Virus record (IMG/VR): IMGVR_UViG_3300012349_000002 | Coordinates: 1 to 56,247 of that record | Source of the DNA: a virus | Reading direction: 5' to 3' (one strand) | DNA length: 56,247 bases | Shown: one piece after another, positions 1 through 56,247 of the stretch | How the letters are laid out: each line of letters begins with the position of its first letter | How positions within the stretch are numbered: the stretch's first letter is position 1 | Position numbers and translations under genes: made by a program | The notes under the pieces: generated by a model | The model's input: only the letters and a program-made list of their open reading frames with translations | Told to the model about the DNA's origin: nothing | Database searches by the model: none

Positions 1-123
1 CCTGAACAAAACACAGCAAGAAAGAGATGCAGCATTGAGCGAAAATCTTAAACTCCAAGAAGCTAACGGCGACGCTGCGGCAGAATATGTTCGGTTGATA
101 GCTCAAATAGATTACGAAAAAGG
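1..123. repeat. Terminal direct repeat, left copy
   Basis: Bases 1-123 are identical to 56125-56247. A gene reads through the join in one frame, so this is either assembly overlap of a circular or circularly permuted genome, or a short physical terminal repeat. The exact match and the read-through gene favour circular closure. Confidence 0.95.
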
Positions 124-274
124 TCAGCGCAAATTGCTGTGGCAAAGCTTCCAAGAACTTGAAGCACAGCGCGATGAGCTACTGGCAGCGTGCAAAAGGA
201 GTTTGACGGCTGATATTGCAACTTGTGATCGCATGCTTCGCGCCGCAATCGACAAAGTGGAGGGAAACCAATGA
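1..274 (+). CDS. Coiled-coil small protein, 3' part of a gene crossing the contig join
   Basis: The reading frame is open at base 1 and continues from an ATG at 56048 at the other end of the window. Joining the ends gives 77 + 274 nt, a 116-residue protein. The sequence is rich in Glu, Gln, Ala and Leu and is likely a helical coiled coil, with no family I recognise. Its stop TGA overlaps the next ATG (ATGA at 271-274), so it belongs to the early rightward operon. A start inside the window (TTG at 35) is possible but unnecessary once the ends are joined. Confidence 0.75.
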   Translation, partial: LNKTQQERDAALSENLKLQEANGDAAAEYVRLIAQIDYEKGQRKLLWQSFQELEAQRDELLAACKRSLTADIATCDRMLRAAIDKVEGNQ

Positions 275-480
275 AAACACGATTGATTGCAACGGAAACT
301 TGGACGGAAATAATTCCAGCAGGAGAATTCGAATTTGTTTCTATTCATGGGACAAGAGACGGTTCTGTGACTATCCCGGAACAAATTCTCAACTACTACA
401 AAGGGCAACGCTTCACGGCACGCAATAAGCGTCAATTGAATGCAGCCCTCGCAACCGGCAAATGGGAAATAGAAAGGTAA
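271..480 (+). CDS. Hypothetical early protein, 69 aa
   Basis: ATG at 271 overlaps the preceding stop as ATGA and has a GGAGG Shine-Dalgarno just upstream, so the start is well supported. The protein is small and soluble with mixed beta/alpha character. It begins MKTR, as does the gene at 1560, and contains a predicted turn around GTRDGS. No family recognised; probably one of the small host-takeover genes typical of phage early regions. Confidence 0.6.
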   Translation: MKTRLIATETWTEIIPAGEFEFVSIHGTRDGSVTIPEQILNYYKGQRFTARNKRQLNAALATGKWEIER

Positions 481-486
481 AATAAA

Positions 487-630
487 ATGAACACGCAAGT
501 AATTGAATCAGCTTGGAGGCGGTGGCGGAAACCAAAACGATACTTCGGCACGTTTTTTGAAGTCGTCAAGGCTTGGGAATGCGGCCGCGAACCGTATCCA
601 GCGGTACGAAAAGCAGGAGGTACGAAATGA
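487..630 (+). CDS. Small basic hypothetical protein, 47 aa
   Basis: This 47-codon gene starts at ATG 487, six bases after the previous stop, and ends in TGA overlapping the next ATG at 627. It is strongly basic and aromatic (motif WRRWRKPKRYF). No family recognised. Support comes from its fit in the coupled gene chain and the absence of any competing frame. Confidence 0.5.
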   Translation: MNTQVIESAWRRWRKPKRYFGTFFEVVKAWECGREPYPAVRKAGGTK

Positions 631-827
631 GCGAGACTGTTTTCACGGCAGCGACTAGCGACATAGACATGGCAAACTTGGGAACTAGCATCACGGCTAG
701 CCAAATCTTAGAGGGAGAGCCTCGCTTTCGCAAAAATCAACGCAAACACACACGAATCGCAGGCTTGGCGGAATATCTCGTGTGGTACAATAACCCGAAA
801 TGCACCAATCCAGGGAGGTTAAAATGA
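627..827 (+). CDS. Hypothetical early protein, 66 aa
   Basis: ATG 627 is preceded by an AGGAGGT Shine-Dalgarno at about 615-621 and overlaps the upstream TGA, so I prefer it to an in-frame upstream ATG at 573. The N-terminal half is acidic and Ser/Thr-rich; the C-terminal half is basic (RFRKNQRKHTR). Function unknown. Confidence 0.6.
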   Translation: MSETVFTAATSDIDMANLGTSITASQILEGEPRFRKNQRKHTRIAGLAEYLVWYNNPKCTNPGRLK

Positions 828-1003
828 GCCATTGTGAACCGTATCCAATGGTACGAACAAATAAAATTACGCGCCGGACGTGCGAATCATGCGGTGCAAG
901 CGTTCGTGAAATCTATTATTCGATCACTTGGCATGGTGCCTTGACTATAAAGAACGGGAAATTACGCGCATTGCGGAAAGGCACGCTATGTTCGCAAAAC
1001 TGA
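824..1003 (+). CDS. Zinc-ribbon-like small protein, 59 aa
   Basis: Starts at ATG 824, overlapping the previous TGA, with GGGAGG upstream. It carries CESCG (a CxxC knuckle) and further cysteines near both ends, compatible with one bound zinc, plus a basic segment RTNKITRR. It resembles the many small phage zinc-ribbon proteins of unknown target. Confidence 0.55.
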   Translation: MSHCEPYPMVRTNKITRRTCESCGASVREIYYSITWHGALTIKNGKLRALRKGTLCSQN

Positions 1004-1013
1004 GAGGTACGAA

Positions 1014-1388
1014 ATGAGGCACGATCCACGAATTTACGAGCGCGATTCCAGAGAATTTCGCGATCTATCGTTTGCGCAAGCGGAACGAGAAAAGGAAATC
1101 AACGCTGGACTTGAAAACAATTTGCCCGTGCCTTTGCTGGCCGAGCCGCTGGACAGCGTGCAGGAAGGCGGCGAAGCGCGAGAGAGCAAACGAAACGGAA
1201 AGCCCAACCGTGACGCTCGCAAGGCGGAAAGGGACTCTCGCGGCGGGCAAACTTTTGATGACGGAGGCGAAAGCTATTGCGAATACTTGGATGAGGTACG
1301 AAAACGCGATGAAGAACGCGGCCTAGAATCGAATCCCTACAGTTATGAGGAATATGAGGCAAGGAGAGCGGAGCGCAATGAAGATTGA
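1014..1388 (+). CDS. Highly charged hypothetical protein, 124 aa
   Basis: ATG 1014 follows a GAGG Shine-Dalgarno inside the GGTACGAAATGA block also seen at 619-630. The protein is dominated by Arg, Glu and Asp in long helical, probably disordered or coiled stretches and has no hydrophobic core segment or catalytic motif. Function unknown. It overlaps the next gene by 11 bases. Confidence 0.55.
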   Translation: MRHDPRIYERDSREFRDLSFAQAEREKEINAGLENNLPVPLLAEPLDSVQEGGEARESKRNGKPNRDARKAERDSRGGQTFDDGGESYCEYLDEVRKRDEERGLESNPYSYEEYEARRAERNED

Positions 1389-1563
1389 GTTCGAGCGCGG
1401 GACGAATCCAGAATGGCCGTGTTGCGCGCAGGTGCATTTTATCGGACGCCAGCAGTGGGTATGCGCATGCGGCAAGACTTGGGAGGAAGCGGAGTTGAAT
1501 GTTAGGGCAAAGATCGCGGCATTGAACGAGGTACCGCCACCACCGGAGCCGGTTGAACTATGA
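1378..1563 (+). CDS. Cys-containing small protein, 61 aa
   Basis: Start at ATG 1378 chosen because AAGGAGA lies upstream and it overlaps the previous stop; an upstream in-frame ATG exists at 1345. Two cysteine pairs (PCCAQ and CACGK) suggest a metal site, followed by an Ala/Glu helix and a proline-rich tail. Resembles phage proteins of the zinc-finger/DUF1508-like size class, but I cannot assign it. Confidence 0.5.
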   Translation: MKIEFERGTNPEWPCCAQVHFIGRQQWVCACGKTWEEAELNVRAKIAALNEVPPPPEPVEL

Positions 1564-1775
1564 AAACACGAGAATCTTTCAATGATGACTTGGGAATTAA
1601 AATCTTTAACGAAGATGGAACCGTCAATCCGCCGCCGTCGGTACACTTTTACCGAGTGGAAGGCGGCTATCGCGGCTGTTGGGACATGTCTCATTCAATG
1701 GTTTGGAATGGACGATTCCACGAAATGCATCCCGATCATGTTCATTCGCCATTCTGCCCTGAAGGAAAACCATAA
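1560..1775 (+). CDS. Hypothetical early protein, 71 aa
   Basis: ATG 1560 overlaps the preceding stop as ATGA. The protein is rich in His, Trp, Met and Pro in its second half (motif MHPDHVHSPFCPEG), which could bind metal. No family recognised. The stop at 1773-1775 abuts the start of the SSB-like gene. Confidence 0.5.
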   Translation: MKTRESFNDDLGIKIFNEDGTVNPPPSVHFYRVEGGYRGCWDMSHSMVWNGRFHEMHPDHVHSPFCPEGKP

Positions 1776-2456
1776 ATGAGAGAACTAACCATCAGCAAAA
1801 TTCAAGAGTTGAGCAACGGAGAGATCATTCCGTCGTTTCGCGGTACGATTACCAAGGTTTACGAGCAAAAACGTGGTTTGGGTGAGTACGGCGAATGGCA
1901 TCTACAGAATATGATCGTTGAGGATCACACTGGAAAAGTTCAGGTGACATGGGGTGGCGAGGACGATGTGAGCAGCATCGAAGGAGAGACCCGGCTTTTT
2001 GAATCGTCGGAAACCAAACACGGACTGCAAGGTTGCAGATGGGAGATAAAAAAGGTCAATGGAATGGTTTACAAGAGTGTGAAATTGACCGGCTCATGTA
2101 AAATTAAACCTTTGAGCGGTTCGGCATGGGCCGGAGATGAAGCCGCGTCGCGAGGTACGTCTGGAGGTGTCGCCAGGGCGACCGACGTAGCAGGACAACC
2201 GAAAGGTACAGCCTTAGAAGCCTCGCCCGCTCAAAAACCTTATGATCGACAAGCGCGAATTGAACGGCAGCATTCCCAGGAAATGGCAATTCGTGCGATA
2301 GTTGCAACAGGTCCGGCCGATGAAATGGCCATGACGACTTTCCGCAATTTGATTAGCGATTGGACGGATTGGTTCCAAGCCGACTTGGACAACGAGCCAA
2401 GAATAGAAAACGCCGAACCCAATCCAACGGCGGAAGATCACGAGGTTCCATTTTGA
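1776..2456 (+). CDS. OB-fold single-stranded DNA-binding protein (SSB-like)
   Basis: The N-terminal ~115 residues read as an OB fold (beta-rich; FRGTITKVYEQK start, then VQVTWGG, then VKLTGSCKIKPL). A long polar linker follows. The last residues, EDHEVPF, match the acidic, aromatic-tipped tail of bacterial and phage SSBs that docks replication and repair partners. The likely role is coating phage ssDNA during replication and recombination. The gene directly precedes a tail-anchored small protein and a RecB/Cas4-type nuclease, fitting a recombination module. At 226 aa it is somewhat longer than E. coli SSB; the extra length is in the linker. Confidence 0.7.
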   Translation: MRELTISKIQELSNGEIIPSFRGTITKVYEQKRGLGEYGEWHLQNMIVEDHTGKVQVTWGGEDDVSSIEGETRLFESSETKHGLQGCRWEIKKVNGMVYKSVKLTGSCKIKPLSGSAWAGDEAASRGTSGGVARATDVAGQPKGTALEASPAQKPYDRQARIERQHSQEMAIRAIVATGPADEMAMTTFRNLISDWTDWFQADLDNEPRIENAEPNPTAEDHEVPF

Positions 2457-2908
2457 GCACATCAAGCAAAGAAGAGGCAAGAAAGCTACTACAAAAAGAA
2501 GGCGAGGTTTATACGTGCGGAACCGGATTCAATCCTAAAAATGAAGAAACAGGTGTGACGACATTTAAGGGTGTATTACCTGCACAGCCGCAGGAGCAAC
2601 TTCCACCGGATGGACGCGAGTTTTATCGTCGCCTAGGACGTGGCGAAAAAGTGATTCTCGGCGACGTTTATATCGGCTCGCAATTTCAGCTTATTGCGGC
2701 AAACCCTTACAACGACAGAGTTGTAGCTGAGGGTAAAAACGAAGGGGAAGGAAAGGGTCCAGCAGTCATTTTCTTTCGGCCAGTTCAACCACCCGCACAG
2801 CCGCAGGAACTAGCCCAACTCGGAGAAAGGGAAATTACCACAGGAGCCATAATCATCGTATTTCTGTGTGTCGCTTGTGGCGCGGCGATTTATAAAGGCT
2901 GGCTATGA
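2453..2908 (+). CDS. Membrane-anchored hypothetical protein, 151 aa
   Basis: Start taken as TTG 2453, which overlaps the SSB stop as TTGA; no closer ATG exists in frame. The N-terminal ~125 residues are soluble, with Pro/Gln linkers (PAQPQE occurs twice). The C-terminus is a single hydrophobic helix (GAIIIVFLCVACGAAIY) ending in KGWL. Predicted topology is a C-terminal tail anchor in the inner membrane. Function unknown. Its stop overlaps the nuclease start. Confidence 0.55.
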   Translation: MSTSSKEEARKLLQKEGEVYTCGTGFNPKNEETGVTTFKGVLPAQPQEQLPPDGREFYRRLGRGEKVILGDVYIGSQFQLIAANPYNDRVVAEGKNEGEGKGPAVIFFRPVQPPAQPQELAQLGEREITTGAIIIVFLCVACGAAIYKGWL

Positions 2909-3753
2909 CTGAAGTATTGACTGCACAGGAGAAAACACGTGAGGGGCCAGGGATACCCTCCGAGGCGATGCATTGGTACACCCGCAAAGGGCAACCAATG
3001 TATGAGGTTCAAGGCAAAAACGGCAAGATGCGCCCTACCACCTTAGCCGATGCGCGCAAGCTTGATCTTGTTCCCGGCTACAGCACTATTGCGAAACAAG
3101 TCTGGAATTTCGGGCTGCTCCGCTACATGAAAAAAGAGGTGGCGATGAGCGCGCTTACAATCCCGAGAATTGACGATGAGAATGACGAAGCGTTCATAGA
3201 TAGAATCATCGAGGAAGGCGGAGAACATGCGCGTTTGGCTGCTGAACGCGGTACATCTTTGCACAAAGCGATTGCGGATTATCATGTTACTGGGCGATGC
3301 GCGCCGGAATGGATAGAGCATATAAAAGCTGTTAACGCCGCGATGGAACAATACGGTATCGACGTTGCGGCGGGCAGAGCAGAAGTAAGCTTTGCGTCCC
3401 AACTAGGATATGGCGGCAAAGTCGATCTGCACAGCGATACAATCGGAGTTTGGGATTTTAAGACCAAAGAGAAGATCGACGACGAGAAACAACTCGTCTA
3501 CGACAATCACATTATGCAATGCGCCGCTTACGGGTTTGGACTGTTTGGCAAGCCTAGTGACATCTTCGGTCACACGCCTTCTCTCAAAATCGAGAAACCT
3601 TTCCCCGCCGGGAACGTTTTTATCGGCGTCGAAGACGAACAAGTGCGCATATTCGAGCACGAGTGGAACGATCTGCGCAATGGATTCTACATGTTCAAAA
3701 ACTTGTTGGAATATTGGGAGCGCAGCAAGAAATTCGGGCCGTACGCGAAATGA
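2905..3753 (+). CDS. PD-(D/E)XK exonuclease, RecB/Cas4-like
   Basis: The 282-residue protein shows the family signature in order: RGTSLHKAI (about 115-123), GGKVDLH (170-176) with the metal-binding Asp, DFKTKEK (184-190) as the (D/E)XK motif, and a downstream Q-x3-AYG helix (205-210). These motifs are typical of phage RecB-like/PDDEXK_1 exonucleases acting in recombination or end processing. It follows the SSB-like gene and starts on an ATGA overlap, so the two are probably co-translated. No Cys cluster for an Fe-S site is evident, which argues against a full Cas4. Confidence 0.75.
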   Translation: MTEVLTAQEKTREGPGIPSEAMHWYTRKGQPMYEVQGKNGKMRPTTLADARKLDLVPGYSTIAKQVWNFGLLRYMKKEVAMSALTIPRIDDENDEAFIDRIIEEGGEHARLAAERGTSLHKAIADYHVTGRCAPEWIEHIKAVNAAMEQYGIDVAAGRAEVSFASQLGYGGKVDLHSDTIGVWDFKTKEKIDDEKQLVYDNHIMQCAAYGFGLFGKPSDIFGHTPSLKIEKPFPAGNVFIGVEDEQVRIFEHEWNDLRNGFYMFKNLLEYWERSKKFGPYAK

Positions 3754-3833
3754 AAACTGGAGAATTGTTTGTTTTGGGTTTCGTACTAACTGCTGGATTA
3801 CTTTGGGTAATTTGGGTAGTCATGCTGCAATGA
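3750..3833 (+). CDS. Tiny single-span membrane protein, 27 aa
   Basis: ATG 3750 overlaps the nuclease stop (ATGA) and its own TGA overlaps the next ATG at 3830, so it sits exactly in the gene chain. After MKTGE almost the whole peptide is one hydrophobic helix (LFVLGFVLTAGLLWVIWVVML). Function unknown. Confidence 0.5.
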   Translation: MKTGELFVLGFVLTAGLLWVIWVVMLQ

Positions 3834-4195
3834 ATCCCGATCAATCAGAAATTTCAACGATTGAGCAGAGGTTAAAATCCTCAACGAAACGGTTGCACGC
3901 GCTCTCCGCCCAAGTCGGAGCGGCCAAGCAGGTACGAAATTACGACGCGGACCGCCGGAAAAACCTGCTTGCGAAATACGTCGTCAGATACCTCGAGGCG
4001 GGTGAGAGCGCAACCGCCGCCGAACAATATGCGCGTGCGGACGGCGCATATCAATCCGAGCTAGAGTTTCTAGCCAAAGGTCACGAATCTGCGGAGCAGA
4101 CAATAGCGGAATGGGATGCTGAGTTCGCCAGCTTCGAGGCGGCGCGATCACTTTTGAGTATGCAAAAAGAGACAATGAGGACGTTGGAGGGATGA
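3830..4195 (+). CDS. Coiled-coil hypothetical protein, 121 aa
   Basis: Start ATG 3830 overlaps the upstream stop; the frame is open far upstream inside the nuclease gene but that part is antifunctional shadow. The protein is helical throughout, with Ala/Glu/Gln heptads (STIEQRLKSSTKRLHALSAQ) and no catalytic motif. Probably a small oligomeric accessory protein. Confidence 0.5.
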   Translation: MNPDQSEISTIEQRLKSSTKRLHALSAQVGAAKQVRNYDADRRKNLLAKYVVRYLEAGESATAAEQYARADGAYQSELEFLAKGHESAEQTIAEWDAEFASFEAARSLLSMQKETMRTLEG

Positions 4196-4374
4196 GAGAA
4201 AAACACGTTCTGTGGAGAGTAGGCAACGGCTGGATTAGGACGCTAGACGATTATCCCCATTTGGTAAATGACAAAGCAAATATATTCGTGTTCGATAATC
4301 TGCGACAATTTGCAGATTGGAACGCAAGAGAAGAACTTAAAATCGAAAATGAAAAAAAGCCCGCTAAAACGTAA
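4192..4374 (+). CDS. Hypothetical early protein, 60 aa
   Basis: Begins on an ATGA overlap at 4192. Small soluble protein with aromatic residues in the first half and a charged Lys/Glu tail. It overlaps the start of the following HNH-like gene by 26 bases. No family recognised. Confidence 0.5.
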   Translation: MREKHVLWRVGNGWIRTLDDYPHLVNDKANIFVFDNLRQFADWNAREELKIENEKKPAKT

Positions 4375-4651
4375 AACGACGTTGCGCCGCGTGTCCGATA
4401 GACGCGCTGCCGAACTGCGGGTTTACAATTCTATGCGCCGAATCTTCTTGCAGAATCATCCCTGCTGCGAAATTCCATCACGGGACGGTCTGCCGTCTTG
4501 CATGAAGCGATCCGCGCACATCCATCACGCGAAGGGCAGACTCGGCAAACTTCTCAACGATACACGTTGGTGGTGGGCGGTATGTAATGATTGCCACGCA
4601 TATTTGCACGAGCACGGGAAAGAATCACGCATGAAAGGGCTGATGTTATGA
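4349..4651 (+). CDS. HNH-fold-like nuclease, 100 aa
   Basis: The first ~20 residues are very basic (KKSPLKRKTTLRRVSDRR), then CCEIP, SAHIHH and CNDCHAYLHEH follow. A zinc-binding Cys set around an (A/E)-HIHH stretch and a final CxxCHxxxH is the layout of compact phage HNH endonucleases. Start at ATG 4349 rather than 4268 because the N-terminus then begins with the basic arm. Such proteins act in packaging, recombination or host DNA degradation; which applies here is unclear. Confidence 0.6.
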   Translation: MKKSPLKRKTTLRRVSDRRAAELRVYNSMRRIFLQNHPCCEIPSRDGLPSCMKRSAHIHHAKGRLGKLLNDTRWWWAVCNDCHAYLHEHGKESRMKGLML

Positions 4652-4824
4652 AGTTCTGGGCGATAGCGAAGTGGTCAGCCATCTCCGTTTATGTTTGTCT
4701 ATGCATCAGTTTCGCCATTTTAATGTTAACGAAGGGGGGACTTCGATATACTCCAATGGCATTTGGAGTCTTGCTTTGCGCAGTATTTGTCATCCTTTTG
4801 TCAAGAACCGATCAATCATCGTGA
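4648..4824 (+). CDS. Small two-helix membrane protein, 58 aa
   Basis: ATG 4648 overlaps the HNH-like stop. Two hydrophobic segments (AISVYVCLCISFAILML and PMAFGVLLCAVFVILL) are joined by a short basic loop, predicting a hairpin in the inner membrane. Function unknown; its early-region position argues against the main lysis holin. Confidence 0.5.
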   Translation: MKFWAIAKWSAISVYVCLCISFAILMLTKGGLRYTPMAFGVLLCAVFVILLSRTDQSS

Positions 4825-4831
4825 AAGATTT

Positions 4832-4924
4832 ATGACATTTGGAGACTGGTGTTTCATTATCAGTTGGACCGTAGGAATTATCATCATCGCGATCGGGACT
4901 CTACTCACGATACTCGTAGAGTAA
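4832..4924 (+). CDS. Tiny single-span membrane protein, 30 aa
   Basis: ATG 4832 to TAA 4922-4924. The peptide starts MTFGDW and is then one strongly hydrophobic helix (VGIIIIAIGTLLTILV). It fills the gap between two better-supported genes. No family recognised and no strong ribosome-binding site, so moderate confidence. Confidence 0.4.
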   Translation: MTFGDWCFIISWTVGIIIIAIGTLLTILVE

Positions 4925-4934
4925 AACTGCAAAC

Positions 4935-5174
4935 ATGGATACAGCTATCGAGAAGTTTCTCATATCCAATGGCAATGACATTTGTCGATGGGATCGCGGA
5001 ACCGTCGTCATCGAGAGTCTATATGCCAAACAATTCGAAAATCTAGGCGGGAACTTGAATCTGTTCGTTGCCATGTTTGAGGATAACGGAAATTCCCAAG
5101 ATGCGACTGATGAATATCTGAAATATCAGCGCATGGCCGAGTTTTTCTATTCAATTAGGGAGAAAAATGATTAA
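4935..5174 (+). CDS. Hypothetical early protein, 79 aa
   Basis: Acidic soluble protein without recognised domain. It overlaps the next gene by 8 bases. Composition is normal for a folded alpha/beta protein (FLISNGNDICRWDRGTVVIE). Confidence 0.5.
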   Translation: MDTAIEKFLISNGNDICRWDRGTVVIESLYAKQFENLGGNLNLFVAMFEDNGNSQDATDEYLKYQRMAEFFYSIREKND

Positions 5175-5376
5175 AGATAAATTCAGTGATCTGAAGATTT
5201 CACGTCAACGCAAGTGGCAGCTCCGCAAAGAGAGCAAGGGCCTGTGTTCGATATGTGGTGAACCGGCAATCAGCGGGGCGCGTTGCGTAACCCACATGAT
5301 CGCCAACCGTGAACAGCAGCGAAAACTTAAGGGTTGCGTTGGACGTTACAATTCTAAAAGCTATCGCCATGTCTAA
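5167..5376 (+). CDS. Small basic zinc-knuckle protein, 69 aa
   Basis: Strongly basic, with CSICGEPAISGARCVTH, a CxxC...CxxH arrangement of the treble-clef type, inside a Lys/Arg-rich background. It looks like a reduced HNH or ribosomal-type zinc knuckle, found in many phages next to host-takeover genes. I see no complete nuclease active site. Confidence 0.5.
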   Translation: MIKDKFSDLKISRQRKWQLRKESKGLCSICGEPAISGARCVTHMIANREQQRKLKGCVGRYNSKSYRHV

Positions 5377-5725
5377 TACTTTCGGAGAACTCTGGAATCG
5401 AATTCAGCGAACGTTGGAAAATCCAATGGATGTACCTCCAAGTGTGGATGACATCTGCCAGAATCGTCATAAAGGGAATGAAGAGTCGCGCGCCGCATTT
5501 GATACCATCAAAGGCACGCTAAGCGTCCAGCAAGAACGAGTGCTCCGTGCGATCCGAGATAGCGACACTGGCCTCACGGTCGATGAGATCGCAGTAAATC
5601 TCGGCGCTACACCAAACCAAATCTCCGGGCGCGCATCGGAACTGAAGAGGCAAGGCCGAATAATCAAGGCCGGTACTCGACTGACTCGCTCGGGTTGCTC
5701 GGCGGCTATTTTACAAGCGCTATGA
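5369..5725 (+). CDS. Winged-helix DNA-binding protein, 118 aa
   Basis: Start ATG 5369 overlaps the upstream gene by 8 bases. Residues ~55-105 form a winged helix-turn-helix: QERVLRAIRDSDTGLTVDEI, then NLGATPNQISGRASELKRQG with a wing after it. This is the fold of small phage regulators and MarR/DnaD-type domains. It sits just before the replication initiator and could regulate it, which is inference from position. Confidence 0.6.
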   Translation: MSNTFGELWNRIQRTLENPMDVPPSVDDICQNRHKGNEESRAAFDTIKGTLSVQQERVLRAIRDSDTGLTVDEIAVNLGATPNQISGRASELKRQGRIIKAGTRLTRSGCSAAILQAL

Positions 5726-6003
5726 AAAGTAAACATCGAAGCTATATAAGACGACAGCAGCGCGCGGTTAGCTGCGAACATTATTGGTTCTATGAGAGTT
5801 TAATCTGGCAAGCACGAGATGGCCGCGATGAAGTCGCAGTGGGCCGCTACTGCGCGAAATGCAGCAAGATGCAGACAGCCGTCGCACGTAACTGGTACGC
5901 TATACCAAAATCTTACGTCGATATGCGGGAAACCTTAGAGAAATCAATAAGTAACCACAGAATTATGGCGGCGAAAATTTCTGAAAATAAATCTTGCCAG
6001 TGA
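5722..6003 (+). CDS. Zinc-knuckle hypothetical protein, 93 aa
   Basis: ATG 5722 overlaps the previous TGA. The N-terminus is basic (KSKHRSYIRRQQRA); CEH near residue 17 and CAKCSK near residue 46 could bind one zinc. The rest is helical. No family recognised. About 26 bases separate its stop from the initiator gene. Confidence 0.5.
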   Translation: MKSKHRSYIRRQQRAVSCEHYWFYESLIWQARDGRDEVAVGRYCAKCSKMQTAVARNWYAIPKSYVDMRETLEKSISNHRIMAAKISENKSCQ

Positions 6004-6029
6004 TTGACGAATACTGTATTTGACCAGTG

Positions 6030-7040
6030 ATGTTCGCGAAGGTCTTTGAACAAATTTTCGATTCATCCATCGCCGAAGATTACAATTGCCGCCGAATGTT
6101 CATGGACTTGCTTGTGCTCGCCGATTCGACCGGAGCCGTCGATATGACACCGGAGGCCATCTCGCGACGTACGAATGTCCCGGTCGAAGAAGTTGTCAAA
6201 TATGTCAAAGAATTATGTCAACCCGATGCAAAGAGCAGATCGAAGCTCGAAGAAGGCAAACGATTGGTGCCATTGGATTCGAATCGAGACTGGGGCTGGA
6301 AGATCGTAAATTACGTTCATTATCGTAAGATTCGTGACGAAGCTGCTCGCAGAGAATACTTTAGAGATAAACAGCGAGAACACAGAATTCGCGAGAAGAA
6401 AGGCAAGAAACTGCCATCCGCCAATCTAAAAACCCGGATCGACGGGTTCATCTACTACGCCCAATCTGGTAATCAAATAAAGATCGGTTACAGCAATAAC
6501 CCACTCAATAGGATCGCAGAGATGAAAGTAGCGTCTCCCGACATAAAACTTTTGGCTGTTGAAAAAACCGGGCAGGATGTCGAGGGGGAAAGACATCGGA
6601 GATTCAAGGCGATTCATATTGCTGGAGAATGGTTTAAGGCGGATAAAGAACTTATGGACTTTATCTTATCCCTGCCCGTATTTGACAGAGTGTTGACAAA
6701 AGTTGACAACAATGGACAGGTGTTGACCCCTCCTTCTCCTTCTTCTTCTGCTTTATTCTGGGAAGAGTTAAAGAGAAACCCTCTTTATACTGGAGTCGAA
6801 ATTGACCGGGAATTGGAGAAGGCAAAACAGTGGTGTCGCCGAAAGGGAAGACGACTTACGCAAAGGTTTTTCGAGAATTGGTTGAGCAAGGCTGATCGCG
6901 TTCTCGTCGATGTTCCCGTAAAGAAGAAGCAATATCCCAAGTTCGCTCCTGATCTCACTGACGAACAGATCGCAAAAAACAAAGCAGTAATCGCGACAGA
7001 GAAAGCGAAGCTGCTAGAGAAATTTAAAATGCCAGTATGA
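6030..7040 (+). CDS. Replisome-organizer-type initiator with an inserted GIY-YIG (T5orf172-like) domain
   Basis: Residues ~1-115 match the winged-helix N-terminus of phage replication organizers (YNCRRMFMDLLVLADSTG, TPEAISRRTNVPVEEVVKYV, then a basic tail). Residues ~133-213 form a GIY-YIG-type domain of the T5orf172/Mug113 class (DGFIYYAQSG, QIKIGYS-x2-P-x-RI, then GEWF). A linker encoded by five phased 10-bp repeats follows. The C-terminal ~80 residues match the terminal region of DnaD-like initiators. The protein probably binds its own origin and recruits the host helicase loader. GTG 6027 directly before ATG 6030 is an alternative start. Confidence 0.65.
   Translation: MFAKVFEQIFDSSIAEDYNCRRMFMDLLVLADSTGAVDMTPEAISRRTNVPVEEVVKYVKELCQPDAKSRSKLEEGKRLVPLDSNRDWGWKIVNYVHYRKIRDEAARREYFRDKQREHRIREKKGKKLPSANLKTRIDGFIYYAQSGNQIKIGYSNNPLNRIAEMKVASPDIKLLAVEKTGQDVEGERHRRFKAIHIAGEWFKADKELMDFILSLPVFDRVLTKVDNNGQVLTPPSPSSSALFWEELKRNPLYTGVEIDRELEKAKQWCRRKGRRLTQRFFENWLSKADRVLVDVPVKKKQYPKFAPDLTDEQIAKNKAVIATEKAKLLEKFKMPV
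6681..6730 (+). repeat. Five phased 10-bp iterons, candidate replication origin
   Basis: Five consecutive 10-mers share the core TTGACA: tttgacagag, tgttgacaaa, agttgacaac, aatggacagg, tgttgacccc. They sit inside the initiator gene between its GIY-YIG-like and C-terminal domains, followed by a polypyrimidine run (6728-6749). Iterons inside the initiator gene are the known layout of the lambda O origin and related phages. Confidence 0.65.
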
Positions 7041-7255
7041 AATCCTCGATTGACCTTGGCTTGGCTATCTCCGGCCTGTACGCGCGAAAAGGCGTGCCTA
7101 TGACGCACGACGAGATTGCGGCCTATTGCGGATGTTCTTGGCAACGAATCTGGCAGATTGAACAGCGCGGGCTCCGCAAACTTCGCAATCGCCTCCACTT
7201 TCATAAGAGTGATCCTGAGGTGCGGGAACTAATCGAAAGTCTACAGGGGCGATGA
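7037..7255 (+). CDS. Sigma-70 region-4-like DNA-binding protein, 72 aa
   Basis: Almost the whole protein is one helix-turn-helix of the sigma region 4 kind: MTHDEIAAYCGCSWQRIWQI then EQRGLRKLRNRL. This compares with the ERIRQIE-x3-LRKLR pattern that contacts the -35 element in sigma factors. No region 2 is present, so it is not a complete sigma factor. It could reprogram host RNA polymerase or act as a simple repressor. Translation is coupled to the initiator by an ATGA overlap. Confidence 0.65.
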   Translation: MKSSIDLGLAISGLYARKGVPMTHDEIAAYCGCSWQRIWQIEQRGLRKLRNRLHFHKSDPEVRELIESLQGR

Positions 7256-7431
7256 AACTTTGCAAAATTTGCTGTAGGGAGACAAATATGTTGTTCAACG
7301 TTGCAATGCGCAAAACGTCGATTTGTGAGTTCTGCGCCAATCAGATCGCATGGCAACGAACCGAAGATTTGATTTGCAAAGACAATGCCCGACTTAATAA
7401 TTCGCAATTTTTAGCAAAATTACCGCGATGA
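7252..7431 (+). CDS. Small zinc-binding protein, 59 aa
   Basis: ATG 7252 overlaps the upstream stop and its own TGA (7429-7431) overlaps the next ATG. Cys pairs KLCKICC near the start and CEFC in the middle fit a four-Cys zinc ribbon. Function unknown; small zinc ribbons recur along this operon. Confidence 0.5.
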   Translation: MKLCKICCRETNMLFNVAMRKTSICEFCANQIAWQRTEDLICKDNARLNNSQFLAKLPR

Positions 7432-7850
7432 ACGACCTTCTCAGTATATTCCCCCGTGCCTCTAAATCATGCCAAGAGGCCAACCCCGCTATCTTGACCC
7501 TCCCGGACAATAAAAACGATTTTACGGAGGGGGGTGGCAAGAAACGGCATCAAATGAACAAGACTGAAGCCGAATTTGCCCTAATCTTGGAAGCCATGAA
7601 GCGGAAGGGCGAGATTCTACGTTACGAATACGAGGGAATCACGCTTCGTTGGGCTGATATGCGGTACACGCCGGACTTCATCTGTTTTTCGGTCAACGAT
7701 CCATGGTGGTCGATCAAGTTGATCGAAGTCAAAGGCGCGCACATTTGGGATCGGGACATCGTACGGTTCAAGGGCGCCAGAGCTTACTGGCCGGAGTTCA
7801 GCTTTGAGCTTCATCAAAAAAAGGGAGGACAATGGACGAGGATAATGTAG
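7428..7850 (+). CDS. PD-(D/E)XK endonuclease, DUF1064/VRR-like, 140 aa
   Basis: Core motifs are MNKTEAEF (43-50), YTPDFICF (80-87) and LIEVKGAH (98-105), then a Lys helix (DIVRFKGARAYWP). The order E...PD...E-x-K matches the small phage resolvase-like family often placed in replication modules. The enzyme would cut branched or recombination intermediates. The coupled ATG at 7428 adds a ~42-residue leader containing the 25-bp repeat found again at 55081; an internal ATG at 7554 gives exactly the conserved domain and may be the original start. Confidence 0.65.
   Translation: MNDLLSIFPRASKSCQEANPAILTLPDNKNDFTEGGGKKRHQMNKTEAEFALILEAMKRKGEILRYEYEGITLRWADMRYTPDFICFSVNDPWWSIKLIEVKGAHIWDRDIVRFKGARAYWPEFSFELHQKKGGQWTRIM
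7485..7509 (+). repeat. 25-bp direct repeat, copy 1
   Basis: Twenty-five bases starting CCCGCTATCTTGACCC are identical at 7485-7509 and 55081-55105. This copy is inside the N-terminal extension of the PD-(D/E)XK gene; the other lies in the non-coding control region. Flanks differ on both sides. Confidence 0.85.
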
Positions 7851-7999
7851 AAAACCTTCTGCCTTGTCCGTTCTGTGGCGCCGAATGCGACGATTGCAGA
7901 AATGAAGAAGGCGAAGGTTACCTTGGATGCTCAAACGCGAAATGTCCTGCCAGTAGATTGGCAGTGACAGATGAACAATGGAACCGACGTGCCGAGTGA
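7832..7999 (+). CDS. Lar-like restriction-alleviation protein, 55 aa
   Basis: ATG 7832 has a strong AAGGGAGG Shine-Dalgarno and overlaps the end of the nuclease gene by 19 bases. The protein reads LPCPFCG, then GYLGCSN-x2-C, and ends DEQWNRRAE. A CPFCG knuckle, a second Cys pair and a closing WNRR are the hallmarks of the Lar family, which in Rac prophage alleviates type I restriction. Function here is inferred from the family. Confidence 0.6.
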   Translation: MDEDNVENLLPCPFCGAECDDCRNEEGEGYLGCSNAKCPASRLAVTDEQWNRRAE

Positions 8000-8003
8000 T
8001 TTT

Positions 8004-8060
8004 CCCGCGACATTCGATGTGTCGGGAGCCGCTGGGGTTCGTGTGTTCCCCTGCGACGGC
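8004..8060 (+). other. Two tandem hairpins after the Lar-like gene
   Basis: Two structures fill the gap: CCCG..ACAT/ATGT..CGGG at 8004-8026, and CGC-T-GGGG paired with CCCC-T-GCG at 8030-8055. No U-run follows either, so they are not classical terminators. With the element at 8064-8100 they make the whole 110-base gap structured. Confidence 0.5.
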
Positions 8061-8063
8061 AAT

Positions 8064-8100
8064 CCGCGCTCTAGACCCTGAAAGCTAGGGCGCGGCGGGA
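8064..8100 (+). promoter_or_regulatory. Pseudoknot-capable leader element, copy A
   Basis: An 11-bp stem (8064-8074 with 8085-8095, one G-U pair) closes a loop ACCCTGAAAG. GCGGGAAATA follows, and its GGG can pair with the loop CCC to form an H-type pseudoknot. It ends 9 bases before the ATG at 8110, so it could mask or present the ribosome-binding site. A matching element lies at 8553-8588. Confidence 0.55.
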
Positions 8101-8109
8101 AATAACTCA

Positions 8110-8565
8110 ATGAACGATTGGATTACAAAGAAATGCATGACATGCGGCGCGGAATTTCGTGGCCGGCATTTTATGAAACAATGCAAATCATGTTATTGGT
8201 ACGACAAAGGTTTTGCGTGGCGCTGCCCGAAGCGCAAAGCACTCCATACTCCCGACGATCTAAAAATGCTTTGGTATGGCGGGGTTGTTGGTTCCGGTAT
8301 GTGGGGCGAAAAAGAATTGCTCATGAAAATCGAATCGCGAGGAGGATTCGAACAATACTCGCACGAAAACTGGGATGAGGTATGGAAAGTCGAACTTTAC
8401 GCCTCGCGATATGGATTGCAACCATCAGTCCATCATCATGATCCTCCAGTGGAAACTAGCGGTTCTTGTCTTATTTGTGCTATAAAAGATGCAGTCGCGG
8501 AAGCGAAGAAACGAGAAACTATTGAGACATCGAAAATTAACAGCAGTCCGTTGCTCCAGCCCTGA
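8110..8565 (+). CDS. Zinc-ribbon hypothetical protein, 151 aa
   Basis: N-terminal four-Cys ribbon (KCMTCGAEF then KQCKSCYW) followed by a basic stretch and a C-terminal half with CLICAIKDA and a helical tail. Its leader carries pseudoknot-capable element A, and its stop TGA (8563-8565) lies inside the loop of element B, so translation of this gene would run ribosomes through element B. Family unknown; the ribbon suggests nucleic-acid or ribosome contact. Confidence 0.6.
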   Translation: MNDWITKKCMTCGAEFRGRHFMKQCKSCYWYDKGFAWRCPKRKALHTPDDLKMLWYGGVVGSGMWGEKELLMKIESRGGFEQYSHENWDEVWKVELYASRYGLQPSVHHHDPPVETSGSCLICAIKDAVAEAKKRETIETSKINSSPLLQP

Positions 8566-8588
8566 AAACTGGAGCTGGGCGGGAATTA
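8553..8588 (+). promoter_or_regulatory. Pseudoknot-capable leader element, copy B
   Basis: Stem GCTCCAG/CTGGAGC (8553-8559 with 8569-8575) closes loop CCCTGAAAA. TGGGCGGGAATTA follows, with GGG able to pair with the loop CCC. Loop and downstream strand match copy A (CCCTGAAA and GCGGGAA) while the stem sequence differs but stays paired. It lies 9 bases before the ATG at 8598. Confidence 0.55.
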
Positions 8589-8597
8589 CTTTGATTT

Positions 8598-9203
8598 ATG
8601 AGAGTTTTGGTCGCTTGTGAGTTTTCTGGCATTGTCCGGGATGCTTTTTCTAAAAGAGGACACGAGGCATGGTCATGCGATTTACTTCCGAGCGAACGGG
8701 ACGGGCGACATATTCAAGACGACGTATTGCTTCACTTGGAGGATGGCTGGGACTTGATGATCGCGCATCCCCCATGCACGTATTTAGCGTCTAGTGGTCT
8801 GCATTGGAACAAGCGCGTCGCCGGTCGGGACGAAAAAACGCACGAGGCGATGCTGTTTGTTCTTAATCTGATCGGCGAGGGATTTATAGCTCACGGAATT
8901 CCAAAAATTGCTTTGGAAAATCCCGTTGGATGTATTTCCTCGAAGTACCGAAAACCAGATCAGACGATTCAACCTTGGCAATTCGGCCATCCCGAAAGCA
9001 AAAAAACATGCCTTTGGCTTAAAGGACTTCCGCCATTGAAACCCACCGATTTGCTTTTACCCAAGAATGGAGACTGGAATCGCGGGTGGGACAATCAAAC
9101 CGCCAGTGGTCAGAATAAACTTGGCCCATCACCAACTCGCGCCAAAGAACGCAGTAGAACGTACCAAGGAATCGCCGATGCAATGGCAAATCAATGGGGA
9201 TAA
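8598..9203 (+). CDS. DNA cytosine-methyltransferase-like protein, 201 aa
   Basis: The N-terminus MRVLVACEFSG is a Rossmann-type SAM-binding start. AHPPCTYL (56-63) resembles motif IV (PPC), and ALENPVG (105-111) resembles the ENV motif. These belong to a short phage/prophage family related to C5-cytosine methyltransferases. At 201 residues it lacks an obvious target-recognition domain, so it may be a reduced or specialised enzyme protecting phage DNA. The Lar-like gene nearby fits an anti-restriction block. It is preceded by pseudoknot element B. Confidence 0.6.
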   Translation: MRVLVACEFSGIVRDAFSKRGHEAWSCDLLPSERDGRHIQDDVLLHLEDGWDLMIAHPPCTYLASSGLHWNKRVAGRDEKTHEAMLFVLNLIGEGFIAHGIPKIALENPVGCISSKYRKPDQTIQPWQFGHPESKKTCLWLKGLPPLKPTDLLLPKNGDWNRGWDNQTASGQNKLGPSPTRAKERSRTYQGIADAMANQWG

Positions 9204-9469
9204 AAATCGGCATGAACCGCACAGTATTCGATTTGGCCCACGGCACGGAGCGTAACCGTCAAGTCCACGTTGTCCCCATTAGTGACGAATGGCATCACAA
9301 AGCGTCCGTAAACTGCTGGTGTAAACCACGCGTGGATAGCCTTTCGATTTACGTTCACAATTCAAAAGACGGTCGTGAGCGCGAGGAGAAACTCCACGGT
9401 AAAAAATGCTCACAAGGATGGAACGTCATTGATGTTTACGGCTCGTCGCCACATGCTACGAACATCTAA
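9194..9469 (+). CDS. Hypothetical protein, 91 aa, last gene of the early operon
   Basis: Overlaps the methyltransferase end by 10 bases. ATG 9194 or ATG 9212 could be the start; neither has a strong ribosome-binding site. The product is polar, with HKASVNCWCKPRV and a basic His-rich background that may bind metal. Convergent with the leftward operon ending at 9518. Confidence 0.5.
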   Translation: MGIKIGMNRTVFDLAHGTERNRQVHVVPISDEWHHKASVNCWCKPRVDSLSIYVHNSKDGREREEKLHGKKCSQGWNVIDVYGSSPHATNI

Positions 9470-9475
9470 GGAATT

Positions 9476-9503
9476 GGCAGACTTTCCTTCCCCTCGGTCT
9501 GCC
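9476..9503. terminator. Hairpin between convergent operons
   Basis: GGCAGAC (9476-9482) pairs perfectly with GTCTGCC (9497-9503) across a 14-base pyrimidine-rich loop, in the 48-base gap between the rightward stop (9469) and leftward stop (9518). No U-run follows on either strand, so it is terminator-like by position only. Confidence 0.4.
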
Positions 9504-9517
9504 AGCGAGACTGGAAT

Positions 9518-9745
9518 TTAAGGATTCGCTGCGACCGCTGATGCCAGCGCGTCTGACTTCGCTTTCAACGCTGCCACTTCGTCGGTGAGCGGTTGAAGTT
9601 GATCGGCTGTTGCGCCATTGGCCAACGCTGCGTCAATCCCGGCCTGAACACGTACGGCGATGCTGTTGATGAGCGCGGTTGCACTATCCACAACACCTTC
9701 GGTATCCTTGACCGTTTGAATATCTCCTGATAGGTCTGCTGCCAT
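9518..9745 (-). CDS. Coiled-coil hypothetical protein, 75 aa
   Basis: Ala/Leu/Asp-rich helical protein (DEVAALKAKSDALASAVAA) with a good AAAGGATAAA ribosome site upstream. Similar small coiled-coil proteins occur near phage lysis or tail-fibre genes. It is the last gene of the long leftward operon. Function unknown. Confidence 0.55.
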   Translation of the reverse strand: MAADLSGDIQTVKDTEGVVDSATALINSIAVRVQAGIDAALANGATADQLQPLTDEVAALKAKSDALASAVAANP

Positions 9746-9761
9746 GTTTTTTATCCTTTCT

Positions 9762-10037
9762 TTAAAGTGCCAGCGTTTGAAGTAATTCGTGGACGGCGCT
9801 GGCCATTCCTTCCACGTCTCTGCGATGACTTCGCAAACTCGCGCCCAGTTCGCTCAAAACGGATTCCGGGTTTTTGTCATCCGATACCGCATGGGGAACC
9901 GAACGCAAAATTGGCTGCAACCGTTGCGCTAATGCCCGCACATTTTCGAATGCGGCTTGAATCGCGTCGCCTAGGAGCTTATTTTCGGAAGCGATCTCGG
10001 AAGATAATTCTACTTGTGGTGTACTTATATTAGTCAT
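9762..10037 (-). CDS. Helical hypothetical protein, 91 aa
   Basis: Soluble helical protein with heptad-like segments (LLGDAIQAAFENVRALAQRL). Lies 5 bases after the preceding gene's stop. No family recognised. Confidence 0.5.
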   Translation of the reverse strand: MTNISTPQVELSSEIASENKLLGDAIQAAFENVRALAQRLQPILRSVPHAVSDDKNPESVLSELGASLRSHRRDVEGMASAVHELLQTLAL

Positions 10038-10042
10038 CTGAT

Positions 10043-10252
10043 TTATTGTTTCTGTTCCTCGATTGCTTTCGCCAATAGATCGGTCTTACCTTTCAGCTTT
10101 TGCGACTCCTCATTTAGCTCTTTGAGTTGCTCCGGCGGTACGACCGTCGAAGCGGATAGCAACGTATCGAGTTTACGCTCCACATTGTTTAACTGCATGG
10201 AAATGGTGACGAGCGCGCCGATCAGCCATTCCTTGAAATCGTGGTCAAACAT
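10043..10252 (-). CDS. Coiled-coil hypothetical protein, 69 aa
   Basis: Begins MFDHDFKEWLIGALVTISMQ, an amphipathic or weakly membrane-associated helix, followed by a charged coiled coil (LKELNEESQKLKGKTDLL). It could be a membrane-peripheral oligomer. Starts directly after the TAG of the tiny gene at 10253. Confidence 0.5.
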   Translation of the reverse strand: MFDHDFKEWLIGALVTISMQLNNVERKLDTLLSASTVVPPEQLKELNEESQKLKGKTDLLAKAIEEQKQ

Positions 10253-10357
10253 CTATTCTCTGTGACTGAATTGTTCTCTGTCATTCCGTCGCAGTCGCAT
10301 CGAATCTATCACGGCGATAATCGAAAGTCCAATTAGAACGCCAGCCAACTTAATCAT
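10253..10357 (-). CDS. Tiny single-span membrane protein, 34 aa
   Basis: ATG 10357 overlaps the upstream TGA as ATGA. One N-terminal hydrophobic helix (LAGVLIGLSIIAVI) is followed by a basic tail (SMRLRRNDR), predicting the N-terminus outside and C-terminus in the cytoplasm. The gene exactly fills the gap between its neighbours. Confidence 0.5.
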   Translation of the reverse strand: MIKLAGVLIGLSIIAVIDSMRLRRNDREQFSHRE

Positions 10358-10551
10358 TTCGCGGGCTTTTCGATCAGTTCAAATGCATGCGCCCATGCCC
10401 CGCTGGCGCTTGCGGCCGTGCCAAGACATCTAGCTTTAGATGGATGATCCCACACAACGTATTCGCCTTCCACATCCTCATCCGCCTCGATGTACTCGCA
10501 GTAGGCGTCCGGGTATTCGACTTTCACCAACGCTTCATGTTTTGTTTTCAT
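10354..10551 (-). CDS. Acidic hypothetical protein, 65 aa
   Basis: Soluble, with an acidic stretch (YIEADEDVEGEYVVWD) followed by an Ala/Ser helix. No hydrophobic span and no known motif. Coupled by ATGA to the tiny membrane protein after it. Confidence 0.55.
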   Translation of the reverse strand: MKTKHEALVKVEYPDAYCEYIEADEDVEGEYVVWDHPSKARCLGTAASASGAWAHAFELIEKPAK

Positions 10552-10555
10552 ATTT

Positions 10556-10672
10556 TTATCTCCAATTATCCAGAACTTTTCCGATCAAATATGTACTCCC
10601 AAACCAGAGCGTAGCGGCTATAATGATCCCGGCAACGACTCCGATTAGTTCACCGAAACCAAAGTTCTTCAT
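10556..10672 (-). CDS. Tiny single-span membrane protein, 38 aa
   Basis: ATG 10672 overlaps the preceding TGA (ATGA). The peptide has one helix, LIGVVAGIIIAATLWFGSTY, flanked by short polar ends. Fits the gap between genes exactly. Possible lysis accessory by location, otherwise unknown. Confidence 0.5.
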   Translation of the reverse strand: MKNFGFGELIGVVAGIIIAATLWFGSTYLIGKVLDNWR

Positions 10673-11151
10673 GTACCACGCTCCGCTGCTTTGAGCAGTG
10701 TGAAATGGGAAATGATCTCATACGAAACCCGGTAATTATTGCCCTCTTTCTTGATGTTCACATCTTCCGCAATGCTCCGTTTGTACTGCAACTCCATCTG
10801 CTTGTATTTCGCGATGAAATTAGTGTCAACTAAACAACCGTTCGTATCGCAGTCGATGATACCCGCGTTTTGTTTGTTGCCCGAGAACGCGATTGCGTGA
10901 GCGTTGACCGGCTTCGGCGCAACCGTTAGATGAGAGCATGAACACAAGCCTAGCAATAAAATCAGAGCCAATCCATGTTTGATAGCCCATTCCCGCATCG
11001 CGGGCATTGGCGTAGCGCGTTGCTTCGCCCAGTCCTGATGAAGCTGCTGAACTTCGTGATTATGCTGCGCGATGCGATGGTCGCGCTCGTCCATCTGCTC
11101 GACCGTCTCGCCCTCGAACTGAATTCCCGCAGGTGTAGGGTCGTAGAACAT
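10669..11151 (-). CDS. Putative lipoprotein, 160 aa, paralogue of the protein at 12780-13124
   Basis: A soluble ~50-residue N-terminal part precedes a signal-like helix GLALILLLGLCSC ending in a lipobox-type Ser-Cys. An internal ATG (10998, MREWAIKHG) would give a normal lipoprotein signal, so two products are possible. The mature part shares LVD(S/T)-x2-I-x2-Y-x4-E and a later I-x-ED-x2-I pattern with the lipoprotein at 12780-13124. Position in the lysis block suggests an outer-membrane role, perhaps spanin-like, which is inference. Confidence 0.5.
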   Translation of the reverse strand: MFYDPTPAGIQFEGETVEQMDERDHRIAQHNHEVQQLHQDWAKQRATPMPAMREWAIKHGLALILLLGLCSCSHLTVAPKPVNAHAIAFSGNKQNAGIIDCDTNGCLVDTNFIAKYKQMELQYKRSIAEDVNIKKEGNNYRVSYEIISHFTLLKAAERGT

Positions 11152-11373
11152 TTAGCTTGCGGCCATTCTGAGCGCCCTGAGAGCCTCCGCGTGTTGCTCT
11201 GGAGTTGAATTCGGATTAGCTAAAGTGGTCTCAGCTATGCGTACAGCATCCGTTGCTTCCTGTTTGGCAATGGCGAGCTTGTTCTTGACCATTTCGGGCT
11301 TGTTGTAAATTGATCTCTCTTGGCGAAAAACTGCTAATGCCGCCCAGATGGCCTTGATGATTGCTCCGATCAT
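11152..11373 (-). CDS. Helical membrane-associated protein, 73 aa
   Basis: N-terminal hydrophobic segment (MIGAIIKAIWAALAVF) followed by a charged helical domain (KNKLAIAKQEATDAVRIAET). Its stop is immediately followed by the next ATG. No family recognised. Confidence 0.5.
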   Translation of the reverse strand: MIGAIIKAIWAALAVFRQERSIYNKPEMVKNKLAIAKQEATDAVRIAETTLANPNSTPEQHAEALRALRMAAS

Positions 11374-11374
11374 C

Positions 11375-11506
11375 TCAGTGTCCCGGGAACCATGCCGGGA
11401 AGGATACTGGCGAATCCGATCCGATCCATGAAATGAACAGGTAAAAAAGGTAATAGACGATCACGACTCCAATGATTCTGGCGACAATTTCACCGGGAGT
11501 GGTCAC
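11375..11506 (-). CDS. Tiny single-span membrane protein, 43 aa, GTG start
   Basis: GTG 11506 to TGA 11377-11375. The peptide has one hydrophobic segment, IVARIIGVVIVYYLFYLFIS, with a Pro/Trp-rich polar tail. It fills the space between two real genes and its stop sits one base before the next ATG. No clear ribosome site, so confidence is moderate. Confidence 0.45.
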   Translation of the reverse strand: MTTPGEIVARIIGVVIVYYLFYLFISWIGSDSPVSFPAWFPGH

Positions 11507-11511
11507 TTTGA

Positions 11512-12072
11512 TTAAAATGCTTTAGCGACTTGCTTCAAATCCTCTTCTTCCGGGACTCTCTCCACGAATCGAAGGTTCCCGGGCGACTCCGATCCAGCGA
11601 ATCGGGTTGTCCTGTCTGTGCGGATATTCCTGTATGTCAGATGTTGCGTGATGTACGGAGCTGCGCCAGCTTCGAGGCCAGCAGCAACATCCCCAAGCAC
11701 GCGGTAGAGTTCTTTCGTGTTAGTCCCGTATTTGGCGAGCGCGTTCTGATATTGGAGTACCACGATTGGAACTACCAATGCAGCGATTTCCGGGTACGCA
11801 TGCCTGACGCTTTCAGGAATGAACGCATTGACCTGCGTGGTTAACTGATCCGCCGTCGGTGATCCGGTAATCGTCCGAACCGCTGGCGCATACACATCAA
11901 TGTAATTGGCGATCGCTGTTCGTTTGTTGCTGTCTTTGATCGTGTATTTGAGGCCGATGCTGGTAGCAAGGGAAACCGTCGTTACGATTGAGGCGTCGCT
12001 CGAGAAATAAGATTGGAAGCTTGCGCAACCAATAAGGAGCGCGGCGATGCTGACTGCGATGAGTCGTTTCAT
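11512..12072 (-). CDS. Putative lipoprotein, 186 aa
   Basis: Signal sequence MKRLIAVSIAALLIGCAS with a clear lipobox (LIGC) predicts lipid attachment at Cys16 and an outer- or inner-membrane periplasmic protein. The mature part is helical (SVRHAYPEIAALVVPIVVLQ) with no catalytic motif I know. Coupled by overlap to the upstream small membrane protein; position suggests lysis or envelope modification. Confidence 0.6.
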   Translation of the reverse strand: MKRLIAVSIAALLIGCASFQSYFSSDASIVTTVSLATSIGLKYTIKDSNKRTAIANYIDVYAPAVRTITGSPTADQLTTQVNAFIPESVRHAYPEIAALVVPIVVLQYQNALAKYGTNTKELYRVLGDVAAGLEAGAAPYITQHLTYRNIRTDRTTRFAGSESPGNLRFVERVPEEEDLKQVAKAF

Positions 12073-12281
12073 TGTCCGCCGCCAATCGTGTTAATTCCCC
12101 AAATGATGACCAATATTACGAGGACGATCGCCACGACCAATTTTATCGGTGCAGGGATTGGATGCACCCAGTTTTCTATGCACCAAAGCAAACCACCGAC
12201 GATGGCGAGCACGATGACGAGCACCAAAAAGCCGATCAAAAGACCGTGAAGCTGCGGAGTAATTACGAGCAATGTTGTCAT
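12069..12281 (-). CDS. Two-span membrane protein, Thivi_2564-like, 70 aa
   Basis: Two hydrophobic helices (LVLVIVLAIVGGLLWCI and PIKLVVAIVLVILVIIW) separated by ENWVHPIPAPIK. The xWxxxxxIPxPIK hinge and IIWxxNxxG end resemble a small membrane protein family (Thivi_2564) found in bacteria and phages. It directly follows the holin candidate, so it may take part in lysis. Confidence 0.55.
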   Translation of the reverse strand: MTTLLVITPQLHGLLIGFLVLVIVLAIVGGLLWCIENWVHPIPAPIKLVVAIVLVILVIIWGINTIGGGQ

Positions 12282-12284
12282 TTA

Positions 12285-12521
12285 TTATCCTTCTGTTGTT
12301 GTTTGACTAACTGTTCCTGACTGAGAAGTATTTGGATTCGATGGCAACGGCGCGCGTGGGGCGATGTACGCCGCAACGAAAGCGACGACGGTTGTGATTG
12401 CGCTCGCAGCTTCCGGTGGCACATCAATCTTAAAGCCTCCGTGTAAAATCCATACTAGAAGTATGGAGACGGCAGCTGCAAGACCAGCAGCGTTAGCCTT
12501 GGGAGTAGGCGCTAAATTCAC
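12285..12521 (-). CDS. Putative holin, 78 aa
   Basis: Two transmembrane segments: NAAGLAAAVSILLVWILHG and AASAITTVVAFVAAYIAPR, separated by a short polar linker (FKIDVPPE), with a polar Ser/Thr tail. The AGLAAAVSILLVW...PPE-x-A-x-A-T pattern is common to many annotated phage holins. Genes for lipoproteins and a GH75-like enzyme flank it, consistent with a lysis cassette. Confidence 0.65.
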   Translation of the reverse strand: MNLAPTPKANAAGLAAAVSILLVWILHGGFKIDVPPEAASAITTVVAFVAAYIAPRAPLPSNPNTSQSGTVSQTTTEG

Positions 12522-12564
12522 AAATCTTCCTGCTTATGCCGCATATTTCACGTGATGACAAGCT

Positions 12565-12777
12565 TTATTTATCAGGGCAATCTTCACAAATGACTATCCA
12601 CTTGCCATCCTCGTAAATGTAGAGGTTGTTCCCGATACGTTTGATCGGCGGCGGTGTAGCATGGCATTCAACGCAGGAATTCGCAGCGCATCCAGTCAAG
12701 AGTCCAATGCCCAACAGCACCAGCATTGCGCCAACGGCGATAACGATCGCGACGATGATTGCGAGCACGGTTGTCAT
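12565..12777 (-). CDS. Single-span Cys-rich membrane protein, 70 aa
   Basis: Hydrophobic N-terminal helix (VLAIIVAIVIAVGAMLVLLG) followed by TGC and two CxxC pairs (CVEC, CEDC). The pairs could bind metal or form disulfides outside the membrane. The TGC could be a lipobox, giving an alternative lipoprotein reading. Function unknown. Confidence 0.5.
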   Translation of the reverse strand: MTTVLAIIVAIVIAVGAMLVLLGIGLLTGCAANSCVECHATPPPIKRIGNNLYIYEDGKWIVICEDCPDK

Positions 12778-12779
12778 TG

Positions 12780-13124
12780 TTAGGGATTTAATTCGGGGTC
12801 AGGCGTCGGAGTAGGGGTCGCGCTCTGTTTTGCGCGAATTAAATCTTGATAATGCTCGATGACCGATTCAGGCACAAGGAATTTCGCGCCATGAGCGGCG
12901 ATCTTTTTGTCTTCGGATATGATATAATCGCCGTGGTCTTTTTCGAGCTTCCTATAATTCGAAATCCAATCTGAATCGACAAGTTGGCCATCCGTTTTTG
13001 CCTTCGCTTTGTGGACGTTGGCATGATAACCCGTAGCATGATGTGGACTGTTCTTTGCCAATGGACGCACAGTCACAGTGCAAGCCGCCAGGATGACGAT
13101 GGTCAAAGGAAAAAGGACTCTCAT
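12780..13124 (-). CDS. Putative small lipoprotein, 114 aa
   Basis: Starts MRVLFPLTIVILAAC, a signal with lipobox LAAC, predicting lipidation at Cys15. The mature part carries LVDSDWISNYRKLEKD and an ISEDKKI pattern shared with the lipoprotein at 10669-11151, indicating duplication and divergence. It ends with a Thr-Pro linker (TPTPTPDPE). An outer-membrane spanin-like role is possible but unproven. Confidence 0.55.
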   Translation of the reverse strand: MRVLFPLTIVILAACTVTVRPLAKNSPHHATGYHANVHKAKAKTDGQLVDSDWISNYRKLEKDHGDYIISEDKKIAAHGAKFLVPESVIEHYQDLIRAKQSATPTPTPDPELNP

Positions 13125-13603
13125 TTACGCGTCATATTTGCACGAATATCCCTAACAGCTTCGTCGATTCGGCCTAGTCTTTCGTCCATCACATCAATCT
13201 TTTTTGCTGATTTCTCGACCTCAGTCAGGCGCGCTTCATCAATGTTAAACCGAGTCTGATCCGCTTGCAGTCCATACTTGCTCGCGTTTGTCCCGTGTTC
13301 GTCCATTCGAGTTTGATTAGATTCCACAGACGCAACCCGTGTAGCTAAATCTAGGAATTTCTGAGAATTTTGGCCGTAAGTACTGGCAAATGTTATAGCC
13401 CAAAATGAGAGCATGACAATCTGCCCGAGCAAAAAGATGAACAAATTGCTCCGTAAGAAATGTGTGCCATTCACGCTTCGCGTGCCTGTCCAGACGACAG
13501 GATGTTTCGCCTGATCTTGCGGTGATGTGGAGGACGAGAATCCGCTACCAGTTCCAGCGCCAGCTTTCACATCTTTTTTAGGAATTAAATCTTTGAACTT
13601 CAT
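13121..13603 (-). CDS. Membrane-anchored coiled-coil protein, 160 aa
   Basis: A cytoplasmic basic/polar N-terminus (about 50 residues) is followed by one membrane span (LFIFLLGQIVMLSFWAITFA) and a C-terminal coiled coil (about residues 80-158; VEKSAKKIDVMDERLGRIDE). Topology puts the coil in the periplasm. An inner-membrane span with a periplasmic coil is what i-spanins look like, although the N-terminal domain is longer than usual. It is coupled to the lipoprotein that follows, the classic i-/o-spanin gene order. Confidence 0.5.
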   Translation of the reverse strand: MKFKDLIPKKDVKAGAGTGSGFSSSTSPQDQAKHPVVWTGTRSVNGTHFLRSNLFIFLLGQIVMLSFWAITFASTYGQNSQKFLDLATRVASVESNQTRMDEHGTNASKYGLQADQTRFNIDEARLTEVEKSAKKIDVMDERLGRIDEAVRDIRANMTRK

Positions 13604-14085
13604 TTGGTGAACGGCTGAAGTTGATAAGCAATACCGTCAACAATGGCCGGTTTCCCCGGCCAAAAACGGTACAGCACGCGCTGTTCATCTTCACCACCGA
13701 TATTTGGATCGTCGTTAATCCCAAGCCGTCGCGCGGCTTCTGGACTGATCTCGCCTAGTTTGCTGTGCGGCCCTACATCCGCGCATACGGCGTCGATGGA
13801 CTTGCCCTCGTAATGGATCGTTCCATGACACCCGAGAATTACGCCCTTGAATGCCTTGATAACTTCTGGCGGAAGAACAAAAAAAGGAACCGATTCGCTG
13901 TCAATCGGTTTCCCGTTATGATGAAGCGTAGTATCTGCTTGGCCGTATGGATCGCGCTGCCAATCAGGGCTCCCGTCAATATCTATGTCCGCGTCCGCTA
14001 GGAATTGCCCTGATCCGTCTTCATTATCAATCAGATCAGCAGAATAATGCTCTCCCTTGCTGTAAATCGTCAAAAGTTTTTTCAT
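13600..14085 (-). CDS. GH75-like glycosidase, candidate phage lysin, 161 aa
   Basis: Features include ADADIDIDGSPDWQRDPYG, HHNGKPI, VPFFVLPPEVI, CADVGPHSKLGEISPEA and a final VLYRFWPGKPA. The DVGP-x2-K-x-GE-x-S pattern and overall order match bacterial and phage relatives of glycoside hydrolase family 75 (chitosanase-like). No other peptidoglycan or polysaccharide hydrolase of endolysin size is visible, and it sits beside membrane proteins and a holin candidate, so it is the best lysin candidate. The true substrate (peptidoglycan or another polymer) is unknown. It has no signal peptide. Confidence 0.6.
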   Translation of the reverse strand: MKKLLTIYSKGEHYSADLIDNEDGSGQFLADADIDIDGSPDWQRDPYGQADTTLHHNGKPIDSESVPFFVLPPEVIKAFKGVILGCHGTIHYEGKSIDAVCADVGPHSKLGEISPEAARRLGINDDPNIGGEDEQRVLYRFWPGKPAIVDGIAYQLQPFTK

Positions 14086-14091
14086 GGATTA

Positions 14092-14256
14092 TCATCGTGG
14101 ATTGACAGTCCAATGCACTTGTGTTCCGGTCGGCCAGTTCCGTTCTATCCACTCGACAACGCTCTGCATATCGGCAGCGGCAATCTCGATTATGCCGTCA
14201 ATTGACAGGTAATAACAACCTTTGCTTAATGTCACCGTTATTTTATTTGGTTTCAT
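14092..14256 (-). CDS. Small hypothetical protein, 54 aa
   Basis: ATG 14256 overlaps the upstream TGA (ATGA) and the TGA at 14094-14092 precedes the GH75-like gene. The product is a compact beta/alpha protein (KITVTLSKGCYYLSIDGIIE, then AAADMQSVVEWIE). No family recognised. Confidence 0.5.
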   Translation of the reverse strand: MKPNKITVTLSKGCYYLSIDGIIEIAAADMQSVVEWIERNWPTGTQVHWTVNPR

Positions 14257-15356
14257 TTCAAGACGATTGCTCCGTCACCACCCGACACGGTCTTTCCTTT
14301 AACCGTCACAACAGGCGATCCGACTGGATTGTAAACAGCCGTGCCATTCTCAAAGTCCCGGCAGCTCGCGACCCCACTTTTGTACGTTGACCCCACAGTT
14401 TTGCCGAGCTTCGTATCCCAAGTCGAATACCACAGATGCGAATGATCGTCGTGACCAGCAACATTAGTGTAATGCGGCACCAGCACATAAGCATTTGAGA
14501 GCGTTGCGACCGCGCATGTGACCATGCGAACCCGCGCATCGCTCGGCGTCGGGATGTTCTTGATGTCGTTGTAGCAGTTCGCGGTTGGTTTCCGCGCGTG
14601 GCTCTCGTTGTATTTGAGCGTGCCCAAGCATGACGGCCATTGTGTTCCCGCGTTCTCCATGAAAATACCGTTCACACGTCCCATGCTCGCCAAGCTTAAT
14701 TGTTGATAGCCGCCATTCACGATAAGCAAAGCCGTCGATCCAATAGCGTCACGAACCTTTTTGATTATCGTTGTGATGGCTGGCGTGTGCGATTCCGCGC
14801 CGCACCAGTCCAGCATTATCCCGTCGAGTTTACCCGTGGCCATGAGAGCCTTGGCAACCGCCGCAACGTGATCCTGCAAACTCGCATTGTTTATGTCCAA
14901 TAAGAAGTTCGGCCCCCAACTTGGAATTCGCTGGCCATTCTTATCTTTCATCCACCACGGATCGTTGTCGGGCAACTGTGTCGGAGGAAGATCATGCCAT
15001 TGGACGGCACCGAGAACGCGGATTCGTGGATTCAACGAACGAAGTTTAGACAAATCGTAATGAGGCATACTGGTAAGCGCGGGCGTTTGATTCATTGCCC
15101 GGAACCCGCTAGCCGGATATGTATATCCAAAGGCACCTATATTGTGCCAGACTAAATCGTGCTTAGCCAGTGTCTCCGTTGTGTCGGGAAGATTTTCAGC
15201 CGGGCCGTTCCATGCCTGATACACGGCGGGAAACTGCATATCGGTTACTTGTAGCGTCGTAATAACTGCCGGAGTCGGCGCTGGCGCAGGGCTTGATGTA
15301 GAGCACCCCGCCACACCACCAACAACAAGACTGAGAACGAGCAGTCGAAATAGCAT
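14253..15356 (-). CDS. Lipoprotein with glycoside-hydrolase-like (GHL15-type) barrel, 367 aa
   Basis: Signal MLFRLLVLSLVVGGVAGCST has a lipobox (VAGC), predicting lipid anchoring. The body resembles putative TIM-barrel glycosidases of the GHL15 kind: KLRSLNPRIRVLGAVQWHDL, KLDGIMLDWCG (Asp as a possible catalytic acid), LLIVNGGYQ and GIFMEN. The likely role is cleaving or modifying a cell-surface polysaccharide during adsorption or lysis, or acting on the host envelope late in infection. A lipoprotein glycosidase is unusual for a virion protein. Confidence 0.55.
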   Translation of the reverse strand: MLFRLLVLSLVVGGVAGCSTSSPAPAPTPAVITTLQVTDMQFPAVYQAWNGPAENLPDTTETLAKHDLVWHNIGAFGYTYPASGFRAMNQTPALTSMPHYDLSKLRSLNPRIRVLGAVQWHDLPPTQLPDNDPWWMKDKNGQRIPSWGPNFLLDINNASLQDHVAAVAKALMATGKLDGIMLDWCGAESHTPAITTIIKKVRDAIGSTALLIVNGGYQQLSLASMGRVNGIFMENAGTQWPSCLGTLKYNESHARKPTANCYNDIKNIPTPSDARVRMVTCAVATLSNAYVLVPHYTNVAGHDDHSHLWYSTWDTKLGKTVGSTYKSGVASCRDFENGTAVYNPVGSPVVTVKGKTVSGGDGAIVLK

Positions 15357-15358
15357 TC

Positions 15359-15505
15359 TTATTTCAATGGAGGTTCTTTTTTAAGTATCTCAATTTCTTT
15401 ACGTAGGCTTATCAATTCCTTGTGGATTTCAACCAAGACGCCCATCAGAGGGTCTCTTAGCTTACGTGTCAGTTCAAATAGTACGCCTTTGCTAATCGAG
15501 TTCAT
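15359..15505 (-). CDS. Small coiled-coil protein, 48 aa
   Basis: ATG 15505 overlaps the previous TGA (ATGA). Helical charged peptide with a Leu/Ile heptad (GVLVEIHKELISLRKEIEIL). Fits the gap before the lipoprotein gene. Function unknown. Confidence 0.5.
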   Translation of the reverse strand: MNSISKGVLFELTRKLRDPLMGVLVEIHKELISLRKEIEILKKEPPLK

Positions 15506-15636
15506 TTAAGTGAAAGTCTCAAAGCTAATCTATAAAGTGCTTCTACCATGGAATATGTCGCTATCCAAGCCCACGGACGTTTCAATCGTTTCCTAACATC
15601 TCCCAGTAATTTTCGTTCTTCCTTTGTAAGTTTCAT
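15502..15636 (-). CDS. Small basic helical protein, 44 aa
   Basis: ATG 15636 overlaps the upstream TGA and its own TGA overlaps the next ATG. Very basic first half (KLTKEERKLLGDVRKRLKRP) and a more hydrophobic second half. No family recognised. Confidence 0.5.
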   Translation of the reverse strand: MKLTKEERKLLGDVRKRLKRPWAWIATYSMVEALYRLALRLSLK

Positions 15637-15728
15637 GGCGCACCAAGTTTTCGGAGCGCCCACACAATCATAAAGTAAATCGCCACTAGAAGGAGCACAC
15701 CGGCAAAACTGTTCATTACCGCGAGCAT
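15633..15728 (-). CDS. Tiny single-span membrane protein, 31 aa
   Basis: ATG 15728 lies one base after the stop of the glycosidase gene and its TGA overlaps the next ATG. One helix (FAGVLLLVAIYFMIVWAL) with a short basic tail. Another of the tiny membrane genes of this operon. Confidence 0.5.
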   Translation of the reverse strand: MLAVMNSFAGVLLLVAIYFMIVWALRKLGAP

Positions 15729-15729
15729 A

Positions 15730-16899
15730 TTAATGAGTCGCCATGTAAGCGCCCCACTTGTCAAGGAACGGAGCTAAAACCGGATCGTCGCAGTCGCCTG
15801 CCCATACTTCAACAAACTTGGCACCGTAATTAACTCCAAACTCCAATGTTACATCTAACTGATAGCGCCCAGTTGCTGTGTCGATACCTGTCCTAGTTCC
15901 ACGGAAATCTTGAAACCCCGGCGTGCTTGTTGCGGTCAACAATAACGCTTCTTTGGCACCGATAGAGTTGGCACCCGGCGCGCCTGTATACCAAAGATCA
16001 TGACAGGAAGAAGCCATGTGATTACCCGGATGCTGCGCTACGCCGTAGTCAAACACAGCTTGAAGTGCTGCTTGGCCGTCTGTGGTTCCCATTGGGGCAC
16101 CAGTAATAAGCGTAATTGGCTTGGACGAAAACTCCGTTGTCATCTTGTCGATCTTAAATTCGACGCCCTCCTTCCATACCGTTAAACCGCCAAGAGAATT
16201 AAAAGTCGCAATGTCTTGGTCAGTATTGACAAAGAATCCTTCGATCACACAACCAATAGGAAGATCAACGTAAGCCAAGCTTGCATTGTTACCATAGCGG
16301 GCCGCCACTTCGTGAATCATGGCCCCCCATTTTGTCTGGAAAACTTTATCCCACGGAACTGGCATTGGCAAAACGGTTGGCGTTTTACCTGGCGTTGTTG
16401 TCACATTAAACTTAAATGCACCCGCGTCATAAACCCAGTGTGGACTTTGTACACCATCACCGATCAATATCGAAAATTTCTTACCGTGTGCCACCGCTTG
16501 CGTAGTGCAAGCATCAAGAAAATCCCAATAAAAATCATTAGCGTTAGCATGTTCGTGTGGCTCGATTCGGTCCCAGTTAGTTCGACAAGTTACATACTGG
16601 ACGTGATTATTCGTAAAGGCGTTGTTATCCGCTTGTGGTATAGGTTGTGGAGCGTCCACTTTATCTGTCTTAAGCATATATCCAATCCCGATACCTAATG
16701 GATGCGAACCCGTAGTAGGTTTTGGCGTCGGCGTGGGAGTTACCTTGGGATTCGGCGTTGGCGTCGGTGTTATCTTTGGTTTTGGAGTTGGCGTCGGGGT
16801 CGGTTTAGGCGGTTTGGCGAATCCGTCCACGGATACAACGATGAAAGTCAGTAACAGTGAGGCGAGAATCAGACCGGCAGGAGTTAGTTTATGTTTCAT
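15730..16899 (-). CDS. Secreted glycosidase-like protein with Thr-Pro linker, 389 aa
   Basis: A signal peptide (LILASLLLTFIVVSVDGFA) is followed by a ~40-residue Pro/Thr/Lys linker and a ~320-residue domain. That domain shares RIEPHEHANA-x-DFYWDF, WVYDAGA and other blocks with the C-terminal third of the 1362-aa protein at 17204-21292. The fold appears to be a TIM barrel of the GH42/beta-galactosidase-like kind; Glu/Asp candidates are in RIEPHEH and ELxxxDCDDP-like segments. Export would place it in the envelope or outside the cell. Confidence 0.55.
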   Translation of the reverse strand: MKHKLTPAGLILASLLLTFIVVSVDGFAKPPKPTPTPTPKPKITPTPTPNPKVTPTPTPKPTTGSHPLGIGIGYMLKTDKVDAPQPIPQADNNAFTNNHVQYVTCRTNWDRIEPHEHANANDFYWDFLDACTTQAVAHGKKFSILIGDGVQSPHWVYDAGAFKFNVTTTPGKTPTVLPMPVPWDKVFQTKWGAMIHEVAARYGNNASLAYVDLPIGCVIEGFFVNTDQDIATFNSLGGLTVWKEGVEFKIDKMTTEFSSKPITLITGAPMGTTDGQAALQAVFDYGVAQHPGNHMASSCHDLWYTGAPGANSIGAKEALLLTATSTPGFQDFRGTRTGIDTATGRYQLDVTLEFGVNYGAKFVEVWAGDCDDPVLAPFLDKWGAYMATH

Positions 16900-17156
16900 A
16901 GGTTTAGTTTTTTCAAGCGCATTTTGATTTCTGTTTCGAGTTCTTTGTCAACCGAAGCTGCGAGTTTGTTCCCCTTTGAATCTTCGTCAGGCCATCGCAG
17001 TTTCCCGACAAATTCGCCACCAATATATTGACCGTCCTTTTCAAACGTCTCTTTGTAAACGCAAATGGAATGATGGATGCCACTGAGTTCGTTGGGATCT
17101 TCGCACAATTCCAATCCAACCTTGTCTATCGCCAGGACAGCTTCAATGAAGTTCAT
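16896..17156 (-). CDS. Hypothetical protein, 86 aa
   Basis: Soluble acidic protein with no recognised motif (EDPNELSGIHHSICVYKETF). Its TGA overlaps the next ATG at 16899. It lies between two genes that share a glycosidase-like domain and may have arrived with the duplication. Confidence 0.5.
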   Translation of the reverse strand: MNFIEAVLAIDKVGLELCEDPNELSGIHHSICVYKETFEKDGQYIGGEFVGKLRWPDEDSKGNKLAASVDKELETEIKMRLKKLNL

Positions 17157-17203
17157 GGAATCGCGATGTATTTAAGATGTTTAAAGAAATTGTCAATGCG
17201 GTA

Positions 17204-20200
17204 TTACGAAGCGAGCAATTTTGCCGCTGCGTCAATAAGATTTGGAGCCTGTGTAGCGTCATCGCAATCATGACTATAAATCTCGATGAAGTGCGCCCCG
17301 GCATTGATTCCCCTGTCGTTTGTTTCTTTCATGCTCACCAAATCGCCCCCTTGCCTGTTCAGATGCTGATAGCCAACAAGGGACGTTGGCGAAAGCGCTG
17401 TGACTTCTAATATACCAATGGAACCATCGGGCGGCTCATGGGGGTTTAATCCATCTGATTTAATCGCAAAATGGTTTCCCGGATAATTAGCCGCACCGTA
17501 ATCGCAAGCCGCCTGCAACGCGGCCGCACCAGCATCGGTCGTGTAAGGCGCACCAGTGTGAAGAATGAATGGCGTATGCGGACAGTACAAACCGTATCGG
17601 TCGATCACCCATTTCGTTCCGGTCAGCCAAGCATTCAAACCTGCTGTTAACCCGCCACCGGCGCTGAATCCCTGCGAGACAGCTAAGGCGTCTAAATCTG
17701 TTTGATCTTGCGCGGTCGTCACGAAGAAGGATTCCGCGCGCCGCCCTGGGCCGCCCGTAGCGTAGTAAACAATGTTCCTATCACTGCCGTAGCGTGCAAA
17801 AAAGACGTTCAGGAAAGCATCCCATTTCGATTGCCAAACCGGGTCCCATGGAAGTCCAAGCTTGTTCCTGTATTGCACTGCTCCGCCAGTTGACATCATA
17901 CCGCTGCCGCCAGAACAGCCTGTGAACGTTGTGCTTGTTATGCCTGTGTAAGTAACGATCTGTTCGCCGAGCGAGGTCGTGACATAAATTGTTCCACTTG
18001 GAGCCGGGAATTTGTTCGTGTCGAGCACGGTAATTGTCGTCTGCGGCAGCGATAGACCGTTCATGCTGGAGGCCAAAGTTGTATCTTGAAGAGAAACGTT
18101 GAAGTAGCTCGCGCCAGCGTCGTACACCCACGATGGAGTTGTTATTCCTGCCGTGACCAAGAGTGAAATCTTTTTCTTGTAGGTCTGTCCGAGCGCCACG
18201 GACTGATCGAAAAAGTCCCAATAAAAATCGCTCGCATTAGCGTGTTCATGCGGTTCGATCCTTTCCCAGGATGATCGGATAGCTACGCCTTGGATCAGTG
18301 GATGTGTCCATTCCGGGTCGCCAGTGAAATCATGGATTGGATCGCCAGCTTGATCGCTATTGGTTAGATACATGATGCCGAGTCCAAGACCGGATGCGAC
18401 ATCTCCGAAGGTTGCTGTATCGGTTCCGGTGCGTGATCTCTTGGGAACGCGGGTTGCCACTTCCGAGATTGTTGGATGATCCGTTACCGAACGTCGCGCT
18501 TGGGTATGACGAATGGCTGACTCTGTGGCGTGTGCCGCGTCTGAGACTGTCCGGCGTCTCGCTATGCTGCGAGTAGCCGTATCCGTTGCCGTTACTGATC
18601 CTACGACGTTTCGGGCGAGTCCCGTGGTGCGAACCGCTGCTGCGTTATCTGTCGCCGAGATCACGTCGGATGCATGCACAACGACCGTATTCGTAAAGAC
18701 CACCGCCGCGTCGTTGATGGTGCCAGTACTATCATCGGAAGTCCGCGAGAAAACTCCCGAGCGCGCGGCGGCATCAGCCCGTGAAATCGAGTCACTCGTT
18801 GCCCGTCGATTGGTAGCAACGCGATTAAGTGAATCCGTTGCGGTTGCGTGATCGGTTATTGAGCGACCGGATTGAATGACCCGTCTCCCTGAATCTGCGG
18901 CATGAACGCTTTGGGTGATGCTGCGGACAAGCGCCAGAACGCGAACAACTAGGTCGCTCGACGTGATTATATCAGCAACGTTGCGGGTAACAATGTTCAC
19001 GAACGCTATCGCAGAATCGAGGAAACCACCGGAATCCGAAATGTTCCGTGACAACTGAGCCGCTCGGGTAGCGGCATCTGTCGCCGTCGCCGCCTGAGTT
19101 GCCTGACGCGCGTTGATGGCCGCCCTAGCCGCCGAGTCTGACAGCCCAACTGAGTCACTCACTTTCGTGGCTCGCCCATAAACAGCGGCGCCGTCCGTAG
19201 AGATCGAGTCACTCGCATCGCGCAAGATGTTGGAGGGTGCTTCCAAGGAAGCAGCATCCTCCAGCGCGACTGCATCAGTCGAGTCCCTCGCTATATCAAC
19301 GAAGCGATCCGTCGAATCCGATACGGCGAATGCATCCGCTGTCATTGATTCACCGGGACCGACTACCACGTGCTGGCATTCGGGCGCGAAACTCGGCATG
19401 AACGTGATCTTCAACGTCTTAGGAGTCGGCGTGACCACGCAACTCAACGTCGCTGGCGTCACGTCGGCCACGGTGGCAGCGATGGTTTCTGGTGGGACAA
19501 CGGTGGCCGAAAGCGTTTTTGGCTCTACATTTACGTAGCAACTCAGGGTTTTCCGATAAAATAGGTTCAGGAAAACCTTAATGATGGTTATCCAAATCCG
19601 GCGTGCACAATCAGCTAACGTCATAGAGTCAGTTGTTCCACGTAGAAACACTCCAGCGCGAATGGCGACATCGACTTCAGTCGTTACGTCGTCTATTGAC
19701 CGGAGCAGATCAGCGATCCGGGTAGCGGTCTCTGATATTGTGACTGAATCTATGGTTGTCCTGAGCCTGCCAATCCCACGCACAGCCACGTCCGTCGCCG
19801 TGCTTTCATCGGTTCCGTCTCTGAGCAATGAGGCAATCGTAGTCGCAACGTCTGCAGCGGTTTGCGAATCAGTTATCGACCGGAGCAAAACTGCCAGTCG
19901 CGTAGCTGCATCTGAGAACGTCGGGGAATCTGTTGTTGAACGATTTACGCCTACGGAACGCTCAGCATCTTCTGCCGCCGTGCCAGTATCCGATGTGGAA
20001 CGGAACAGCCCAAGAATCCGGGTCGCAGCGTCCGCAATCGTTTGAACGTCTGTTATTGAACGGAAAAGTGCGACAAGGCGCGTTGTCGCATCGGATAAGG
20101 TCGAAGAATCCGTTGACGATCTTCCCGCATCAAGCCTCTTTGTACCGGCATCAGCAGCCGCGCCAGAATCAGTCACGGTTCGGAATAGCGTTACGATGCG

Positions 20201-21292
20201 CGTGGCGACATCGCTGGACATCACAGCGTCCACCGCAGCCCTGAGCAGCGCACCGCCGCTGGAAACGGCATCTGCCAGATCGGCAAAACTACTGGCGTCA
20301 TTTATGGCCCTAAAGAGATCAAGGACACGAGCTACGACATCAGAGAAGGTTGCGCCGTCGCTAGTTGATCGGGAACCTGTGAATTGGCGGGCTGAGGTTT
20401 CTTCAGCAGTTGAAGAGTCATCGGTTGATCTGTCGCCCGCGAACCCACGTGAAGTCGAATCGGTCTCGGTTGTCGCGTCGCTAATGGAGCGTGTTCCCGT
20501 AAACAGGCGCGACACGGAATCGCTTTCAGACGCGGCATCGCTTACCGATCTAAGAGAGTTGAGAATTCGAGCTGCACTTTCGCTGGTAGTTTCTGAATCG
20601 GTTATGCTTCTCGCACCTGCGAATATTCTGACTACAGCTTCGGCAAAATCTGCGCTGTCGCTAGCGCTCCGAAGTTTTGCGGTAATCTCTGAGACAACAT
20701 CGTCAAATGTTCCAGTATCAGTGACATTACGCAGCAAGACGGCGATCCGTGTCGCTACATCCGCGAACGTGGAGGAATCGCTGATTGCCCGGAGATAAGC
20801 AGTGATTCTCGTGGCGACATCTGATGCTGATGCCGAATCACTTGCTGTGCGTCCAAGAACAACCAAGCGAACCGCAGCGTCCGTGAAGCTTTCCGAATCG
20901 CTGACTGACCTTAAGCCAGAAAATAACCGCGTACCAGCATCAGCATCTGTTGCAGCATCCGCGACACTCCGGCTTCCCGCGAACAGTCGAGTCACCGCGT
21001 CTGCATCGGTGGCGGAATCAGTCACCGTTCTTAGTGCGACTAGAAGGCGCGCAACGGAATCCGCGTCTATAGCCGAATCGCTGGTTGCTCGCAGTCCGAC
21101 AAAGACTCGGTTGGCAGAAGAATCCAAATTCGTAGCCGAATCAGAAGGCGCACGCAAATTCGTAACGACGCGCGAAGCCGAATCGCCAGCCGTAAACGCG
21201 TCCACAGGATAGCCGAGCTTCAACGGCGGGATGACTACTCTGGGCTGCGGTACTCCCGTTATCGACGATCGCGTTGGATACGTCGTTATCAT
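17204..21292 (-). CDS. Giant repeat fibre protein with C-terminal glycosidase-like domain, 1362 aa
   Basis: Most of residues ~30-960 are degenerate 20-residue repeats of the form R-(S/T)-(I/V)-(S/T)-D-S-x5-D-(A/V)-x-(T/A)-R-(L/I)-x4. They are interrupted near residue 540 by a non-repetitive segment with KTLSATVV-like strands. The last ~380 residues are a glycosidase-like barrel (SSWERIEPHEHANASDFYWD) homologous to the secreted protein at 15730-16899. A long repeat shaft with a terminal enzymatic domain is typical of tail spikes/fibres that bind and cut capsule or exopolysaccharide. Coupled by ATGA to the upstream virion gene. Confidence 0.6.
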   Translation of the reverse strand: MITTYPTRSSITGVPQPRVVIPPLKLGYPVDAFTAGDSASRVVTNLRAPSDSATNLDSSANRVFVGLRATSDSAIDADSVARLLVALRTVTDSATDADAVTRLFAGSRSVADAATDADAGTRLFSGLRSVSDSESFTDAAVRLVVLGRTASDSASASDVATRITAYLRAISDSSTFADVATRIAVLLRNVTDTGTFDDVVSEITAKLRSASDSADFAEAVVRIFAGARSITDSETTSESAARILNSLRSVSDAASESDSVSRLFTGTRSISDATTETDSTSRGFAGDRSTDDSSTAEETSARQFTGSRSTSDGATFSDVVARVLDLFRAINDASSFADLADAVSSGGALLRAAVDAVMSSDVATRIVTLFRTVTDSGAAADAGTKRLDAGRSSTDSSTLSDATTRLVALFRSITDVQTIADAATRILGLFRSTSDTGTAAEDAERSVGVNRSTTDSPTFSDAATRLAVLLRSITDSQTAADVATTIASLLRDGTDESTATDVAVRGIGRLRTTIDSVTISETATRIADLLRSIDDVTTEVDVAIRAGVFLRGTTDSMTLADCARRIWITIIKVFLNLFYRKTLSCYVNVEPKTLSATVVPPETIAATVADVTPATLSCVVTPTPKTLKITFMPSFAPECQHVVVGPGESMTADAFAVSDSTDRFVDIARDSTDAVALEDAASLEAPSNILRDASDSISTDGAAVYGRATKVSDSVGLSDSAARAAINARQATQAATATDAATRAAQLSRNISDSGGFLDSAIAFVNIVTRNVADIITSSDLVVRVLALVRSITQSVHAADSGRRVIQSGRSITDHATATDSLNRVATNRRATSDSISRADAAARSGVFSRTSDDSTGTINDAAVVFTNTVVVHASDVISATDNAAAVRTTGLARNVVGSVTATDTATRSIARRRTVSDAAHATESAIRHTQARRSVTDHPTISEVATRVPKRSRTGTDTATFGDVASGLGLGIMYLTNSDQAGDPIHDFTGDPEWTHPLIQGVAIRSSWERIEPHEHANASDFYWDFFDQSVALGQTYKKKISLLVTAGITTPSWVYDAGASYFNVSLQDTTLASSMNGLSLPQTTITVLDTNKFPAPSGTIYVTTSLGEQIVTYTGITSTTFTGCSGGSGMMSTGGAVQYRNKLGLPWDPVWQSKWDAFLNVFFARYGSDRNIVYYATGGPGRRAESFFVTTAQDQTDLDALAVSQGFSAGGGLTAGLNAWLTGTKWVIDRYGLYCPHTPFILHTGAPYTTDAGAAALQAACDYGAANYPGNHFAIKSDGLNPHEPPDGSIGILEVTALSPTSLVGYQHLNRQGGDLVSMKETNDRGINAGAHFIEIYSHDCDDATQAPNLIDAAAKLLAS
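18400..21100 (-). repeat. 20-residue (60-bp) degenerate tandem repeats
   Basis: The coding DNA here carries dozens of 60-bp units encoding the R-x-x-S/T-D-S...D-A-x-x-R pattern. Units differ a lot in codon choice, and the array breaks between about 19300 and 19600. Confidence 0.8.
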
Positions 21293-22956
21293 TGCTCGTA
21301 GGGAGCTAGTAGAGGTTGCTGGTTTATGTCTGGAAGCGTAACGGTAGGCGCAACGTAAGCGTAAATCACCAGCATACGGCCAGCAGCCACAACGCCGGTC
21401 GTATCAAGAACCCACGTATCAAGTTCATGCGCTGTCGTAAGTGTTCCGAGGGAGCCTGAGACTTGTTGATTCGCTCCAGTAATAGTGGAACTGCTAATGT
21501 CCGCAGCGGCAGTAATGTCCCTTAGCTTGATGGAATTACTGGCGTTATCCGAATCCATCGCGTGTTTGTAAGTAATAGTACCGCTTCCAGCATTCCATTC
21601 GGACGAATTCCAAATAGTCTGCTGGGTTTGCAATCCAGTGCCTATATCAGGCTGATTTTCCATCAAGAATTGCGGTTCGCAATTGGCGAGAGGGGACAGT
21701 GGCGTAGGCACCATTTGAAAGGCTAAATCATCCGTAGCCGACTCCGAAGTCCACGTTCCGCTATTGTTCTTGTACCCTCCCCCATTGCTAAGCACAGAGC
21801 TACTTGTTCCAATCCAGATATAATAATTATTGGTATCATTGGCTCCCGATCGCGTTAAACGAAGATAATACTTTGTTCCGCTAGTAATAGAAAATGAACT
21901 GAATGCAAAAGATAGCCAAGTATTCTGGAGAGTCGATAACCCGCTACCGGAGGTTGCACTTGAAGTCGCTATCACGGTACCCGTAATTGATCCCGTAAGA
22001 ACCTCGAGAGTAAGATTATCCGAAGGGGAACCTACTTTCACCATACTTAATAAAATAGACGCGCAACTATAGGATACACCTGCTGTAAATGATTGTCCGG
22101 TAGCCTGATTGGTAGCCGTACCTCCCTGTACAGTTCCTAATGTTGCTGTATTGGGGGCCACCAATTGTGAATCTGTGAAACCCTGATCGACAATGATCTT
22201 GGCGTTGGCGATCGCGTAACTGGATTTCGAGGTAGAGCTAACTGCTGAAATCTGATAATGTCTCCCAGTGGTAGGCGTAAAACCGAATGGCACGCGCGTT
22301 AAAGTGGTCCCCGTCGAACTGGTTCCGGCGCTTACAATAGTTACCTTGTCCGTCCACGACGCGAATGAACCGTTATCCTCCTGTAACGTGATCGTCGTGG
22401 TGTTCTTAGCACTCGTTTTCCAGACTGCTTCCACTGAAAAATATACCGCCCCTGTCCAATTCGCAGAAGTGTAAAGCCAGTATTTAGGATTAGTAACAGC
22501 CGCTGCTACCGTATTCGTTTTTGTGCCCGAATCTCCAGCAATTTCAATCTGCGTTTGAGTCTGAGTAATCGCTAGTTCGCTCTGTAGAACTATGATCCTA
22601 GCAGCGACAACTTTCTTCGTTGCTCCGGCGGTTGCGTCAATGAAAACCGTGTACTGCGTTTGACCCGACGGAGGACTAAACGATGCTGATCGAATTCGTG
22701 TAAACGCTGTCGTTAAGAGAGGAATCGTGCAGGTAGCATCATCAGTTGATGTTCCCGCCCTGCGCAGCGTTACGGTAAACGTTATGCTAACGGTTGAGTC
22801 CGCTACGATCTCGAAGTAATAGGTCGGCGCGGTTGAACTAGAATAGGCGTTCGTATCAAGCGTGACGGTTTCATTGGAGGTAGCTGACGCGCCGCCTGCC
22901 GCCGCCATACTATGGGTCATTATATTGATTTCTTGCCGAATCGCTTGATTAGCCAT
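21289..22956 (-). CDS. Beta-rich virion/tail protein, 555 aa
   Basis: Ser/Thr/Ala-rich, beta-dominated sequence with repeated domain-like segments (ADSTVSITFTVTLRRAGT, SWTDKVTIVSAGTSSTGTTL, NTWLSFAFSSFSITSGTKYY). Composition and length fit a tail-fibre or baseplate structural protein. No signal peptide, no catalytic motif. It is coupled to the giant repeat fibre downstream and may be its attachment partner. Confidence 0.5.
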   Translation of the reverse strand: MANQAIRQEINIMTHSMAAAGGASATSNETVTLDTNAYSSSTAPTYYFEIVADSTVSITFTVTLRRAGTSTDDATCTIPLLTTAFTRIRSASFSPPSGQTQYTVFIDATAGATKKVVAARIIVLQSELAITQTQTQIEIAGDSGTKTNTVAAAVTNPKYWLYTSANWTGAVYFSVEAVWKTSAKNTTTITLQEDNGSFASWTDKVTIVSAGTSSTGTTLTRVPFGFTPTTGRHYQISAVSSTSKSSYAIANAKIIVDQGFTDSQLVAPNTATLGTVQGGTATNQATGQSFTAGVSYSCASILLSMVKVGSPSDNLTLEVLTGSITGTVIATSSATSGSGLSTLQNTWLSFAFSSFSITSGTKYYLRLTRSGANDTNNYYIWIGTSSSVLSNGGGYKNNSGTWTSESATDDLAFQMVPTPLSPLANCEPQFLMENQPDIGTGLQTQQTIWNSSEWNAGSGTITYKHAMDSDNASNSIKLRDITAAADISSSTITGANQQVSGSLGTLTTAHELDTWVLDTTGVVAAGRMLVIYAYVAPTVTLPDINQQPLLAPYEQ

Positions 22957-23065
22957 AATCTATAGTTGACGCGCGAATGACAGTTCGCGTGGCGGAGGAG
23001 CGTGGCTGCGCGATATATTCTGGATCGCGGGATAATTCCGGTTGCAAAATCCAGCCCGCTCCATT

Positions 23066-24148
23066 TTATCCATCCGGTTCCTTTAGATGATGAATTGGAT
23101 CGACGCACCAATATTCAACACAGGTGTACTTGTTCTGCTCCAAAAACCATCGCCAGAAATGCGAGTCCACACCCTGATTTATGAAATCGCCTGCTGTTTC
23201 AAATTCAAACGCTTCGATCAATCTCCGGCTCCAAACCGAGCAACCGAGTCCTGAACAACACGGGACGATCTCCCCCCTTGCGGGATACGTGTGCGCGATC
23301 CAATCGCAATCTTTTCCGTAGCGTAACAATGCTTTCAACATGGTCGGTTCGATTATCACGTCGATCTCGACGTTGAACCACCATTTGTAATTATCGGCGA
23401 GAAACTTCTTTCGAACCACTTCCATTGACCGCGCCATGCGCTGTGCGGCATCTAGTCCAACGGAACTACTGATGTCCGTTGTATCGACGTGCGCCATCGG
23501 CATTTTATCTTTCCAGCGATTGTAACAATCTTCGGTCGCCGAATTGTCCACAACGAAAATGTCGAAGTTCGGATAATCAATCTTCCGCACCGCGTCGATC
23601 CATGCCTGATGCGCATATTCCTTCATCTCATAAGTCGGGCAACTTACGAGCACCTTTGGCGCGGCGAGTTGTTCGTTCCACCATTCAATCGACTTCCACG
23701 TCACGAAGTCCTCTCGGAAATCAGTGCCGCTATGGTCGATTTGATGTAGCTGCTTTGATCCTACGCGCCAAATCTCGTCGCGACCTTTCGGGACATCTGC
23801 CTCTGACACGTATTCCCAGAGACCATTTGAGGATACCACATCGAACCGTTCGTCTTTGAACGGGAGATCGGTTACGCTCGCGTTCAGGACGTAGCCCTGA
23901 GCGCAGGTGTTGGCTATTGCGTAGTCGCTGGAGTCAACGCCCCAAGCGTCGCAGCCTTTTTCTCGGAGCCGTTTGACGAGGTATCCGCATCCGGTGCCAA
24001 TGTCCAATACCGATGAGCCTGCCCCGGACTCAGTAATAAGCCGATTAGCCCAGTATTCGCAATAGTCGTGACGGTGCACGCCACCGCAATCGCCCCAGAC
24101 TTCATCGTAGTACTCGCGGGTAAAAACCACATCATTCGTTCCAATCAC
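23066..24148 (-). CDS. Methyltransferase-glycosyltransferase fusion, 360 aa
   Basis: GTG 24148 overlaps the upstream TGA (GTGA). Residues ~1-150 are a class I SAM methyltransferase: SVLDIGTGCGYLVKRLREKG (motif I), WGVDSSDYA, then DLPFKDERFDVVSSNGLWEY. Residues ~163-360 are a GT-A-like glycosyltransferase: KVLVSCPTYEMKEYA, NFDIFVVDNSATED, then WWFNVEIDVII with an acidic metal-binding-like motif. Such fusions suggest making and methylating a sugar on a virion protein or a surface polymer. It lies among tail/fibre genes. Confidence 0.65.
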   Translation of the reverse strand: MIGTNDVVFTREYYDEVWGDCGGVHRHDYCEYWANRLITESGAGSSVLDIGTGCGYLVKRLREKGCDAWGVDSSDYAIANTCAQGYVLNASVTDLPFKDERFDVVSSNGLWEYVSEADVPKGRDEIWRVGSKQLHQIDHSGTDFREDFVTWKSIEWWNEQLAAPKVLVSCPTYEMKEYAHQAWIDAVRKIDYPNFDIFVVDNSATEDCYNRWKDKMPMAHVDTTDISSSVGLDAAQRMARSMEVVRKKFLADNYKWWFNVEIDVIIEPTMLKALLRYGKDCDWIAHTYPARGEIVPCCSGLGCSVWSRRLIEAFEFETAGDFINQGVDSHFWRWFLEQNKYTCVEYWCVDPIHHLKEPDG

Positions 24149-24582
24149 TCATTCCAGTCAAAATAATATGTGAGTATCTGTCCCGTGCCTGAAGGACAAA
24201 TGACGCCGACACCGTTAGCCGTGCCGATGTTGATGCAAAAGCCTTCCTCGCCGAACGTCCAAATCACTCCAGAGCCAACTACAGCTCCAAGTTCCGCATA
24301 TCGTATTGGTGAGCCAACTGCTCCATCCGCCGTGTGTCCAGCAAATCCTGTAGCTAGCGGAACAGGATCGTGCTCGGCATCCCATTGCACTTCGGTAAGA
24401 CCCGCGCCGACGCCTGTCGCGTTGGTGAATCGAACTAGGGAGACATAAACGGCAGTTGAAGTCGTATTCCAAACCCCGCACTCGCGTAGGCGAAAACCCT
24501 TAGTGGAACTGGAAAATACGGATGCGACTGCTCTCAGGGAAGTCCCCGCTACTGTAGACAGACCTGCGACTGAGCAGCGCAT
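24145..24582 (-). CDS. Virion structural protein candidate, 145 aa
   Basis: Gly/Ala/Thr-rich beta-strand protein (ELGAVVGSGVIWTFGEEGFC, IGTANGVGVICPSGTGQILT), likely a jelly-roll-like decoration or fibre-tip protein. It lies between an HNH gene and the methyltransferase-glycosyltransferase fusion, which could act on it. No named family. Confidence 0.45.
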   Translation of the reverse strand: MRCSVAGLSTVAGTSLRAVASVFSSSTKGFRLRECGVWNTTSTAVYVSLVRFTNATGVGAGLTEVQWDAEHDPVPLATGFAGHTADGAVGSPIRYAELGAVVGSGVIWTFGEEGFCINIGTANGVGVICPSGTGQILTYYFDWNE

Positions 24583-24583
24583 G

Positions 24584-25126
24584 TTAGCTTACTCCGGCCA
24601 AGTGTTTCCTTAATGCCCATGATTCCCGTAATGATTTAGAGCGTTTTGCTGATGTCAGCATTGGATCAGCATGGAACCTTTCACTTGGGGCTCGTCGATT
24701 GTATATTCGATTGCCCACGTGCTCGGAGTTTTCGAATCGTTTGATCTGATTACAGTTCGCGCAAAGAAGAGCATAGAGATTGCGATTTTCTAGTATCTTC
24801 CTGCGAAAGGATGCCATGTGGGAACTTCCATATTCCCGTCGCTCCGAAGCGCCGTTTCCGTTTACGTGATCGATTTGCAGTGCTCGCCAATCCTCAGAGT
24901 ATCTGCACTGAATACATTTTCCTCCCAAAGCCTCGATTAGCTTCTTACGTTGGCGCTGTCTCTGTTCGGCGCAAAACTCGCGATGACACATCCAACAATA
25001 TCCGCTTAAGCCATCATCCCTAGCACGATTTCTAACAAAGTCGGAAACGGACTTCGTTGTTGAGCAGCGCGGACACCATTTTGATTGCATGGTTCCAGCA
25101 TAGTTGTCTATGTCACAAACTGACAA
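24584..25126 (-). CDS. HNH endonuclease, probable homing type, 180 aa
   Basis: Zinc knuckles WCPRCSTTK and CWMCHREFC precede the nuclease core: CIQCRYSEDWRALQIDHVNG, then LLCANCNQIKRFEN. The DH-x-NG and CxxCN motifs are diagnostic. TTG 25126 has AGGAG at the right distance and is preferred; ATG 25090 is an alternative. It sits alone between two structural genes, as free-standing homing endonucleases do. Confidence 0.75.
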   Translation of the reverse strand: MSVCDIDNYAGTMQSKWCPRCSTTKSVSDFVRNRARDDGLSGYCWMCHREFCAEQRQRQRKKLIEALGGKCIQCRYSEDWRALQIDHVNGNGASERREYGSSHMASFRRKILENRNLYALLCANCNQIKRFENSEHVGNRIYNRRAPSERFHADPMLTSAKRSKSLRESWALRKHLAGVS

Positions 25127-25136
25127 GCAAAATCTC

Positions 25137-25955
25137 CTAACTTATTGTAACCGTTTCGGTTACGGTTAACGTGTCGCCGCTAACCACGCTCGCATCCGCG
25201 TTCAGCACGGTCTCGAACATCATGCTTCCCGCCGTGCCCGAGCCACTGTTGAAGATGCCCATCTTATGAATGGCTGGGAACGTTGCCGTAACCGCGAAAG
25301 CTTTTTGCAGCGTGAACGTGGCTGTGGCAAGCGTGTGCGCGTACGTCGCCTGCTGCCGGTTGCAGCCGCCGGTTGTAATCTCGCCAGTCAATGCCGTATC
25401 TGATGGCGAGGCCGCGCCTGAGTTTTCCGTTAGCGCCATGTAACGGGTCGGGCTTCCACCCGGCAAGATGACAAACGCACTGGTCGAAGCTGGCGTTGTT
25501 CCGATCACGGACGGTTCAGCCGGAGTCCACCATCCGTCAACCGTAGCGACGCTTGTTGTGTTTGAAATGATGTTCCCAAAAACCGGAGTTGTCGTGAGGT
25601 TAGTAATCGGGAACACAACCCGCATTCCTGCGAGTAAATTCGTCGTCCAAGGGGTCGCGGTTGCTGTAAACGTCGTTGCCGAAGAACCAGTTGCCGGTGA
25701 ACCTTGACCGCCTGTGGCAACGAGTCCGCCAATCAAAGCTGCGATCTGGTCGCGCCCACCAGCAGATGCAGTGATGAGAACATTCGTGCTGACCCCCAAA
25801 TCTTCGATGTCTCCGTTTCTCTTGACGATACAGGCGTGAACCATGTTCGGGCCGAGCGTGAGCGATTCGAGTACCTTGCGGCCACGACAGATTTGGATGG
25901 TGGCTGCATCGCGGGGATGCAAAATAACGTTTGGTTTACCAGTTTTGATGTTCAT
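25137..25955 (-). CDS. Virion structural protein, 272 aa
   Basis: N-terminus basic and polar (KPNVILHPRDAATIQICRGR), then a long Thr/Ala/Gly-rich beta domain ending in ADASVVSGDTLTVTETVTIS. Composition fits a tail or head decoration protein. Coupled tightly to the Ig-like protein upstream. No enzyme motif. Confidence 0.5.
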   Translation of the reverse strand: MNIKTGKPNVILHPRDAATIQICRGRKVLESLTLGPNMVHACIVKRNGDIEDLGVSTNVLITASAGGRDQIAALIGGLVATGGQGSPATGSSATTFTATATPWTTNLLAGMRVVFPITNLTTTPVFGNIISNTTSVATVDGWWTPAEPSVIGTTPASTSAFVILPGGSPTRYMALTENSGAASPSDTALTGEITTGGCNRQQATYAHTLATATFTLQKAFAVTATFPAIHKMGIFNSGSGTAGSMMFETVLNADASVVSGDTLTVTETVTIS

Positions 25956-25957
25956 AA

Positions 25958-26314
25958 TTATGCTTCTGTAACTTTGTCTCGGACGATCACGTCATCTTTT
26001 ATCAGAGGTTCTGTGGTGTCCCCACTGCCATCAGCGGTTAACGTGAAATCCCAGTGATAATCGTTCTTCTTGATCGCCAATGTCGCTGCGTTTTCTATGG
26101 CCGGGATTGTCACTTGCCCTCCTGAAACGTCCGTAACCGTTGGATTAAGATCGTAGATGAGAACGCTGGAACCGGGATCATGCCTAATCTGAGCGTTTGG
26201 CGTGTATCCAGTGAGATCGAACGGGACCGTTTGTGCTTCGTCCGAATAACATTGAATAATGAATCCGGGCCAAGTGCTCCCACGAAAAATCTTGATCGTT
26301 GAATCATCAGCCAT
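25958..26314 (-). CDS. Ig-like baseplate/fibre-connector protein, 118 aa
   Basis: Beta-rich protein with a paralogue at 51393-51746: both have a (R/G)G-x-T/S-W/F start, a DLTGYTPNAQIRHD/DLTGFTTNAEVRVA block, a TDVSGGQVTIPAI/TDAANGIITIPEI block and a closing YxWDxxL strand. The layout resembles BppU-N-like domains that join fibres to baseplates. Each copy directly precedes a fibre gene cluster, which supports a connector role. Confidence 0.55.
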   Translation of the reverse strand: MADDSTIKIFRGSTWPGFIIQCYSDEAQTVPFDLTGYTPNAQIRHDPGSSVLIYDLNPTVTDVSGGQVTIPAIENAATLAIKKNDYHWDFTLTADGSGDTTEPLIKDDVIVRDKVTEA

Positions 26315-26329
26315 GTCATTGTCGTTTTA

Positions 26330-26364
26330 AGAGCGGTAAACCGAGTTGAACAGTTTACCGCTCT
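26330..26364 (-). terminator. Strong hairpin between capsid gene and next gene
   Basis: An 11-bp perfect inverted repeat (AGAGCGGTAAA at 26330-26340 with TTTACCGCTCT at 26354-26364) and a 13-base loop lie in the 62-base gap after the capsid candidate. No U-run follows on either strand. It could be a partial terminator or processing site that lowers downstream expression. Confidence 0.5.
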
Positions 26365-26375
26365 CTCTCATTTAA

Positions 26376-27617
26376 TTAGCCTGGATACTGATCGTAAGCT
26401 CCTAGGCAATCGTGCAAGTCGATGTTAGCCGGGCAAGCCAAACTCAGGATGCCGTAACCAACCACAGGGTTGATCGGCTTGGAAGCGTCTGCGAACAGCG
26501 CCCTCCAGTAAATCATCGTCCCGTCCGGGTTACAAACGCGCTCCAAAATGTTGCGCGGCTCGAAGCTGCCCATCCAATCGTGCGGGTTGAAGTTCCAACC
26601 AGGTGCCGGATTCGTTACCGTGTTCACGGCCAAGCTTTGGTAGTTGTCCTGATGGAAGATGATCGACTCGATGTACGGTGCGGCGTCATAAGCGGGATTC
26701 CGCTCGTTCTTGACGCCTTTCGTGGTCGAACTCTGAACGAACGGCGCTACCTCGTGGTATGCGCCGCCGGAAAACGTGAACTTGCGCGGATACGGGTCAA
26801 TCTCGTGAACAAACCCGCCGTAATTTCGGCGCTTGGTTGGAAGGCCTGGCATCAAGAGACCGTCAAGACCTTGCCCCATCAGCGCATACTGCTGATCGGA
26901 TCGCAGCCCGGGATCGCCTCTGACGATGTTATCCGACTCTTCCGCTCCGGTAATTAATGTGAACACCGGCGCGCCCGTTCCTTCGTCGAGACCTTCGGAA
27001 AGGTCTCCGCCTTCACGCCATAGATCGGCATACAGCGATTTCAAAAGTTTCTGGCTGATCCGTGCGTCTGGAACATTCGTTACATTGTACGCCGTGGCGC
27101 TGTCCTGTTTCCCGTGGGCTTTGTTCAGGGTAAGTTTGTGACCTGCGAGCCGAACATATTCGCTGGTGTACCGGCTGGCCCAAGTCCATTCAGATACGTT
27201 GGAAAAACCGGACGTGATCTTGCTCAGGAACTCCGCGTACTGCCAATCGAATTGAATATCTCGGATACAGAAGTAATCCGAATCTATCGCCATGTGATCC
27301 GGCGCATAGTTCCGAGTGGTTTGACCGAACGAGACAGTATCAGTCGGCGGCAAACAGGCGTTAACCGTGTCTCCGTCGCTTTGCGCTATGGCAGCCCACA
27401 CGCCGCCGTACGTGTCCGGCATCATACGCTCGAACGTGACCGCGCTAATGGTGACGCCCATTCCGTTCATCCATGCGCCCCTGGTCTTTGCCATGAGCCG
27501 GATGATTGGACGTTTTCGCGCCGCGCGTACGAAGATGCCCGGGCCGAAGCGACCTGTCTCCGCTAAAAGTAAATTTTCAACAACCTGACAGTTTGTTGGA
27601 GTTGAAGTTGTAGCCAT
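26376..27617 (-). CDS. Major capsid protein candidate, 413 aa
   Basis: First gene of the leftward operon, with AAAGGATTT before ATG 27617. Length and composition fit a podovirus major capsid protein: an N-terminal arm (FVRAARKRPIIRLMAKTRGA), a long mixed alpha/beta body, YIESIIFHQDNYQSLAVNTV and RNILERVCNPDGTMIYWRAL late in the chain. No competing candidate of this size exists near portal and scaffold. The assignment is by context, size and composition, not by a diagnostic motif. Confidence 0.55.
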   Translation of the reverse strand: MATTSTPTNCQVVENLLLAETGRFGPGIFVRAARKRPIIRLMAKTRGAWMNGMGVTISAVTFERMMPDTYGGVWAAIAQSDGDTVNACLPPTDTVSFGQTTRNYAPDHMAIDSDYFCIRDIQFDWQYAEFLSKITSGFSNVSEWTWASRYTSEYVRLAGHKLTLNKAHGKQDSATAYNVTNVPDARISQKLLKSLYADLWREGGDLSEGLDEGTGAPVFTLITGAEESDNIVRGDPGLRSDQQYALMGQGLDGLLMPGLPTKRRNYGGFVHEIDPYPRKFTFSGGAYHEVAPFVQSSTTKGVKNERNPAYDAAPYIESIIFHQDNYQSLAVNTVTNPAPGWNFNPHDWMGSFEPRNILERVCNPDGTMIYWRALFADASKPINPVVGYGILSLACPANIDLHDCLGAYDQYPG

Positions 27618-27824
27618 TTTGTAAATCCTTTCCTGCGTGCAACGATGAACTGTTGCCGTTGGATACTGTCGTGCGTGTATCCAAACCGATTTACAAAACG
27701 CGGCCTCATTTTTGCGAGGCTGTCTTGCTGCTGAGCATCGCTTTTAGCAGAAACCAAGCGGCTTGCAACATTTATTTTTAAGAATTTTCTTTCTTTTTTT
27801 CTGGGATGCCTTAAACATCGTGGC
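27618..27824. promoter_or_regulatory. Divergent intergenic region before capsid gene and + virion cassette
   Basis: This 207-base gap must drive two divergent late transcripts. It contains hairpins GGATAC/GTATCC (27661-27682) and GCCTC/GAGGC (about 27703-27720) and a T-rich tract (27768-27802). On the - strand TTGCAA, 16 bp, TAAAAG is a weak promoter candidate. I see no convincing operator. Confidence 0.4.
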
Positions 27825-28817
27825 GTGTTCACCCTTGGCACTGCGCGACCGATCCTCTGGCAATACGCCTCCAACGTCGCTTACGCCGATGCCACCGATG
27901 ATGATCTTCTCAGTTTTGATTCCAAACTTGCGCAGGTACTCGAACGCTTTTTTAATCTCGGTACCTGGCGCGCAATGTGGAAACGTCCGTTGCTTACGAT
28001 TTACGGAAACACATTGACGCTGCCGCGCGGATTCGATACGTGTCACGGAGTCGAAAATTCGTGCGGCTATCCGATGCCGATATATTCGCGGTTCCACGAG
28101 TTTGTTGCGCACGGTCCGTGTTTCCTCGAGAACACTTCCGCCACAAGTTGCCGTTATCCGAGTATCGGTTTAATTGACGAAGCTGCACAGACATTCATCG
28201 CACCGACAGGAACGTTCACACTTCGCGCTGTCGCAACCGAAGTATTAACCGATGGACTAAATTTCAACGGCGGCTTCGATCAGGACGGGAACGAATTGTT
28301 TGGTTCTATCACGCTAGATTTGGCAAATGGCACATCAGAAACAACGCAGCAATTCACGATTCTGCCAACGATCACCAAGCTAGTTACTTCAGACGCGGTC
28401 TCACTTTATTCTGTCGATACTACGACTTCGGATGCAACGCTGATCGCGGTTTACGCTCCCGGAGAAACCGTCCCGGCTTATCGACAATACATTGTCAATG
28501 GCGCGAATGATAGTGATGTTGTGCGCGCTCAATGCAAATTATCGTTCGTGCTCCCAAATGCCGATACGGATGTAATTGTGCCTTCAAACTTAGGCGCATT
28601 AAAGCTCGGATTGATGTCGATTCAGTTCGAGGATAAAAATGATCCTGTCCAGGCTGGTCTTTACATGGGGCCGAATTATCCGATGGATAATCCCGGCAAA
28701 CCATACGGTGCGATTGATCTTCTTGACGGTGAAGCGGGAGAACTCAGGGAAGCCGAGATACCAATGTTCAACGTCTCAACGCAGTACGCTGCTGGCAACA
28801 TTTATCAGGTAAAATAA
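27825..28817 (+). CDS. Putative head-tail adaptor / tail tubular protein, 330 aa
   Basis: Start GTG 27825 lacks a clear ribosome site. The N-terminal helical part (FDSKLAQVLERFFNLGTWRA) then MWKRPLLTIYGNTLTLPRGF resembles the layout of T7 gp11-like adaptors, where a helix bundle is followed by a short beta strand pair describing default values (I-x-L-x-R-G). The rest is beta-rich (GTFTLRAVATEVLTDG). Adaptors dock on the portal and form the top of the tail tube. It opens a four-gene virion cassette. Confidence 0.4.
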   Translation: MFTLGTARPILWQYASNVAYADATDDDLLSFDSKLAQVLERFFNLGTWRAMWKRPLLTIYGNTLTLPRGFDTCHGVENSCGYPMPIYSRFHEFVAHGPCFLENTSATSCRYPSIGLIDEAAQTFIAPTGTFTLRAVATEVLTDGLNFNGGFDQDGNELFGSITLDLANGTSETTQQFTILPTITKLVTSDAVSLYSVDTTTSDATLIAVYAPGETVPAYRQYIVNGANDSDVVRAQCKLSFVLPNADTDVIVPSNLGALKLGLMSIQFEDKNDPVQAGLYMGPNYPMDNPGKPYGAIDLLDGEAGELREAEIPMFNVSTQYAAGNIYQVK

Positions 28818-29695
28818 TGGCTTACACCGATAGGTTTTACGCCACGAGCGACGATGACGCGCAGTTCCCAAACGATCCGTTCAGGAAATACTTCGGAGGC
28901 GGTGCGCGCCCTTCGCCTACGCCGAAGCCGACTCCAACGCCGACGCAGGTGGCGATGCTCGGGCCCACGAAAGGATTGTTTTCCCCTGCGACTCCAACTC
29001 CAGCCACGGTTACGCCGCTTACCCAAAACGCAGCAAGTCGAGTAAACGCAAATGGCAGTCGCTACATCGCAGAAGGCGGCAGAGATTTAGGGCCGCAATA
29101 TGACGATCAAGGTCGCGTCAATCCTCTTCCACGCGGGGCAGTTGGTGTTCAAGGAAGTCCGGGCGCAAACGACTTTAATGTCAGCTTGGGCTACGGATAT
29201 GGATATTCCCAGAGTGGCGGGTCGCCTTCACGCGGCGGATTCGTTTCCGCTTCGCAGGAACAGGCTGTTACGGCGACCGCACCACGGATGACGCATACAG
29301 AAATGGCCGTTAACATTGCCCGACGCAATCTGGCCGCGCAATATCCTACGTCTAGTTTGGACGTTGGCGCGCAAGGCGGGCAGGCAGGAAGCCAATATTT
29401 CGCTTCCAATGAGACCAATCTCGCTGCGTCTGGTTCTGCTCTCCGCGCCGCGACTGCGTACCGCCCAACTCTAGAAACAGCAACGTTACCGGGCAAAGGC
29501 GCACTGGATATTGTTCCACCGGGAACACCGCTGATGTCTGTCAAAGGCATCGTCAATCCGTTTACGGGCCAGACATCGTATCAACCCATCAATCAAACTT
29601 CGCCATATCAAGGCCCGGCTAAATATCAGATCGAACAGGGCGCTACCGATTTCTATCGCAAACGGAACGAGGGATACGGTAGCGCATATCAATAA
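28817..29695 (+). CDS. Internal virion/structural protein, 292 aa
   Basis: ATG 28817 overlaps the upstream TAA (TAATG). Polar, disordered-looking, with a Pro-Thr linker (PTPKPTPTPT) and Gly/Ala/Ser-rich segments (VSLGYGYGYSQSGG-type). It has no enzyme motif. Position between an adaptor and two ejection-type proteins suggests an internal or tail protein. Confidence 0.45.
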   Translation: MAYTDRFYATSDDDAQFPNDPFRKYFGGGARPSPTPKPTPTPTQVAMLGPTKGLFSPATPTPATVTPLTQNAASRVNANGSRYIAEGGRDLGPQYDDQGRVNPLPRGAVGVQGSPGANDFNVSLGYGYGYSQSGGSPSRGGFVSASQEQAVTATAPRMTHTEMAVNIARRNLAAQYPTSSLDVGAQGGQAGSQYFASNETNLAASGSALRAATAYRPTLETATLPGKGALDIVPPGTPLMSVKGIVNPFTGQTSYQPINQTSPYQGPAKYQIEQGATDFYRKRNEGYGSAYQ

Positions 29696-30642
29696 TGGCC
29701 GGACGACGAACATGGCGCGACGAACTTTCGGCTGATCGCTACGATCAAGGTCAACTGGAAAGCCAAGCCCTTCGACAGCAGCTTTTGGAGCAACAGGTAG
29801 CGAATCTTCCTCTTTCGAGGGAGGAACAGCAGTTAAAGTTCACTCATGCCCAAAGCCAAGAGGCAAAAGCGCGGTACGATCTGAATAAGGAAATCGAGAC
29901 TGACCGGCAAAGAACGGCATTTTACAATGGACTTCAAGAAGTCGAATCCTACCTGAACAATAATGGTGCGCCTATTGGCACACAGAAACACGCGGAAGCG
30001 TTTGCGGCTTATGCTCACGAATTTCCGCTTGCGCGTTCATCTGCGGATGTTCAGCAAATGCTCAAACTCCACGCTAATATCAATGACGATCAGGCAGCAT
30101 TAACGCAGAGAATCGCAGCGCGACAGGCTGCTGCCCAGGCGGCGGCTCCGGGTCAGAAAGCCGAACTATCGTCAATTACCGAATCAGGCGAGCCCACGCT
30201 AAGATTTAAGAGCGCCGAAGTGCCGGAGGAGGCGATACTGCGGTACGGTAAGATGAAAGGTGACGTTGCCCAGAACGAAGCCCTTTTGCTGCACGACATC
30301 AAGCGGCAAGCAGAGGCAAACCAAACTCCAAACATTCCGTATAATCCTGCGTTTGATGAAAAGTCAGCAAAGATCGCTGGCGATTTGGCGGCGTCTAAAG
30401 CCGAACTAGGAATTCTTACTCAGAAACATCCCCAGTTAATTCAGTCGGCAGTACCAATGACTACGGCTCAAACTCAGCCAGCAGCGGACATTGTTGCTCC
30501 TGCGCCGAATGCACCAGAAATCACGCTACCTCCGGTGGAAGCAGCGCCAACTTCGCATCCAATGGAAGGCCAGACCGTTCGTAACAAGCAAAGTGGGAAA
30601 ATTGGTGTAATCACCGATGGTCAGTTCGTTCCGAATGAGTAA
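29695..30642 (+). CDS. Coiled-coil internal virion protein, 315 aa
   Basis: TAATG overlap with the upstream gene. The N-terminal half is long amphipathic helix (SQALRQQLLEQQVANLPLSR, KARYDLNKEIETDRQRT), the C-terminal half Pro/Ala-rich. It resembles the medium-sized core/ejection proteins of podoviruses that form channels during DNA entry. Assignment by composition and position. Confidence 0.45.
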   Translation: MAGRRTWRDELSADRYDQGQLESQALRQQLLEQQVANLPLSREEQQLKFTHAQSQEAKARYDLNKEIETDRQRTAFYNGLQEVESYLNNNGAPIGTQKHAEAFAAYAHEFPLARSSADVQQMLKLHANINDDQAALTQRIAARQAAAQAAAPGQKAELSSITESGEPTLRFKSAEVPEEAILRYGKMKGDVAQNEALLLHDIKRQAEANQTPNIPYNPAFDEKSAKIAGDLAASKAELGILTQKHPQLIQSAVPMTTAQTQPAADIVAPAPNAPEITLPPVEAAPTSHPMEGQTVRNKQSGKIGVITDGQFVPNE

Positions 30643-30651
30643 TTAAATGAG

Positions 30652-33498
30652 ATGCCTGCTGATCCGAATGATTATGAAATTGTCGCTAACCCAAGTGATT
30701 TTGAGGTCGTAGCAGCACCAAAGCCTGTCGAAAGTCCAGCAGTCGCCTACGGTCAGCGAATGGGCGGTGGTGAAGTGAATCCGAAAGGAACGCAGCAACT
30801 CGGAGAATTACTTCGCGGTGCGGATTTAGCGACAATTCCCAGCGATGTCGCAGCGACACTAACCCCTCTCACCGCCGTCCCACACGCAATTAAGGAAGCA
30901 TACGATGTGCTGCGAGGAGTTCCGGTTGAGCAAGCGGTTCCTGAAAGCCAGAAATTTGTAGGCGTCGAGACAAAGCCGCTGGAAGAACGGATCACGACTG
31001 GTGCGGACACCGCTATCCAACTCTTATTCGCCAAGGGAATCGCGGGCGGTCTGTCCGAGACGCTTGGATTCGCCGAGCGACCACCAATTTTACCAGAAAC
31101 GGCAGCAGTACCAGAAGTTCAACCACAAGGAGGTGAGACAGGTGCCATACAAGAGCAAAAAGCAGCAGAGATACTTCAACGTCCACGCGGCGGAATTGGA
31201 GAGGCAGGGGGTAAACGTGGCGGAGTGGAACCAAGCGTCCAAGGGCCAGAAATTGCCGCTCCGGGCGCGGAAGAAGGGGCGATAGCAGAGAAACCAAAAG
31301 AAGCAGCAGCTCCTGTTGCGGTGGAACCAACGATTCCAAATAGTCCAACGAGCCTTAAAAATGCTGTAGTTGATCAGGAACGTGAAGCAAGAGGATTGCC
31401 GTCTGTAGTTCAACCGGCGCGCCAAGGATTTGGCGAACTGTGGGACAGGGTATCGCAAAAGATAGATCAAGACCCAAATTATCCAGATCAAGTCATTCAG
31501 TCGCTCAAAGATAATAAACGTGCAATGACGGCAGAGGAAGATGCCGCCTTGCTCCACCGTCAGGTTGATCTCCAAAATCAGTACGCAAAAACTAATCAGA
31601 CGGTAATAGACGCGAAGGCTGCGGGTGACGATACAGCGTTGTCGGAAGCCAGTGCGCGATCCAAGGCGTTGTCCGATCAATTACTGGAAATTTACGATAT
31701 TGGCAGGGCTGGTGGGCGCGAGACTGCGCTTGGGTTAAATGCCAGAAAACTTCTTTCAAACGAAGATTTTTCGTTGGGCAACATGATAACCCAAAAGCGC
31801 GCAGACCAAATGGGCGCGGAACTCACGCCGGAAGAAACCGCGCAAGTCACTAAGGCGCACGAAAACATAACCGCTAAACGCATCGCTTTGGACGCCTACG
31901 AAACATCTCCACGCGCTGAATCTTACCGCAAACAACTCCAGAAATGGAAGGATGAATACCAGCAGAGAACGACTGAGGGAGATTTCGCACCGACGGTTCG
32001 GCAACGGCTACTCCTCGATCCAGAGGGAATGAAAATTAAAGCCGACTTTGAAAGGTCTAAGGCCGATTGGCAGCGGTCACGAGTAGCCGATCAAGCGGCC
32101 AGCCGCACTCCAAGCCAGAAGTTTTGGGATAACTTCGTTGGCGTTGAGCGCGCAATGAAGCTGTCTTCTGACGTTGTTCTTGCCAAGTTGACCGCTGCCG
32201 CTGCCGTTCGCGAGGCCGGTCTTACCCCGGCGGAGCAGCTCGTTGGTAGTGTAACTCGTCAAATAATTCCCGGGATCGCCGCAAAAGCCCCAAGGTACGG
32301 TGGAGGATTCTCGCTCGATTCCGAGATAAATGCTAAACGTGAGATGTTCACCACGGGCATGAAAGATGCGTGGCAAAATCTCCAAATGAAGCAGACCGAT
32401 CTGGACGAACTTTACAAGACTGGAAAGATCAAAGCGCCTGACGAATTTTATGATTACATGGGTTATCTACACGGGGCGCTTAAAGCACCGATCAAGAGGG
32501 CTGAGTTTGCGCGGTCATTAACCGAGAGGATGAAATGGGCAACGCAGCAAGGCCAAGACGTGAATAGTCAACCGGTGATGCGGCAGTTGTCCGAGCAGGC
32601 GTACGTGGACGCTAATCGTTCGATATTCTTGCAGGACAACATCGTCAGTAAATCAATGAATTTGCTTAACCGCTACCTGGAAACGCAAAAGATAGCTCCA
32701 AACCTCGGGCCTGCTCTCTCGCGGATAAACAGGTTCTTAGTGCCAATCGTGAAAATCCCAGTAAACATCGTAGGGGAAGTCGCGGAAGGCGTTCACGGTG
32801 TCGCCAGTGGCGGAACGCGCGCTGCGCTTGCTTATATGAAGGGAGTATCGACCCTAGAACCTGCACAAGCCGATCTGGTAATGCGCCAGATCAATAAGGG
32901 GCTGATCGGGAATGGTCTGATTCTTACCGGCTATCTTCTACGTAATCAGGTTGGCGGATTCTATCACGATCAAGATAAACGCAGTCCAGCAGATGTTCAG
33001 CCAGGACGGTACAGAATAGGCTCAGTTGATCTTCCAGCATCGGCTGGGCACTCCACGGGTGCGATGCTTCTCAACATTGGAGCTACCGTTGGAAGGGTCG
33101 CAGAAGAACAAATAAAGAAAACATCATCTCAGACCAAGGGCGCCACAGAAGGATTGCGCGCGGCTGGTGCAAGACTAGCGCATGAAGTTCCCTTTGTTCC
33201 AGCCGTCACCGGAATTGTGGATGCGATGGATTCCAAGGGAGGATTCCAGAAGTATGTAAACGGGATGATAACTAGCACCACAACGCCTGCTCTGCTTTCG
33301 CATATCGCCAAGATAGCTGACACGCCGGGAACGTTCCCCGCGAACGCTTTGCAAGAAGCTACAAGGCGCAAACCAACCACTCCGGTTGAGGCGTTGAAGA
33401 TGGGCATTCCAGGGCTTCGACAGACGGTTCCAGAACCGAAGCCAAGAGGCGGCGGCGAAAGCGCGATAAGATCGTCTCGACAAAGGGAAAGTCGTTAG
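30652..33498 (+). CDS. Large internal virion (ejection) protein, 948 aa
   Basis: Very long, mostly helical protein: N-terminal ~160 residues, a low-complexity Pro/Glu/Ala segment (~160-215), a central coiled-coil region (residues ~250-620), and a C-terminal part with a hydrophobic helix (KGLIGNGLILTGYLL) and Gly/Thr-rich end. Size, composition and order after two smaller helical proteins fit the podovirus internal core proteins ejected into the host. The low-complexity segment coincides with an overlapping gene in another frame (31142-31285). It meets the leftward operon tail-to-tail, overlapping by 4 bases. Confidence 0.55.
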   Translation: MPADPNDYEIVANPSDFEVVAAPKPVESPAVAYGQRMGGGEVNPKGTQQLGELLRGADLATIPSDVAATLTPLTAVPHAIKEAYDVLRGVPVEQAVPESQKFVGVETKPLEERITTGADTAIQLLFAKGIAGGLSETLGFAERPPILPETAAVPEVQPQGGETGAIQEQKAAEILQRPRGGIGEAGGKRGGVEPSVQGPEIAAPGAEEGAIAEKPKEAAAPVAVEPTIPNSPTSLKNAVVDQEREARGLPSVVQPARQGFGELWDRVSQKIDQDPNYPDQVIQSLKDNKRAMTAEEDAALLHRQVDLQNQYAKTNQTVIDAKAAGDDTALSEASARSKALSDQLLEIYDIGRAGGRETALGLNARKLLSNEDFSLGNMITQKRADQMGAELTPEETAQVTKAHENITAKRIALDAYETSPRAESYRKQLQKWKDEYQQRTTEGDFAPTVRQRLLLDPEGMKIKADFERSKADWQRSRVADQAASRTPSQKFWDNFVGVERAMKLSSDVVLAKLTAAAAVREAGLTPAEQLVGSVTRQIIPGIAAKAPRYGGGFSLDSEINAKREMFTTGMKDAWQNLQMKQTDLDELYKTGKIKAPDEFYDYMGYLHGALKAPIKRAEFARSLTERMKWATQQGQDVNSQPVMRQLSEQAYVDANRSIFLQDNIVSKSMNLLNRYLETQKIAPNLGPALSRINRFLVPIVKIPVNIVGEVAEGVHGVASGGTRAALAYMKGVSTLEPAQADLVMRQINKGLIGNGLILTGYLLRNQVGGFYHDQDKRSPADVQPGRYRIGSVDLPASAGHSTGAMLLNIGATVGRVAEEQIKKTSSQTKGATEGLRAAGARLAHEVPFVPAVTGIVDAMDSKGGFQKYVNGMITSTTTPALLSHIAKIADTPGTFPANALQEATRRKPTTPVEALKMGIPGLRQTVPEPKPRGGGESAIRSSRQRESR
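31142..31285 (+). CDS. Nested small gene inside the ejection gene, 47 aa, GTG start
   Basis: In a different frame from the host gene, a near-perfect Shine-Dalgarno (AAGGAGGT, 31127-31134) lies 7 bases before GTG 31142. The product starts MPYKSKKQQRYFNVHA and runs ERQGVNVAEWNQASKGQKLP to a basic end. This matches a widespread small phage protein family (MPYKS-x-QQ-x-FFN...GV-x-EWN-x-SKG-x-KLP). The host frame here is only Pro/Glu/Gly/Ala low complexity, as expected if it was overprinted. Confidence 0.75.
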   Translation: MPYKSKKQQRYFNVHAAELERQGVNVAEWNQASKGQKLPLRARKKGR

Positions 33499-33656
33499 CC
33501 TTTTACGCGCTTTAATCGTGGATTCTTGCGCTTGGCCGATGCGCTAGCCTTGCGCGTGCTGCTTGCCAGAATCGCACCTGCTCTTTGCTTGGATACGCCC
33601 ATGCGTTTCGCTATACGCGATTGAACTCTTGCAAAACCCGGATGTGATTTAGCCAT
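33495..33656 (-). CDS. Small basic phage protein, 53 aa
   Basis: ATG 33656 overlaps the scaffold stop (TAATG). The protein is MAKSHPGFARVQSRIAKRMG then AGAILASSTRKASASAKRKN and LKRVKG. This HPGF-x-x-VQ...GVSK-x-x-AGAILAS pattern is a recurrent small phage protein, very basic and probably DNA- or RNA-binding. It ends the leftward packaging operon, overlapping the convergent ejection gene by 4 bases. Confidence 0.7.
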   Translation of the reverse strand: MAKSHPGFARVQSRIAKRMGVSKQRAGAILASSTRKASASAKRKNPRLKRVKG

Positions 33657-34897
33657 TATGCTCCTCTCGCTACCGCCATTGCTTCGTTAAACCGTTTCTT
33701 CGCCAGCTCTGTTGGTGAAAGCTTCTCTTCACCGTTACCTCCGGGAGCTGCGCCCTGAGTTGTTCCTCCAGTTGGCTTTGCTGCTTTCAGTTTCGCGTTT
33801 TCGGTTGCCAACTTCTTAATCTCTTCCGTCAACGCCACACGAACCTCCTCCAATGCATCGTACGCGACGCCCTTTGCTATGGTGTCGGCTACGGTTTCGA
33901 GGCTTACACCTTCACCGTTGAATACCAATTTGGCTTTGGATTTCAGGCCGTCCGAGCGACCGTTCCAAGGATCGTTGCCCTCGAATTTGCGGTATGGAAT
34001 GAGTTCGTTCTCATATCTCGACATGGTGGCGTTCCAAATTCTATCTTCTGCTTCCCTTCTTTGATTCAGAGCCGTTTCTTGCTGAAGTTTTTGAGCTTCA
34101 GCCATCTGAGTTGATTCTACTTTCCAATTTTCAAGTGACGCCGTTTTATGTCTCTGGATTGAATCGTATTGGGCAAGATACGGAGCCACAGCCGCGATCA
34201 GTTCCGGGTCAGCTCCGGCTTCTTTAAGTACTCTGATCCGCTGCGATCCGTTCGTTCGGGCAGCAAGATCGACAATGGCAGGATTGACTTCCGTGCCTTC
34301 GAAGTAGGCTTTTGCTCCGTCGAGCGATGCCATCTCTTCCGAAATGAATTGCTTGAATTTTGGAGATTCAGTGAACGCCAGCCGCTCAATGGTAGATTCA
34401 AGTTCCTTCGCCTTATCCTCGGCGGCCTTTGCCCGATTATGAGCAGCCTCAATTTCGGCCTTGGTCGAACCGTCTGACGTTTTGGATTCCAATTCAGCTA
34501 TTCGTGTCAATTTCTCTTGGATAACTTTTTTGCTCTGCTCTTTCAGCTTTGCGAAACTGGCAACCGACTCGGCTTTGGCGGTCGCTGGAAGCGCCATCGC
34601 CTCAATCTCTGAAATGGCTTCGTCGATCTTTGGCTCAGATTTTTCGCCTGAAATCAATTCCTGCGGCAACGTCGCTTTCTTCGCAGGTGCGGCCTCCAGA
34701 GGAGTCTCTGGTTTTTCCGGTTTAGGTTCCTCTTTTGGAGCGGGTTTAGCTTCTGGTTCCGTAATTGGCTCGGCAGGCTTCGCTGCGGCCATTGCGTCAT
34801 TGAATCGCTTCATGGAATCCTCTATCCCCTGAGGGAGAACAGGATTAGGAAGTTCGGTTTTAGTTTCGATAGGATGTTCTACGGTATCTGCTGGCAT
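33656..34897 (-). CDS. Scaffold-like head assembly protein, 413 aa
   Basis: Highly charged, Lys/Glu/Ala/Pro-rich, with a proline-rich N-terminal third and a central coiled coil (residues ~120-190; AHNRAKAAEDKAKELESTIE). It follows the portal gene, as scaffolds do. A 12-residue helix is repeated at both ends: MKRFNDAMAAAK (29-40) and KKRFNEAMAVAR (400-411). The end motifs may dock capsid or portal subunits. Confidence 0.6.
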   Translation of the reverse strand: MPADTVEHPIETKTELPNPVLPQGIEDSMKRFNDAMAAAKPAEPITEPEAKPAPKEEPKPEKPETPLEAAPAKKATLPQELISGEKSEPKIDEAISEIEAMALPATAKAESVASFAKLKEQSKKVIQEKLTRIAELESKTSDGSTKAEIEAAHNRAKAAEDKAKELESTIERLAFTESPKFKQFISEEMASLDGAKAYFEGTEVNPAIVDLAARTNGSQRIRVLKEAGADPELIAAVAPYLAQYDSIQRHKTASLENWKVESTQMAEAQKLQQETALNQRREAEDRIWNATMSRYENELIPYRKFEGNDPWNGRSDGLKSKAKLVFNGEGVSLETVADTIAKGVAYDALEEVRVALTEEIKKLATENAKLKAAKPTGGTTQGAAPGGNGEEKLSPTELAKKRFNEAMAVARGA

Positions 34898-34903
34898 GTT
34901 AGT

Positions 34904-35209
34904 TTATTGGTTGATTGCAAAATCTGATTTTTTTACACCGAAGGTGGCTTCTTCTTCTGGCTCTTGGATCGGCAACGGCTCGCCACAACTTAGGAGCAAC
35001 GTGATCACATCGTCGTGTTGCGCAATCCGGCTCAACCTTCGAACACTAACGATCTCCGGTGCATCGTCCATAGCGTCCACGGTTGGTTTCTCGTTTTGTA
35101 CGGCTACTATGGCTTGCGCAAGAACGGTGGGTTGCGCTCCGTCACCGCGCAAAAGCTCGCGCATTGCACCTACCAACACTGGGTTTGAACGGAATTGTTC
35201 CACGGTCAA
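34904..35209 (-). CDS. Hypothetical protein, 101 aa, TTG start
   Basis: TTG 35209 overlaps the previous TGA (TTGA). Helical N-terminus and acidic C-terminus (EEEATFGVKKSDFAINQ). Lies between portal and scaffold, so possibly a head-assembly accessory. No family recognised. Confidence 0.5.
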   Translation of the reverse strand: MTVEQFRSNPVLVGAMRELLRGDGAQPTVLAQAIVAVQNEKPTVDAMDDAPEIVSVRRLSRIAQHDDVITLLLSCGEPLPIQEPEEEATFGVKKSDFAINQ

Positions 35210-35433
35210 GCTGCCCCCTTGATTGCATCTTCAGTCAGGTCATCTTTCGTAACTTCCCATTTCATTAACCCCGGATATTCCTCCGTCAATTCAGAGACTT
35301 CCACGGCAAATAGGAAGCTTGCCCAACACATGATATGCCGGATACCATTCAAATCAGTCGCTTCAAAAAAATGTGCATCCGAGTGCGCCTTCTTACAGTA
35401 ATCCACGTTAAATAGTGCTTCTCTTATGGTCAC
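35206..35433 (-). CDS. Hypothetical protein, 75 aa, GTG start
   Basis: GTG 35433 overlaps the portal stop (GTGA). Acidic, mixed alpha/beta (GLMKWEVTKDDLTEDAIKGA) with several Cys and His in the first half. Function unknown. Confidence 0.5.
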   Translation of the reverse strand: MTIREALFNVDYCKKAHSDAHFFEATDLNGIRHIMCWASFLFAVEVSELTEEYPGLMKWEVTKDDLTEDAIKGAA

Positions 35434-37844
35434 GCTGCCTCTTTTGCTTCCTTCGGCGTTTTGATCCTCGCACTTAATTCGCTTGGAACCGTTAACGCTT
35501 TGTTCCGCTGGTTGCGAATATCAGCTGCGGTTTTGGCCGCATCAAACTGAATGTCAGCCGCTTGTTTAACGGCTTTCTGTCGTATCCCATGAACGGTCTT
35601 CAACGCCTGATTCTGAATCTGACTTTGGGTTTTCTGTGTCGCCAGCGCCGTCTGTGTCTGAACGCTCTGGACCTTGGCCGAATCCAACGCGCTTAACGCC
35701 GTGGCTTGCTGTTGTTGTTGCATCTGCACCTGTTGTTGACGTATCGCATCGAACAGTTCCGCCCGCAACTTTCCATCGAACGCGGTGAGTTGCCTGAATT
35801 GATCCTGGAACAAACGTCCCTGATCTTTCCGCATTGGATCATTCTGCAACCGTGCTATGTGCGCCTCAACGTGTGGGATCATCACCTGCGAGTATTCGTA
35901 AGCGTCTTGGAGTTGCGCTGGATCAAGTTGTTGTCCGCCGTCGATTGCCTGCTGAATCGGACTTAGCGTATCCCCGGCGTCTCGAAGATGGGATGTCAGA
36001 TGCACAACGTCATCCTGCCCCGTGGCGATAACAGGAGAACGACCTTCCTGAATCAACCCATTTTCAAGAGCAGCGATTGAATCGTCTTGGTCCGGGATAT
36101 ACTGGCGCGGCGCGTAACGATTCGTTTTCTCCGGGCCTTCGATCGTTGTTACCGCATCTTCCAACCAGTTCGATTTTCCCTGCTCTGGCAACATCGGAAC
36201 AATCGCCATCATTTGTTGTTGTTTGAGGAGCGCCATTTGTGGACTGCCGTAACCGCTTTGACGATTCGCCCTTACGTATTCCATATCTGACAACGCTTGC
36301 TTTGGAACTCCATCGTCTCTCAATTCTTTCTGGAACCGTTTTGCTTCCTCATCTGAACTGGAAGGATCAGCCGCCCTTCGGAACATTTCCGAATAAAGCG
36401 TATCGAGATACTGATAGAAAAGCGTGATCTGCCCTTCGCTTAGCGTAGATTCTTTTGCAACCTGCTGATTCACCTGCGTCGCGGTCGGCATCTCGCCCTT
36501 TCCATCCTCGCGTGACAACGTCCTCTGATTGAACATCCCGATGTTGTTGGCCAGATGATTGGTCAACATCCGATCAACTTCGAGCACGCTCTCAGTTCCG
36601 CCCTGAACAGTAGTAGGCTTAAACTCCGCGCCGGTCGGGAGCCGAACTACGCTACCCCATACGGACAATTCTAATCTCTCACGTCCGCGTCCAGTCTGGG
36701 TTTGTAGAACAAGCGAACTATCCAGAAACGCCCTGTTCACAGCCTGACCTTTTAGACGATTGCTGACTTCCAGATGTTTGAACGCGCGCATCGCTATTCC
36801 GCGCACGGAATGGTACGTTCCGTCCCCAGTATTCTGGAAAAACACGATCAACGCTTGTTGAAAGTTGTCATAACAATTCGGATCGGAAAACAGGAATTGT
36901 TTGTCGCTCCCGGTGTCTGCGTTGTTCTGATTGCGCGGGACAACTTGGTGATCCGTGAAAATGAATTTGCTGATCTTGGCGTCCTCGCCGGGCTTGGCGA
37001 ATTCCTGCACCAAGATGTGCGAACAATTGACAAGATCGGAATCGGTGAATGATGCCGTCAAATCGTTGTTTTTCAGGATGCGCTGGTAATATTCCCACGA
37101 TTGCGCCCACCATTCGCTACCGTTTGGAACCAATCCTTTCATCCCGAATTTGATCGCGTTCTTGACCGCAGAAACATTCCATCCCGCTGCCGTTGCTGCT
37201 TCTTCGTCCTTTATCCTGTCCCAGAGTTCAACTATTCGGTACGGAACACGGATAATGATGAAAGGAATTCGTTCGTCTACGCAACTTGGCGATCCGCGCG
37301 GGAACAGAACGTTCGCGGTCTCGATTGCCCGGAATCGCCAGTCGCCGTCCCTGTCGAAATACGCAGGGCCAGGCCCGTGAAGTCGCATCCAATACGAGCA
37401 TTGCTGAACGTTCCAGTTAAATTCGGGCCAACGTTTTAAGAGATTCGAGAAACAATAAGTGATCTTGGAACACCACGATTCGTGATCGGGATTGTCCGGC
37501 TGATATGCCGTCCGGCAATCAGCGTAGTACGGGACGTTGGCAAACAATGCAAAATACGGAACGGCGGAGGCATCCATGATCGCCTGACCTTCCATGAAAT
37601 TCAGGTTGCACTCCCAGCCTCTGCCTTCCGATCGTCTTTTGGAATCGTTATAGGGCGGATTGCCGTCAACCAATCCTTTTACAATGGCGCGTTCCATCGA
37701 ACGCTCGCTGTCTTCTTGCAGACACGTCCAGAGCAGTCGGCGCGCGTCGTGCCCGTTCTGGAGACGGGTATATGGACTTTTGCTCGTTTCCTCGTCGAGA
37801 CCGAGCAAGCCTAAAGGCGGAATAATATCAAGGGAAGATGCCAA
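35430..37844 (-). CDS. Portal protein, 804 aa, TTG start
   Basis: Length, composition and order (terminase, portal, scaffold) identify a podovirus-type portal: an N-terminal wing-like region (LNFMEGQAIMDASAVPYFAL), TEVLEVD-like stem helices in the middle (LTNHLANNIGMFNQRTLSRE), and a very long C-terminal coiled coil/Gln-rich barrel (QQQVQMQQQQQATALSA). TTG 37844 has no ribosome site and no upstream ATG/GTG in the same frame, so the 5' end may have been remodelled when the HNH gene at 37902 inserted. Confidence 0.75.
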   Translation of the reverse strand: MASSLDIIPPLGLLGLDEETSKSPYTRLQNGHDARRLLWTCLQEDSERSMERAIVKGLVDGNPPYNDSKRRSEGRGWECNLNFMEGQAIMDASAVPYFALFANVPYYADCRTAYQPDNPDHESWCSKITYCFSNLLKRWPEFNWNVQQCSYWMRLHGPGPAYFDRDGDWRFRAIETANVLFPRGSPSCVDERIPFIIIRVPYRIVELWDRIKDEEAATAAGWNVSAVKNAIKFGMKGLVPNGSEWWAQSWEYYQRILKNNDLTASFTDSDLVNCSHILVQEFAKPGEDAKISKFIFTDHQVVPRNQNNADTGSDKQFLFSDPNCYDNFQQALIVFFQNTGDGTYHSVRGIAMRAFKHLEVSNRLKGQAVNRAFLDSSLVLQTQTGRGRERLELSVWGSVVRLPTGAEFKPTTVQGGTESVLEVDRMLTNHLANNIGMFNQRTLSREDGKGEMPTATQVNQQVAKESTLSEGQITLFYQYLDTLYSEMFRRAADPSSSDEEAKRFQKELRDDGVPKQALSDMEYVRANRQSGYGSPQMALLKQQQMMAIVPMLPEQGKSNWLEDAVTTIEGPEKTNRYAPRQYIPDQDDSIAALENGLIQEGRSPVIATGQDDVVHLTSHLRDAGDTLSPIQQAIDGGQQLDPAQLQDAYEYSQVMIPHVEAHIARLQNDPMRKDQGRLFQDQFRQLTAFDGKLRAELFDAIRQQQVQMQQQQQATALSALDSAKVQSVQTQTALATQKTQSQIQNQALKTVHGIRQKAVKQAADIQFDAAKTAADIRNQRNKALTVPSELSARIKTPKEAKEAA

Positions 37845-37901
37845 AGTATCGCCGCGCTTTTTACGACGTTATGCCCACCAATGCAAGGATTTCTTTCATC
37901 C

Positions 37902-38438
37902 TCATCCCCATGGAACAACTGCATACCTTGAACACCATGAACCGCATCCTTTTGCCTTTTGGTAGGGCGATCTTCCACCTCCAGTTACGTTGAAGTACGT
38001 TTGTCCGGTTCGTATTCTTTGAACAACGTCTCTCTTCACATTAAAGGATTTGGCAATCATGCCGCACGTCCGTTGGTCGCGAAAAATAGAAAGCGCCGCA
38101 CGATCGCTTAGAACTGACCTTGGATGTTTTTGACCTCTCGGGTAATTTCCGATCAGTCTTCTATCGAGCATATTGTCGAGTTGGTTCCCAATTCTAAGAT
38201 GCAGGGGATTCACGCATGAGGCTTCGTTGCACGAATGAATCACCATCATGCCGTCTGGAATTTTTCTTCCGTTAAACCACTCCCACGAATATCTGTGAGC
38301 GCCCATCCTGTTTCGAGACCACGCGAAAACTCCATAACCATCCTTATTTTTGGTGCCGCTCCATAGCCAACAGCCCGTAGGGGTTTTTACGGTTACCTTG
38401 CTTGCGAATAATTCATGCGGCTCAGTTGCCATGCGCAT
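37902..38438 (-). CDS. HNH homing endonuclease (HNH_3-like), 178 aa
   Basis: Core: GCWLWSGTKNKDGYGVF, then HRYSWEWFNGRKIPDG, then VIHSCNEASCVNPLHL and a C-terminal helix-turn-helix (IAKSFNVKRDVVQRIRTGQT). This order (G-C-W-x-W...HR...H-x2-CN-x-CVNPLHL...NUMOD-like HTH) is typical of free-standing phage homing endonucleases. It lies between terminase-side genes and the portal, a classic insertion site, and overlaps the previous gene by 17 bases. Confidence 0.85.
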   Translation of the reverse strand: MRMATEPHELFASKVTVKTPTGCWLWSGTKNKDGYGVFAWSRNRMGAHRYSWEWFNGRKIPDGMMVIHSCNEASCVNPLHLRIGNQLDNMLDRRLIGNYPRGQKHPRSVLSDRAALSIFRDQRTCGMIAKSFNVKRDVVQRIRTGQTYFNVTGGGRSPYQKAKGCGSWCSRYAVVPWG

Positions 38439-39066
38439 CTTTAACAGAGGTACGCCATTCCTGCAACTCTTTTATTTTCCAACAGTCCTGAACTTGTTCG
38501 TATTGTTTCTCGTGTTCTTCGGTAATTCCCTTGGCCAGATGTTCTATAGATACCCAAACGGCGGCCTCGTTGCTGCACGCGCAAATCCCACATGCCTTCA
38601 GAAGATGATCGTACGGCGTTTTGCGCGCACCTTTTAGGCTTATCACCACGTTGGCAATTTGATGACACGCTTTGCATCCGGGGACGTTCACGTTAGCGAA
38701 GCACCGCGAACAAATCAGCGCGCGTTCATCTGCGACTTCCTGAGAAACTATTGCATCTGGACTTGCCAACATAGAGGCCGCCACCCCCGTACCACGGATG
38801 AAATCTAGCATAGTAAATCGCGTGGTATTGATGAACGATTCAGGCTTGCCACCCTCGCACCATTCGCCCGAGAGCGTCCGACAACATTGATCCTCAGCAA
38901 TCTCGCGCCAGTTTTCAGGGAGTGCATAGCCGTTGTCGATTGCGTGTTTATAGATTTGCGCGAACCAATCCTGCTTGGAGAACGCGCTTATCATTACCCC
39001 GTCCTCTGGAAATCGGTAACGGAATTTATCCGGCGGCGTGGTATTCGTTTCCTTGAATTTCAACAT
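38422..39066 (-). CDS. Cys-rich protein beside terminase, 214 aa
   Basis: Residues ~115-170 carry three or more Cys pairs (CSRCF, CKAC, CGICAC), likely two zinc sites, after an N-terminal helical domain (DWFAQIYKHAIDNGY). TGATG overlap with terminase suggests joint function; a packaging or head-completion accessory is plausible. No family recognised. Confidence 0.55.
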   Translation of the reverse strand: MLKFKETNTTPPDKFRYRFPEDGVMISAFSKQDWFAQIYKHAIDNGYALPENWREIAEDQCCRTLSGEWCEGGKPESFINTTRFTMLDFIRGTGVAASMLASPDAIVSQEVADERALICSRCFANVNVPGCKACHQIANVVISLKGARKTPYDHLLKACGICACSNEAAVWVSIEHLAKGITEEHEKQYEQVQDCWKIKELQEWRTSVKDAHGN

Positions 39067-40859
39067 CAGACAAACGAATAACTTTCCAGATAATTTCGTT
39101 GATCGAATTCGTCTTCTTGTTGCGGACGATATTCTTCCTCCACCGCTATGCCAAAGTCTGCCGGGGTCGCGCCTTGCTGGCGGCAGAATTCAATTCCTAT
39201 TGCCAAGCTATCAAAATCGTCCGGGCTGAACCCGAGACGTTGTTTGAACCCTCGCACCGGCCGCCCTTTTTCGTCCGTGCGTCCTTTTGAACCCGTCTTC
39301 GGTTCAGCGCACCATTTCCCGTTCCGGTAAAATGTACGGCGCGAACACGCCTGGAACGCTGCATCATGTGATAATCCACGAAGCCCGTCGGACAACGCGA
39401 ATTCTCTGACATTAAAACAAAGCTCGCTAGCGCGCGTGTCGTATGCTTCCTTCGCTGTTTTCCCGGACGTATCAACCGGAAGCTCGCTCGGGGCACCGCC
39501 CGATTCGATTCCGGTAACGTAACCCCACTCCCTGTCGAAGATAGATTTTAACCCACCGCCTTCTCCGCTGGCGTCCAACGCGAATTCTCTCGGTTTAATT
39601 CCACGCTTTTCGCATTCCACCTTGCAGAAATCCACGATCTGATAATGGAGCGGTCGTTCGGATTTAGCGTCAATCGGAACCATCTCAACTTCACGAGCTT
39701 CGATTATCCAACGCAGTCTTCCTCTGTCGTCCTCCGTTTGGCCGTAATGGATAAATGTCAATTTTGCCTTGTCGCCACCGCCAAACGCAGGATCAAGCGC
39801 GGCGCATTTCCTAAATCCCTGTGTCCATACAGCTTTATCCTTGCAATGGAACGTGATTAGGATCGCGTCATCAAGAAGAGTAGATTCCAAACCCATCGGT
39901 GGTGGCCAGCCGATGGCTTGGCTCCAAAAACCGGGGTCGTTCAGGTTGCCACGGACAGATTTGAGATGGTTGTCCACCCAATCTTTATTTATCAGCCACG
40001 GCAACCGTTTCTTTTCTTCCGGTGATTTATCTGCCGGACTTTTGCGGCCATCGAAAAATTGGCACAATCCATTCCCTGCCAGCGGACCGCCGAGCGTTTC
40101 CCATTGTTCGGTCTCGGCGCGGGTTACACTATCCCATCCGTTCACCGGCTCGCTCTCCCGCACGAGCGGACTGTGAATCGTGTCCGGGTTTCCCATCATC
40201 AGGAAATCGAATCGAGGATTTTTCGCCATATTGTTCGTGGCGCGCAAAATCGCTTCACGAATTCCCTGCCCCTCGTCGATTATCAGGAGAACACGCTGGG
40301 TATGGATGCCGATTAGGTTGTTGACGACCTCCTCAATCGGCCCCTCTTCCACGGCCATTCCGAATACCCCATTTTTATCGTCGCCCGCGCGCCACCGTAT
40401 CCGAGTGGATGAATCGAGAAGTTCCCCGGTGTACTGCATCACATCGTTAACTGCCTTGGGCAATGCCTGATGATAATGGGTGACGTACGACCAGATGCGC
40501 ATCCTGAGCATCTTCATCGTGGTCGAACAGAATATCACCGCAGTTTGAAACGGCGCTTGTAGCCAGTATTCCAGACCGAATACGCCAGCGTCTACAGTCT
40601 TGCCGCTCGCGGCCGGGCCGATCCATGTCGTCCAATGATGTGAACAGATTCCCTCCAATCGCCGGTCGTTCCATGTGTGCCACTGATATTCAGGCCAGAA
40701 AAATTTGATCCGCTCTTTCCGGTGATAGAACGCGCCTTTTCCGACATCATGATAGGCACAGAACTGATGCCGCGTTATCAAGGGAATGTCGCGCTGCTTC
40801 CATTCCTTAGCTTTTTGCGTCCAGTCTATGCCGAACTGAATATCGCGGCCAGCTCTCAT
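39066..40859 (-). CDS. Terminase large subunit
   Basis: ATPase: Walker A GPAASGKT (81-88) and Walker B LLIIDEGQG (191-199), then a coupling MMGNPDT (221-227). RNase H-like nuclease: AALDPAFGGGD (354-363), FALDASGEGGG (427-437) and DDFDSLAIG near 565. These motifs in this order define TerL, which pumps DNA into proheads and cuts concatemers. No TerS is adjacent; the HTH protein at 55138 is the best distant candidate. Confidence 0.9.
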   Translation of the reverse strand: MRAGRDIQFGIDWTQKAKEWKQRDIPLITRHQFCAYHDVGKGAFYHRKERIKFFWPEYQWHTWNDRRLEGICSHHWTTWIGPAASGKTVDAGVFGLEYWLQAPFQTAVIFCSTTMKMLRMRIWSYVTHYHQALPKAVNDVMQYTGELLDSSTRIRWRAGDDKNGVFGMAVEEGPIEEVVNNLIGIHTQRVLLIIDEGQGIREAILRATNNMAKNPRFDFLMMGNPDTIHSPLVRESEPVNGWDSVTRAETEQWETLGGPLAGNGLCQFFDGRKSPADKSPEEKKRLPWLINKDWVDNHLKSVRGNLNDPGFWSQAIGWPPPMGLESTLLDDAILITFHCKDKAVWTQGFRKCAALDPAFGGGDKAKLTFIHYGQTEDDRGRLRWIIEAREVEMVPIDAKSERPLHYQIVDFCKVECEKRGIKPREFALDASGEGGGLKSIFDREWGYVTGIESGGAPSELPVDTSGKTAKEAYDTRASELCFNVREFALSDGLRGLSHDAAFQACSRRTFYRNGKWCAEPKTGSKGRTDEKGRPVRGFKQRLGFSPDDFDSLAIGIEFCRQQGATPADFGIAVEEEYRPQQEDEFDQRNYLESYSFV

Positions 40860-41155
40860 TCGATTTCGGTGAGAAAGCGAGAATTGTTGTAGAAAAAACT
40901 TAGACCCCTAAGCTTCCTGTTTATAAATACGGGATGATCCAAAAATTCAATCCAGCCAAAATCTTCCAACTGCTTGCGGAGGGAAGGGTCTTCTCTTAGC
41001 ATTTCCTTTGCAAAATCTAATGAGACTTCGAGGATGCAATCTCCATGTAAAGGAACGTCGTTTGAGGCATCAAGAGACTCTGCCGCCGCGAACAGGACGT
41101 GCATAAATGGATGTGTAAATTCCTCGCTTATTTTATCGAAAGATTTCGCTCTCAT
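40856..41155 (-). CDS. Hypothetical protein, 99 aa
   Basis: ATG 41155 overlaps the upstream TGA and the TGA overlaps terminase's ATG. Soluble helical protein, aromatic C-terminus (LRGLSFFYNNSRFL). Its place directly before terminase makes a packaging accessory possible, but it has no small-terminase signature. Confidence 0.5.
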   Translation of the reverse strand: MRAKSFDKISEEFTHPFMHVLFAAAESLDASNDVPLHGDCILEVSLDFAKEMLREDPSLRKQLEDFGWIEFLDHPVFINRKLRGLSFFYNNSRFLTEIE

Positions 41156-41910
41156 ATCCGGTCAACCATAACCTTGTCGTCCACAAATGGAAAGAAGCGA
41201 GCGAGCCTATCCGGGAAATGCCTGTGCTGTTGCAATGCCTTCCATTGATTTACAAGCCCCGTGTAGCCGTAAAATTTCTCCTTGAATTCGGCTTGCTTGC
41301 ACAGCGTGTAGGCGTAATGATCGAATGTTAATCCGTGTCTGCGCGCTTCGTTGCGTTCCATTGTTCGGCCCTTCAGGCCACGGAGAACCGGAGGTTCATG
41401 TGAGGTAAATTGCATACCAGGTTCGAAGCGCCATGCGCGTAACCATTCGTAATTTTTATTACCCCAGCAATGTTCACCTACGCAGATCAAGTTTTTCCCG
41501 ACGAAACATCGGCACGGCATCTTGATTGCTCCGAGTTCCGACTCGCATTCGAAAAGCGAGACAATTTTTTCGATGTTTCCCGGTGTATGAATTTCGTCTA
41601 CGTCGATTTCCATTAGCACGCACGGTTTCTCAATATATTCCAACGCTGCGTTCACCATTTCATCCTTGGATTTCCAATCTTTGCGACGGATGAGCGAAGC
41701 GTAATACCCTAGCGAATTAAGATACTCGGTTGTTCCGTCATCGCTTAATCGTGGCTCCTGTGGTTGGCACCATCCCGTTGATCCGTTGTTTTGCGCCGTC
41801 CCTTCAACCACGATCCAACGCCAATCGCACGACAATTTCTTGAAGATCGAGAGATGCCATGTTGCGAACGGCATCGCGTCCAGCATTAACGTGAAGATCG
41901 CTAGTTTCAA
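41152..41910 (-). CDS. GT2-like glycosyltransferase, 252 aa, TTG start
   Basis: Begins MKLAIFTLMLD with a Rossmann-like strand, then WRWIVVEGTAQNNGS and CVLMEIDVDEIHTPGN, where DVDE is the expected metal/nucleotide-sugar motif of GT-A enzymes. TTG 41910 overlaps the upstream TGA (TTGA). It forms a run of three glycosyltransferase-like genes just upstream of the packaging genes, probably for decorating virion proteins or a host surface sugar. Confidence 0.6.
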   Translation of the reverse strand: MKLAIFTLMLDAMPFATWHLSIFKKLSCDWRWIVVEGTAQNNGSTGWCQPQEPRLSDDGTTEYLNSLGYYASLIRRKDWKSKDEMVNAALEYIEKPCVLMEIDVDEIHTPGNIEKIVSLFECESELGAIKMPCRCFVGKNLICVGEHCWGNKNYEWLRAWRFEPGMQFTSHEPPVLRGLKGRTMERNEARRHGLTFDHYAYTLCKQAEFKEKFYGYTGLVNQWKALQQHRHFPDRLARFFPFVDDKVMVDRI

Positions 41911-42206
41911 ATGATCTCTAAGCTTTGTGGGAAATCTTTACTTGGTTTCAATTCGATCTCGCCTCTACGAAATAACTCACTATCCGAAACATTTCGAAAA
42001 TGTTCCGAAAGCTTTTCAAAAGCGTCGTCGATATTATAGGCCTCAAATTCAACATCGGCTTTTAGTCTAAATATCGTGTCTTGATCGCCTCCATAACAAC
42101 AGATTCCAAAATCACCCTGCGCAGTCCCATCATCCTGTGATGTCCGTCAATTCCAATCTCGCTCCTATTTCGGATTCGTGAGAAGATGTACAGCACGAAG
42201 TTTCAT
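41907..42206 (-). pseudogene. Interrupted gene with in-frame TAG and TGA
   Basis: ATG 42206 (TAATG overlap) opens MKLRAVHLLTNPK, which then hits TAG; after ERDWN there is a TGA, and the same frame then runs 80 codons without a stop (RTSQDDGTAQGDFGICCYGG onward) to the TGA at 41909-41907. No ATG/GTG/TTG lies between the stops and the long open part, so it cannot start independently. The N-terminus MKLRAVHLLTNP resembles glycosyltransferase-family starts. It reads as a gene broken by two stops, or one needing read-through. Confidence 0.55.
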
Positions 42207-42373
42207 TATGGTTTTAGAATATCTATTTCGATCTTTCTCTCTTTCTCGTCGTTCAGATATATCGAATCATTCATCGCGACCTTGAATTCGTATCGTTTCC
42301 AGCCACTTTCGAATTTTACTCTCATCCGAAGTAAAAAGACGGGACGCCGAAAGAAATCAATGAGTTTACTCAC
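42206..42373 (-). CDS. Small basic hypothetical protein, 55 aa, GTG start
   Basis: GTG 42373 lies inside the end of the previous frame and the TAA overlaps the next ATG. Product MSKLIDFFRRPVFLLRMRVK and a charged tail (EKERKIEIDIL). Chosen over a longer upstream ATG frame because it fits the coupled chain. Low confidence; function unknown. Confidence 0.35.
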   Translation of the reverse strand: MSKLIDFFRRPVFLLRMRVKFESGWKRYEFKVAMNDSIYLNDEKERKIEIDILKP

Positions 42374-42623
42374 AAAAGAATCTGCTCCAGAAAGATGGAA
42401 TCGTAGTCGGTGTGTACCCCTCGTTTGTGTAAACTTCAACTTCCTCCACAAGGCCGCCCAAGAACGGGACTTGGAGTTTCTTTTCTATTTTGGCTCCCGC
42501 TAAAAACCTGTCAACATCTTCCGGGACAGTTAATTTCACCCTATTTCCTACGGTAATCAGCTTCTCTTTGTTCGAGAATGCATCGCCCTTAAGTAGGTGG
42601 ATGGGATATGATACTGTTTCCAC
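42366..42623 (-). CDS. Small hypothetical protein, 85 aa, GTG start
   Basis: GTG 42623 follows the stop of the preceding tiny gene by one base. Mixed beta/alpha protein (ITVGNRVKLTVPEDVDRFLA, LQVPFLGGLVEEVEVYTNE). A longer version from ATG 42689 would overlap the membrane gene. No family recognised. Confidence 0.45.
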   Translation of the reverse strand: METVSYPIHLLKGDAFSNKEKLITVGNRVKLTVPEDVDRFLAGAKIEKKLQVPFLGGLVEEVEVYTNEGYTPTTIPSFWSRFFCE

Positions 42624-42624
42624 T

Positions 42625-42780
42625 TCACTTTCGTCTTTCGTAGGAATCGGTGACAATGTAGACAAAAACCCCAAGGCAGACCATGGCAAAAGCTAGGACA
42701 CGTTGTACCGGAGTGCCAACGACAATAGCGAACAGTGCAACACTATAAGGAAAAATTATCAGGAAGAATGTCTTAATCAT
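42625..42780 (-). CDS. Small two-span membrane protein, 51 aa
   Basis: ATG 42780 overlaps the upstream TGA. Two hydrophobic segments (FFLIIFPYSVALFAIVV and VLAFAMVCLGVFVYIVT) joined by a short polar loop (GTPVQR). Membrane hairpin of unknown function next to glycosyltransferase genes. Confidence 0.5.
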   Translation of the reverse strand: MIKTFFLIIFPYSVALFAIVVGTPVQRVLAFAMVCLGVFVYIVTDSYERRK

Positions 42781-44090
42781 GCCGACTGACTCCACAGTTG
42801 CTCGTTCCATTGACCTTCAAACGAATTTTCGATTTCAGGCGTTGCCCAGTGCGATTGGTGTTCTTCGTGCGTTATCACGTCTGGGATTTCAACCGGAGCG
42901 AAGTCATATTTAAGGTTTTCCATAGTTGTGGGGATGCGAAGCTGTTTACGCATCCAACGCGCCATTATTAAATCCGGTTTTTGCGCGCTCCAGTACGGAT
43001 TAGGAACCCTGTCCAGATGATCTTTGAGCCAATCCCTGCGAAACCAGAATATCTCGCGCCCGATATGAACAGGATCGCGTGGGCGACGGGAACAACCAAA
43101 GTTCCACTTGCCCGCGTGCTGGCGAATCTTGTCTAAGGAACCGTTTAGAAATGCGACATCATCATTCGTGAAAACGATCACATCCTTCCCGGTTTCGAGA
43201 CCTTTTCCCAAAAAATCTCTCATTTTTGGATGGCGCGCTTTGACGTAAATAAAATCGGACAAATGCGTTTCCATTGCGCGTTTATGCCTGTTACTCGACG
43301 GATCGTAGGAATTGACGACCACGGCAAGAGACTTCACTTCACACGATATTTGCCGCTTCGCCGCTTCCACTACTGCCGTTAAATCTTTACCAATCTCAGA
43401 GCGTGTCCACGAAGCGACCACCTGCGGCGGAGGAACAGCACCAAGCCATCCGTCATTCAAGATTGCAATCACCGGGCAGTTGCTCGCGCGTGCGAGGTGA
43501 AGATGAACCGTGTCCACCGTTACGAGGCAATCAGCAAGTTCGTAAAGTCCAAGAAGATCAATAATGCTGTCGGCTCTAACGTTGTCCATGTCGATCACGT
43601 CCACGTCCAATCCGCGAATCATAGCGATTAATTTATTAGCGTGTTTGAACGGTGTAGAAATGTTGGTCGTTGATACTAAAACGAGAGGGCGCTTATAGTC
43701 CGGTACGTGTCGCCGAACTAATTCGTCCTCTTCCGTTAAGTCCCGCCTGTCGAAAATCAACGGCCACTTCCCGTATTCATCGAGATACCCGCACAATCGC
43801 CATTCCTCTTTGCAGAACGAGTCCGTCATCCTTCGTTTGTCTGAGTTGCGATTGCACTGGCCGACGAGAAGATTCGATGACGTTCTCCATCCGTACTCCA
43901 TCGCTTGAAGAAGAGTCTCTGGGCTTCCGTGCCATTCACGGGGCGTTACGTACGAACAGCGGCTTAATGTTTTCTCAAAATCGTGGCCAACGATCCATTC
44001 CACTTTGCCTTTCTTCGACAGATGATAGGCGAGAGGAAGCAGATTGATGATGTCCCCGTGACGCCCAAGGAGTAGGATCGTATTCGTCAC
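42777..44090 (-). CDS. Two-domain glycosyltransferase, GT9-like plus GT-A-like, 437 aa
   Basis: The first half is a GT-B enzyme resembling GT9/heptosyltransferases: TILLLGRHGDIINLLPLAYH at the start and CLVTVDTVHLHLARASNCPV near residue 210, the donor-site region. The second half is a second transferase-like domain: AVVVNSYDPSSNRHKRA, then KDVIVFTNDDVAFLNGSL with an acidic metal motif. Two domains in one chain suggest sequential addition of two sugars. ATGA overlap couples it to the next transferase. Confidence 0.65.
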   Translation of the reverse strand: MTNTILLLGRHGDIINLLPLAYHLSKKGKVEWIVGHDFEKTLSRCSYVTPREWHGSPETLLQAMEYGWRTSSNLLVGQCNRNSDKRRMTDSFCKEEWRLCGYLDEYGKWPLIFDRRDLTEEDELVRRHVPDYKRPLVLVSTTNISTPFKHANKLIAMIRGLDVDVIDMDNVRADSIIDLLGLYELADCLVTVDTVHLHLARASNCPVIAILNDGWLGAVPPPQVVASWTRSEIGKDLTAVVEAAKRQISCEVKSLAVVVNSYDPSSNRHKRAMETHLSDFIYVKARHPKMRDFLGKGLETGKDVIVFTNDDVAFLNGSLDKIRQHAGKWNFGCSRRPRDPVHIGREIFWFRRDWLKDHLDRVPNPYWSAQKPDLIMARWMRKQLRIPTTMENLKYDFAPVEIPDVITHEEHQSHWATPEIENSFEGQWNEQLWSQSA

Positions 44091-45070
44091 GCCTTAGAGG
44101 CTTCGTATTTGCGCAGCGCTTCCAATCGCTGCTCTTTCGTGGCTGAACGCCTACGTTTGATACGCCGCTTGCGCGGTTGCCATTTCTGTTGTGCTTTCTT
44201 TTCGTATTCCGCGAGTTGTTCCCCGTATGGCGTTAACGGAGATGACTGGACGGATGTTTCATGCTCATTGGTCCCACACACAACAGAGGTCACAGGTTCT
44301 CCCTGTGCACCATGTCCGCCAGCCATCAGCTCCCCCCGGAGCATATCAATCAAAGTACCATCCTTATTCCGATGAAAAAACGCCGTCTCGGGTTCGAGAA
44401 GGTGTCTATCGCCCGGGAACGTCGGAGCCTGATTCTCACGCGCCCAATAGACGTGCTGAAATAGTTTAGAGAAATGAACTTGATTCATTACCTCCATTGC
44501 CCCAGCCATATCAAACGCGACTTCGGAACCGTTAGGATATTCTAGCGCCTTCACGAGTGACGGTGCCAGTTGAACCGCATTATCGGGATACACGCCTGAA
44601 CCGTTCATACGTTCGCGTCCGTTGATGTTGACGTACGCTCCCATGAAATCTTTGCCGCATGATTGATATTCCTTCTCTATAAGATCAAACGCATCTGGTT
44701 TCGTCGGAATGCAGTCCGGCTCACAAAATAGCCACGCGCCTTTCTTTTGGAGATAAAAATGCCACGCGGCCTGTCGGAACATGGAGTTCGGCCCGCGCGC
44801 GTCCCTGAATTGATCGTCACTCTTCCAATCGCTTGTTATTCCTTCGGCATCTTGAATTTCGTGTACGAATTTGAAAGCTTTCTTTGCGGCTTCCGTTGTG
44901 CGACTGGAATTCATTCCCTTGAATGGGAGCAGCCACAAAACGTGACGCTCTTGGATGCCGCAGAATTCCGCTACCCACTCTATCCAATCGACCGCTTGAT
45001 CGTAATCGTATAATGAAAACGGAAGGACAACGTTCATTTTAACGGCAAGCAGGACGGCAGTGCGAGACAT
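44087..45070 (-). CDS. GT-A-like glycosyltransferase, 327 aa
   Basis: Contains WLLPFKGMNSSRTTEAAK, a central LFCEPDCIPTKPDAFD (acidic metal-binding motif with the family's D-x-D-like spacing) and DFMGAYVNINGRERMNG. The C-terminal ~25 residues are strongly basic (KRRIKRRRSATKEQR). ATG 45070 is preferred; MNVVLPF at 45037 is an alternative. It heads the leftward operon; an inverted repeat operator candidate (45072-45150) lies just upstream. Confidence 0.6.
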   Translation of the reverse strand: MSRTAVLLAVKMNVVLPFSLYDYDQAVDWIEWVAEFCGIQERHVLWLLPFKGMNSSRTTEAAKKAFKFVHEIQDAEGITSDWKSDDQFRDARGPNSMFRQAAWHFYLQKKGAWLFCEPDCIPTKPDAFDLIEKEYQSCGKDFMGAYVNINGRERMNGSGVYPDNAVQLAPSLVKALEYPNGSEVAFDMAGAMEVMNQVHFSKLFQHVYWARENQAPTFPGDRHLLEPETAFFHRNKDGTLIDMLRGELMAGGHGAQGEPVTSVVCGTNEHETSVQSSPLTPYGEQLAEYEKKAQQKWQPRKRRIKRRRSATKEQRLEALRKYEASKA

Positions 45071-45071
45071 T

Positions 45072-45150
45072 CAGGTTGGAATGTTGGGCGTGAACGACCC
45101 ACAAGGCGCGCTGCCGTCGTGTTTAACGTTTTCTTCTTCATTCCAACCTG
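45072..45150. promoter_or_regulatory. 12-bp inverted repeat in the divergent GT/fibre promoter region
   Basis: CAGGTTGGAATG (45072-45083) and its exact complement CATTCCAACCTG (45139-45150) are 55 bases apart in the gap between two divergently transcribed operons. One copy touches the - gene's start codon, the other is 33 bases before the + gene. This could be an operator bound by a dimer (or tetramer by looping) controlling both late operons. Confidence 0.5.
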
Positions 45151-45183
45151 TGAATCTTAAACGGATAATCTGTCGTTGCACAT

Positions 45184-48100
45184 TTGGCAACAACAATTAT
45201 TATCGTCCACGAAATGCCCGGTCTTCGTAACCCGCCCCCGGAACAGCCGGTACGCACTTATCCGACGCCAGACATTACCGATCAGGTTCTTCTTGAATGG
45301 GTAACGTCAGAGACGGCATCAGCCACTCCTCTCGAACCGGGATCGGATCATCCTAACCAGCGCGAGTTTGCCGGATTCAAGCTCGGTAAACAGGAGGTTA
45401 ACCCGCGCGATCCGTTCTGGTTTATCAGGTACTGGGTAATCGACCAGCCTGACCCGGATTTTTACAATTACTCGATCAAATACTCGTCGGAAAGTAACGC
45501 GCATCAAATCCTGATCCGCGCTTACCGGGAGCTGAAAGACGGGTATGTGCCACGGACAAAAGGAACGGCGCTCGACGATTTCCCGGGCGCAATTCTTGTC
45601 AGCGAAGAAGCGCAACAGTTCCCTCAGACCAGCGAGTATTTTGCCAACTATTTCAACGTCATTCGTGTGTACGAGACGTTGCCTGGGCCGATCCTGACTT
45701 CGACGGAATTCGAGAGGGACGGGATCAAAAAGGTCGTCACCAAACAGCGGATGCTGGCGACGGTCGTGGTTACAGAAGAAGACCTTACCGGCGGCATTCT
45801 GACCCACAGATACGAGGAAGCTGTAGACTCCGTTGTCTCCAACCAAGTTGTCGAGACGATCACGGTAGATAGCGAAAGCTTGCTGGATGATCCCGAGTTC
45901 TCGGTCTCAATCCCAAACGTTATCCCGGAGATATTCCGGGCTCTGATTCCTACCCGAACGGAAGGTCATATCGTTCCGGGTGAAGCCACCGCGCCTACTC
46001 TCGGGTTTGGAGAGTTCGAGCGGTCGGAACGCCAACTCCATCCGCTCTACAAAGAAGTTCGATTTACGGTTCTAGATAGCGTTGCTCTCCCATACACGAT
46101 TTCCGGCCTGAAAGAGACCGATGCCGATAAACAGGTCGTCGATATTTCGATGACGTTGGAGCTGGACACGGCCACTCCGAGCCTTCCCGATGCTACGACC
46201 GATGTTGAATTCAAGAAGCTCGGGAACGGAATGGCCGTGGAAATCATTCGGACGGTACCGGAGGTTTTCCCTCGCGACAGCTACACCAAGAGCATTCTCA
46301 ACCTTATCCCGGAAAAACTCCGGGCAACGATTCCAACTTTCGAGAGTACTATTGACGAGCCAGGGGCACCGTCCGTCGATCCGATCCTTCTTACGGGCGA
46401 GTTATCCAGAACCGAATCGCGGCTAACCGAATTCACCAAGCGAACGCGGATTACAAGTCTCGGTGCGATTTCCGTCCCCGTCAGCATATCGGCGACCGAG
46501 ACGCGCCCGGATAAACAGGTCGCCACAACGACGTGGACTCTGGAATTGGTCGGGACTTCGATTGTCACGCCTACATCCACGCTGGACGTGGCCGTGGAAG
46601 ATTTGGGGAACGGGTACGAAGTACAGACAGTCACGACCGTCCCGGAGGTCTTCAAAGCTGGCAGTTACACCAAGACAATCCTGAATCTGATCCCTCCTGA
46701 ACTCCGGGCAACAGTTCCAACGACAGAGACAGACGAAACCAGTGATGGTATCGCCTCCACCGATCCCACGTTGCTTTCGGGCGAGCTGTCCAGGAATGAG
46801 GAGCAAGTCAACGAGTTCACGAAGCGGGTTCGAATAACGAGTCTTGGTGCAATCACGGTTCCGATCTCTATCACGGCGTTAGAGACTGATCGTGACAAGC
46901 AAATTGTATCAATCGTTTACACTTTGGAGCTGGTAGGAACAAACGCAGTTGTTCCCACCGCCTTAATAGATGTAGAGGTCAAGGATTTAGGTAACGGGTA
47001 CGAGGTCGTCACCACACGGACAATTCCAACCGTATTCGATCCTCACACGTATACCAAGAGCATCCTGAACCTCATTCCTGAGCGGTTGCGTGCAACCGTA
47101 GCTACGGTCGAGGCGGATGACACCTCCATTGGAACAGCTTCCACCAATCCCACTCTGCTGACCGGAGAGCTTTCTAGGAGCGAGACCCAAGTGTCCGAGT
47201 TCGTAATGCGGATTCGGACAACGAGCCTTGGCGATATTACCGTGCCGGTCTCGATTTCAGAGACCAAGACCAGACCCGACAAACAGATCGAGACGATTGT
47301 TTATACATTGGAATTGGTCGGGACATCGGTTGCAACGCCGAATTCCACCACGGATGTCGCAGTTGAAGATTTAGGCAATGGCTACGAAGTCCAGACTGTT
47401 GCCACCGTGCCCGAAGTATTCAAGGCGGGAAGTTATACAAAGACGGTTCTCAACCTTATTCCGCCTGAGTTGCGCGCGGCGGTTCCGACAACGGAAACAG
47501 ATGAGACCAGCGTGGGAACGGCTTCCGCTGATCCTACATTATTGACAGGCGAACTCTCCCGAAATGAAGAGCAGGTAAACGAATTCACCAAGCGCGTACG
47601 GATTACCAGCTTAGGAGCGATCACCGTTCCGGTTTCAATCACCGCTTTGGAGACGGATAAAGATAAGCAGATCGTCTCAATAGTTTACACACTGGAAAAT
47701 GTCGGCACCAACGCGGTTGTCCCAACGGCGCTAATAGATGTCGAGGTCAAAGACCTTGGGAATGGCTATGAAGTTGCAACCACGCGTACGATCCCCACTG
47801 TATTTGATCCGCATACTTACAGCAAAAGTATACTCAACCTGATCCCGGAAAGGCTGCGCGCTACGGTGGCTACGGTCGAAGCCGATGATACTTCGATTGG
47901 AACGGCATCGACTGATCCTACGCTCCTGACTGGGGAACTCTCCCGTAGCGAAACGCAGGTCTCGGAATTCGTCATGCGAATTCGTACCACGAGTTTGGGC
48001 GACATTACCGTTCCCGTATCGGTTTCCCGAACGGAGACTACTAGGGATAAACAGGTAGCAACGATTGTTGATACTCTCGAATTGACGGGGACATCTAGCG

Positions 48101-49875
48101 CGACGCCCAGTTCGATTCAGGATGTTGACGTGATTGATCTCGGGAACGGGTATGAGGTCGAGACGGTTACGATGGTTCCTGACGTATTCGTTTCTGGCAG
48201 CTACACCAAGACCGTCGAGAACCTGATCCCGGCGGAACTGCGCGCGGCGGTTCCTACCGTCGAGACAGATGAAACCAGTGCGGGCACGGCTTCTACTGAT
48301 CCAACGCTGCTGACCGGCGAACTGTCGCGTAACGAAGAACAGGTCAATGAATTTACGATGCGAGTCAGGATACGCAGTCTTGGCTCCATATCAGTCCCCG
48401 TAAGCATCACCGCGCTGGAGACGAATCAGGACAAACAAATCGTTTCCATTGTTTATACGCTTGAGCTGGTAGGAACGAACGCCGTTGTCCCGACAGCGTT
48501 GATAGACGTTGCGGTTAAAGATTTGGGGAACGGCTATGAGGTCGCCACAATCCGCACGATAGATTCGGTGTTCCCCGCTAACACCTATTCCAAGAGCATA
48601 CTCAACCTTATCCCGCCTGAGTTCCGAGCAGTTGTTCCCACGGTTGAGAGCGATGTTACCAGCGAGGGAACGGCGTCCACCGACCCGACGTTGTTAACGG
48701 GCGAGCTGTCGCGTTCCGAGACCCAAGTTAGCGAGTTCGTAATGCGGGTTCGCACCACGAGCTTTGGCAATGTGGTTCTTCCGATAACACTCACGGGCGG
48801 CGAAAAAATTGTGGAGAAATTTGGGTTACAACTGGTCGCCGACGAAGTAATCACCCTAGCCTACTCTGGCACAACCAGTATTCCAACCGGTTCATTGGTC
48901 ATTGACGCAGCGATCAAAGAGATCGGTGCTGGCATGGAAATTCTTACGACATTGGTCGTGGCTGATGCTGCATGGCCGATTATACCAAGCCGTTTGTGGG
49001 ATGAAAACATGCGGGTTGAGTATGACGAGACCAATCAAATCGTAGCTGTCGGGAGCGCAGAAGACCCTGATCCCGGCGGAGTATTTGCGTGGACATCGGA
49101 AGTAAGAGGGATAGACCAATGGCACGCGCGCAAGACGAACGTTAACAAGCCTAGTCCTCCCTATACGAATTCGACGACTGCGCTTGTCACTTATGACTTT
49201 AGGCCTTTTAAGTTCCCCGGGACAGTAGACGTGATCCTTGCTTATAATTCGGGTGCGGTGTTGGGGAATAGGGAAACCAAAGCTGAATTGGTGTTACACA
49301 CGATCAGAACATGGTGGCAGAAAAGTGCTACTACACCTACGGTAACGTTCGATGAGATCATCACGGATTCGGTTACGATCACAACCGCTGGTTTGACCAC
49401 CAATAGGACGTTTCAAGACGTGTTGCATGATGGCTTTTACGCGCAATGGCTGTATGCCACCGAATTTTTCCCTGCAACGACACCGAGTTTCACTGAGTAC
49501 TATAAAGGAACAGATGCCGGAACGTTCACCAATCACAATCAGATTGTAGCTTATACGATAGGCACGGGATACACGGTTGGAGACAATCTTACGATTGGAT
49601 TAGCGAGCATTCAGATTACGGGAGTTGGAATAGCAGGTTCAATTTTCAATTTTAATGTAACCGATGAGGGGGTAGGAGGAACCTATTTAAACCCCGTCAC
49701 AGCTACCGGCGGAACCGGGACCGGGGCTACATTCAACGTTACCGCGTACACCGTTCCTGATTACGTTCCGGGATCGCAATGGATAGGCACAGAGCGCATC
49801 GTTCACGCGTCGGTGACACCGGAGCGCGAGAAAGACATTTGGAGAATCTCAACCGAGTCTGTGACAATGCGATGA
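45184..49875 (+). CDS. Giant repeat tail-fibre protein, 1563 aa
   Basis: After an N-terminal region without recognised motif (begins MATTIIIVHEMPGLRNPPPE), residues ~370-1200 are six to seven repeats of ~129 residues. They alternate between two types: one with (R/E)NEEQVNEFTKRVRITSLGA and DLGNGYEV..R-T-I-P-x-VFDP, the other with RSETQVSEFVMRIRTTSLGD and DLGNGYEV..VPEVFKAGSYTKT. The C-terminal ~380 residues (WTSEVRGIDQWHARKTNVNK, Gly/Thr-rich turns) may be the receptor-binding end. Start TTG 45184 or ATG 45214; neither has a clear ribosome site. Confidence 0.65.
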   Translation: MATTIIIVHEMPGLRNPPPEQPVRTYPTPDITDQVLLEWVTSETASATPLEPGSDHPNQREFAGFKLGKQEVNPRDPFWFIRYWVIDQPDPDFYNYSIKYSSESNAHQILIRAYRELKDGYVPRTKGTALDDFPGAILVSEEAQQFPQTSEYFANYFNVIRVYETLPGPILTSTEFERDGIKKVVTKQRMLATVVVTEEDLTGGILTHRYEEAVDSVVSNQVVETITVDSESLLDDPEFSVSIPNVIPEIFRALIPTRTEGHIVPGEATAPTLGFGEFERSERQLHPLYKEVRFTVLDSVALPYTISGLKETDADKQVVDISMTLELDTATPSLPDATTDVEFKKLGNGMAVEIIRTVPEVFPRDSYTKSILNLIPEKLRATIPTFESTIDEPGAPSVDPILLTGELSRTESRLTEFTKRTRITSLGAISVPVSISATETRPDKQVATTTWTLELVGTSIVTPTSTLDVAVEDLGNGYEVQTVTTVPEVFKAGSYTKTILNLIPPELRATVPTTETDETSDGIASTDPTLLSGELSRNEEQVNEFTKRVRITSLGAITVPISITALETDRDKQIVSIVYTLELVGTNAVVPTALIDVEVKDLGNGYEVVTTRTIPTVFDPHTYTKSILNLIPERLRATVATVEADDTSIGTASTNPTLLTGELSRSETQVSEFVMRIRTTSLGDITVPVSISETKTRPDKQIETIVYTLELVGTSVATPNSTTDVAVEDLGNGYEVQTVATVPEVFKAGSYTKTVLNLIPPELRAAVPTTETDETSVGTASADPTLLTGELSRNEEQVNEFTKRVRITSLGAITVPVSITALETDKDKQIVSIVYTLENVGTNAVVPTALIDVEVKDLGNGYEVATTRTIPTVFDPHTYSKSILNLIPERLRATVATVEADDTSIGTASTDPTLLTGELSRSETQVSEFVMRIRTTSLGDITVPVSVSRTETTRDKQVATIVDTLELTGTSSATPSSIQDVDVIDLGNGYEVETVTMVPDVFVSGSYTKTVENLIPAELRAAVPTVETDETSAGTASTDPTLLTGELSRNEEQVNEFTMRVRIRSLGSISVPVSITALETNQDKQIVSIVYTLELVGTNAVVPTALIDVAVKDLGNGYEVATIRTIDSVFPANTYSKSILNLIPPEFRAVVPTVESDVTSEGTASTDPTLLTGELSRSETQVSEFVMRVRTTSFGNVVLPITLTGGEKIVEKFGLQLVADEVITLAYSGTTSIPTGSLVIDAAIKEIGAGMEILTTLVVADAAWPIIPSRLWDENMRVEYDETNQIVAVGSAEDPDPGGVFAWTSEVRGIDQWHARKTNVNKPSPPYTNSTTALVTYDFRPFKFPGTVDVILAYNSGAVLGNRETKAELVLHTIRTWWQKSATTPTVTFDEIITDSVTITTAGLTTNRTFQDVLHDGFYAQWLYATEFFPATTPSFTEYYKGTDAGTFTNHNQIVAYTIGTGYTVGDNLTIGLASIQITGVGIAGSIFNFNVTDEGVGGTYLNPVTATGGTGTGATFNVTAYTVPDYVPGSQWIGTERIVHASVTPEREKDIWRISTESVTMR
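46290..48700 (+). repeat. Tandem ~387-bp fibre repeats, alternating two types
   Basis: Units recur about every 387 bases (for example the SILNLIPE/P-x-LRA block near 46290, 46677, 47061, 47448, 47832, 48216 and 48600), and two unit types alternate, giving a super-period near 772 bases. Protein repeats are nearly identical, while many synonymous codons differ. Confidence 0.85.
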
Positions 49876-50096
49876 CGGTCGAGGAAAGAATAACAAGACT
49901 AGAGAATCACGTTCGCAACTTCAAGGTCGTTGTTGCTGGCGGCGGCGATGTGCTTGGGGGTTTTGGTCATTTGCCGTTGGCCGATACGACGCAGGAACGA
50001 TTAGATAACCTTGAAAAAGCAACGGCCAACTTCAAGCTAGAAGGAAGCGGTGTTCCGGTGTCGGGCAACTTCGATCACGGTTTCGTGATAGGCTAG
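49872..50096 (+). CDS. Coiled-coil/trimer-tip protein, 74 aa
   Basis: ATG 49872 overlaps the giant fibre stop (ATGA). A short coiled coil (MTVEERITRLENHVRNFKVV) is followed by Gly-rich beta turns (GSGVPVSGNFDHGFVIG). The following protein repeats this layout, so both may be small trimeric fibre caps or baseplate parts. Confidence 0.5.
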   Translation: MTVEERITRLENHVRNFKVVVAGGGDVLGGFGHLPLADTTQERLDNLEKATANFKLEGSGVPVSGNFDHGFVIG

Positions 50097-50098
50097 TC

Positions 50099-50944
50099 AT
50101 GGATTTAGAAGATAACATCGAGACCACACGCCGTGTTCGGCGATTAGAGGAACGTTTTAAACGCCTAAATATCCTAGGAGGTTCAGGAGTGCAGGTCGAG
50201 GGAGATGTTACGAAAGGCTACGCGGTTGATACGAGCCAATTAGGAGCAGAAGCAATTGTAGAAATTATTGGCGGAATACTTATTGGAGCTTGTTGTATAG
50301 GGGAAGCATGCAGTTTGACAACCGAATCAGATTGTATTGCTTCCGGGGGGGCCTTCTTAGGCGCTGGGACAGTTTGCAGTCCGAATCCTTGCCTTGTTGT
50401 GTTGCCTTCGTGTTCAACATGTTACTTTACTAACTCCTGCTTTGGCGACGGTAAACGTTGGCTGACGAAAACCTGTGTGACAAGTAGATATGCAATCGGT
50501 AATTTTGATTATGACGGTGACACGCAATGGGAGCAAGGTACCTTCTCTCAAACTCGTTCCTATGTGCCTGGTAGTTGCACCGAAGACAACAGTGGATGTG
50601 AAGGTTCCGGTCATATTCACATGCCGTTTATAGGTCCACCATATAATGAACCAGGTGGGGATTGTGATTATTCAGGCTGCGCCCCGCCGGTGGGATGCGT
50701 GATAGAGGGTTACGGAGAGATTTCGTTAGGGCGCGGAACGTCTGATGCGTGCGTTGATCTAGGACCAGGTTGCGACATCGGTGACTTTTATTGTGCAAGC
50801 TGTGGCGGTGGCATAACAAGTTGCTCTTCAGATTTTCAGGAATCCTATTATACGGTGGCTTGGCCTTGCTGCGACGGAAGTTGTGCCAACACAAGTGGAT
50901 ACGTTATTTATGATGTCTACTACTCAGACGAATGCTCGCCATGA
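50099..50944 (+). CDS. Cys-rich secreted-type domain protein, 281 aa
   Basis: N-terminus has the same coiled-coil start as the preceding gene (TRRVRRLEERFKRL, then GGSGVQVEG). The main part holds about 27 Cys residues, including GACCIGEACSLTTESDCIAS, a pattern typical of Cys-rich modules in Planctomycetota and related bacteria. No signal peptide is visible. Disulfide-rich fibre-tip or receptor-binding domain is likely. Confidence 0.5.
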   Translation: MDLEDNIETTRRVRRLEERFKRLNILGGSGVQVEGDVTKGYAVDTSQLGAEAIVEIIGGILIGACCIGEACSLTTESDCIASGGAFLGAGTVCSPNPCLVVLPSCSTCYFTNSCFGDGKRWLTKTCVTSRYAIGNFDYDGDTQWEQGTFSQTRSYVPGSCTEDNSGCEGSGHIHMPFIGPPYNEPGGDCDYSGCAPPVGCVIEGYGEISLGRGTSDACVDLGPGCDIGDFYCASCGGGITSCSSDFQESYYTVAWPCCDGSCANTSGYVIYDVYYSDECSP

Positions 50945-51141
50945 AAAAAGGTGACGCCATAGCCTTAGTCGCTCAGCCAATCGCCAGAGTTGCTGATGCG
51001 CTCTGGGGAACGGATTTGCAAAATTGTCCAGGTTGCAGTAAAACGAAAACTAACTTGAACAACGGCATGTCGCTTGCGGACGCTTTTTACGACCGATTCT
51101 GGTCGCAGAAACCAAAGAAAACCAAACAGAAAGAAAAATAA
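50941..51141 (+). CDS. Hypothetical basic protein, 66 aa
   Basis: ATG 50941 overlaps the preceding TGA. First part amphipathic (AIALVAQPIARVADALWG), middle CPGCSK knuckle, C-terminus Lys-rich (KPKKTKQKEK). Could bind metal or nucleic acid. No family recognised. Confidence 0.5.
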   Translation: MKKGDAIALVAQPIARVADALWGTDLQNCPGCSKTKTNLNNGMSLADAFYDRFWSQKPKKTKQKEK

Positions 51142-51144
51142 CAT

Positions 51145-51348
51145 ATGGACTATGTAGTAACTAAAAGTCAGCAGATCGCTGTAACAGCAGAATCTCCAGA
51201 TGAAGCCATTACCAAGGTAATGACCGGCGCGGAAGGAAATCCGATCTCAGCCAATTACTCAGCACAACCTAGGCCGCAAGCTCCTGCGCAGAGGCTCGTG
51301 CCGCAGCCGGGAATGCCAGCAATGCCGGTGCCTACGGTGCAACGGTAA
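51145..51348 (+). CDS. Hypothetical protein, 67 aa
   Basis: Small N-terminal strand/helix (DYVVTKSQQIAVTAESPDEA) followed by a Pro/Gln-rich tail (PRPQAPAQRLVPQPG). Begins right after the previous stop. No family recognised. Confidence 0.5.
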   Translation: MDYVVTKSQQIAVTAESPDEAITKVMTGAEGNPISANYSAQPRPQAPAQRLVPQPGMPAMPVPTVQR

Positions 51349-51392
51349 TTCCTTGACACCACAGCAACAATGAATTATCGCTCGCCGACCAA

Positions 51393-51746
51393 ATGATCGT
51401 TCCCGGTACGCTTAACCTCACGATGACGCGGGGTTGCACGTTTGAATCGTTCACCCTGCAAATGACGGATGTGAACGGTGATCCTGTCGATCTCACTGGG
51501 TTTACGACGAACGCTGAAGTCAGAGTTGCCTCGGGAACGACAGTCATAATCAATCTCTCCCCGTCGATCACGGACGCCGCTAACGGGATCATCACGATCC
51601 CGGAGATTAACGATGAGACCACGCTGACTTACACGGCCGCAACATATCTGTGGGATTTGTTATTGGAAGAGACCGCCCCTGACAATATGCAACGGATTTT
51701 GGCTGGACGCTTCGACATAATAAACAAAATCACGCTCTCGACCTGA
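51393..51746 (+). CDS. Ig-like baseplate/fibre-connector protein, 117 aa, paralogue of 25958-26314
   Basis: Shares with the gene at 25958-26314 the blocks DLTGFTTNAEVR, TDAANGIITIPEI and YLWDLLLEE. It directly precedes the collagen-like fibre gene, as the other copy precedes tail genes. A BppU-N-like connector role is plausible. Confidence 0.55.
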   Translation: MIVPGTLNLTMTRGCTFESFTLQMTDVNGDPVDLTGFTTNAEVRVASGTTVIINLSPSITDAANGIITIPEINDETTLTYTAATYLWDLLLEETAPDNMQRILAGRFDIINKITLST

Positions 51747-51747
51747 T

Positions 51748-53364
51748 ATGCCAATAGACGACATAGTATCCGTAAACGTCACCACGCCGGAAGGCATCCA
51801 GAACGTTATTGTTCAGGGAAACGTCGGAGGCACTGGACCAACTGGACCAACCGGGCCTACCGGGCCAACGGGGCCAGCTGGAGCAGATGGATTAAACACT
51901 CAAGCGGTTTACGTCAACTACCTGTTCTCAACGACGACAACGGATTCCGACCCGGGCAATGGCAATCTTCGTCTGAACAACGCCACGCAATTATCGTCGA
52001 CGGTTATCCGCGCCGATTTGATTGACGTTAACTCGCAGACCGTGACTGCGGTGTTGGATAACCTCGATGCGAGCACTAGTACCGTCAAAGGTTACATTAG
52101 GCTGTATAAAACTGATGATCCTACCAAGTGGATAGAGTTCACCCTATCTTCGCGAGCGTCTCCGAGCGGTTACAGAAATCTTACGGTAACTGAGGTTGCC
52201 GGTAGCGGGAGCAATCCCTTTGCTAATCTCGACCCGGTAACGCTGGTATTTTCGCGCACAGGCGACGCAGGCGTAGGCGCGACAGGCCCAACGGGCGGCA
52301 CCGGTGGAACGGGTGGAACAGGTGGAACGGGCCCGGCTGGCGCGACGGGACCAACCGGAGGAACCGGAGGTACCGGAGGAACTGGAGGCACGGGTGGAAC
52401 CGGAGGAACAGGCGGGGCTGGTCCAACTGGGCCAACCGGGCCAATGGCTGCGTCCGGTGCGGATGTTAGCAATTCTGCGACTCAAAGCATATCCGCGAGC
52501 ACGGATACGGCGCTCACGTTCGACACTGAAACGACTGATACAGACGGTTATCATTCGATTGTTTCTGCAACATCCAAGCTAACCGTCCCAACTGGTCAGG
52601 GTAACGCTTTCTTTACGATCACAGGCTGGTTCACGTTTGCGGCGTCGGTTGGCGGAACCGAGCGCACCGCAAAGATCAGGCTCAACGGAACCACGATAAT
52701 TGCCGAGCAGACTGAGCAAGGATTGGTCAATGCCAATCTGGACATGAACATTGCCAAGGTAATCAAGCTCGCCGACGGCGATTACGTCGAGCTAGTTGCC
52801 TTCCAGGACAGCGTAGGTTCTATCAATGTTCAGACCGGTGCTTCATTTTCGATAGCGCGCGAGGGTGGCCCTATCGGAGCCACGGGACCGACCGGCGGTA
52901 CCGGGGGTACTGGTGGTACCGGACCAGCAGGCGGCGGAACTTTGTCGCAGGTCAGCGGATCGGATTTTACTACGAGCAGTACTACGCTTGTGGATATTAC
53001 GGGATTAACCTTTGCGGCATCTGCTAACACCAAATACGAAGTGGACGTTTTGTTGACTGTTCAAAGCAGCACCTCGGCGGGATTAAAGCCATCTATCGCA
53101 TTTAGCGCGGCTGGCGCTACCGGGCAGTGGCAAGGACTGGCCAACTCTACAAGCGGTGGCGTTGTAGCGGGCTTGGCGCAAGTGATCGGAACGGCCAATA
53201 CCGCTGCTGTTATTACTACTGCGGCAACAACGGGAGGAATTTGGATGAAGACTATTGTAAATGTGGGTGCAAACGCTGGAAACATAACTGCCCAAATACT
53301 TAAGGTCACTAGCGGAACGGCCACTGTTTACATAGGTTCGAGGATGACGGTCACGACATTGTGA
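51748..53364 (+). CDS. Collagen-like tail fibre, 538 aa
   Basis: Short N-terminal domain (DDIVSVNVTTPEGIQNVIVQ), then Gly-x-y repeats (GPTGPTGPTGP at ~28-45), a beta domain, a second longer Gly-x-y block rich in GGT/GPT (~178-235), then a C-terminal beta region with a third short GGT block. Collagen-like triple helices form the shaft of many phage fibres; the beta domains probably trimerise or bind the receptor. It is followed by a GT4 transferase that could glycosylate its Thr residues. Confidence 0.7.
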   Translation: MPIDDIVSVNVTTPEGIQNVIVQGNVGGTGPTGPTGPTGPTGPAGADGLNTQAVYVNYLFSTTTTDSDPGNGNLRLNNATQLSSTVIRADLIDVNSQTVTAVLDNLDASTSTVKGYIRLYKTDDPTKWIEFTLSSRASPSGYRNLTVTEVAGSGSNPFANLDPVTLVFSRTGDAGVGATGPTGGTGGTGGTGGTGPAGATGPTGGTGGTGGTGGTGGTGGTGGAGPTGPTGPMAASGADVSNSATQSISASTDTALTFDTETTDTDGYHSIVSATSKLTVPTGQGNAFFTITGWFTFAASVGGTERTAKIRLNGTTIIAEQTEQGLVNANLDMNIAKVIKLADGDYVELVAFQDSVGSINVQTGASFSIAREGGPIGATGPTGGTGGTGGTGPAGGGTLSQVSGSDFTTSSTTLVDITGLTFAASANTKYEVDVLLTVQSSTSAGLKPSIAFSAAGATGQWQGLANSTSGGVVAGLAQVIGTANTAAVITTAATTGGIWMKTIVNVGANAGNITAQILKVTSGTATVYIGSRMTVTTL

Positions 53365-54437
53365 GACTGCATCTCGTTGCGCTTCCGCATACGCAGGTCT
53401 CTAATGAGTTTTGCGGATGCGCGTATACGTCTAACATTGTAAAATTTTGTAAGATGTTGGGGCAAGAGCATGAAATTTTCGTGTATGCACCTGACGGCCC
53501 ACCGATTAATGGCGCAACACTCGTTCCATGTTTTACATACGAAGAACGCACAAAATTGTTCGGAGAATATGATCCAGACCGAAACCCATCTTGGCCTACA
53601 GACCAACAATTTGTAGGATTTAATGAGCACGTCGTTGAAGCCCTGAAAGAACATCTAAGTGCTCGTGACCTAATTTTGATCTCTGCTGGCTGGTGCCATA
53701 AACTTGTATATGATTCCTTTCCAGCCCATATTAGGTGCGAACAAGGCGTGGGGTACGAAGGTATTATATCTACCTTCTGCGCTTTCCCTTCCTACGCTTG
53801 GATGCACTACGTCTATGTCAAAAAGAAAATAGACGACGGACGTTGGTACGACGTTGTGATTCCACATTTTGTCGATTCGGACGAGTTTCCTAAATTGAAT
53901 AGTGGCAAAGGGAAATACTTATTGTTCCTCGGCCGTATCATCGAACGCAAAGGTCCGCACATCGCTGGGGAAATAGCTCAGAGAACTGGATTGCCGTTGA
54001 AGGTTGCTGGTCCTAGTGGGAGACAAGTGGGCGAAGATATTGCCGGTGCGGGTGTGACGATTAAAAACGCTGAGTATGTTGGTTCAGTCAACATTAGAGA
54101 ACGTGCTGAACTCTTAGCAAACGCCAAAGCCCTAGTCGTCCCAACAACTTACTTCGAACCATTCGGTAACGTCGTAATCGAAGCTATGATGGCAGGTACC
54201 CCGGCGATAACGACCGACTGGGGCGCGTTTCCCGAGACCGTCCACAATGGCGTATCAGGATTCCGCTTTCGCACGTTGAAGGAAGCAGCGGCAATTATCG
54301 AGAAAGCTCTGTGGCCAGCCCCGAGCGTCATCCGCCAATACGCAACCCAACGCTTCTCCCTCGCCGCCGTCACGCCCAAATTCAATCACTGGTTTAATCA
54401 GCTCGATTCCCTCTGGGGCAAGGGCTGGTACGCTTAA
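53361..54437 (+). CDS. GT4 family glycosyltransferase, 358 aa
   Basis: GTG 53361 overlaps the fibre stop (GTGA). Typical GT-B layout: N-terminal LVALPHTQVSNEFCGCAYTS, a GRIIERKGPHIA linker region entering the donor domain, and the donor E-x7-E motif EPFGNVVIE (266-274). Its coupling to the collagen-like fibre gene suggests it glycosylates the fibre; acting on a surface or DNA sugar is the alternative. Confidence 0.75.
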   Translation: MRLHLVALPHTQVSNEFCGCAYTSNIVKFCKMLGQEHEIFVYAPDGPPINGATLVPCFTYEERTKLFGEYDPDRNPSWPTDQQFVGFNEHVVEALKEHLSARDLILISAGWCHKLVYDSFPAHIRCEQGVGYEGIISTFCAFPSYAWMHYVYVKKKIDDGRWYDVVIPHFVDSDEFPKLNSGKGKYLLFLGRIIERKGPHIAGEIAQRTGLPLKVAGPSGRQVGEDIAGAGVTIKNAEYVGSVNIRERAELLANAKALVVPTTYFEPFGNVVIEAMMAGTPAITTDWGAFPETVHNGVSGFRFRTLKEAAAIIEKALWPAPSVIRQYATQRFSLAAVTPKFNHWFNQLDSLWGKGWYA

Positions 54438-54721
54438 TCTGTCCGCTTTCTCGGAGAAGCTGCCACGGCAGCGATGCTGCGCATAACCAGCTTCTCAACT
54501 TTACGCCCACAATGCGGACAATACCGCTCCCGTTTTCGATATTCCCTGAAATATTCAGCCCTTCCTTGTTGCGCAACTGTCCCGCTTGCATCGGATGTGT
54601 TGCGTAACACGTCCTGCACTGCGGTGCCTTCCATCTTCTTCGCATACTCAACCGATCGCGCATGCCGAATCATACCCTCCTCGTGTTCACGCGAATCTCT
54701 CTGCTCTTTCGTCTCAATCAT
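54434..54721 (-). CDS. Small zinc-ribbon protein, 95 aa
   Basis: Start at ATG 54721 chosen because the stretch from 54775 would encode a Cys/Asn/Gln-rich leader made of the dyad repeats at 54726-54769. Charged helical N-terminus (EQRDSREHEEGMIRHARSVE), then YCPHCGRKVE, a CxxC zinc knuckle, near the C-terminus. It is transcribed against the fibre operon, and TGTTGCGCAAC-type sites lie in and upstream of it, so it may be autoregulatory. Confidence 0.45.
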   Translation of the reverse strand: MIETKEQRDSREHEEGMIRHARSVEYAKKMEGTAVQDVLRNTSDASGTVAQQGRAEYFREYRKRERYCPHCGRKVEKLVMRSIAAVAASPRKRTD

Positions 54722-54769
54722 AGGTTGTTGCGCTACACTGTTGCACAACATTTGTCCTGTTGCACAACA
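54567..54769. promoter_or_regulatory. Cluster of five TGTTGCGCAACA-like dyads
   Basis: Sites at 54567-54578, 54598-54609, 54726-54737, 54739-54750 and 54758-54769 read TGTTGCGCAACT, TGTTGCGTAACA, TGTTGCGCTACA and twice TGTTGCACAACA. The consensus is a 12-bp dyad around GC. Sites 3-5 are 13 and 19 bases apart (start to start) and lie directly upstream of the - gene. Confidence 0.55.
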
Positions 54770-54987
54770 ATTCATTCCTCGCTCGCCGCTGCTGCATCAT
54801 CACTAATGCCAAGGTAAGTAATTTAGTGGCAATTCGGGTTTTGAGTGAATAATTTGCGTGAGCGACCTTATACGCTGCCCGCCCGTCAATTCCCGGGGTG
54901 GCCTCGTCTCCCTACCGCTGGCTGGTAAAGCGGAGAAAAGAATGCTTTATATGAGTGATCTTGTCTGATATTATGGCCAAGTGATTG

Positions 54988-55036
54988 AATGAGAGCATGA
55001 TGCAATGCACGCTGCGCAGCATCATCTTATCTCATT
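54988..55036. other. 49-base imperfect hairpin
   Basis: Outer arms AATGAGA (54988-54994) and TCTCATT (55030-55036) and inner arms ATGATGC (54997-55003) and GCATCAT (55019-55025) pair, with a small internal loop and possible TGC/GCA pairs within the apical loop. No U-run follows. Could be an extruding cruciform, an sRNA fold or a protein-binding site. Confidence 0.5.
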
Positions 55037-55080
55037 GAACAAACGCTTCAGGATGCCCGCAGAATCGTTTTGATTGAGTG

Positions 55081-55105
55081 CCCGCTATCTTGACCCTCCC
55101 GGACA
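55081..55105 (+). repeat. 25-bp direct repeat, copy 2
   Basis: Identical to 7485-7509, here in non-coding sequence. Contains TTGACC, a possible -35-like element. Confidence 0.85.
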
Positions 55106-55137
55106 TACAGACACGGCATATCGCCTTATGTGTAAGG

Positions 55138-55557
55138 CTAGCGATTAACGATGTTAACGTTCACAAGCGTCTGACTCGCAGCTTGTACTTGCTCAGGCCA
55201 GAGCCCGGCGTGCGTAGCCTGTACGTCACGCACCGCACGAGCGTCTTTCAGAGGTCGTTTGCTCTTCGCAGCCTCCCTGCTGGCGTTCACCACGTACTCG
55301 CTCAAATACGACTTGCTAGTTTCTCTGCGTTCCGCCATCACATTTGCGAGGACATCGGCTGGTGATGCTGACAGGTTGCTGACGCTGTTAACGGGACCTG
55401 GTTTGACGACGCCTGAGATGTTCCAATGGTAGCGTTCGGCCCATTTACAAGCTGTATCTTCGTTGACACCCAGTTTACGAGCTGCTGGTCTGATACCGAT
55501 GTCAATGGCAAGCATTCTGACCAGTTCCATTTTTTCGTTAGGGTAAGGGGCGGCCAC
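55138..55557 (-). CDS. Helix-turn-helix protein, possible small terminase or regulator, 139 aa
   Basis: N-terminal HTH: IRPAARKLGVNEDTACKWAE and RYHW after it. The rest is helical and ends hydrophobic (LVNVNIV). HTH plus helical oligomer region is the layout of small terminase subunits, and none is next to TerL. Equally, it is transcribed away from the early operon and could be its repressor. Start GTG 55557; ATG 55530 (MELVRML) is an alternative. Confidence 0.5.
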   Translation of the reverse strand: MAAPYPNEKMELVRMLAIDIGIRPAARKLGVNEDTACKWAERYHWNISGVVKPGPVNSVSNLSASPADVLANVMAERRETSKSYLSEYVVNASREAAKSKRPLKDARAVRDVQATHAGLWPEQVQAASQTLVNVNIVNR

Positions 55558-55602
55558 GAGATGAATTGATAGCGCAGGCTGCGATGCGAAACAACATCTA
55601 AT

Positions 55603-55632
55603 TTGACAAGCTTGCTTGCTTGATTGTATGTT
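55603..55632 (+). promoter_or_regulatory. Sigma-70-like promoter 1 with operator-like spacer
   Basis: TTGACA (55603-55608), 18 bp, TATGTT (55627-55632). The spacer contains AGCTTGCTTGC (55609-55619). A transcription start about 7 bases after the -10 would fall at about the ATG (55641), so the mRNA would be leaderless or nearly so. Confidence 0.5.
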
Positions 55633-55640
55633 ATGGGGTT

Positions 55641-55793
55641 ATGACGCAACGGGAATTTGCTCGGATGGGCGGGAAAGCGCGCGCGGCGCAACTCAGTAAG
55701 GAGCGTAAGATCGAAATTGCTCGCAACGCCGGACTGGCGAGCGCTAAACAACGTGCTAGCAAGTCCAATGCCAAAATGCCCGAATCGGTCTGA
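55641..55793 (+). CDS. Small basic protein, 50 aa
   Basis: ATG 55641 to TGA 55791-55793. Sequence MTQREFARMGGKARAAQLSK then ERKIEIARNAGLASAKQR: basic, Ala-rich, with two MGGKA/NAGLAS turns, like common small phage/plasmid proteins of the GGKA type. First gene of the early rightward operon. Confidence 0.55.
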   Translation: MTQREFARMGGKARAAQLSKERKIEIARNAGLASAKQRASKSNAKMPESV

Positions 55794-55823
55794 CTTTATT
55801 TTTATTTATTTTCATGCGCTCTC

Positions 55824-55854
55824 TTGACATGCAAGCAAGCTAGAGAGAAACTAT
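55824..55854 (+). promoter_or_regulatory. Promoter 2, same operator-like spacer inverted
   Basis: TTGACA (55824-55829) followed by GCAAGCAAGCT (55831-55841), the exact reverse complement of the 11-mer in promoter 1. The -10 is weak (AACTAT, 55849-55854, or GAAACT with 17-bp spacing). The start codon at 55859 is close to where transcription should begin. Confidence 0.4.
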
Positions 55855-55858
55855 CGGC

Positions 55859-56032
55859 ATGAGAACACACACAATCGTGCTGACAGAAGAGGAAGCAATC
55901 TTAACCCGCGATGCGCTGATCGACATGAAACATCACTTAAAATCAGCGCCTAGTGAGCGCGGCCAACGTCTTAGCAAACTAAGCGCCGCTATTGCCGAAA
56001 CGTTAGACGCAAACATCAATCATCGCAGATAA
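55859..56032 (+). CDS. Small helical protein, 57 aa
   Basis: ATG 55859 to TAA 56030-56032. Sequence MRTHTIVLTEEEAILTRDAL then GQRLSKLSAAIAETL: alpha-helical and charged, like small antirepressor- or regulator-sized proteins. No family recognised. It is followed 15 bases later by the gene that crosses the contig join. Confidence 0.5.
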   Translation: MRTHTIVLTEEEAILTRDALIDMKHHLKSAPSERGQRLSKLSAAIAETLDANINHRR

Positions 56033-56047
56033 TCATCCCCGTGAATT

Positions 56048-56247
56048 ATGCAAAACACACAGACAAACACAACGGCGCAGGCGCAGCCAGATAATAGCGC
56101 CAAGTGGCAGGATATTCATTTTGTCCTGAACAAAACACAGCAAGAAAGAGATGCAGCATTGAGCGAAAATCTTAAACTCCAAGAAGCTAACGGCGACGCT
56201 GCGGCAGAATATGTTCGGTTGATAGCTCAAATAGATTACGAAAAAGG
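56048..56247 (+). CDS. 5' part of the join-crossing coiled-coil gene
   Basis: ATG 56048 opens MQNTQTNTTAQAQPDNSAKW and is open at the window end; the frame continues at base 1-274 across the join (56124/1). Bases 56125-56247 repeat 1-123. The N-terminus is Gln/Thr/Asn-rich and probably disordered. Confidence 0.75.
   Translation, partial: MQNTQTNTTAQAQPDNSAKWQDIHFVLNKTQQERDAALSENLKLQEANGDAAAEYVRLIAQIDYEK
56125..56247. repeat. Terminal direct repeat, right copy
   Basis: Identical to bases 1-123; see the left copy. Confidence 0.95.

Follow-up and report, generated by a model that had tools for sequence, protein, structure and literature searches.

A helically phased box array as a candidate replication origin within a putative initiator gene of an uncultured phage

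Does a short row of repeats inside a phage gene mark the site at which the phage begins to replicate its DNA? The question is raised by a gene in a viral sequence of 56,247 nucleotides (IMG/VR record IMGVR_UViG_3300012349_000002, positions 1 to 56,247), called the window here. A first-pass annotation had described five consecutive decamers sharing TTGACA at 6681-6730, within a replication-initiator gene, and had proposed that they mark a likely phage origin. After comparing the locus with its relatives and with described phages, we consider it probable, on the strength of sequence comparisons, that this is a helically phased, intragenic, self-recognized phage (theta) replication origin, which is the best reading of the data.

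A phased box array and an adjoining pyrimidine tract

The features of the locus are collected in Table 1. Five boxes are indeed present, but only three of them are exact copies of TTGACA, the other two having one mismatch each, and the spacing is 11, 10, 10, and 10 bp. Scored as a 5-box array with 10-11 bp spacing, they give 28 of 30 matches to their own consensus. This is the best score in the window; the runner-up reaches 24, and the top score in 60 first-order Markov simulations of the window was 25. When codons were shuffled synonymously within the gene, with the protein kept, the 4-box score of 23/24 was reached by none of 100 shuffles (z 5.1). Taken alone, the word TTGACA is no more frequent in the window than expected (30 copies vs 32), and it is the arrangement of the boxes, not the word count, that is unusual. 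The earlier argument that the periodicity cannot come from amino-acid repeats holds up well, since the box starts fall in phases 1, 0, 1, 2, and 0 relative to the reading frame and all three codon phases are used.

The pyrimidine stretch that had been noted after the repeats was also recovered and exceeds synonymous shuffles (p 0.013). With an AT content of 54-60% in 50-bp steps over 6700-6799, this DNA is pyrimidine-rich and not notably AT-rich. Two other candidate signals were rejected. Folding of either strand was no better than that of shuffles (z -0.5 and -0.6), which does not favor a hairpin or structured single-stranded DNA. Three minus-strand TTGACA words at 6194-6221 were judged coincidental because they are spaced 9 and 13 bp apart, lie within codons of the N-terminal domain, and are not kept in the relative L002.

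Table 1. Features of the candidate origin and of the gene that contains it (window coordinates)
Feature	Coordinates	Strand	Sequence, proposed role, or basis
Two box-like sites	6004-6025	+	TTGACG 6004-6009, TTGACC 6020-6025; possible autoregulatory operator
Replication-initiator/replisome-organizer-like gene	6030-7040	+	Open reading frame; MFAKVF start of relatives; fold and neighbors of relatives
N-terminal winged-helix domain, presumed DNA-binding	6030-6410	+	AlphaFold2 model of first ~125 residues (mean pLDDT 85); BFVD matches; 37-member alignment
MUG113/T5orf172 (GIY-YIG-like) domain	6444-6653	+	Pfam PF13455 (E 7.8e-8), PF10544 (E 6e-5)
Five TTGACA-like boxes	6682-6728	+	TTGACA 6682-6687, 6693-6698, 6703-6708; TGGACA 6713-6718; TTGACC 6723-6728; proposed initiator-binding sites
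Pyrimidine-rich tract adjoining the array	6727-6759	+	CCCCTCCTTCTCCTTCTTCTTCTGCTTTATTCT; proposed unwinding/helicase-entry element

The putative initiator gene and its domains

The gene encodes 336 amino acids from ATG 6030, and GTG 6027 is a possible alternative start; the proteins of relatives begin with MFAKVF. The model of the N-terminal domain is a fairly confident winged helix. Many of its matches among viral folds bear the name replisome organizer or replication initiator; neither of the two viral matches with E below 0.001 is so named, and the matches among PDB folds are generic winged helices. By sequence, PF09681 (Phage_rep_org_N) gave a weak match in 8 of the 37 aligned members (best 0.0016) and none in the window protein, whose N-terminal domain matched no replication-initiator family in Pfam or PHROG and no O-family in Pfam; a distant relation to the O protein is still conceivable. 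A PDB sequence search with the profile of this domain returned nothing significant, and a search for named phages close to it gave no useful match. The TIGR01714/PF09681 family is described as having a low-complexity region that mirrors DNA repeats with origin function.

The array had been placed between two protein domains. On one side this is so, the domain being MUG113/T5orf172 (aa ~140-209, counted from GTG 6027), which lies above the curated cut-offs of both Pfam models (33.2 bits against 22.3 for PF13455 and 23.9 bits against 20 for PF10544). What lies on the other side is the unassigned C-terminal part of the protein. The array sits in the DNA of a linker of ~30 residues that follows the MUG113 domain.

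In six relatives, the initiator gene is followed by genes with DnaB-family domains, and in L074 it is followed by an AAA+ (IstB-like) gene; replication genes downstream of the initiator gene were identified in relatives only. Neither a DnaB-type helicase (DnaB_C) nor a DNA polymerase A was found in the window, and recruitment of the host helicase is therefore presumed.

Phased arrays in related genes

Homologues were collected in scans of IMG/VR, which gave 5, 65, and 80 partly overlapping loci, and from GTDB genomes, which gave 3 more. Removal of near-identical linkers left 54, of which 49 were long enough for testing. At p <= 0.05, arrays with 10-11 bp spacing were detected in 45% of the linkers of these 49 homologues vs 0% of the N-domain and C-terminal coding stretches; at p <= 0.01, the figure for linkers was 35%. 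Spacings of 7-8, 13-14, and 16-17 bp stayed at or near background. The intermediate level at 8-9 bp (24%) is due to the 9-bp spacings used by some clades. The phased-array statistic was picked after some arrays had already been seen, and the other regions and spacings serve as the control for that choice. Strand asymmetry of the tract exceeded that of synonymous shuffles in 35% of the linkers, compared to 2% and 0% in the control regions.

The sequence of the box depends on the clade while the spacing stays at 9-11 bp. The clade near the window has TTGACA or TGTCAA, and the others have GTTCAA (L013-L018, L081), GTCCAA (L031, L067, L077, L082), CTCAAC (L042-L051, L091-L093), GTAACG (L039, L041, L052, L094), or GTTAAC (L073). 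Whether related phages keep the 10-bp spacing despite amino-acid change had been suggested as a check. About half of the testable homologues do have a phased array in the linker, mainly at 9-11 bp and with boxes and peptides that differ; about half of the homologues have no significant phased array by this statistic.

Several relatives show variations of their own. In L079 (3001-3400), a relative of L077, the boxes and the tract are missing while the protein stays in frame, which reflects either a deletion in nature or a collapsed assembly. L003/L023 carry a decamer array, GATGTGGACT GATGTGTACT AATGTGTACC AACGTGGAGT GATGTGAAAT, ahead of the start codon, and their linker contains the palindrome GTCCACATGTGGAC. 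L029 has a MUG113-like sequence between the N-terminal domain and the C-terminal part, with no phased array detectable.

A signal in the DNA, independent of the peptide

Other observations add to the reading-frame argument. In the close relatives L008, L010, and L012, the counterpart of the window module (boxes and tract) lies on the opposite strand, where the alignments reach z 14.0, 12.7, and 13.6, respectively; the z values for the same strand are below 1.3, and yet the N-terminal domains of these relatives are ~80% identical to that of the window on the same strand. One DNA signal thus encodes unrelated peptides, an arrangement that either an inversion or a rebuilding of the module could have produced. 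The gene of L034-L036 ends after the N-terminal domain, and similar boxes (GTCCAGTACA) and a purine tract are found beyond the stop codon; inspection by eye and a repeat search, rather than the phased-array test, picked out these boxes. Two sets of close relatives, L002/L007 (73% identical overall) and L072 (N-domain 94% identical), lack the MUG113 domain and keep the boxes and the tract, which shows that the array does not depend on this domain. The array is independent of the encoded peptide. The proposal of a likely phage origin draws its support from the arrays of relatives, the opposite-strand modules, and the boxes past the stop codon.

Known counterparts

The first-pass annotation had drawn a parallel to lambda O, whose gene holds its own origin. 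This was right in principle: oriLambda has iterons within the initiator gene and an adjoining special tract. It differs from the window in having four 18-bp iterons at 20-24 bp spacing instead of 6-bp cores at 10-11 bp, and in having an AT-rich instead of a pyrimidine-rich tract. As a positive control, our method recovered the four iterons of lambda O at 20, 24, and 23 bp (z 6.4) and gave nothing at 10-11 bp.

The nearest described case is that of the lactococcal P335 phages Tuc2009 (Rep/ORF16), TP901-1 (ORF13), and r1t (ORF11), in which the initiator gene holds its own direct-repeat origin, as proposed here for the window. The Tuc2009 record states that Rep contains the origin of replication. 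A paper devoted to the helicase of a lactococcal phage states that the proteins of TP901-1 and Tuc2009 bind regions rich in direct repeats within their own genes, which serve as the origin (PMC8965321). The Tuc2009 rep gene has four CAACCA boxes with an exact 11-bp spacing (24/24, z 5.7) and, after them, purine-rich DNA of the AGGATA/GGTTA type, and r1t has four GGAACC boxes at 11 bp. Similar arrays occur in Lj928, Brochothrix BtpYZU02, and Javan445; in TP901-1 rep, the phased-array test found no array at 10-11 bp. Like the window, Tuc2009 and r1t combine 6-bp boxes one helical turn apart with an adjoining strand-asymmetric tract. They have four boxes followed by a purine-rich tract, whereas the window has five boxes, TTGACA-like and spaced 10-11 bp, and a tract that is pyrimidine-rich on the coding strand. 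The window gene also differs from all three in its inserted MUG113 domain. Intragenic origins are known from lactococcal phages, and the array of the window most likely belongs to the same kind. What is new is a wide and divergent set of modules in which the boxes change, with some modules beyond the stop codon and some on the opposite strand.

The gene p19 of Myxococcus phage Mx8 resembles that of the window in having a MUG113 domain and GTGGAC-like boxes at a spacing of ~10 bp, with a GGAGAT repeat after them. It is annotated for replication initiation in one record, and the next gene is DnaC-like. The p19 array is not significant by synonymous shuffle (p 0.25), and it is in the MUG113 region, not in the N-terminal domain, that its sequence matches the window. 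Iteron plasmids and DnaA-box/DnaA-trio origins share only the principle with the window, that is, a repeat array beside an opening element, the plasmid Rep being a winged-helix initiator (PMC10797057). No paper describing this array family was found in a literature search in which subscription journals were thinly covered.

Boxes upstream of the initiator gene

Each of the two upstream sites in the window is one mismatch away from the box. Across 31 loci, the box of the locus's own clade has 39 exact matches in the 80 bp ahead of the start codon, compared to 8.4 after permutation of the boxes among loci. The maximum in 5,000 permutations was 23, giving a p of 0.0002 that is optimistic because related loci are not independent. 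These matches come from 17 of the 31 loci and from 4 of the 9 box classes. The recurrence of a clade's own box ahead of its gene suggests that the initiator may bind both its own promoter region and the origin.

Alternative explanations

The boxes might only regulate transcription or copy number, as an operator or titration array, with the real origin elsewhere. The upstream boxes in 17 of 31 loci speak for this, and so does the GC skew, which points elsewhere. The cumulative skew had been suggested as a check on the origin, and the check did not support it, with the minimum of the window at 46-48 kb and the maximum at 9 kb, near the candidate origin at 6.7 kb; in lambda and Tuc2009, the minimum of the detrended skew lies near the known origin. 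Since the skew tracks gene strand in the window (r = 0.51), this evidence is weak, adverse to an origin at 6.7 kb yet inconclusive as a locator. Against a purely regulatory role, the second array is coupled to a strand-asymmetric tract, which is the anatomy of the reported Tuc2009 origin, and no sigma-70 promoter-like site was found in 5800-7100. We regard this alternative as unlikely. The lack of such a site also bears on the idea that the array is a cluster of promoter hexamers. TTGACA is the consensus of the sigma-70 -35 element. The boxes have no -10 partner, and relatives have GTTCAA, GTCCAA, or GTAACG in their place, so we rejected the promoter reading, which has hardly any probability left.

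A disordered linker peptide of low complexity might have given rise to the repeats as a by-product. This is very unlikely, although L042, L043, and their kin have 9-bp spacings, which short peptide repeats could produce. For the window, this explanation is already largely refuted by boxes in all three codon phases, by a score that synonymous shuffles never reach, by an opposite-strand module that encodes a different peptide, and by similar elements beyond a stop codon. Another possibility is that the inserted MUG113/T5orf172 domain recognizes the array or left it as a scar, as would be the case with the target of a homing endonuclease. Only ~30 bp separate the end of the domain from the array, and a homing endonuclease is among the PHROG matches (E 0.00086), but the boxes and the tract are still there in L002/L007 and L072, which lack the domain, and we consider such an origin for the array extremely improbable.

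Proposed mechanism and significance

If the array and the adjoining pyrimidine tract are a replication origin that lies in the linker of the phage's own initiator gene, the N-terminal winged helix would bind the boxes of ~6 bp on a single face of the DNA, with one box in each helical turn. The row of bound initiators may then strain or wrap the DNA and open the neighboring strand-asymmetric tract, after which the initiator would bring in the replicative helicase, presumably that of the host. The box-like sites upstream of the start codon would probably allow the initiator to regulate its own expression. We infer these steps of binding, melting, helicase loading, and autoregulation from the layout of the locus.

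A broader idea can be put forward tentatively, with somewhat more doubt than conviction. Many phage replisome-organizer genes may carry a portable, invertible origin cassette made of 4-5 short boxes fixed to the helical repeat (10-11 bp) and a strand-asymmetric tract, often built of hexanucleotide repeats, in place of the classical AT-rich unwinding element. The box sequence would co-change by clade with the upstream operators, so that a code of protein-DNA recognition could be read from the cassettes, and the DNA signal would shape the linker peptide, not the reverse.

For a group of uncultured phages, the locus offers an origin of replication that can be put to the test. Together with its relatives it provides a natural series of origin modules that keep the helical spacing but differ in box sequence, orientation, and coding context. 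This series could be used to test how initiators choose their sites and how a tract that is not AT-rich could be opened, and to ask why the sequence of a protein linker may be dictated by a DNA signal. It would also supply a simple sequence rule by which phage origins could be located in metagenomes.

Other features of the window

A perfect terminal direct repeat of 123 bp (1-123 and 56125-56247) agrees with a genome of 56,124 bp that is circular or redundant and fits the circle of this size that the first-pass annotation had assumed. Neighboring genes at 7428-7850, 8598-9203, and 2905-3753 match phrog_190 (Holliday junction resolvase), phrog_757 (DNA methyltransferase), and phrog_298 (exonuclease), respectively. 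The large open reading frame at 51748-53364 contains collagen-like Gly-X-Y coding repeats (TGPTGPTGP...), with tandem repeats at 51832-52922, and probably encodes a virion fiber or tail protein.

Follow-up and report, generated by a model that had tools for sequence, protein, structure and literature searches.

A conserved small phage gene nested out of frame in a giant, probably polyvalent-type gene: a recurrent arrangement with interchangeable occupants

In this study, a 56,247-base viral contig of IMG/VR (the window, which hereafter means this whole stretch of DNA) was analysed, and our results suggest, with a probability of roughly 85%, that a real small gene in it has been swallowed by a neighbouring giant gene, that it is initiated internally, and that the long-frame reading of the same segment serves as a linker. 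The nesting is a recurrent arrangement with interchangeable occupants and not a one-off of this contig. The features of the locus are listed in the table.

Table. Positions of the features discussed in the window
Feature	Position	Strand	Basis
Host gene, probable 948-aa polyvalent / internal-virion-type protein	30652..33498	+	fold search; 27 viral relatives
N-terminal stretch predicted as disordered, residues 1-238, containing the small gene	30652..31365	+	AF2 pLDDT about 25-40
Shine-Dalgarno AAGGAGGT, 8 nt	31127-31134	+	7-nt spacer to GTG
Nested small gene, 47 aa, KSxAQ/WDxASKGxxLP family	31142..31285	+	GTG start, TAG stop; homologues; AF2 model
Conserved helical domain, residues 220-538, downstream of the nested gene	31309..32265	+	alignments A1, A4; profile match
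Stand-alone 53-aa basic gene MAKSHPGFARVQSRIAKRMGVSKQRAGAILASSTRKASASAKRKNPRLKRVKG	33495..33656	-	

The small gene lies wholly within the long open reading frame, in its +1 frame, is present as a single copy in the window, and is read from the GTG to the TAG at 31283-31285 as VPYKSKKQQRYFNVHAAELERQGVNVAEWNQASKGQKLPLRARKKGR. The sequence-only reading had claimed a Shine-Dalgarno sequence and a GTG-started frame of 47 residues, placed entirely inside the 948-residue gene but in another frame, and both were confirmed; AAGGAGGT was moreover the longest Shine-Dalgarno match among the 45 nested starts that were compared. The low complexity which it had noted in the long protein at the overlap was also found, and this part is predicted to be disordered (pLDDT about 30). 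When synonymous codons were drawn at random from the usage of the contig, the long frame remained open through the small gene with a probability of 3.3%, and a chance reading frame was excluded by this simulation together with the Shine-Dalgarno comparison given below. The stand-alone 53-aa basic gene is convergent with the 948-aa gene and overlaps its 3′ end by 4 nt; a relative with 62% identity was found in contig L083, where a KSxAQ gene also stands free.

The membership of the small protein in a real phage family, as had been proposed, was borne out by tblastn against viral contigs that had been found independently (E 1e-16 to 1e-12, 55-69% identity), and the identity to the best twenty or so homologues was 50-69%. 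The C-terminal motif, put as a degenerate DNA pattern, matched at least 120 stretches of viral contigs, nearly all of them encoding a 42-60-aa MP-x-x-S-x-x-Q ... W[D/N]xASKGxxLP protein. The family signature is MPYKSxAQ...W[D/N]xASKGxxLP, and its members have an N-terminal MPxxSxxQ, an aromatic-His segment, the C-terminal W[D/N]xASKGxxLP and a basic tail. Both tblastn and alignment A3 place the protein of the window in this KSxAQ / WDxASKGxxLP family; P2, S5, Q8, E28, W29, K34, G35, L38 and P39 are invariant in the alignment, and the window has Asn for His13 and Asn for Asp30. AlphaFold (AF2) predicted a compact three-helix model with a pLDDT of 88. No model of Pfam, PHROGs or NCBIfam matched the small protein or the siblings tested, and searches of Foldseek/PDB and of PDB sequences with it gave no match, solved structure or named function.

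The KSxAQ family is abundant and stands alone in most places outside the nested cases. Among the genes adjoining its free-standing copies are members of the terminase, portal, major head protein, endonuclease VII and head-tail adaptor families. As head, terminase and portal genes are found near these copies, a role in the head or in packaging is plausible, and the small protein may be nucleic-acid-binding or head-associated. A scan of bacterial genomes gave one copy, which stands alone in an Aminicenantes MAG. When 50,697 phage records were searched, neither the small nor the long protein returned anything useful, probably because these phages are uncultured and BLAST masks low-complexity queries. 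Phage C75C1 (L129, record 34530-34680) carries a stand-alone gene, MPFKSEKQRKFLYANKPKLAKQW..., which is distantly related to the KSxxQ type and sits, without annotation, between two CDS features. A KSxAQ module is also found in frame, within or at the end of proteins of 424-718 aa, in L008, L024, L033, L041, L044, L059, L067 and L104; the protein of L059 also has an SLT transglycosylase domain.

The 948-aa protein had no match in Pfam. Foldseek against viral models related it to a PolyVal ADP-ribosyltransferase, an internal virion protein and a large polyvalent protein-associated domain, all with low TM-scores. Its relatives are 860-2250 aa long; the long protein of L073 gave a domain-profile match (E 1e-39) and also contains a DdrB-ParB domain, and the giant of L079, which has a KSxAQ passenger, is DarB-like. 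On these grounds a polyvalent or ejection type is probable rather than proven, and the name of ejection protein, given to the host gene in the sequence-only reading, was upheld only indirectly, by a weak fold match and by homologous giants. AlphaFold with 20 relatives predicted residues 1-238, which include the overlap at residues 164-210, to be disordered, and the helical domains to start at about residue 255. The conserved helical domain is marked by the motifs TSxKNxVxxER..RGLP and GLNARK.

Nesting in a long open reading frame, mostly of 700-2900 aa, was found in at least 42 other viral contigs, the nested gene being of the KSxAQ family or of one of three further small basic families. The KSxAQ family itself was nested in a large same-strand frame in 26 other contigs, which makes 27 with the window; the enclosing frames are mostly 670-2900 aa, that of L012 being interrupted by the contig end. 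All 27 KSxAQ nestings have the phase S+2 (small = long + 1), the same relative phase was found in all nested cases of the other three small families, and no nesting of comparable length in the other phase was found in the KSxAQ contigs. Ease of keeping the frame open might be supposed to explain the fixed phase. This was rejected, as the observed phase is the harder one by a factor of about seven: in random draws of synonymous codons from the usage of each contig, the mean probability of openness across the small gene was 0.029 for S+2 versus 0.209 for the other phase. S+2 was open in 7 of 63 distinct stand-alone copies. Codon 3 (Tyr) is TAC in 25 of 27 nested copies versus 19 of 41 stand-alone copies, a count in which 6 of the 27 came from a pattern demanding TAC, so that the fair figure is 19/21. 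In the comparison family, PQKQA, about 2 of 118 matches were nested, one of them being the added relative L123. In L073 and L131, the small gene is located near the N-terminus, at residues 46-90 of a 1830-2085-aa protein and about 580 aa ahead of the domain that the small gene of the window directly precedes.

Relatives of the long protein were collected with a profile (A1) of the conserved domain, which gave 27 loci, 25 of them informative distinct contigs. In 17 of these 25, a small basic gene is nested in the phase seen in the window. The occupant is of the KSxAQ type in L273-L276 and L282 and, more distantly, in L267; of the PQKQA type in L256, L268, L270, L271, L280 and L281; of the KAKGKCP type in L257, L260 and L261; and of the YER type in L258 and L263. 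The PQKQA type is PHROG 2423 (E 9e-21 and 8e-20 for the two members tested). In most relatives no more than about 35 aa separate the end of the nested gene from the beginning of the conserved domain; in L268, L270 and L271 the gene extends into the domain. L123/L280, with a terminase 71% identical to that of the window, has a PQKQA gene at the place of the KSxAQ gene of the window, and the leader AGGAGGTGAGACA is common to L281 (PQKQA) and the window (KSxAQ). PQKQA was found in 6 of 42 genomes, and KSxAQ was absent from those six save for a marginal match in the contig of L268; this mutual absence is only suggestive, since the sample was picked partly for KSxAQ nesting. No recognisable occupant was seen in the stretches examined of the other 8 of the 25 relatives, where the linkers are too diverged for an exact empty site, nor in those of the cultured DarB-like giants BcepMigl, JC1 and Y7. 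One 65.5-kb contig (IMGVR_UViG_3300024219_000002) carries the same 1854-aa gene with its YER-type passenger (L258 and L259) at both ends and in one orientation, and this end duplication is either a long terminal repeat or assembly redundancy.

The DNA similarity between otherwise unlike giant genes was often limited to the small gene. It was 92% over 0-147 of 150 in L019/L130, 91% over 0-123 in L019/L039 and over 0-107 in L035/L133, and 82% from -16 to 122 in L010/L088. Similarity that reached one edge and then ended was observed in L088/L132 (at 122), L050/L056 (from -22) and L134/L135 (from -80). At the protein level, the homology of L256/L260 starts where their different occupants end, and that of L274/L282 starts at the start of their occupants. 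When the nested genes were masked, the hosts formed eight groups unlinked at E 1e-6, five of which are single members. The slot has apparently been re-occupied by unrelated small basic genes via recombination at the gene edges.

The same identity islands would suit a selfish insertion, in which an out-of-frame gene spreads itself into giant genes and the in-frame reading is its camouflage. The position in the long proteins varies, and the distribution is patchy, with at least 14 changes between the nested and free-standing states on a poorly resolved small-protein tree. It is reported that in ShiLan an HNH homing endonuclease of 195 aa lies out of frame within a large phage gene (PMC11855218), and this insertion is the closest precedent for our case. 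In both, a protein gene is placed out of frame in a segment without stops in the host frame, the in-frame reading is predicted to be disordered, the out-of-frame product is folded, the start is GTG and the distribution is patchy; in the window pair both frames are open, and the small frame is under protein-level constraint in relatives. Unlike ShiLan, the occupants here are basic proteins of 45-65 aa from several unrelated families, which are free-standing in many phages and sit inside giant polyvalent-type genes in a single phase. The product in the window, with 47 aa, three short helices and no Pfam, NCBIfam or PHROG match, does not qualify as an HNH protein of the ShiLan kind. In addition, no nuclease or recombinase domain was found in the occupants, the small gene often stands by itself amid terminase, portal and head genes, one slot is common to unrelated families, and the site is mostly a disordered linker rather than a conserved coding site. 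We therefore regard a selfish insertion as unlikely.

The constraint on the two frames was compared in seven pairs (L012/L073, L035/L097, L088/L133, L010/L014, L019/L130, L050/L056 and L134/L135). Summed over the pairs, the substitutions in the overlap numbered 15, 14 and 52 at positions 1, 2 and 3 of the small frame, and those in the flanks 345, 263 and 515 at positions 1, 2 and 3 of the long frame. Because the third positions of the small frame are the first positions of the long frame, this indicates that the small frame is the constrained one within the overlap; for the long-frame residues there, no constraint beyond the absence of stops was seen. The comparison of both frames in relatives, which the sequence-only reading had recommended, thus came out in favour of the small gene, and relatives have kept the small frame or swapped it for another small gene rather than retaining the long frame only.

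The start signals were compared with those at 3,029 further ATG/GTG codons lying out of frame in the same long open reading frames. A Shine-Dalgarno match of at least 5 nt was present at 33% of the nested starts versus 6.2% of the others, and one of at least 6 nt at 17.8% (n=45) versus 1.0%; matches reaching 7 nt occurred at 0.1% of the other starts. About a quarter of the nested starts had no match, mostly in AT-rich genomes, and these contigs are possibly Bacteroidota phages.

Such AT-rich copies without a Shine-Dalgarno sequence, and the long frame held stop-free across the segment, would agree with the small frame being a conserved relic or a nucleotide signal in what is now only an in-frame linker, the small protein being no longer made. 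However, the substitutions are concentrated at the third positions of the small frame, the small protein is better conserved than the long-frame reading in all seven pairs, strong Shine-Dalgarno sequences are enriched at the nested starts, the nested copy is the sole copy in each genome, and the slot is taken by more than one small family, every family having a start of its own. A relic or signal is thus very unlikely. Programmed +1 frameshifting, which would append the small-frame product to the upstream half of the long protein as its C-terminal end, without a start of its own, is hardly credible, for although the small gene is read in the +1 frame of the long one and, in the window, has 61 open codons ahead of its GTG, the open stretch before the ATG is only 3-5 codons in L088, L073 and L012, conservation starts at the start codon, which has its own Shine-Dalgarno sequence, and free-standing homologues have the same starting methionine.

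A small gene swallowed by its neighbour, as the sequence-only reading had suggested, is the best fit, and since many phages carry the small gene by itself, the long frame would be the later, overprinting frame. For this swallowed gene we infer the translation, the linker role and the order of events as follows. Both genes would be on one mRNA; ribosomes at the internal Shine-Dalgarno/GTG would make the 47-aa basic three-helix protein, and those from the upstream start a disordered Gly/Glu/Pro/Gln-rich linker before the conserved helical domain. The small gene would be the older one, once free-standing beside the domain gene, which may have grown over it and then fused onward, and unrelated small basic genes may later have re-occupied the slot. 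Downstream genes that overlap the stop of the small gene by 1 or 4 nt are in the S+2 phase, so N-terminal extension of such a gene would yield the observed phase, and the swallowing may have proceeded in this way. Where a downstream gene is close, most free-standing PQKQA genes show the 1- or 4-nt stop overlap, and free-standing KSxAQ genes show it in 2 of 15 cases. The flanking readings showed no remnant of a start codon overlapping the end of the small gene.

Nested phage genes are known from other systems. In lambda, Rz1 is embedded out of frame within Rz, and both proteins act together in lysis. The small gene here likewise lies within a larger phage gene and is read in a different frame, but the occupants of this place, unlike the joint lysis pair, are interchangeable. 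The sgl lysis genes of ssRNA phages (leviviruses) are embedded mostly in the +1 frame, in poorly conserved parts of the host gene, and have systematically been missed by annotation (PMC7693330). Our small gene resembles them in being wholly embedded in a large one; they differ in arising de novo with little similarity (PMC7693330), whereas the nested genes here are conserved families older than the overlap and belong to dsDNA phages. The hosts, like the polyvalent proteins surveyed by Iyer et al. (2017, PMC5512222), are giant and multi-domain, as in the DdrB-ParB protein of L073 and the DarB-like protein of L079. The word 'overlap' is absent from the text of that survey (PMC5512222), and nested genes would add a new feature to the polyvalent-protein class. 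No report of them was found in the open-licence literature. Gene finders limit same-strand overlap, and conserved small genes inside giant genes are therefore probably missing from annotations.

The at least 43 contigs, with four families in one phase, form a homology-anchored set for studying the origin of overlapping genes, and the direction appears clear here, a growing large gene having overrun an old small one. It is also possible, and we propose it tentatively, that giant polyvalent proteins of environmental phages carry a standard out-of-frame passenger slot, which any of several interchangeable small basic genes can fill in one fixed phase and whose conserved passenger DNA is a frame-preserving joint for swapping N- and C-terminal halves. 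If this is true, the small gene would be retained for two reasons, its product and its use as a recombination hinge, which suggests an unusual, frame-keeping way for giant multi-domain phage proteins to exchange parts.

What the first reader, a model, noticed from the sequence alone, without database searches (positions are those of the whole stretch)
45900..48800. Tail-fibre repeats with near-identical protein but scrambled synonymous codons
Repeat units of ~129 residues are nearly identical in protein yet very different in DNA. In one 25-codon stretch shared by copies near 47170 and 47940 (identical residues) I counted 17 synonymous differences, and in a 31-codon stretch near 46582 and 47353, 21 of 30 identical residues use different codons. 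This saturated silent divergence with frozen protein points to strong selection on the fibre together with pressure against recombination between repeats, or to an active process diversifying synonymous sites.
Basis: seen in the sequence. Interest (0 to 1): 0.75.

Follow-up and report, generated by a model that had tools for sequence, protein, structure and literature searches.

The report
Silently scrambled repeats in phage fibre
A large fibre-like protein of an uncultured phage contains copies of the same two-domain block that remain 83-91% alike as protein but whose DNA spelling has become as different as chance allows, most simply because the copies are old, strongly conserved and no longer exchange DNA, not because something actively rewrites them.

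Summary
ORF 45184-49875 holds eight tandem domains, the inner ones of exactly 384 nt (128 aa, not ~129) and alternating as types A and B. Like copies are 83-91% identical in protein, only 70-71% in DNA. Codon shuffling shows silent sites fully randomised: 299 of 441 shared residues use different codons, 294±10 expected. That is the ceiling, not beyond it, and the longest shared run (16 nt) is what chance gives, so active silent diversification is unsupported. Maximum likelihood gives dS of at least 7 and omega of at most 0.015, below nearly all ordinary genes of sister phages. The array sits in the top few percent of 499 ortholog windows of equal protein identity, but is not unique. Relatives carry 1, 1, 4, 4 and 10 units; the 10-unit one has the same A/B layout with half-randomised codons. 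Best reading: tandem duplication of a two-domain block, then long independent drift under strong purifying selection without detectable exchange. Natural codon scrambling to block recombination stays possible but unproven.

The parts
45184..49875 (+). ORF of 1563 aa: fibre-like structural protein carrying the array; the more likely start is ATG 45214, since an MP...P start is shared by L007 and L010
   Evidence: no convincing Pfam, PHROG or PDB family
45184..45864 (+). N-terminal domain, 51-52% identical to sister phage L007/L009 and up to 59% to L010, only about 27-30% to L004/L005
45865..46248 (+). U0, divergent first domain
46249..46632 (+). U1, entry unit, B-like in its last quarter (28 of 32 residues as U3)
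46633..47016 (+). U2, type A
47017..47400 (+). U3, type B
47401..47784 (+). U4, type A (91% aa and 71% nt to U2)
47785..48168 (+). U5, type B (86% aa and 70% nt to U3)
48169..48552 (+). U6, type A (85% to U4, 83% to U2)
48553..48957 (+). U7, exit unit: type B in its first half, divergent second half with a small insertion as in the last unit of relatives
48958..49872 (+). C-terminal domain, 43-46% identical to L004/L005 and 33% to L007

Best explanation
The gene encodes a long, all-beta, fibre-like virion protein whose shaft is built from tandem 128-residue domains. In this lineage a two-domain block (A-B) was duplicated inside the array, giving A-B-A-B-A plus modified end units. Every copy then evolved on its own for a long time under very strong purifying selection on the protein, so silent positions drifted to full randomisation. 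Once like copies fell to about 70% DNA identity with no shared run over 16 nt, homologous exchange between them became unlikely, which kept them from being homogenised or deleted. Shown: array anatomy, silent saturation, low dN/dS, no trace of exchange, clustering of inner units by phage. Inferred: that it is a tail fibre, that recombination stopped because of divergence, and that constraint comes from packing of successive domains.
For: Codon choice in like copies is statistically independent: 299/441 different, expected 293.8±9.5. GY94 dS lower limit 7.4-12, omega upper limit 0.004-0.015. Codon-process simulation matched to the observed protein identity gives the observed ratio only for omega of about 0.015 or less. 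Inner units of W group together and those of L005 largely group together, while end units are orthologous between L004 and L005. Unit counts: W 8, L005 10, L004 4, L002 4, L007 1, L010 1. L005 shows the same A/B blocks at an earlier stage: 82-97% aa with codon-difference ratio 0.59-0.78, omega 0.017-0.09. Ordinary T4-RB69 genes (gp13, gp17, uvsW) reach ratio 1.0-1.12 at 83-94% aa. Two-domain blocks are reported as the commonest unit of repeat expansion (PMC1553488).
Against: Omega is lower than almost any ordinary gene of the sister phages (mostly 0.01-0.09), although the fibre is one of the more divergent genes between phages (37% W-L007 against 71% for the terminase-like gene). Protein-like pairs share slightly fewer codons (ratio 1.02) than protein-unlike A-B pairs (0.92; bootstrap P 0.007, site-matched permutation P 0.03), the reverse of simple descent.
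Confidence: 0.7

Rival explanations
1. Natural codon scrambling: lineages in which like repeats kept shared DNA runs lost units by recombination, so selection favoured silent differences between like copies.
For: Three of four like pairs sit at ratio 1.02-1.08, above the 0.75-0.91 averages of even deep T4-RB49 orthologs; like pairs share fewer codons than unlike pairs (P 0.007 and 0.03); 95% aa tiles have ratio 1.11.
Against: Excess over random is not significant (dimer 160 against 151.8±6.6, P 0.12; longest run 16 nt = chance). L005, with the same architecture, is not scrambled (ratio 0.59-0.78). The like/unlike contrast is post hoc and small.
Confidence: 0.15
2. Mosaic assembly: near-identical protein units with different codons were collected by recombination from several co-circulating relatives rather than duplicated within one genome.
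For: The fibre itself is mosaic: N-terminus near L007/L010, C-terminus near L004/L005. Phage BACON arrays in two lineages grew partly by transfer of separate domains (PMC6949934).
Against: Units have similar base composition (GC3 0.55-0.66) and W's inner units group together in the tree; no donor units found in IMG/VR or INPHARED.
Confidence: 0.12
3. An active mutational process diversifies synonymous sites of recent duplicates.
For: High silent divergence at high protein identity.
Against: Divergence is capped at the random level, all substitution classes occur, no excess anywhere along the units; gradual intermediate in L005.
Confidence: 0.03

Closest known systems
crAssphage BACON-domain tandem array (PMC6949934)
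   Same: Phage tail-associated tandem array of Ig-like domains, expanded inside one phage lineage by internal duplications, with units that then stay stable
   Different: No BACON or other convincing Pfam/PHROG match here; expansion is by two-domain blocks, whereas crAss-BACON grew by single domains; that paper does not analyse synonymous sites (zero hits for the word)
Domain-repeat proteins expanded by multi-domain blocks (PMC1553488)
   Same: Duplication in the middle of the array, period of two domains
   Different: Described mainly from eukaryotes; no codon-level analysis there
Within-protein repeats surveyed by Persi et al. (PMC5120217)
   Same: Paralogous repeats under purifying selection
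   Different: They report horizontal dN/dS usually far above vertical; here it is at most about 0.015. Their method does not assign values to pairs with pS or pN of 0.75 or more, so arrays like this one would be invisible to it
Engineered codon-scrambled repeat genes (e.g. PMC12365220, abstract only)
   Same: Same protein repeats written with different codons, short shared runs
   Different: Engineered on purpose; here mismatch count and run length equal chance, so no design-like excess

Membership tests
Lineage-expanded tandem-domain array in a phage virion protein | Head-to-tail domains of constant length in one ORF | tested here: met
   384-nt spacing without indels for U1-U7
Lineage-expanded tandem-domain array in a phage virion protein | Inner units more alike within a phage than to those of relatives | tested here: met
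   tree; within W 59-91% (U1-U6) against about 33-36% to L005
Lineage-expanded tandem-domain array in a phage virion protein | Unit number varies between relatives | tested here: met
   1 to 10 units
Tail fibre | Homology to a known fibre or receptor-binding protein | tested here: not met
   no convincing Pfam, PHROG, PDB sequence or fold match; one uncharacterised Caudovirales protein in BFVD
Tail fibre | Trimeric or elongated virion appendage | not testable with these tools
   all-beta model, pLDDT 82; context only: collagen-like gene downstream, terminase-like gene 39066-40859
Concerted (homogenised) repeat array | DNA of copies nearly as alike as protein | tested here: not met
   70-71% DNA against 83-91% protein
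Codon-scrambled array under selection against recombination | More silent differences, or shorter shared runs, than random codon choice | tested here: not met
   299 against 293.8±9.5; longest run 16 against 16.6
Diversity-generating retroelement target | Adenine-directed, mostly non-synonymous variation against a template repeat | tested here: not met
   changes are silent and of all classes; a reverse transcriptase was not searched for

The most novel reading that the evidence does not exclude
The array is a natural case of codon scrambling: selection for genetic stability of a long repeat protein has kept like copies from sharing codons, below the level that even saturated orthologs share, so that they escape homologous recombination.
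Probability: 0.15. Interest if true: 0.7.

Novelty: new member of a known kind. Interest (0 to 1): 0.35.

Why it matters
Surveys of protein repeats usually find relaxed selection or homogenisation between copies and leave out pairs with saturated silent sites. Here a phage array has a very low dN/dS between copies inside one gene, and a relative shows the same process half-way. It is a clean system for asking when diverging repeats become safe from recombination, and a reminder that saturated arrays are missed by standard methods. If selection for codon difference were shown, it would be a natural version of a trick engineers use to stabilise repeat genes.

Tried and rejected
Excess of silent change over random: rejected by permutation. 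Codon-usage or base-composition differences between units as a sign of foreign origin: not seen (GC3 0.55-0.66). Uneven hot spots along the unit: silent change is spread over all quarters. Pfam DUF3805 and CvfB hits and PHROG hits rejected as spurious: borderline, no significant stretch, 14-64 residues. Self-BLAST of whole proteins printed nothing because the full-length self hit hides the rest; redone with tiles. Collagen-like repeats of the same window are too short and low-complexity for a dN/dS test; in two of three stretches neighbouring units share codons slightly more than shuffled. Fold searches of the dimer and unit models found no solved structure. Whole-protein scans of IMG/VR and INPHARED found nothing; only degenerate unit, C-terminal or N-terminal profiles found relatives.

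Full report
WHAT IS THERE. The window is a 56-kb IMG/VR virus record. ORF 45184-49875 (+) has an N-terminal domain, eight tandem domains (U0-U7) and a C-terminal domain. U1-U7 repeat at exactly 384 nt. Inner units alternate: A = U2, U4, U6; B = U3, U5; U1 is an entry unit that is B-like only in its last quarter, and U7 is a B-type unit with a changed second half. A structure model of one unit with 28 relatives in the alignment (pLDDT 82) is all-beta apart from one short turn of helix. It matches no solved structure and one uncharacterised Caudovirales protein in BFVD (E 1e-6). The gene at 39066-40859 belongs to a family with terminase-large-subunit matches (best 4e-10), so this is a tailed phage. 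'Tail fibre' is plausible from size, repeats and the collagen-like neighbour, but unproven.

CHECK OF THE OBSERVATION. Like pairs are 83-91% identical in protein and 70-71% in DNA; Nei-Gojobori pS 0.77-0.92, dN 0.07-0.125. I replaced pS by a sharper measure: among identical residues with a codon choice, how many use different codons, against shuffles of synonymous codons over the array. For U2-U4, U4-U6, U2-U6 and U3-U5 together 299 of 441 differ, 293.8±9.5 expected; the longest identical run is 16 nt, 16.6 expected. Codons of like copies are therefore independent of each other: complete saturation, not more.

HOW UNUSUAL IS IT. Pairwise codon maximum likelihood gives dS lower limits of 7.4-12 and omega upper limits of 0.004-0.015; sister-phage orthologs mostly have omega 0.01-0.09, and the repeats of L005 0.017-0.09. 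Simulation under one omega for all sites needs omega of about 0.015 or less. As observed/expected codon-difference ratio, W like pairs give 1.08, 1.04, 1.02 and 0.92; 128-codon ortholog windows with 82-95% protein identity (W-G1, G1-G6, W-G6, G2-G3, T4-RB69, T7-phiYeO3-12) average 0.78, with 16 of 499 at 1.0 or more, the highest ones in T4-RB69. Even deep T4-RB49 pairs average 0.75-0.91. So the array is in the upper tail, inside the range of ordinary conserved genes. Other repeats in these genomes at 90-96% identity are less randomised: L005 fibre 0.62-0.79, collagen-like arrays of G2 0.40-0.60.

RELATIVES. Related genes were found in L002 = L003, L004 = L006, L005, L007 = L009 (IMG/VR) and L010, in a bin assigned to Acidobacteria gp4. 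Unit counts are 4, 4, 10, 1, 1. L007's contig is syntenic with the window (terminase-like gene 71%) but its fibre has one unit. In the unit tree, first and last units of L004 and L005 pair as orthologs while inner units of W and of L005 cluster by phage (several forks are weak): arrays expand, or contract, within lineages. L005 also has A/B blocks, at an earlier stage: u4-u6 97% protein, 85% DNA, 43% of codons different where 64% is random. It keeps shared runs up to 40 nt, longer than in codon-shuffled arrays (P 0.003), a hint of past exchange or recent descent; W has none (16 nt). W's fibre is mosaic: N-terminus closest to L007/L010, C-terminus closest to L004/L005, so the age of the array cannot be bracketed by the W-L007 split.

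MECHANISM. The simplest account is duplication of a two-domain block, then long drift under strong constraint, with exchange between copies stopping as shared runs disappeared. Two-domain blocks are the commonest expansion unit in domain-repeat proteins (PMC1553488), and a phage precedent for lineage-expanded tail arrays exists (PMC6949934). The exceptional part is the strength of constraint between copies in one gene, against the general finding of high horizontal dN/dS (PMC5120217), a survey whose method leaves out saturated pairs.

WHAT REMAINS OPEN. Like pairs share slightly fewer codons than A-B pairs (ratio 1.02 against 0.92, bootstrap P 0.007; at fully conserved sites permutation P 0.03), opposite to descent and in the direction expected if shared DNA between like copies were selected against. 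The effect is small, post hoc and seen in one array; L005 does not show it. I rate it 15%.

VERDICT. Observation confirmed; strong constraint and lack of exchange supported; active silent diversification not supported; selection against recombination not demonstrated.

Noticed in passing
window 45184-45214: The conserved start of the protein in three phages (an MP... start followed by VRTYPTPD or similar) points to ATG 45214 as start rather than the listed TTG 45184.
   Followed up: partly
window 45184-49875 against L007, L010, L004, L005: The fibre gene is a mosaic: N-terminal domain from a L007/L010-like lineage, array and C-terminal domain nearer L004/L005.
   Followed up: partly
L005 units 2 and 5 (unit positions 148-188), 4 and 8 (6-37): Runs of 40 and 31 identical nt between repeat units, longer than chance, suggest local gene conversion between repeats in that phage.
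   Followed up: partly
window 17204-21292 (-): A 1362-aa ORF with many internal repeats (about 50% identical at a spacing of about 60 aa).
   Followed up: no
window 51748-53364: Collagen-like (GPT/GGT)n protein; sister phages have similar genes, one (G2 44699-46081) with a 48-aa repeat at 95% identity and only partly diverged codons.
   Followed up: partly
window 50099-50944: Cysteine-rich protein with a CCxxxxCxxxTxxxCxxxGGxFxGxGTxC motif, unlike usual virion proteins.
   Followed up: no
L010 (QHXS01000008.1): A one-unit relative and its terminase neighbour (L012/L025) lie in a metagenome bin named Acidobacteria gp4, a lead on the host group; it may be a binned phage contig.
   Followed up: no
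window 42777-45070 (-) and 53361-54437: Genes beside the fibre: 53361-54437 is a group 1 glycosyltransferase (Pfam); 42777-44090 and 44087-45070 look like glycosyltransferases but have no Pfam match; the latter two are conserved in L007 at 46% and 43%.
   Followed up: no
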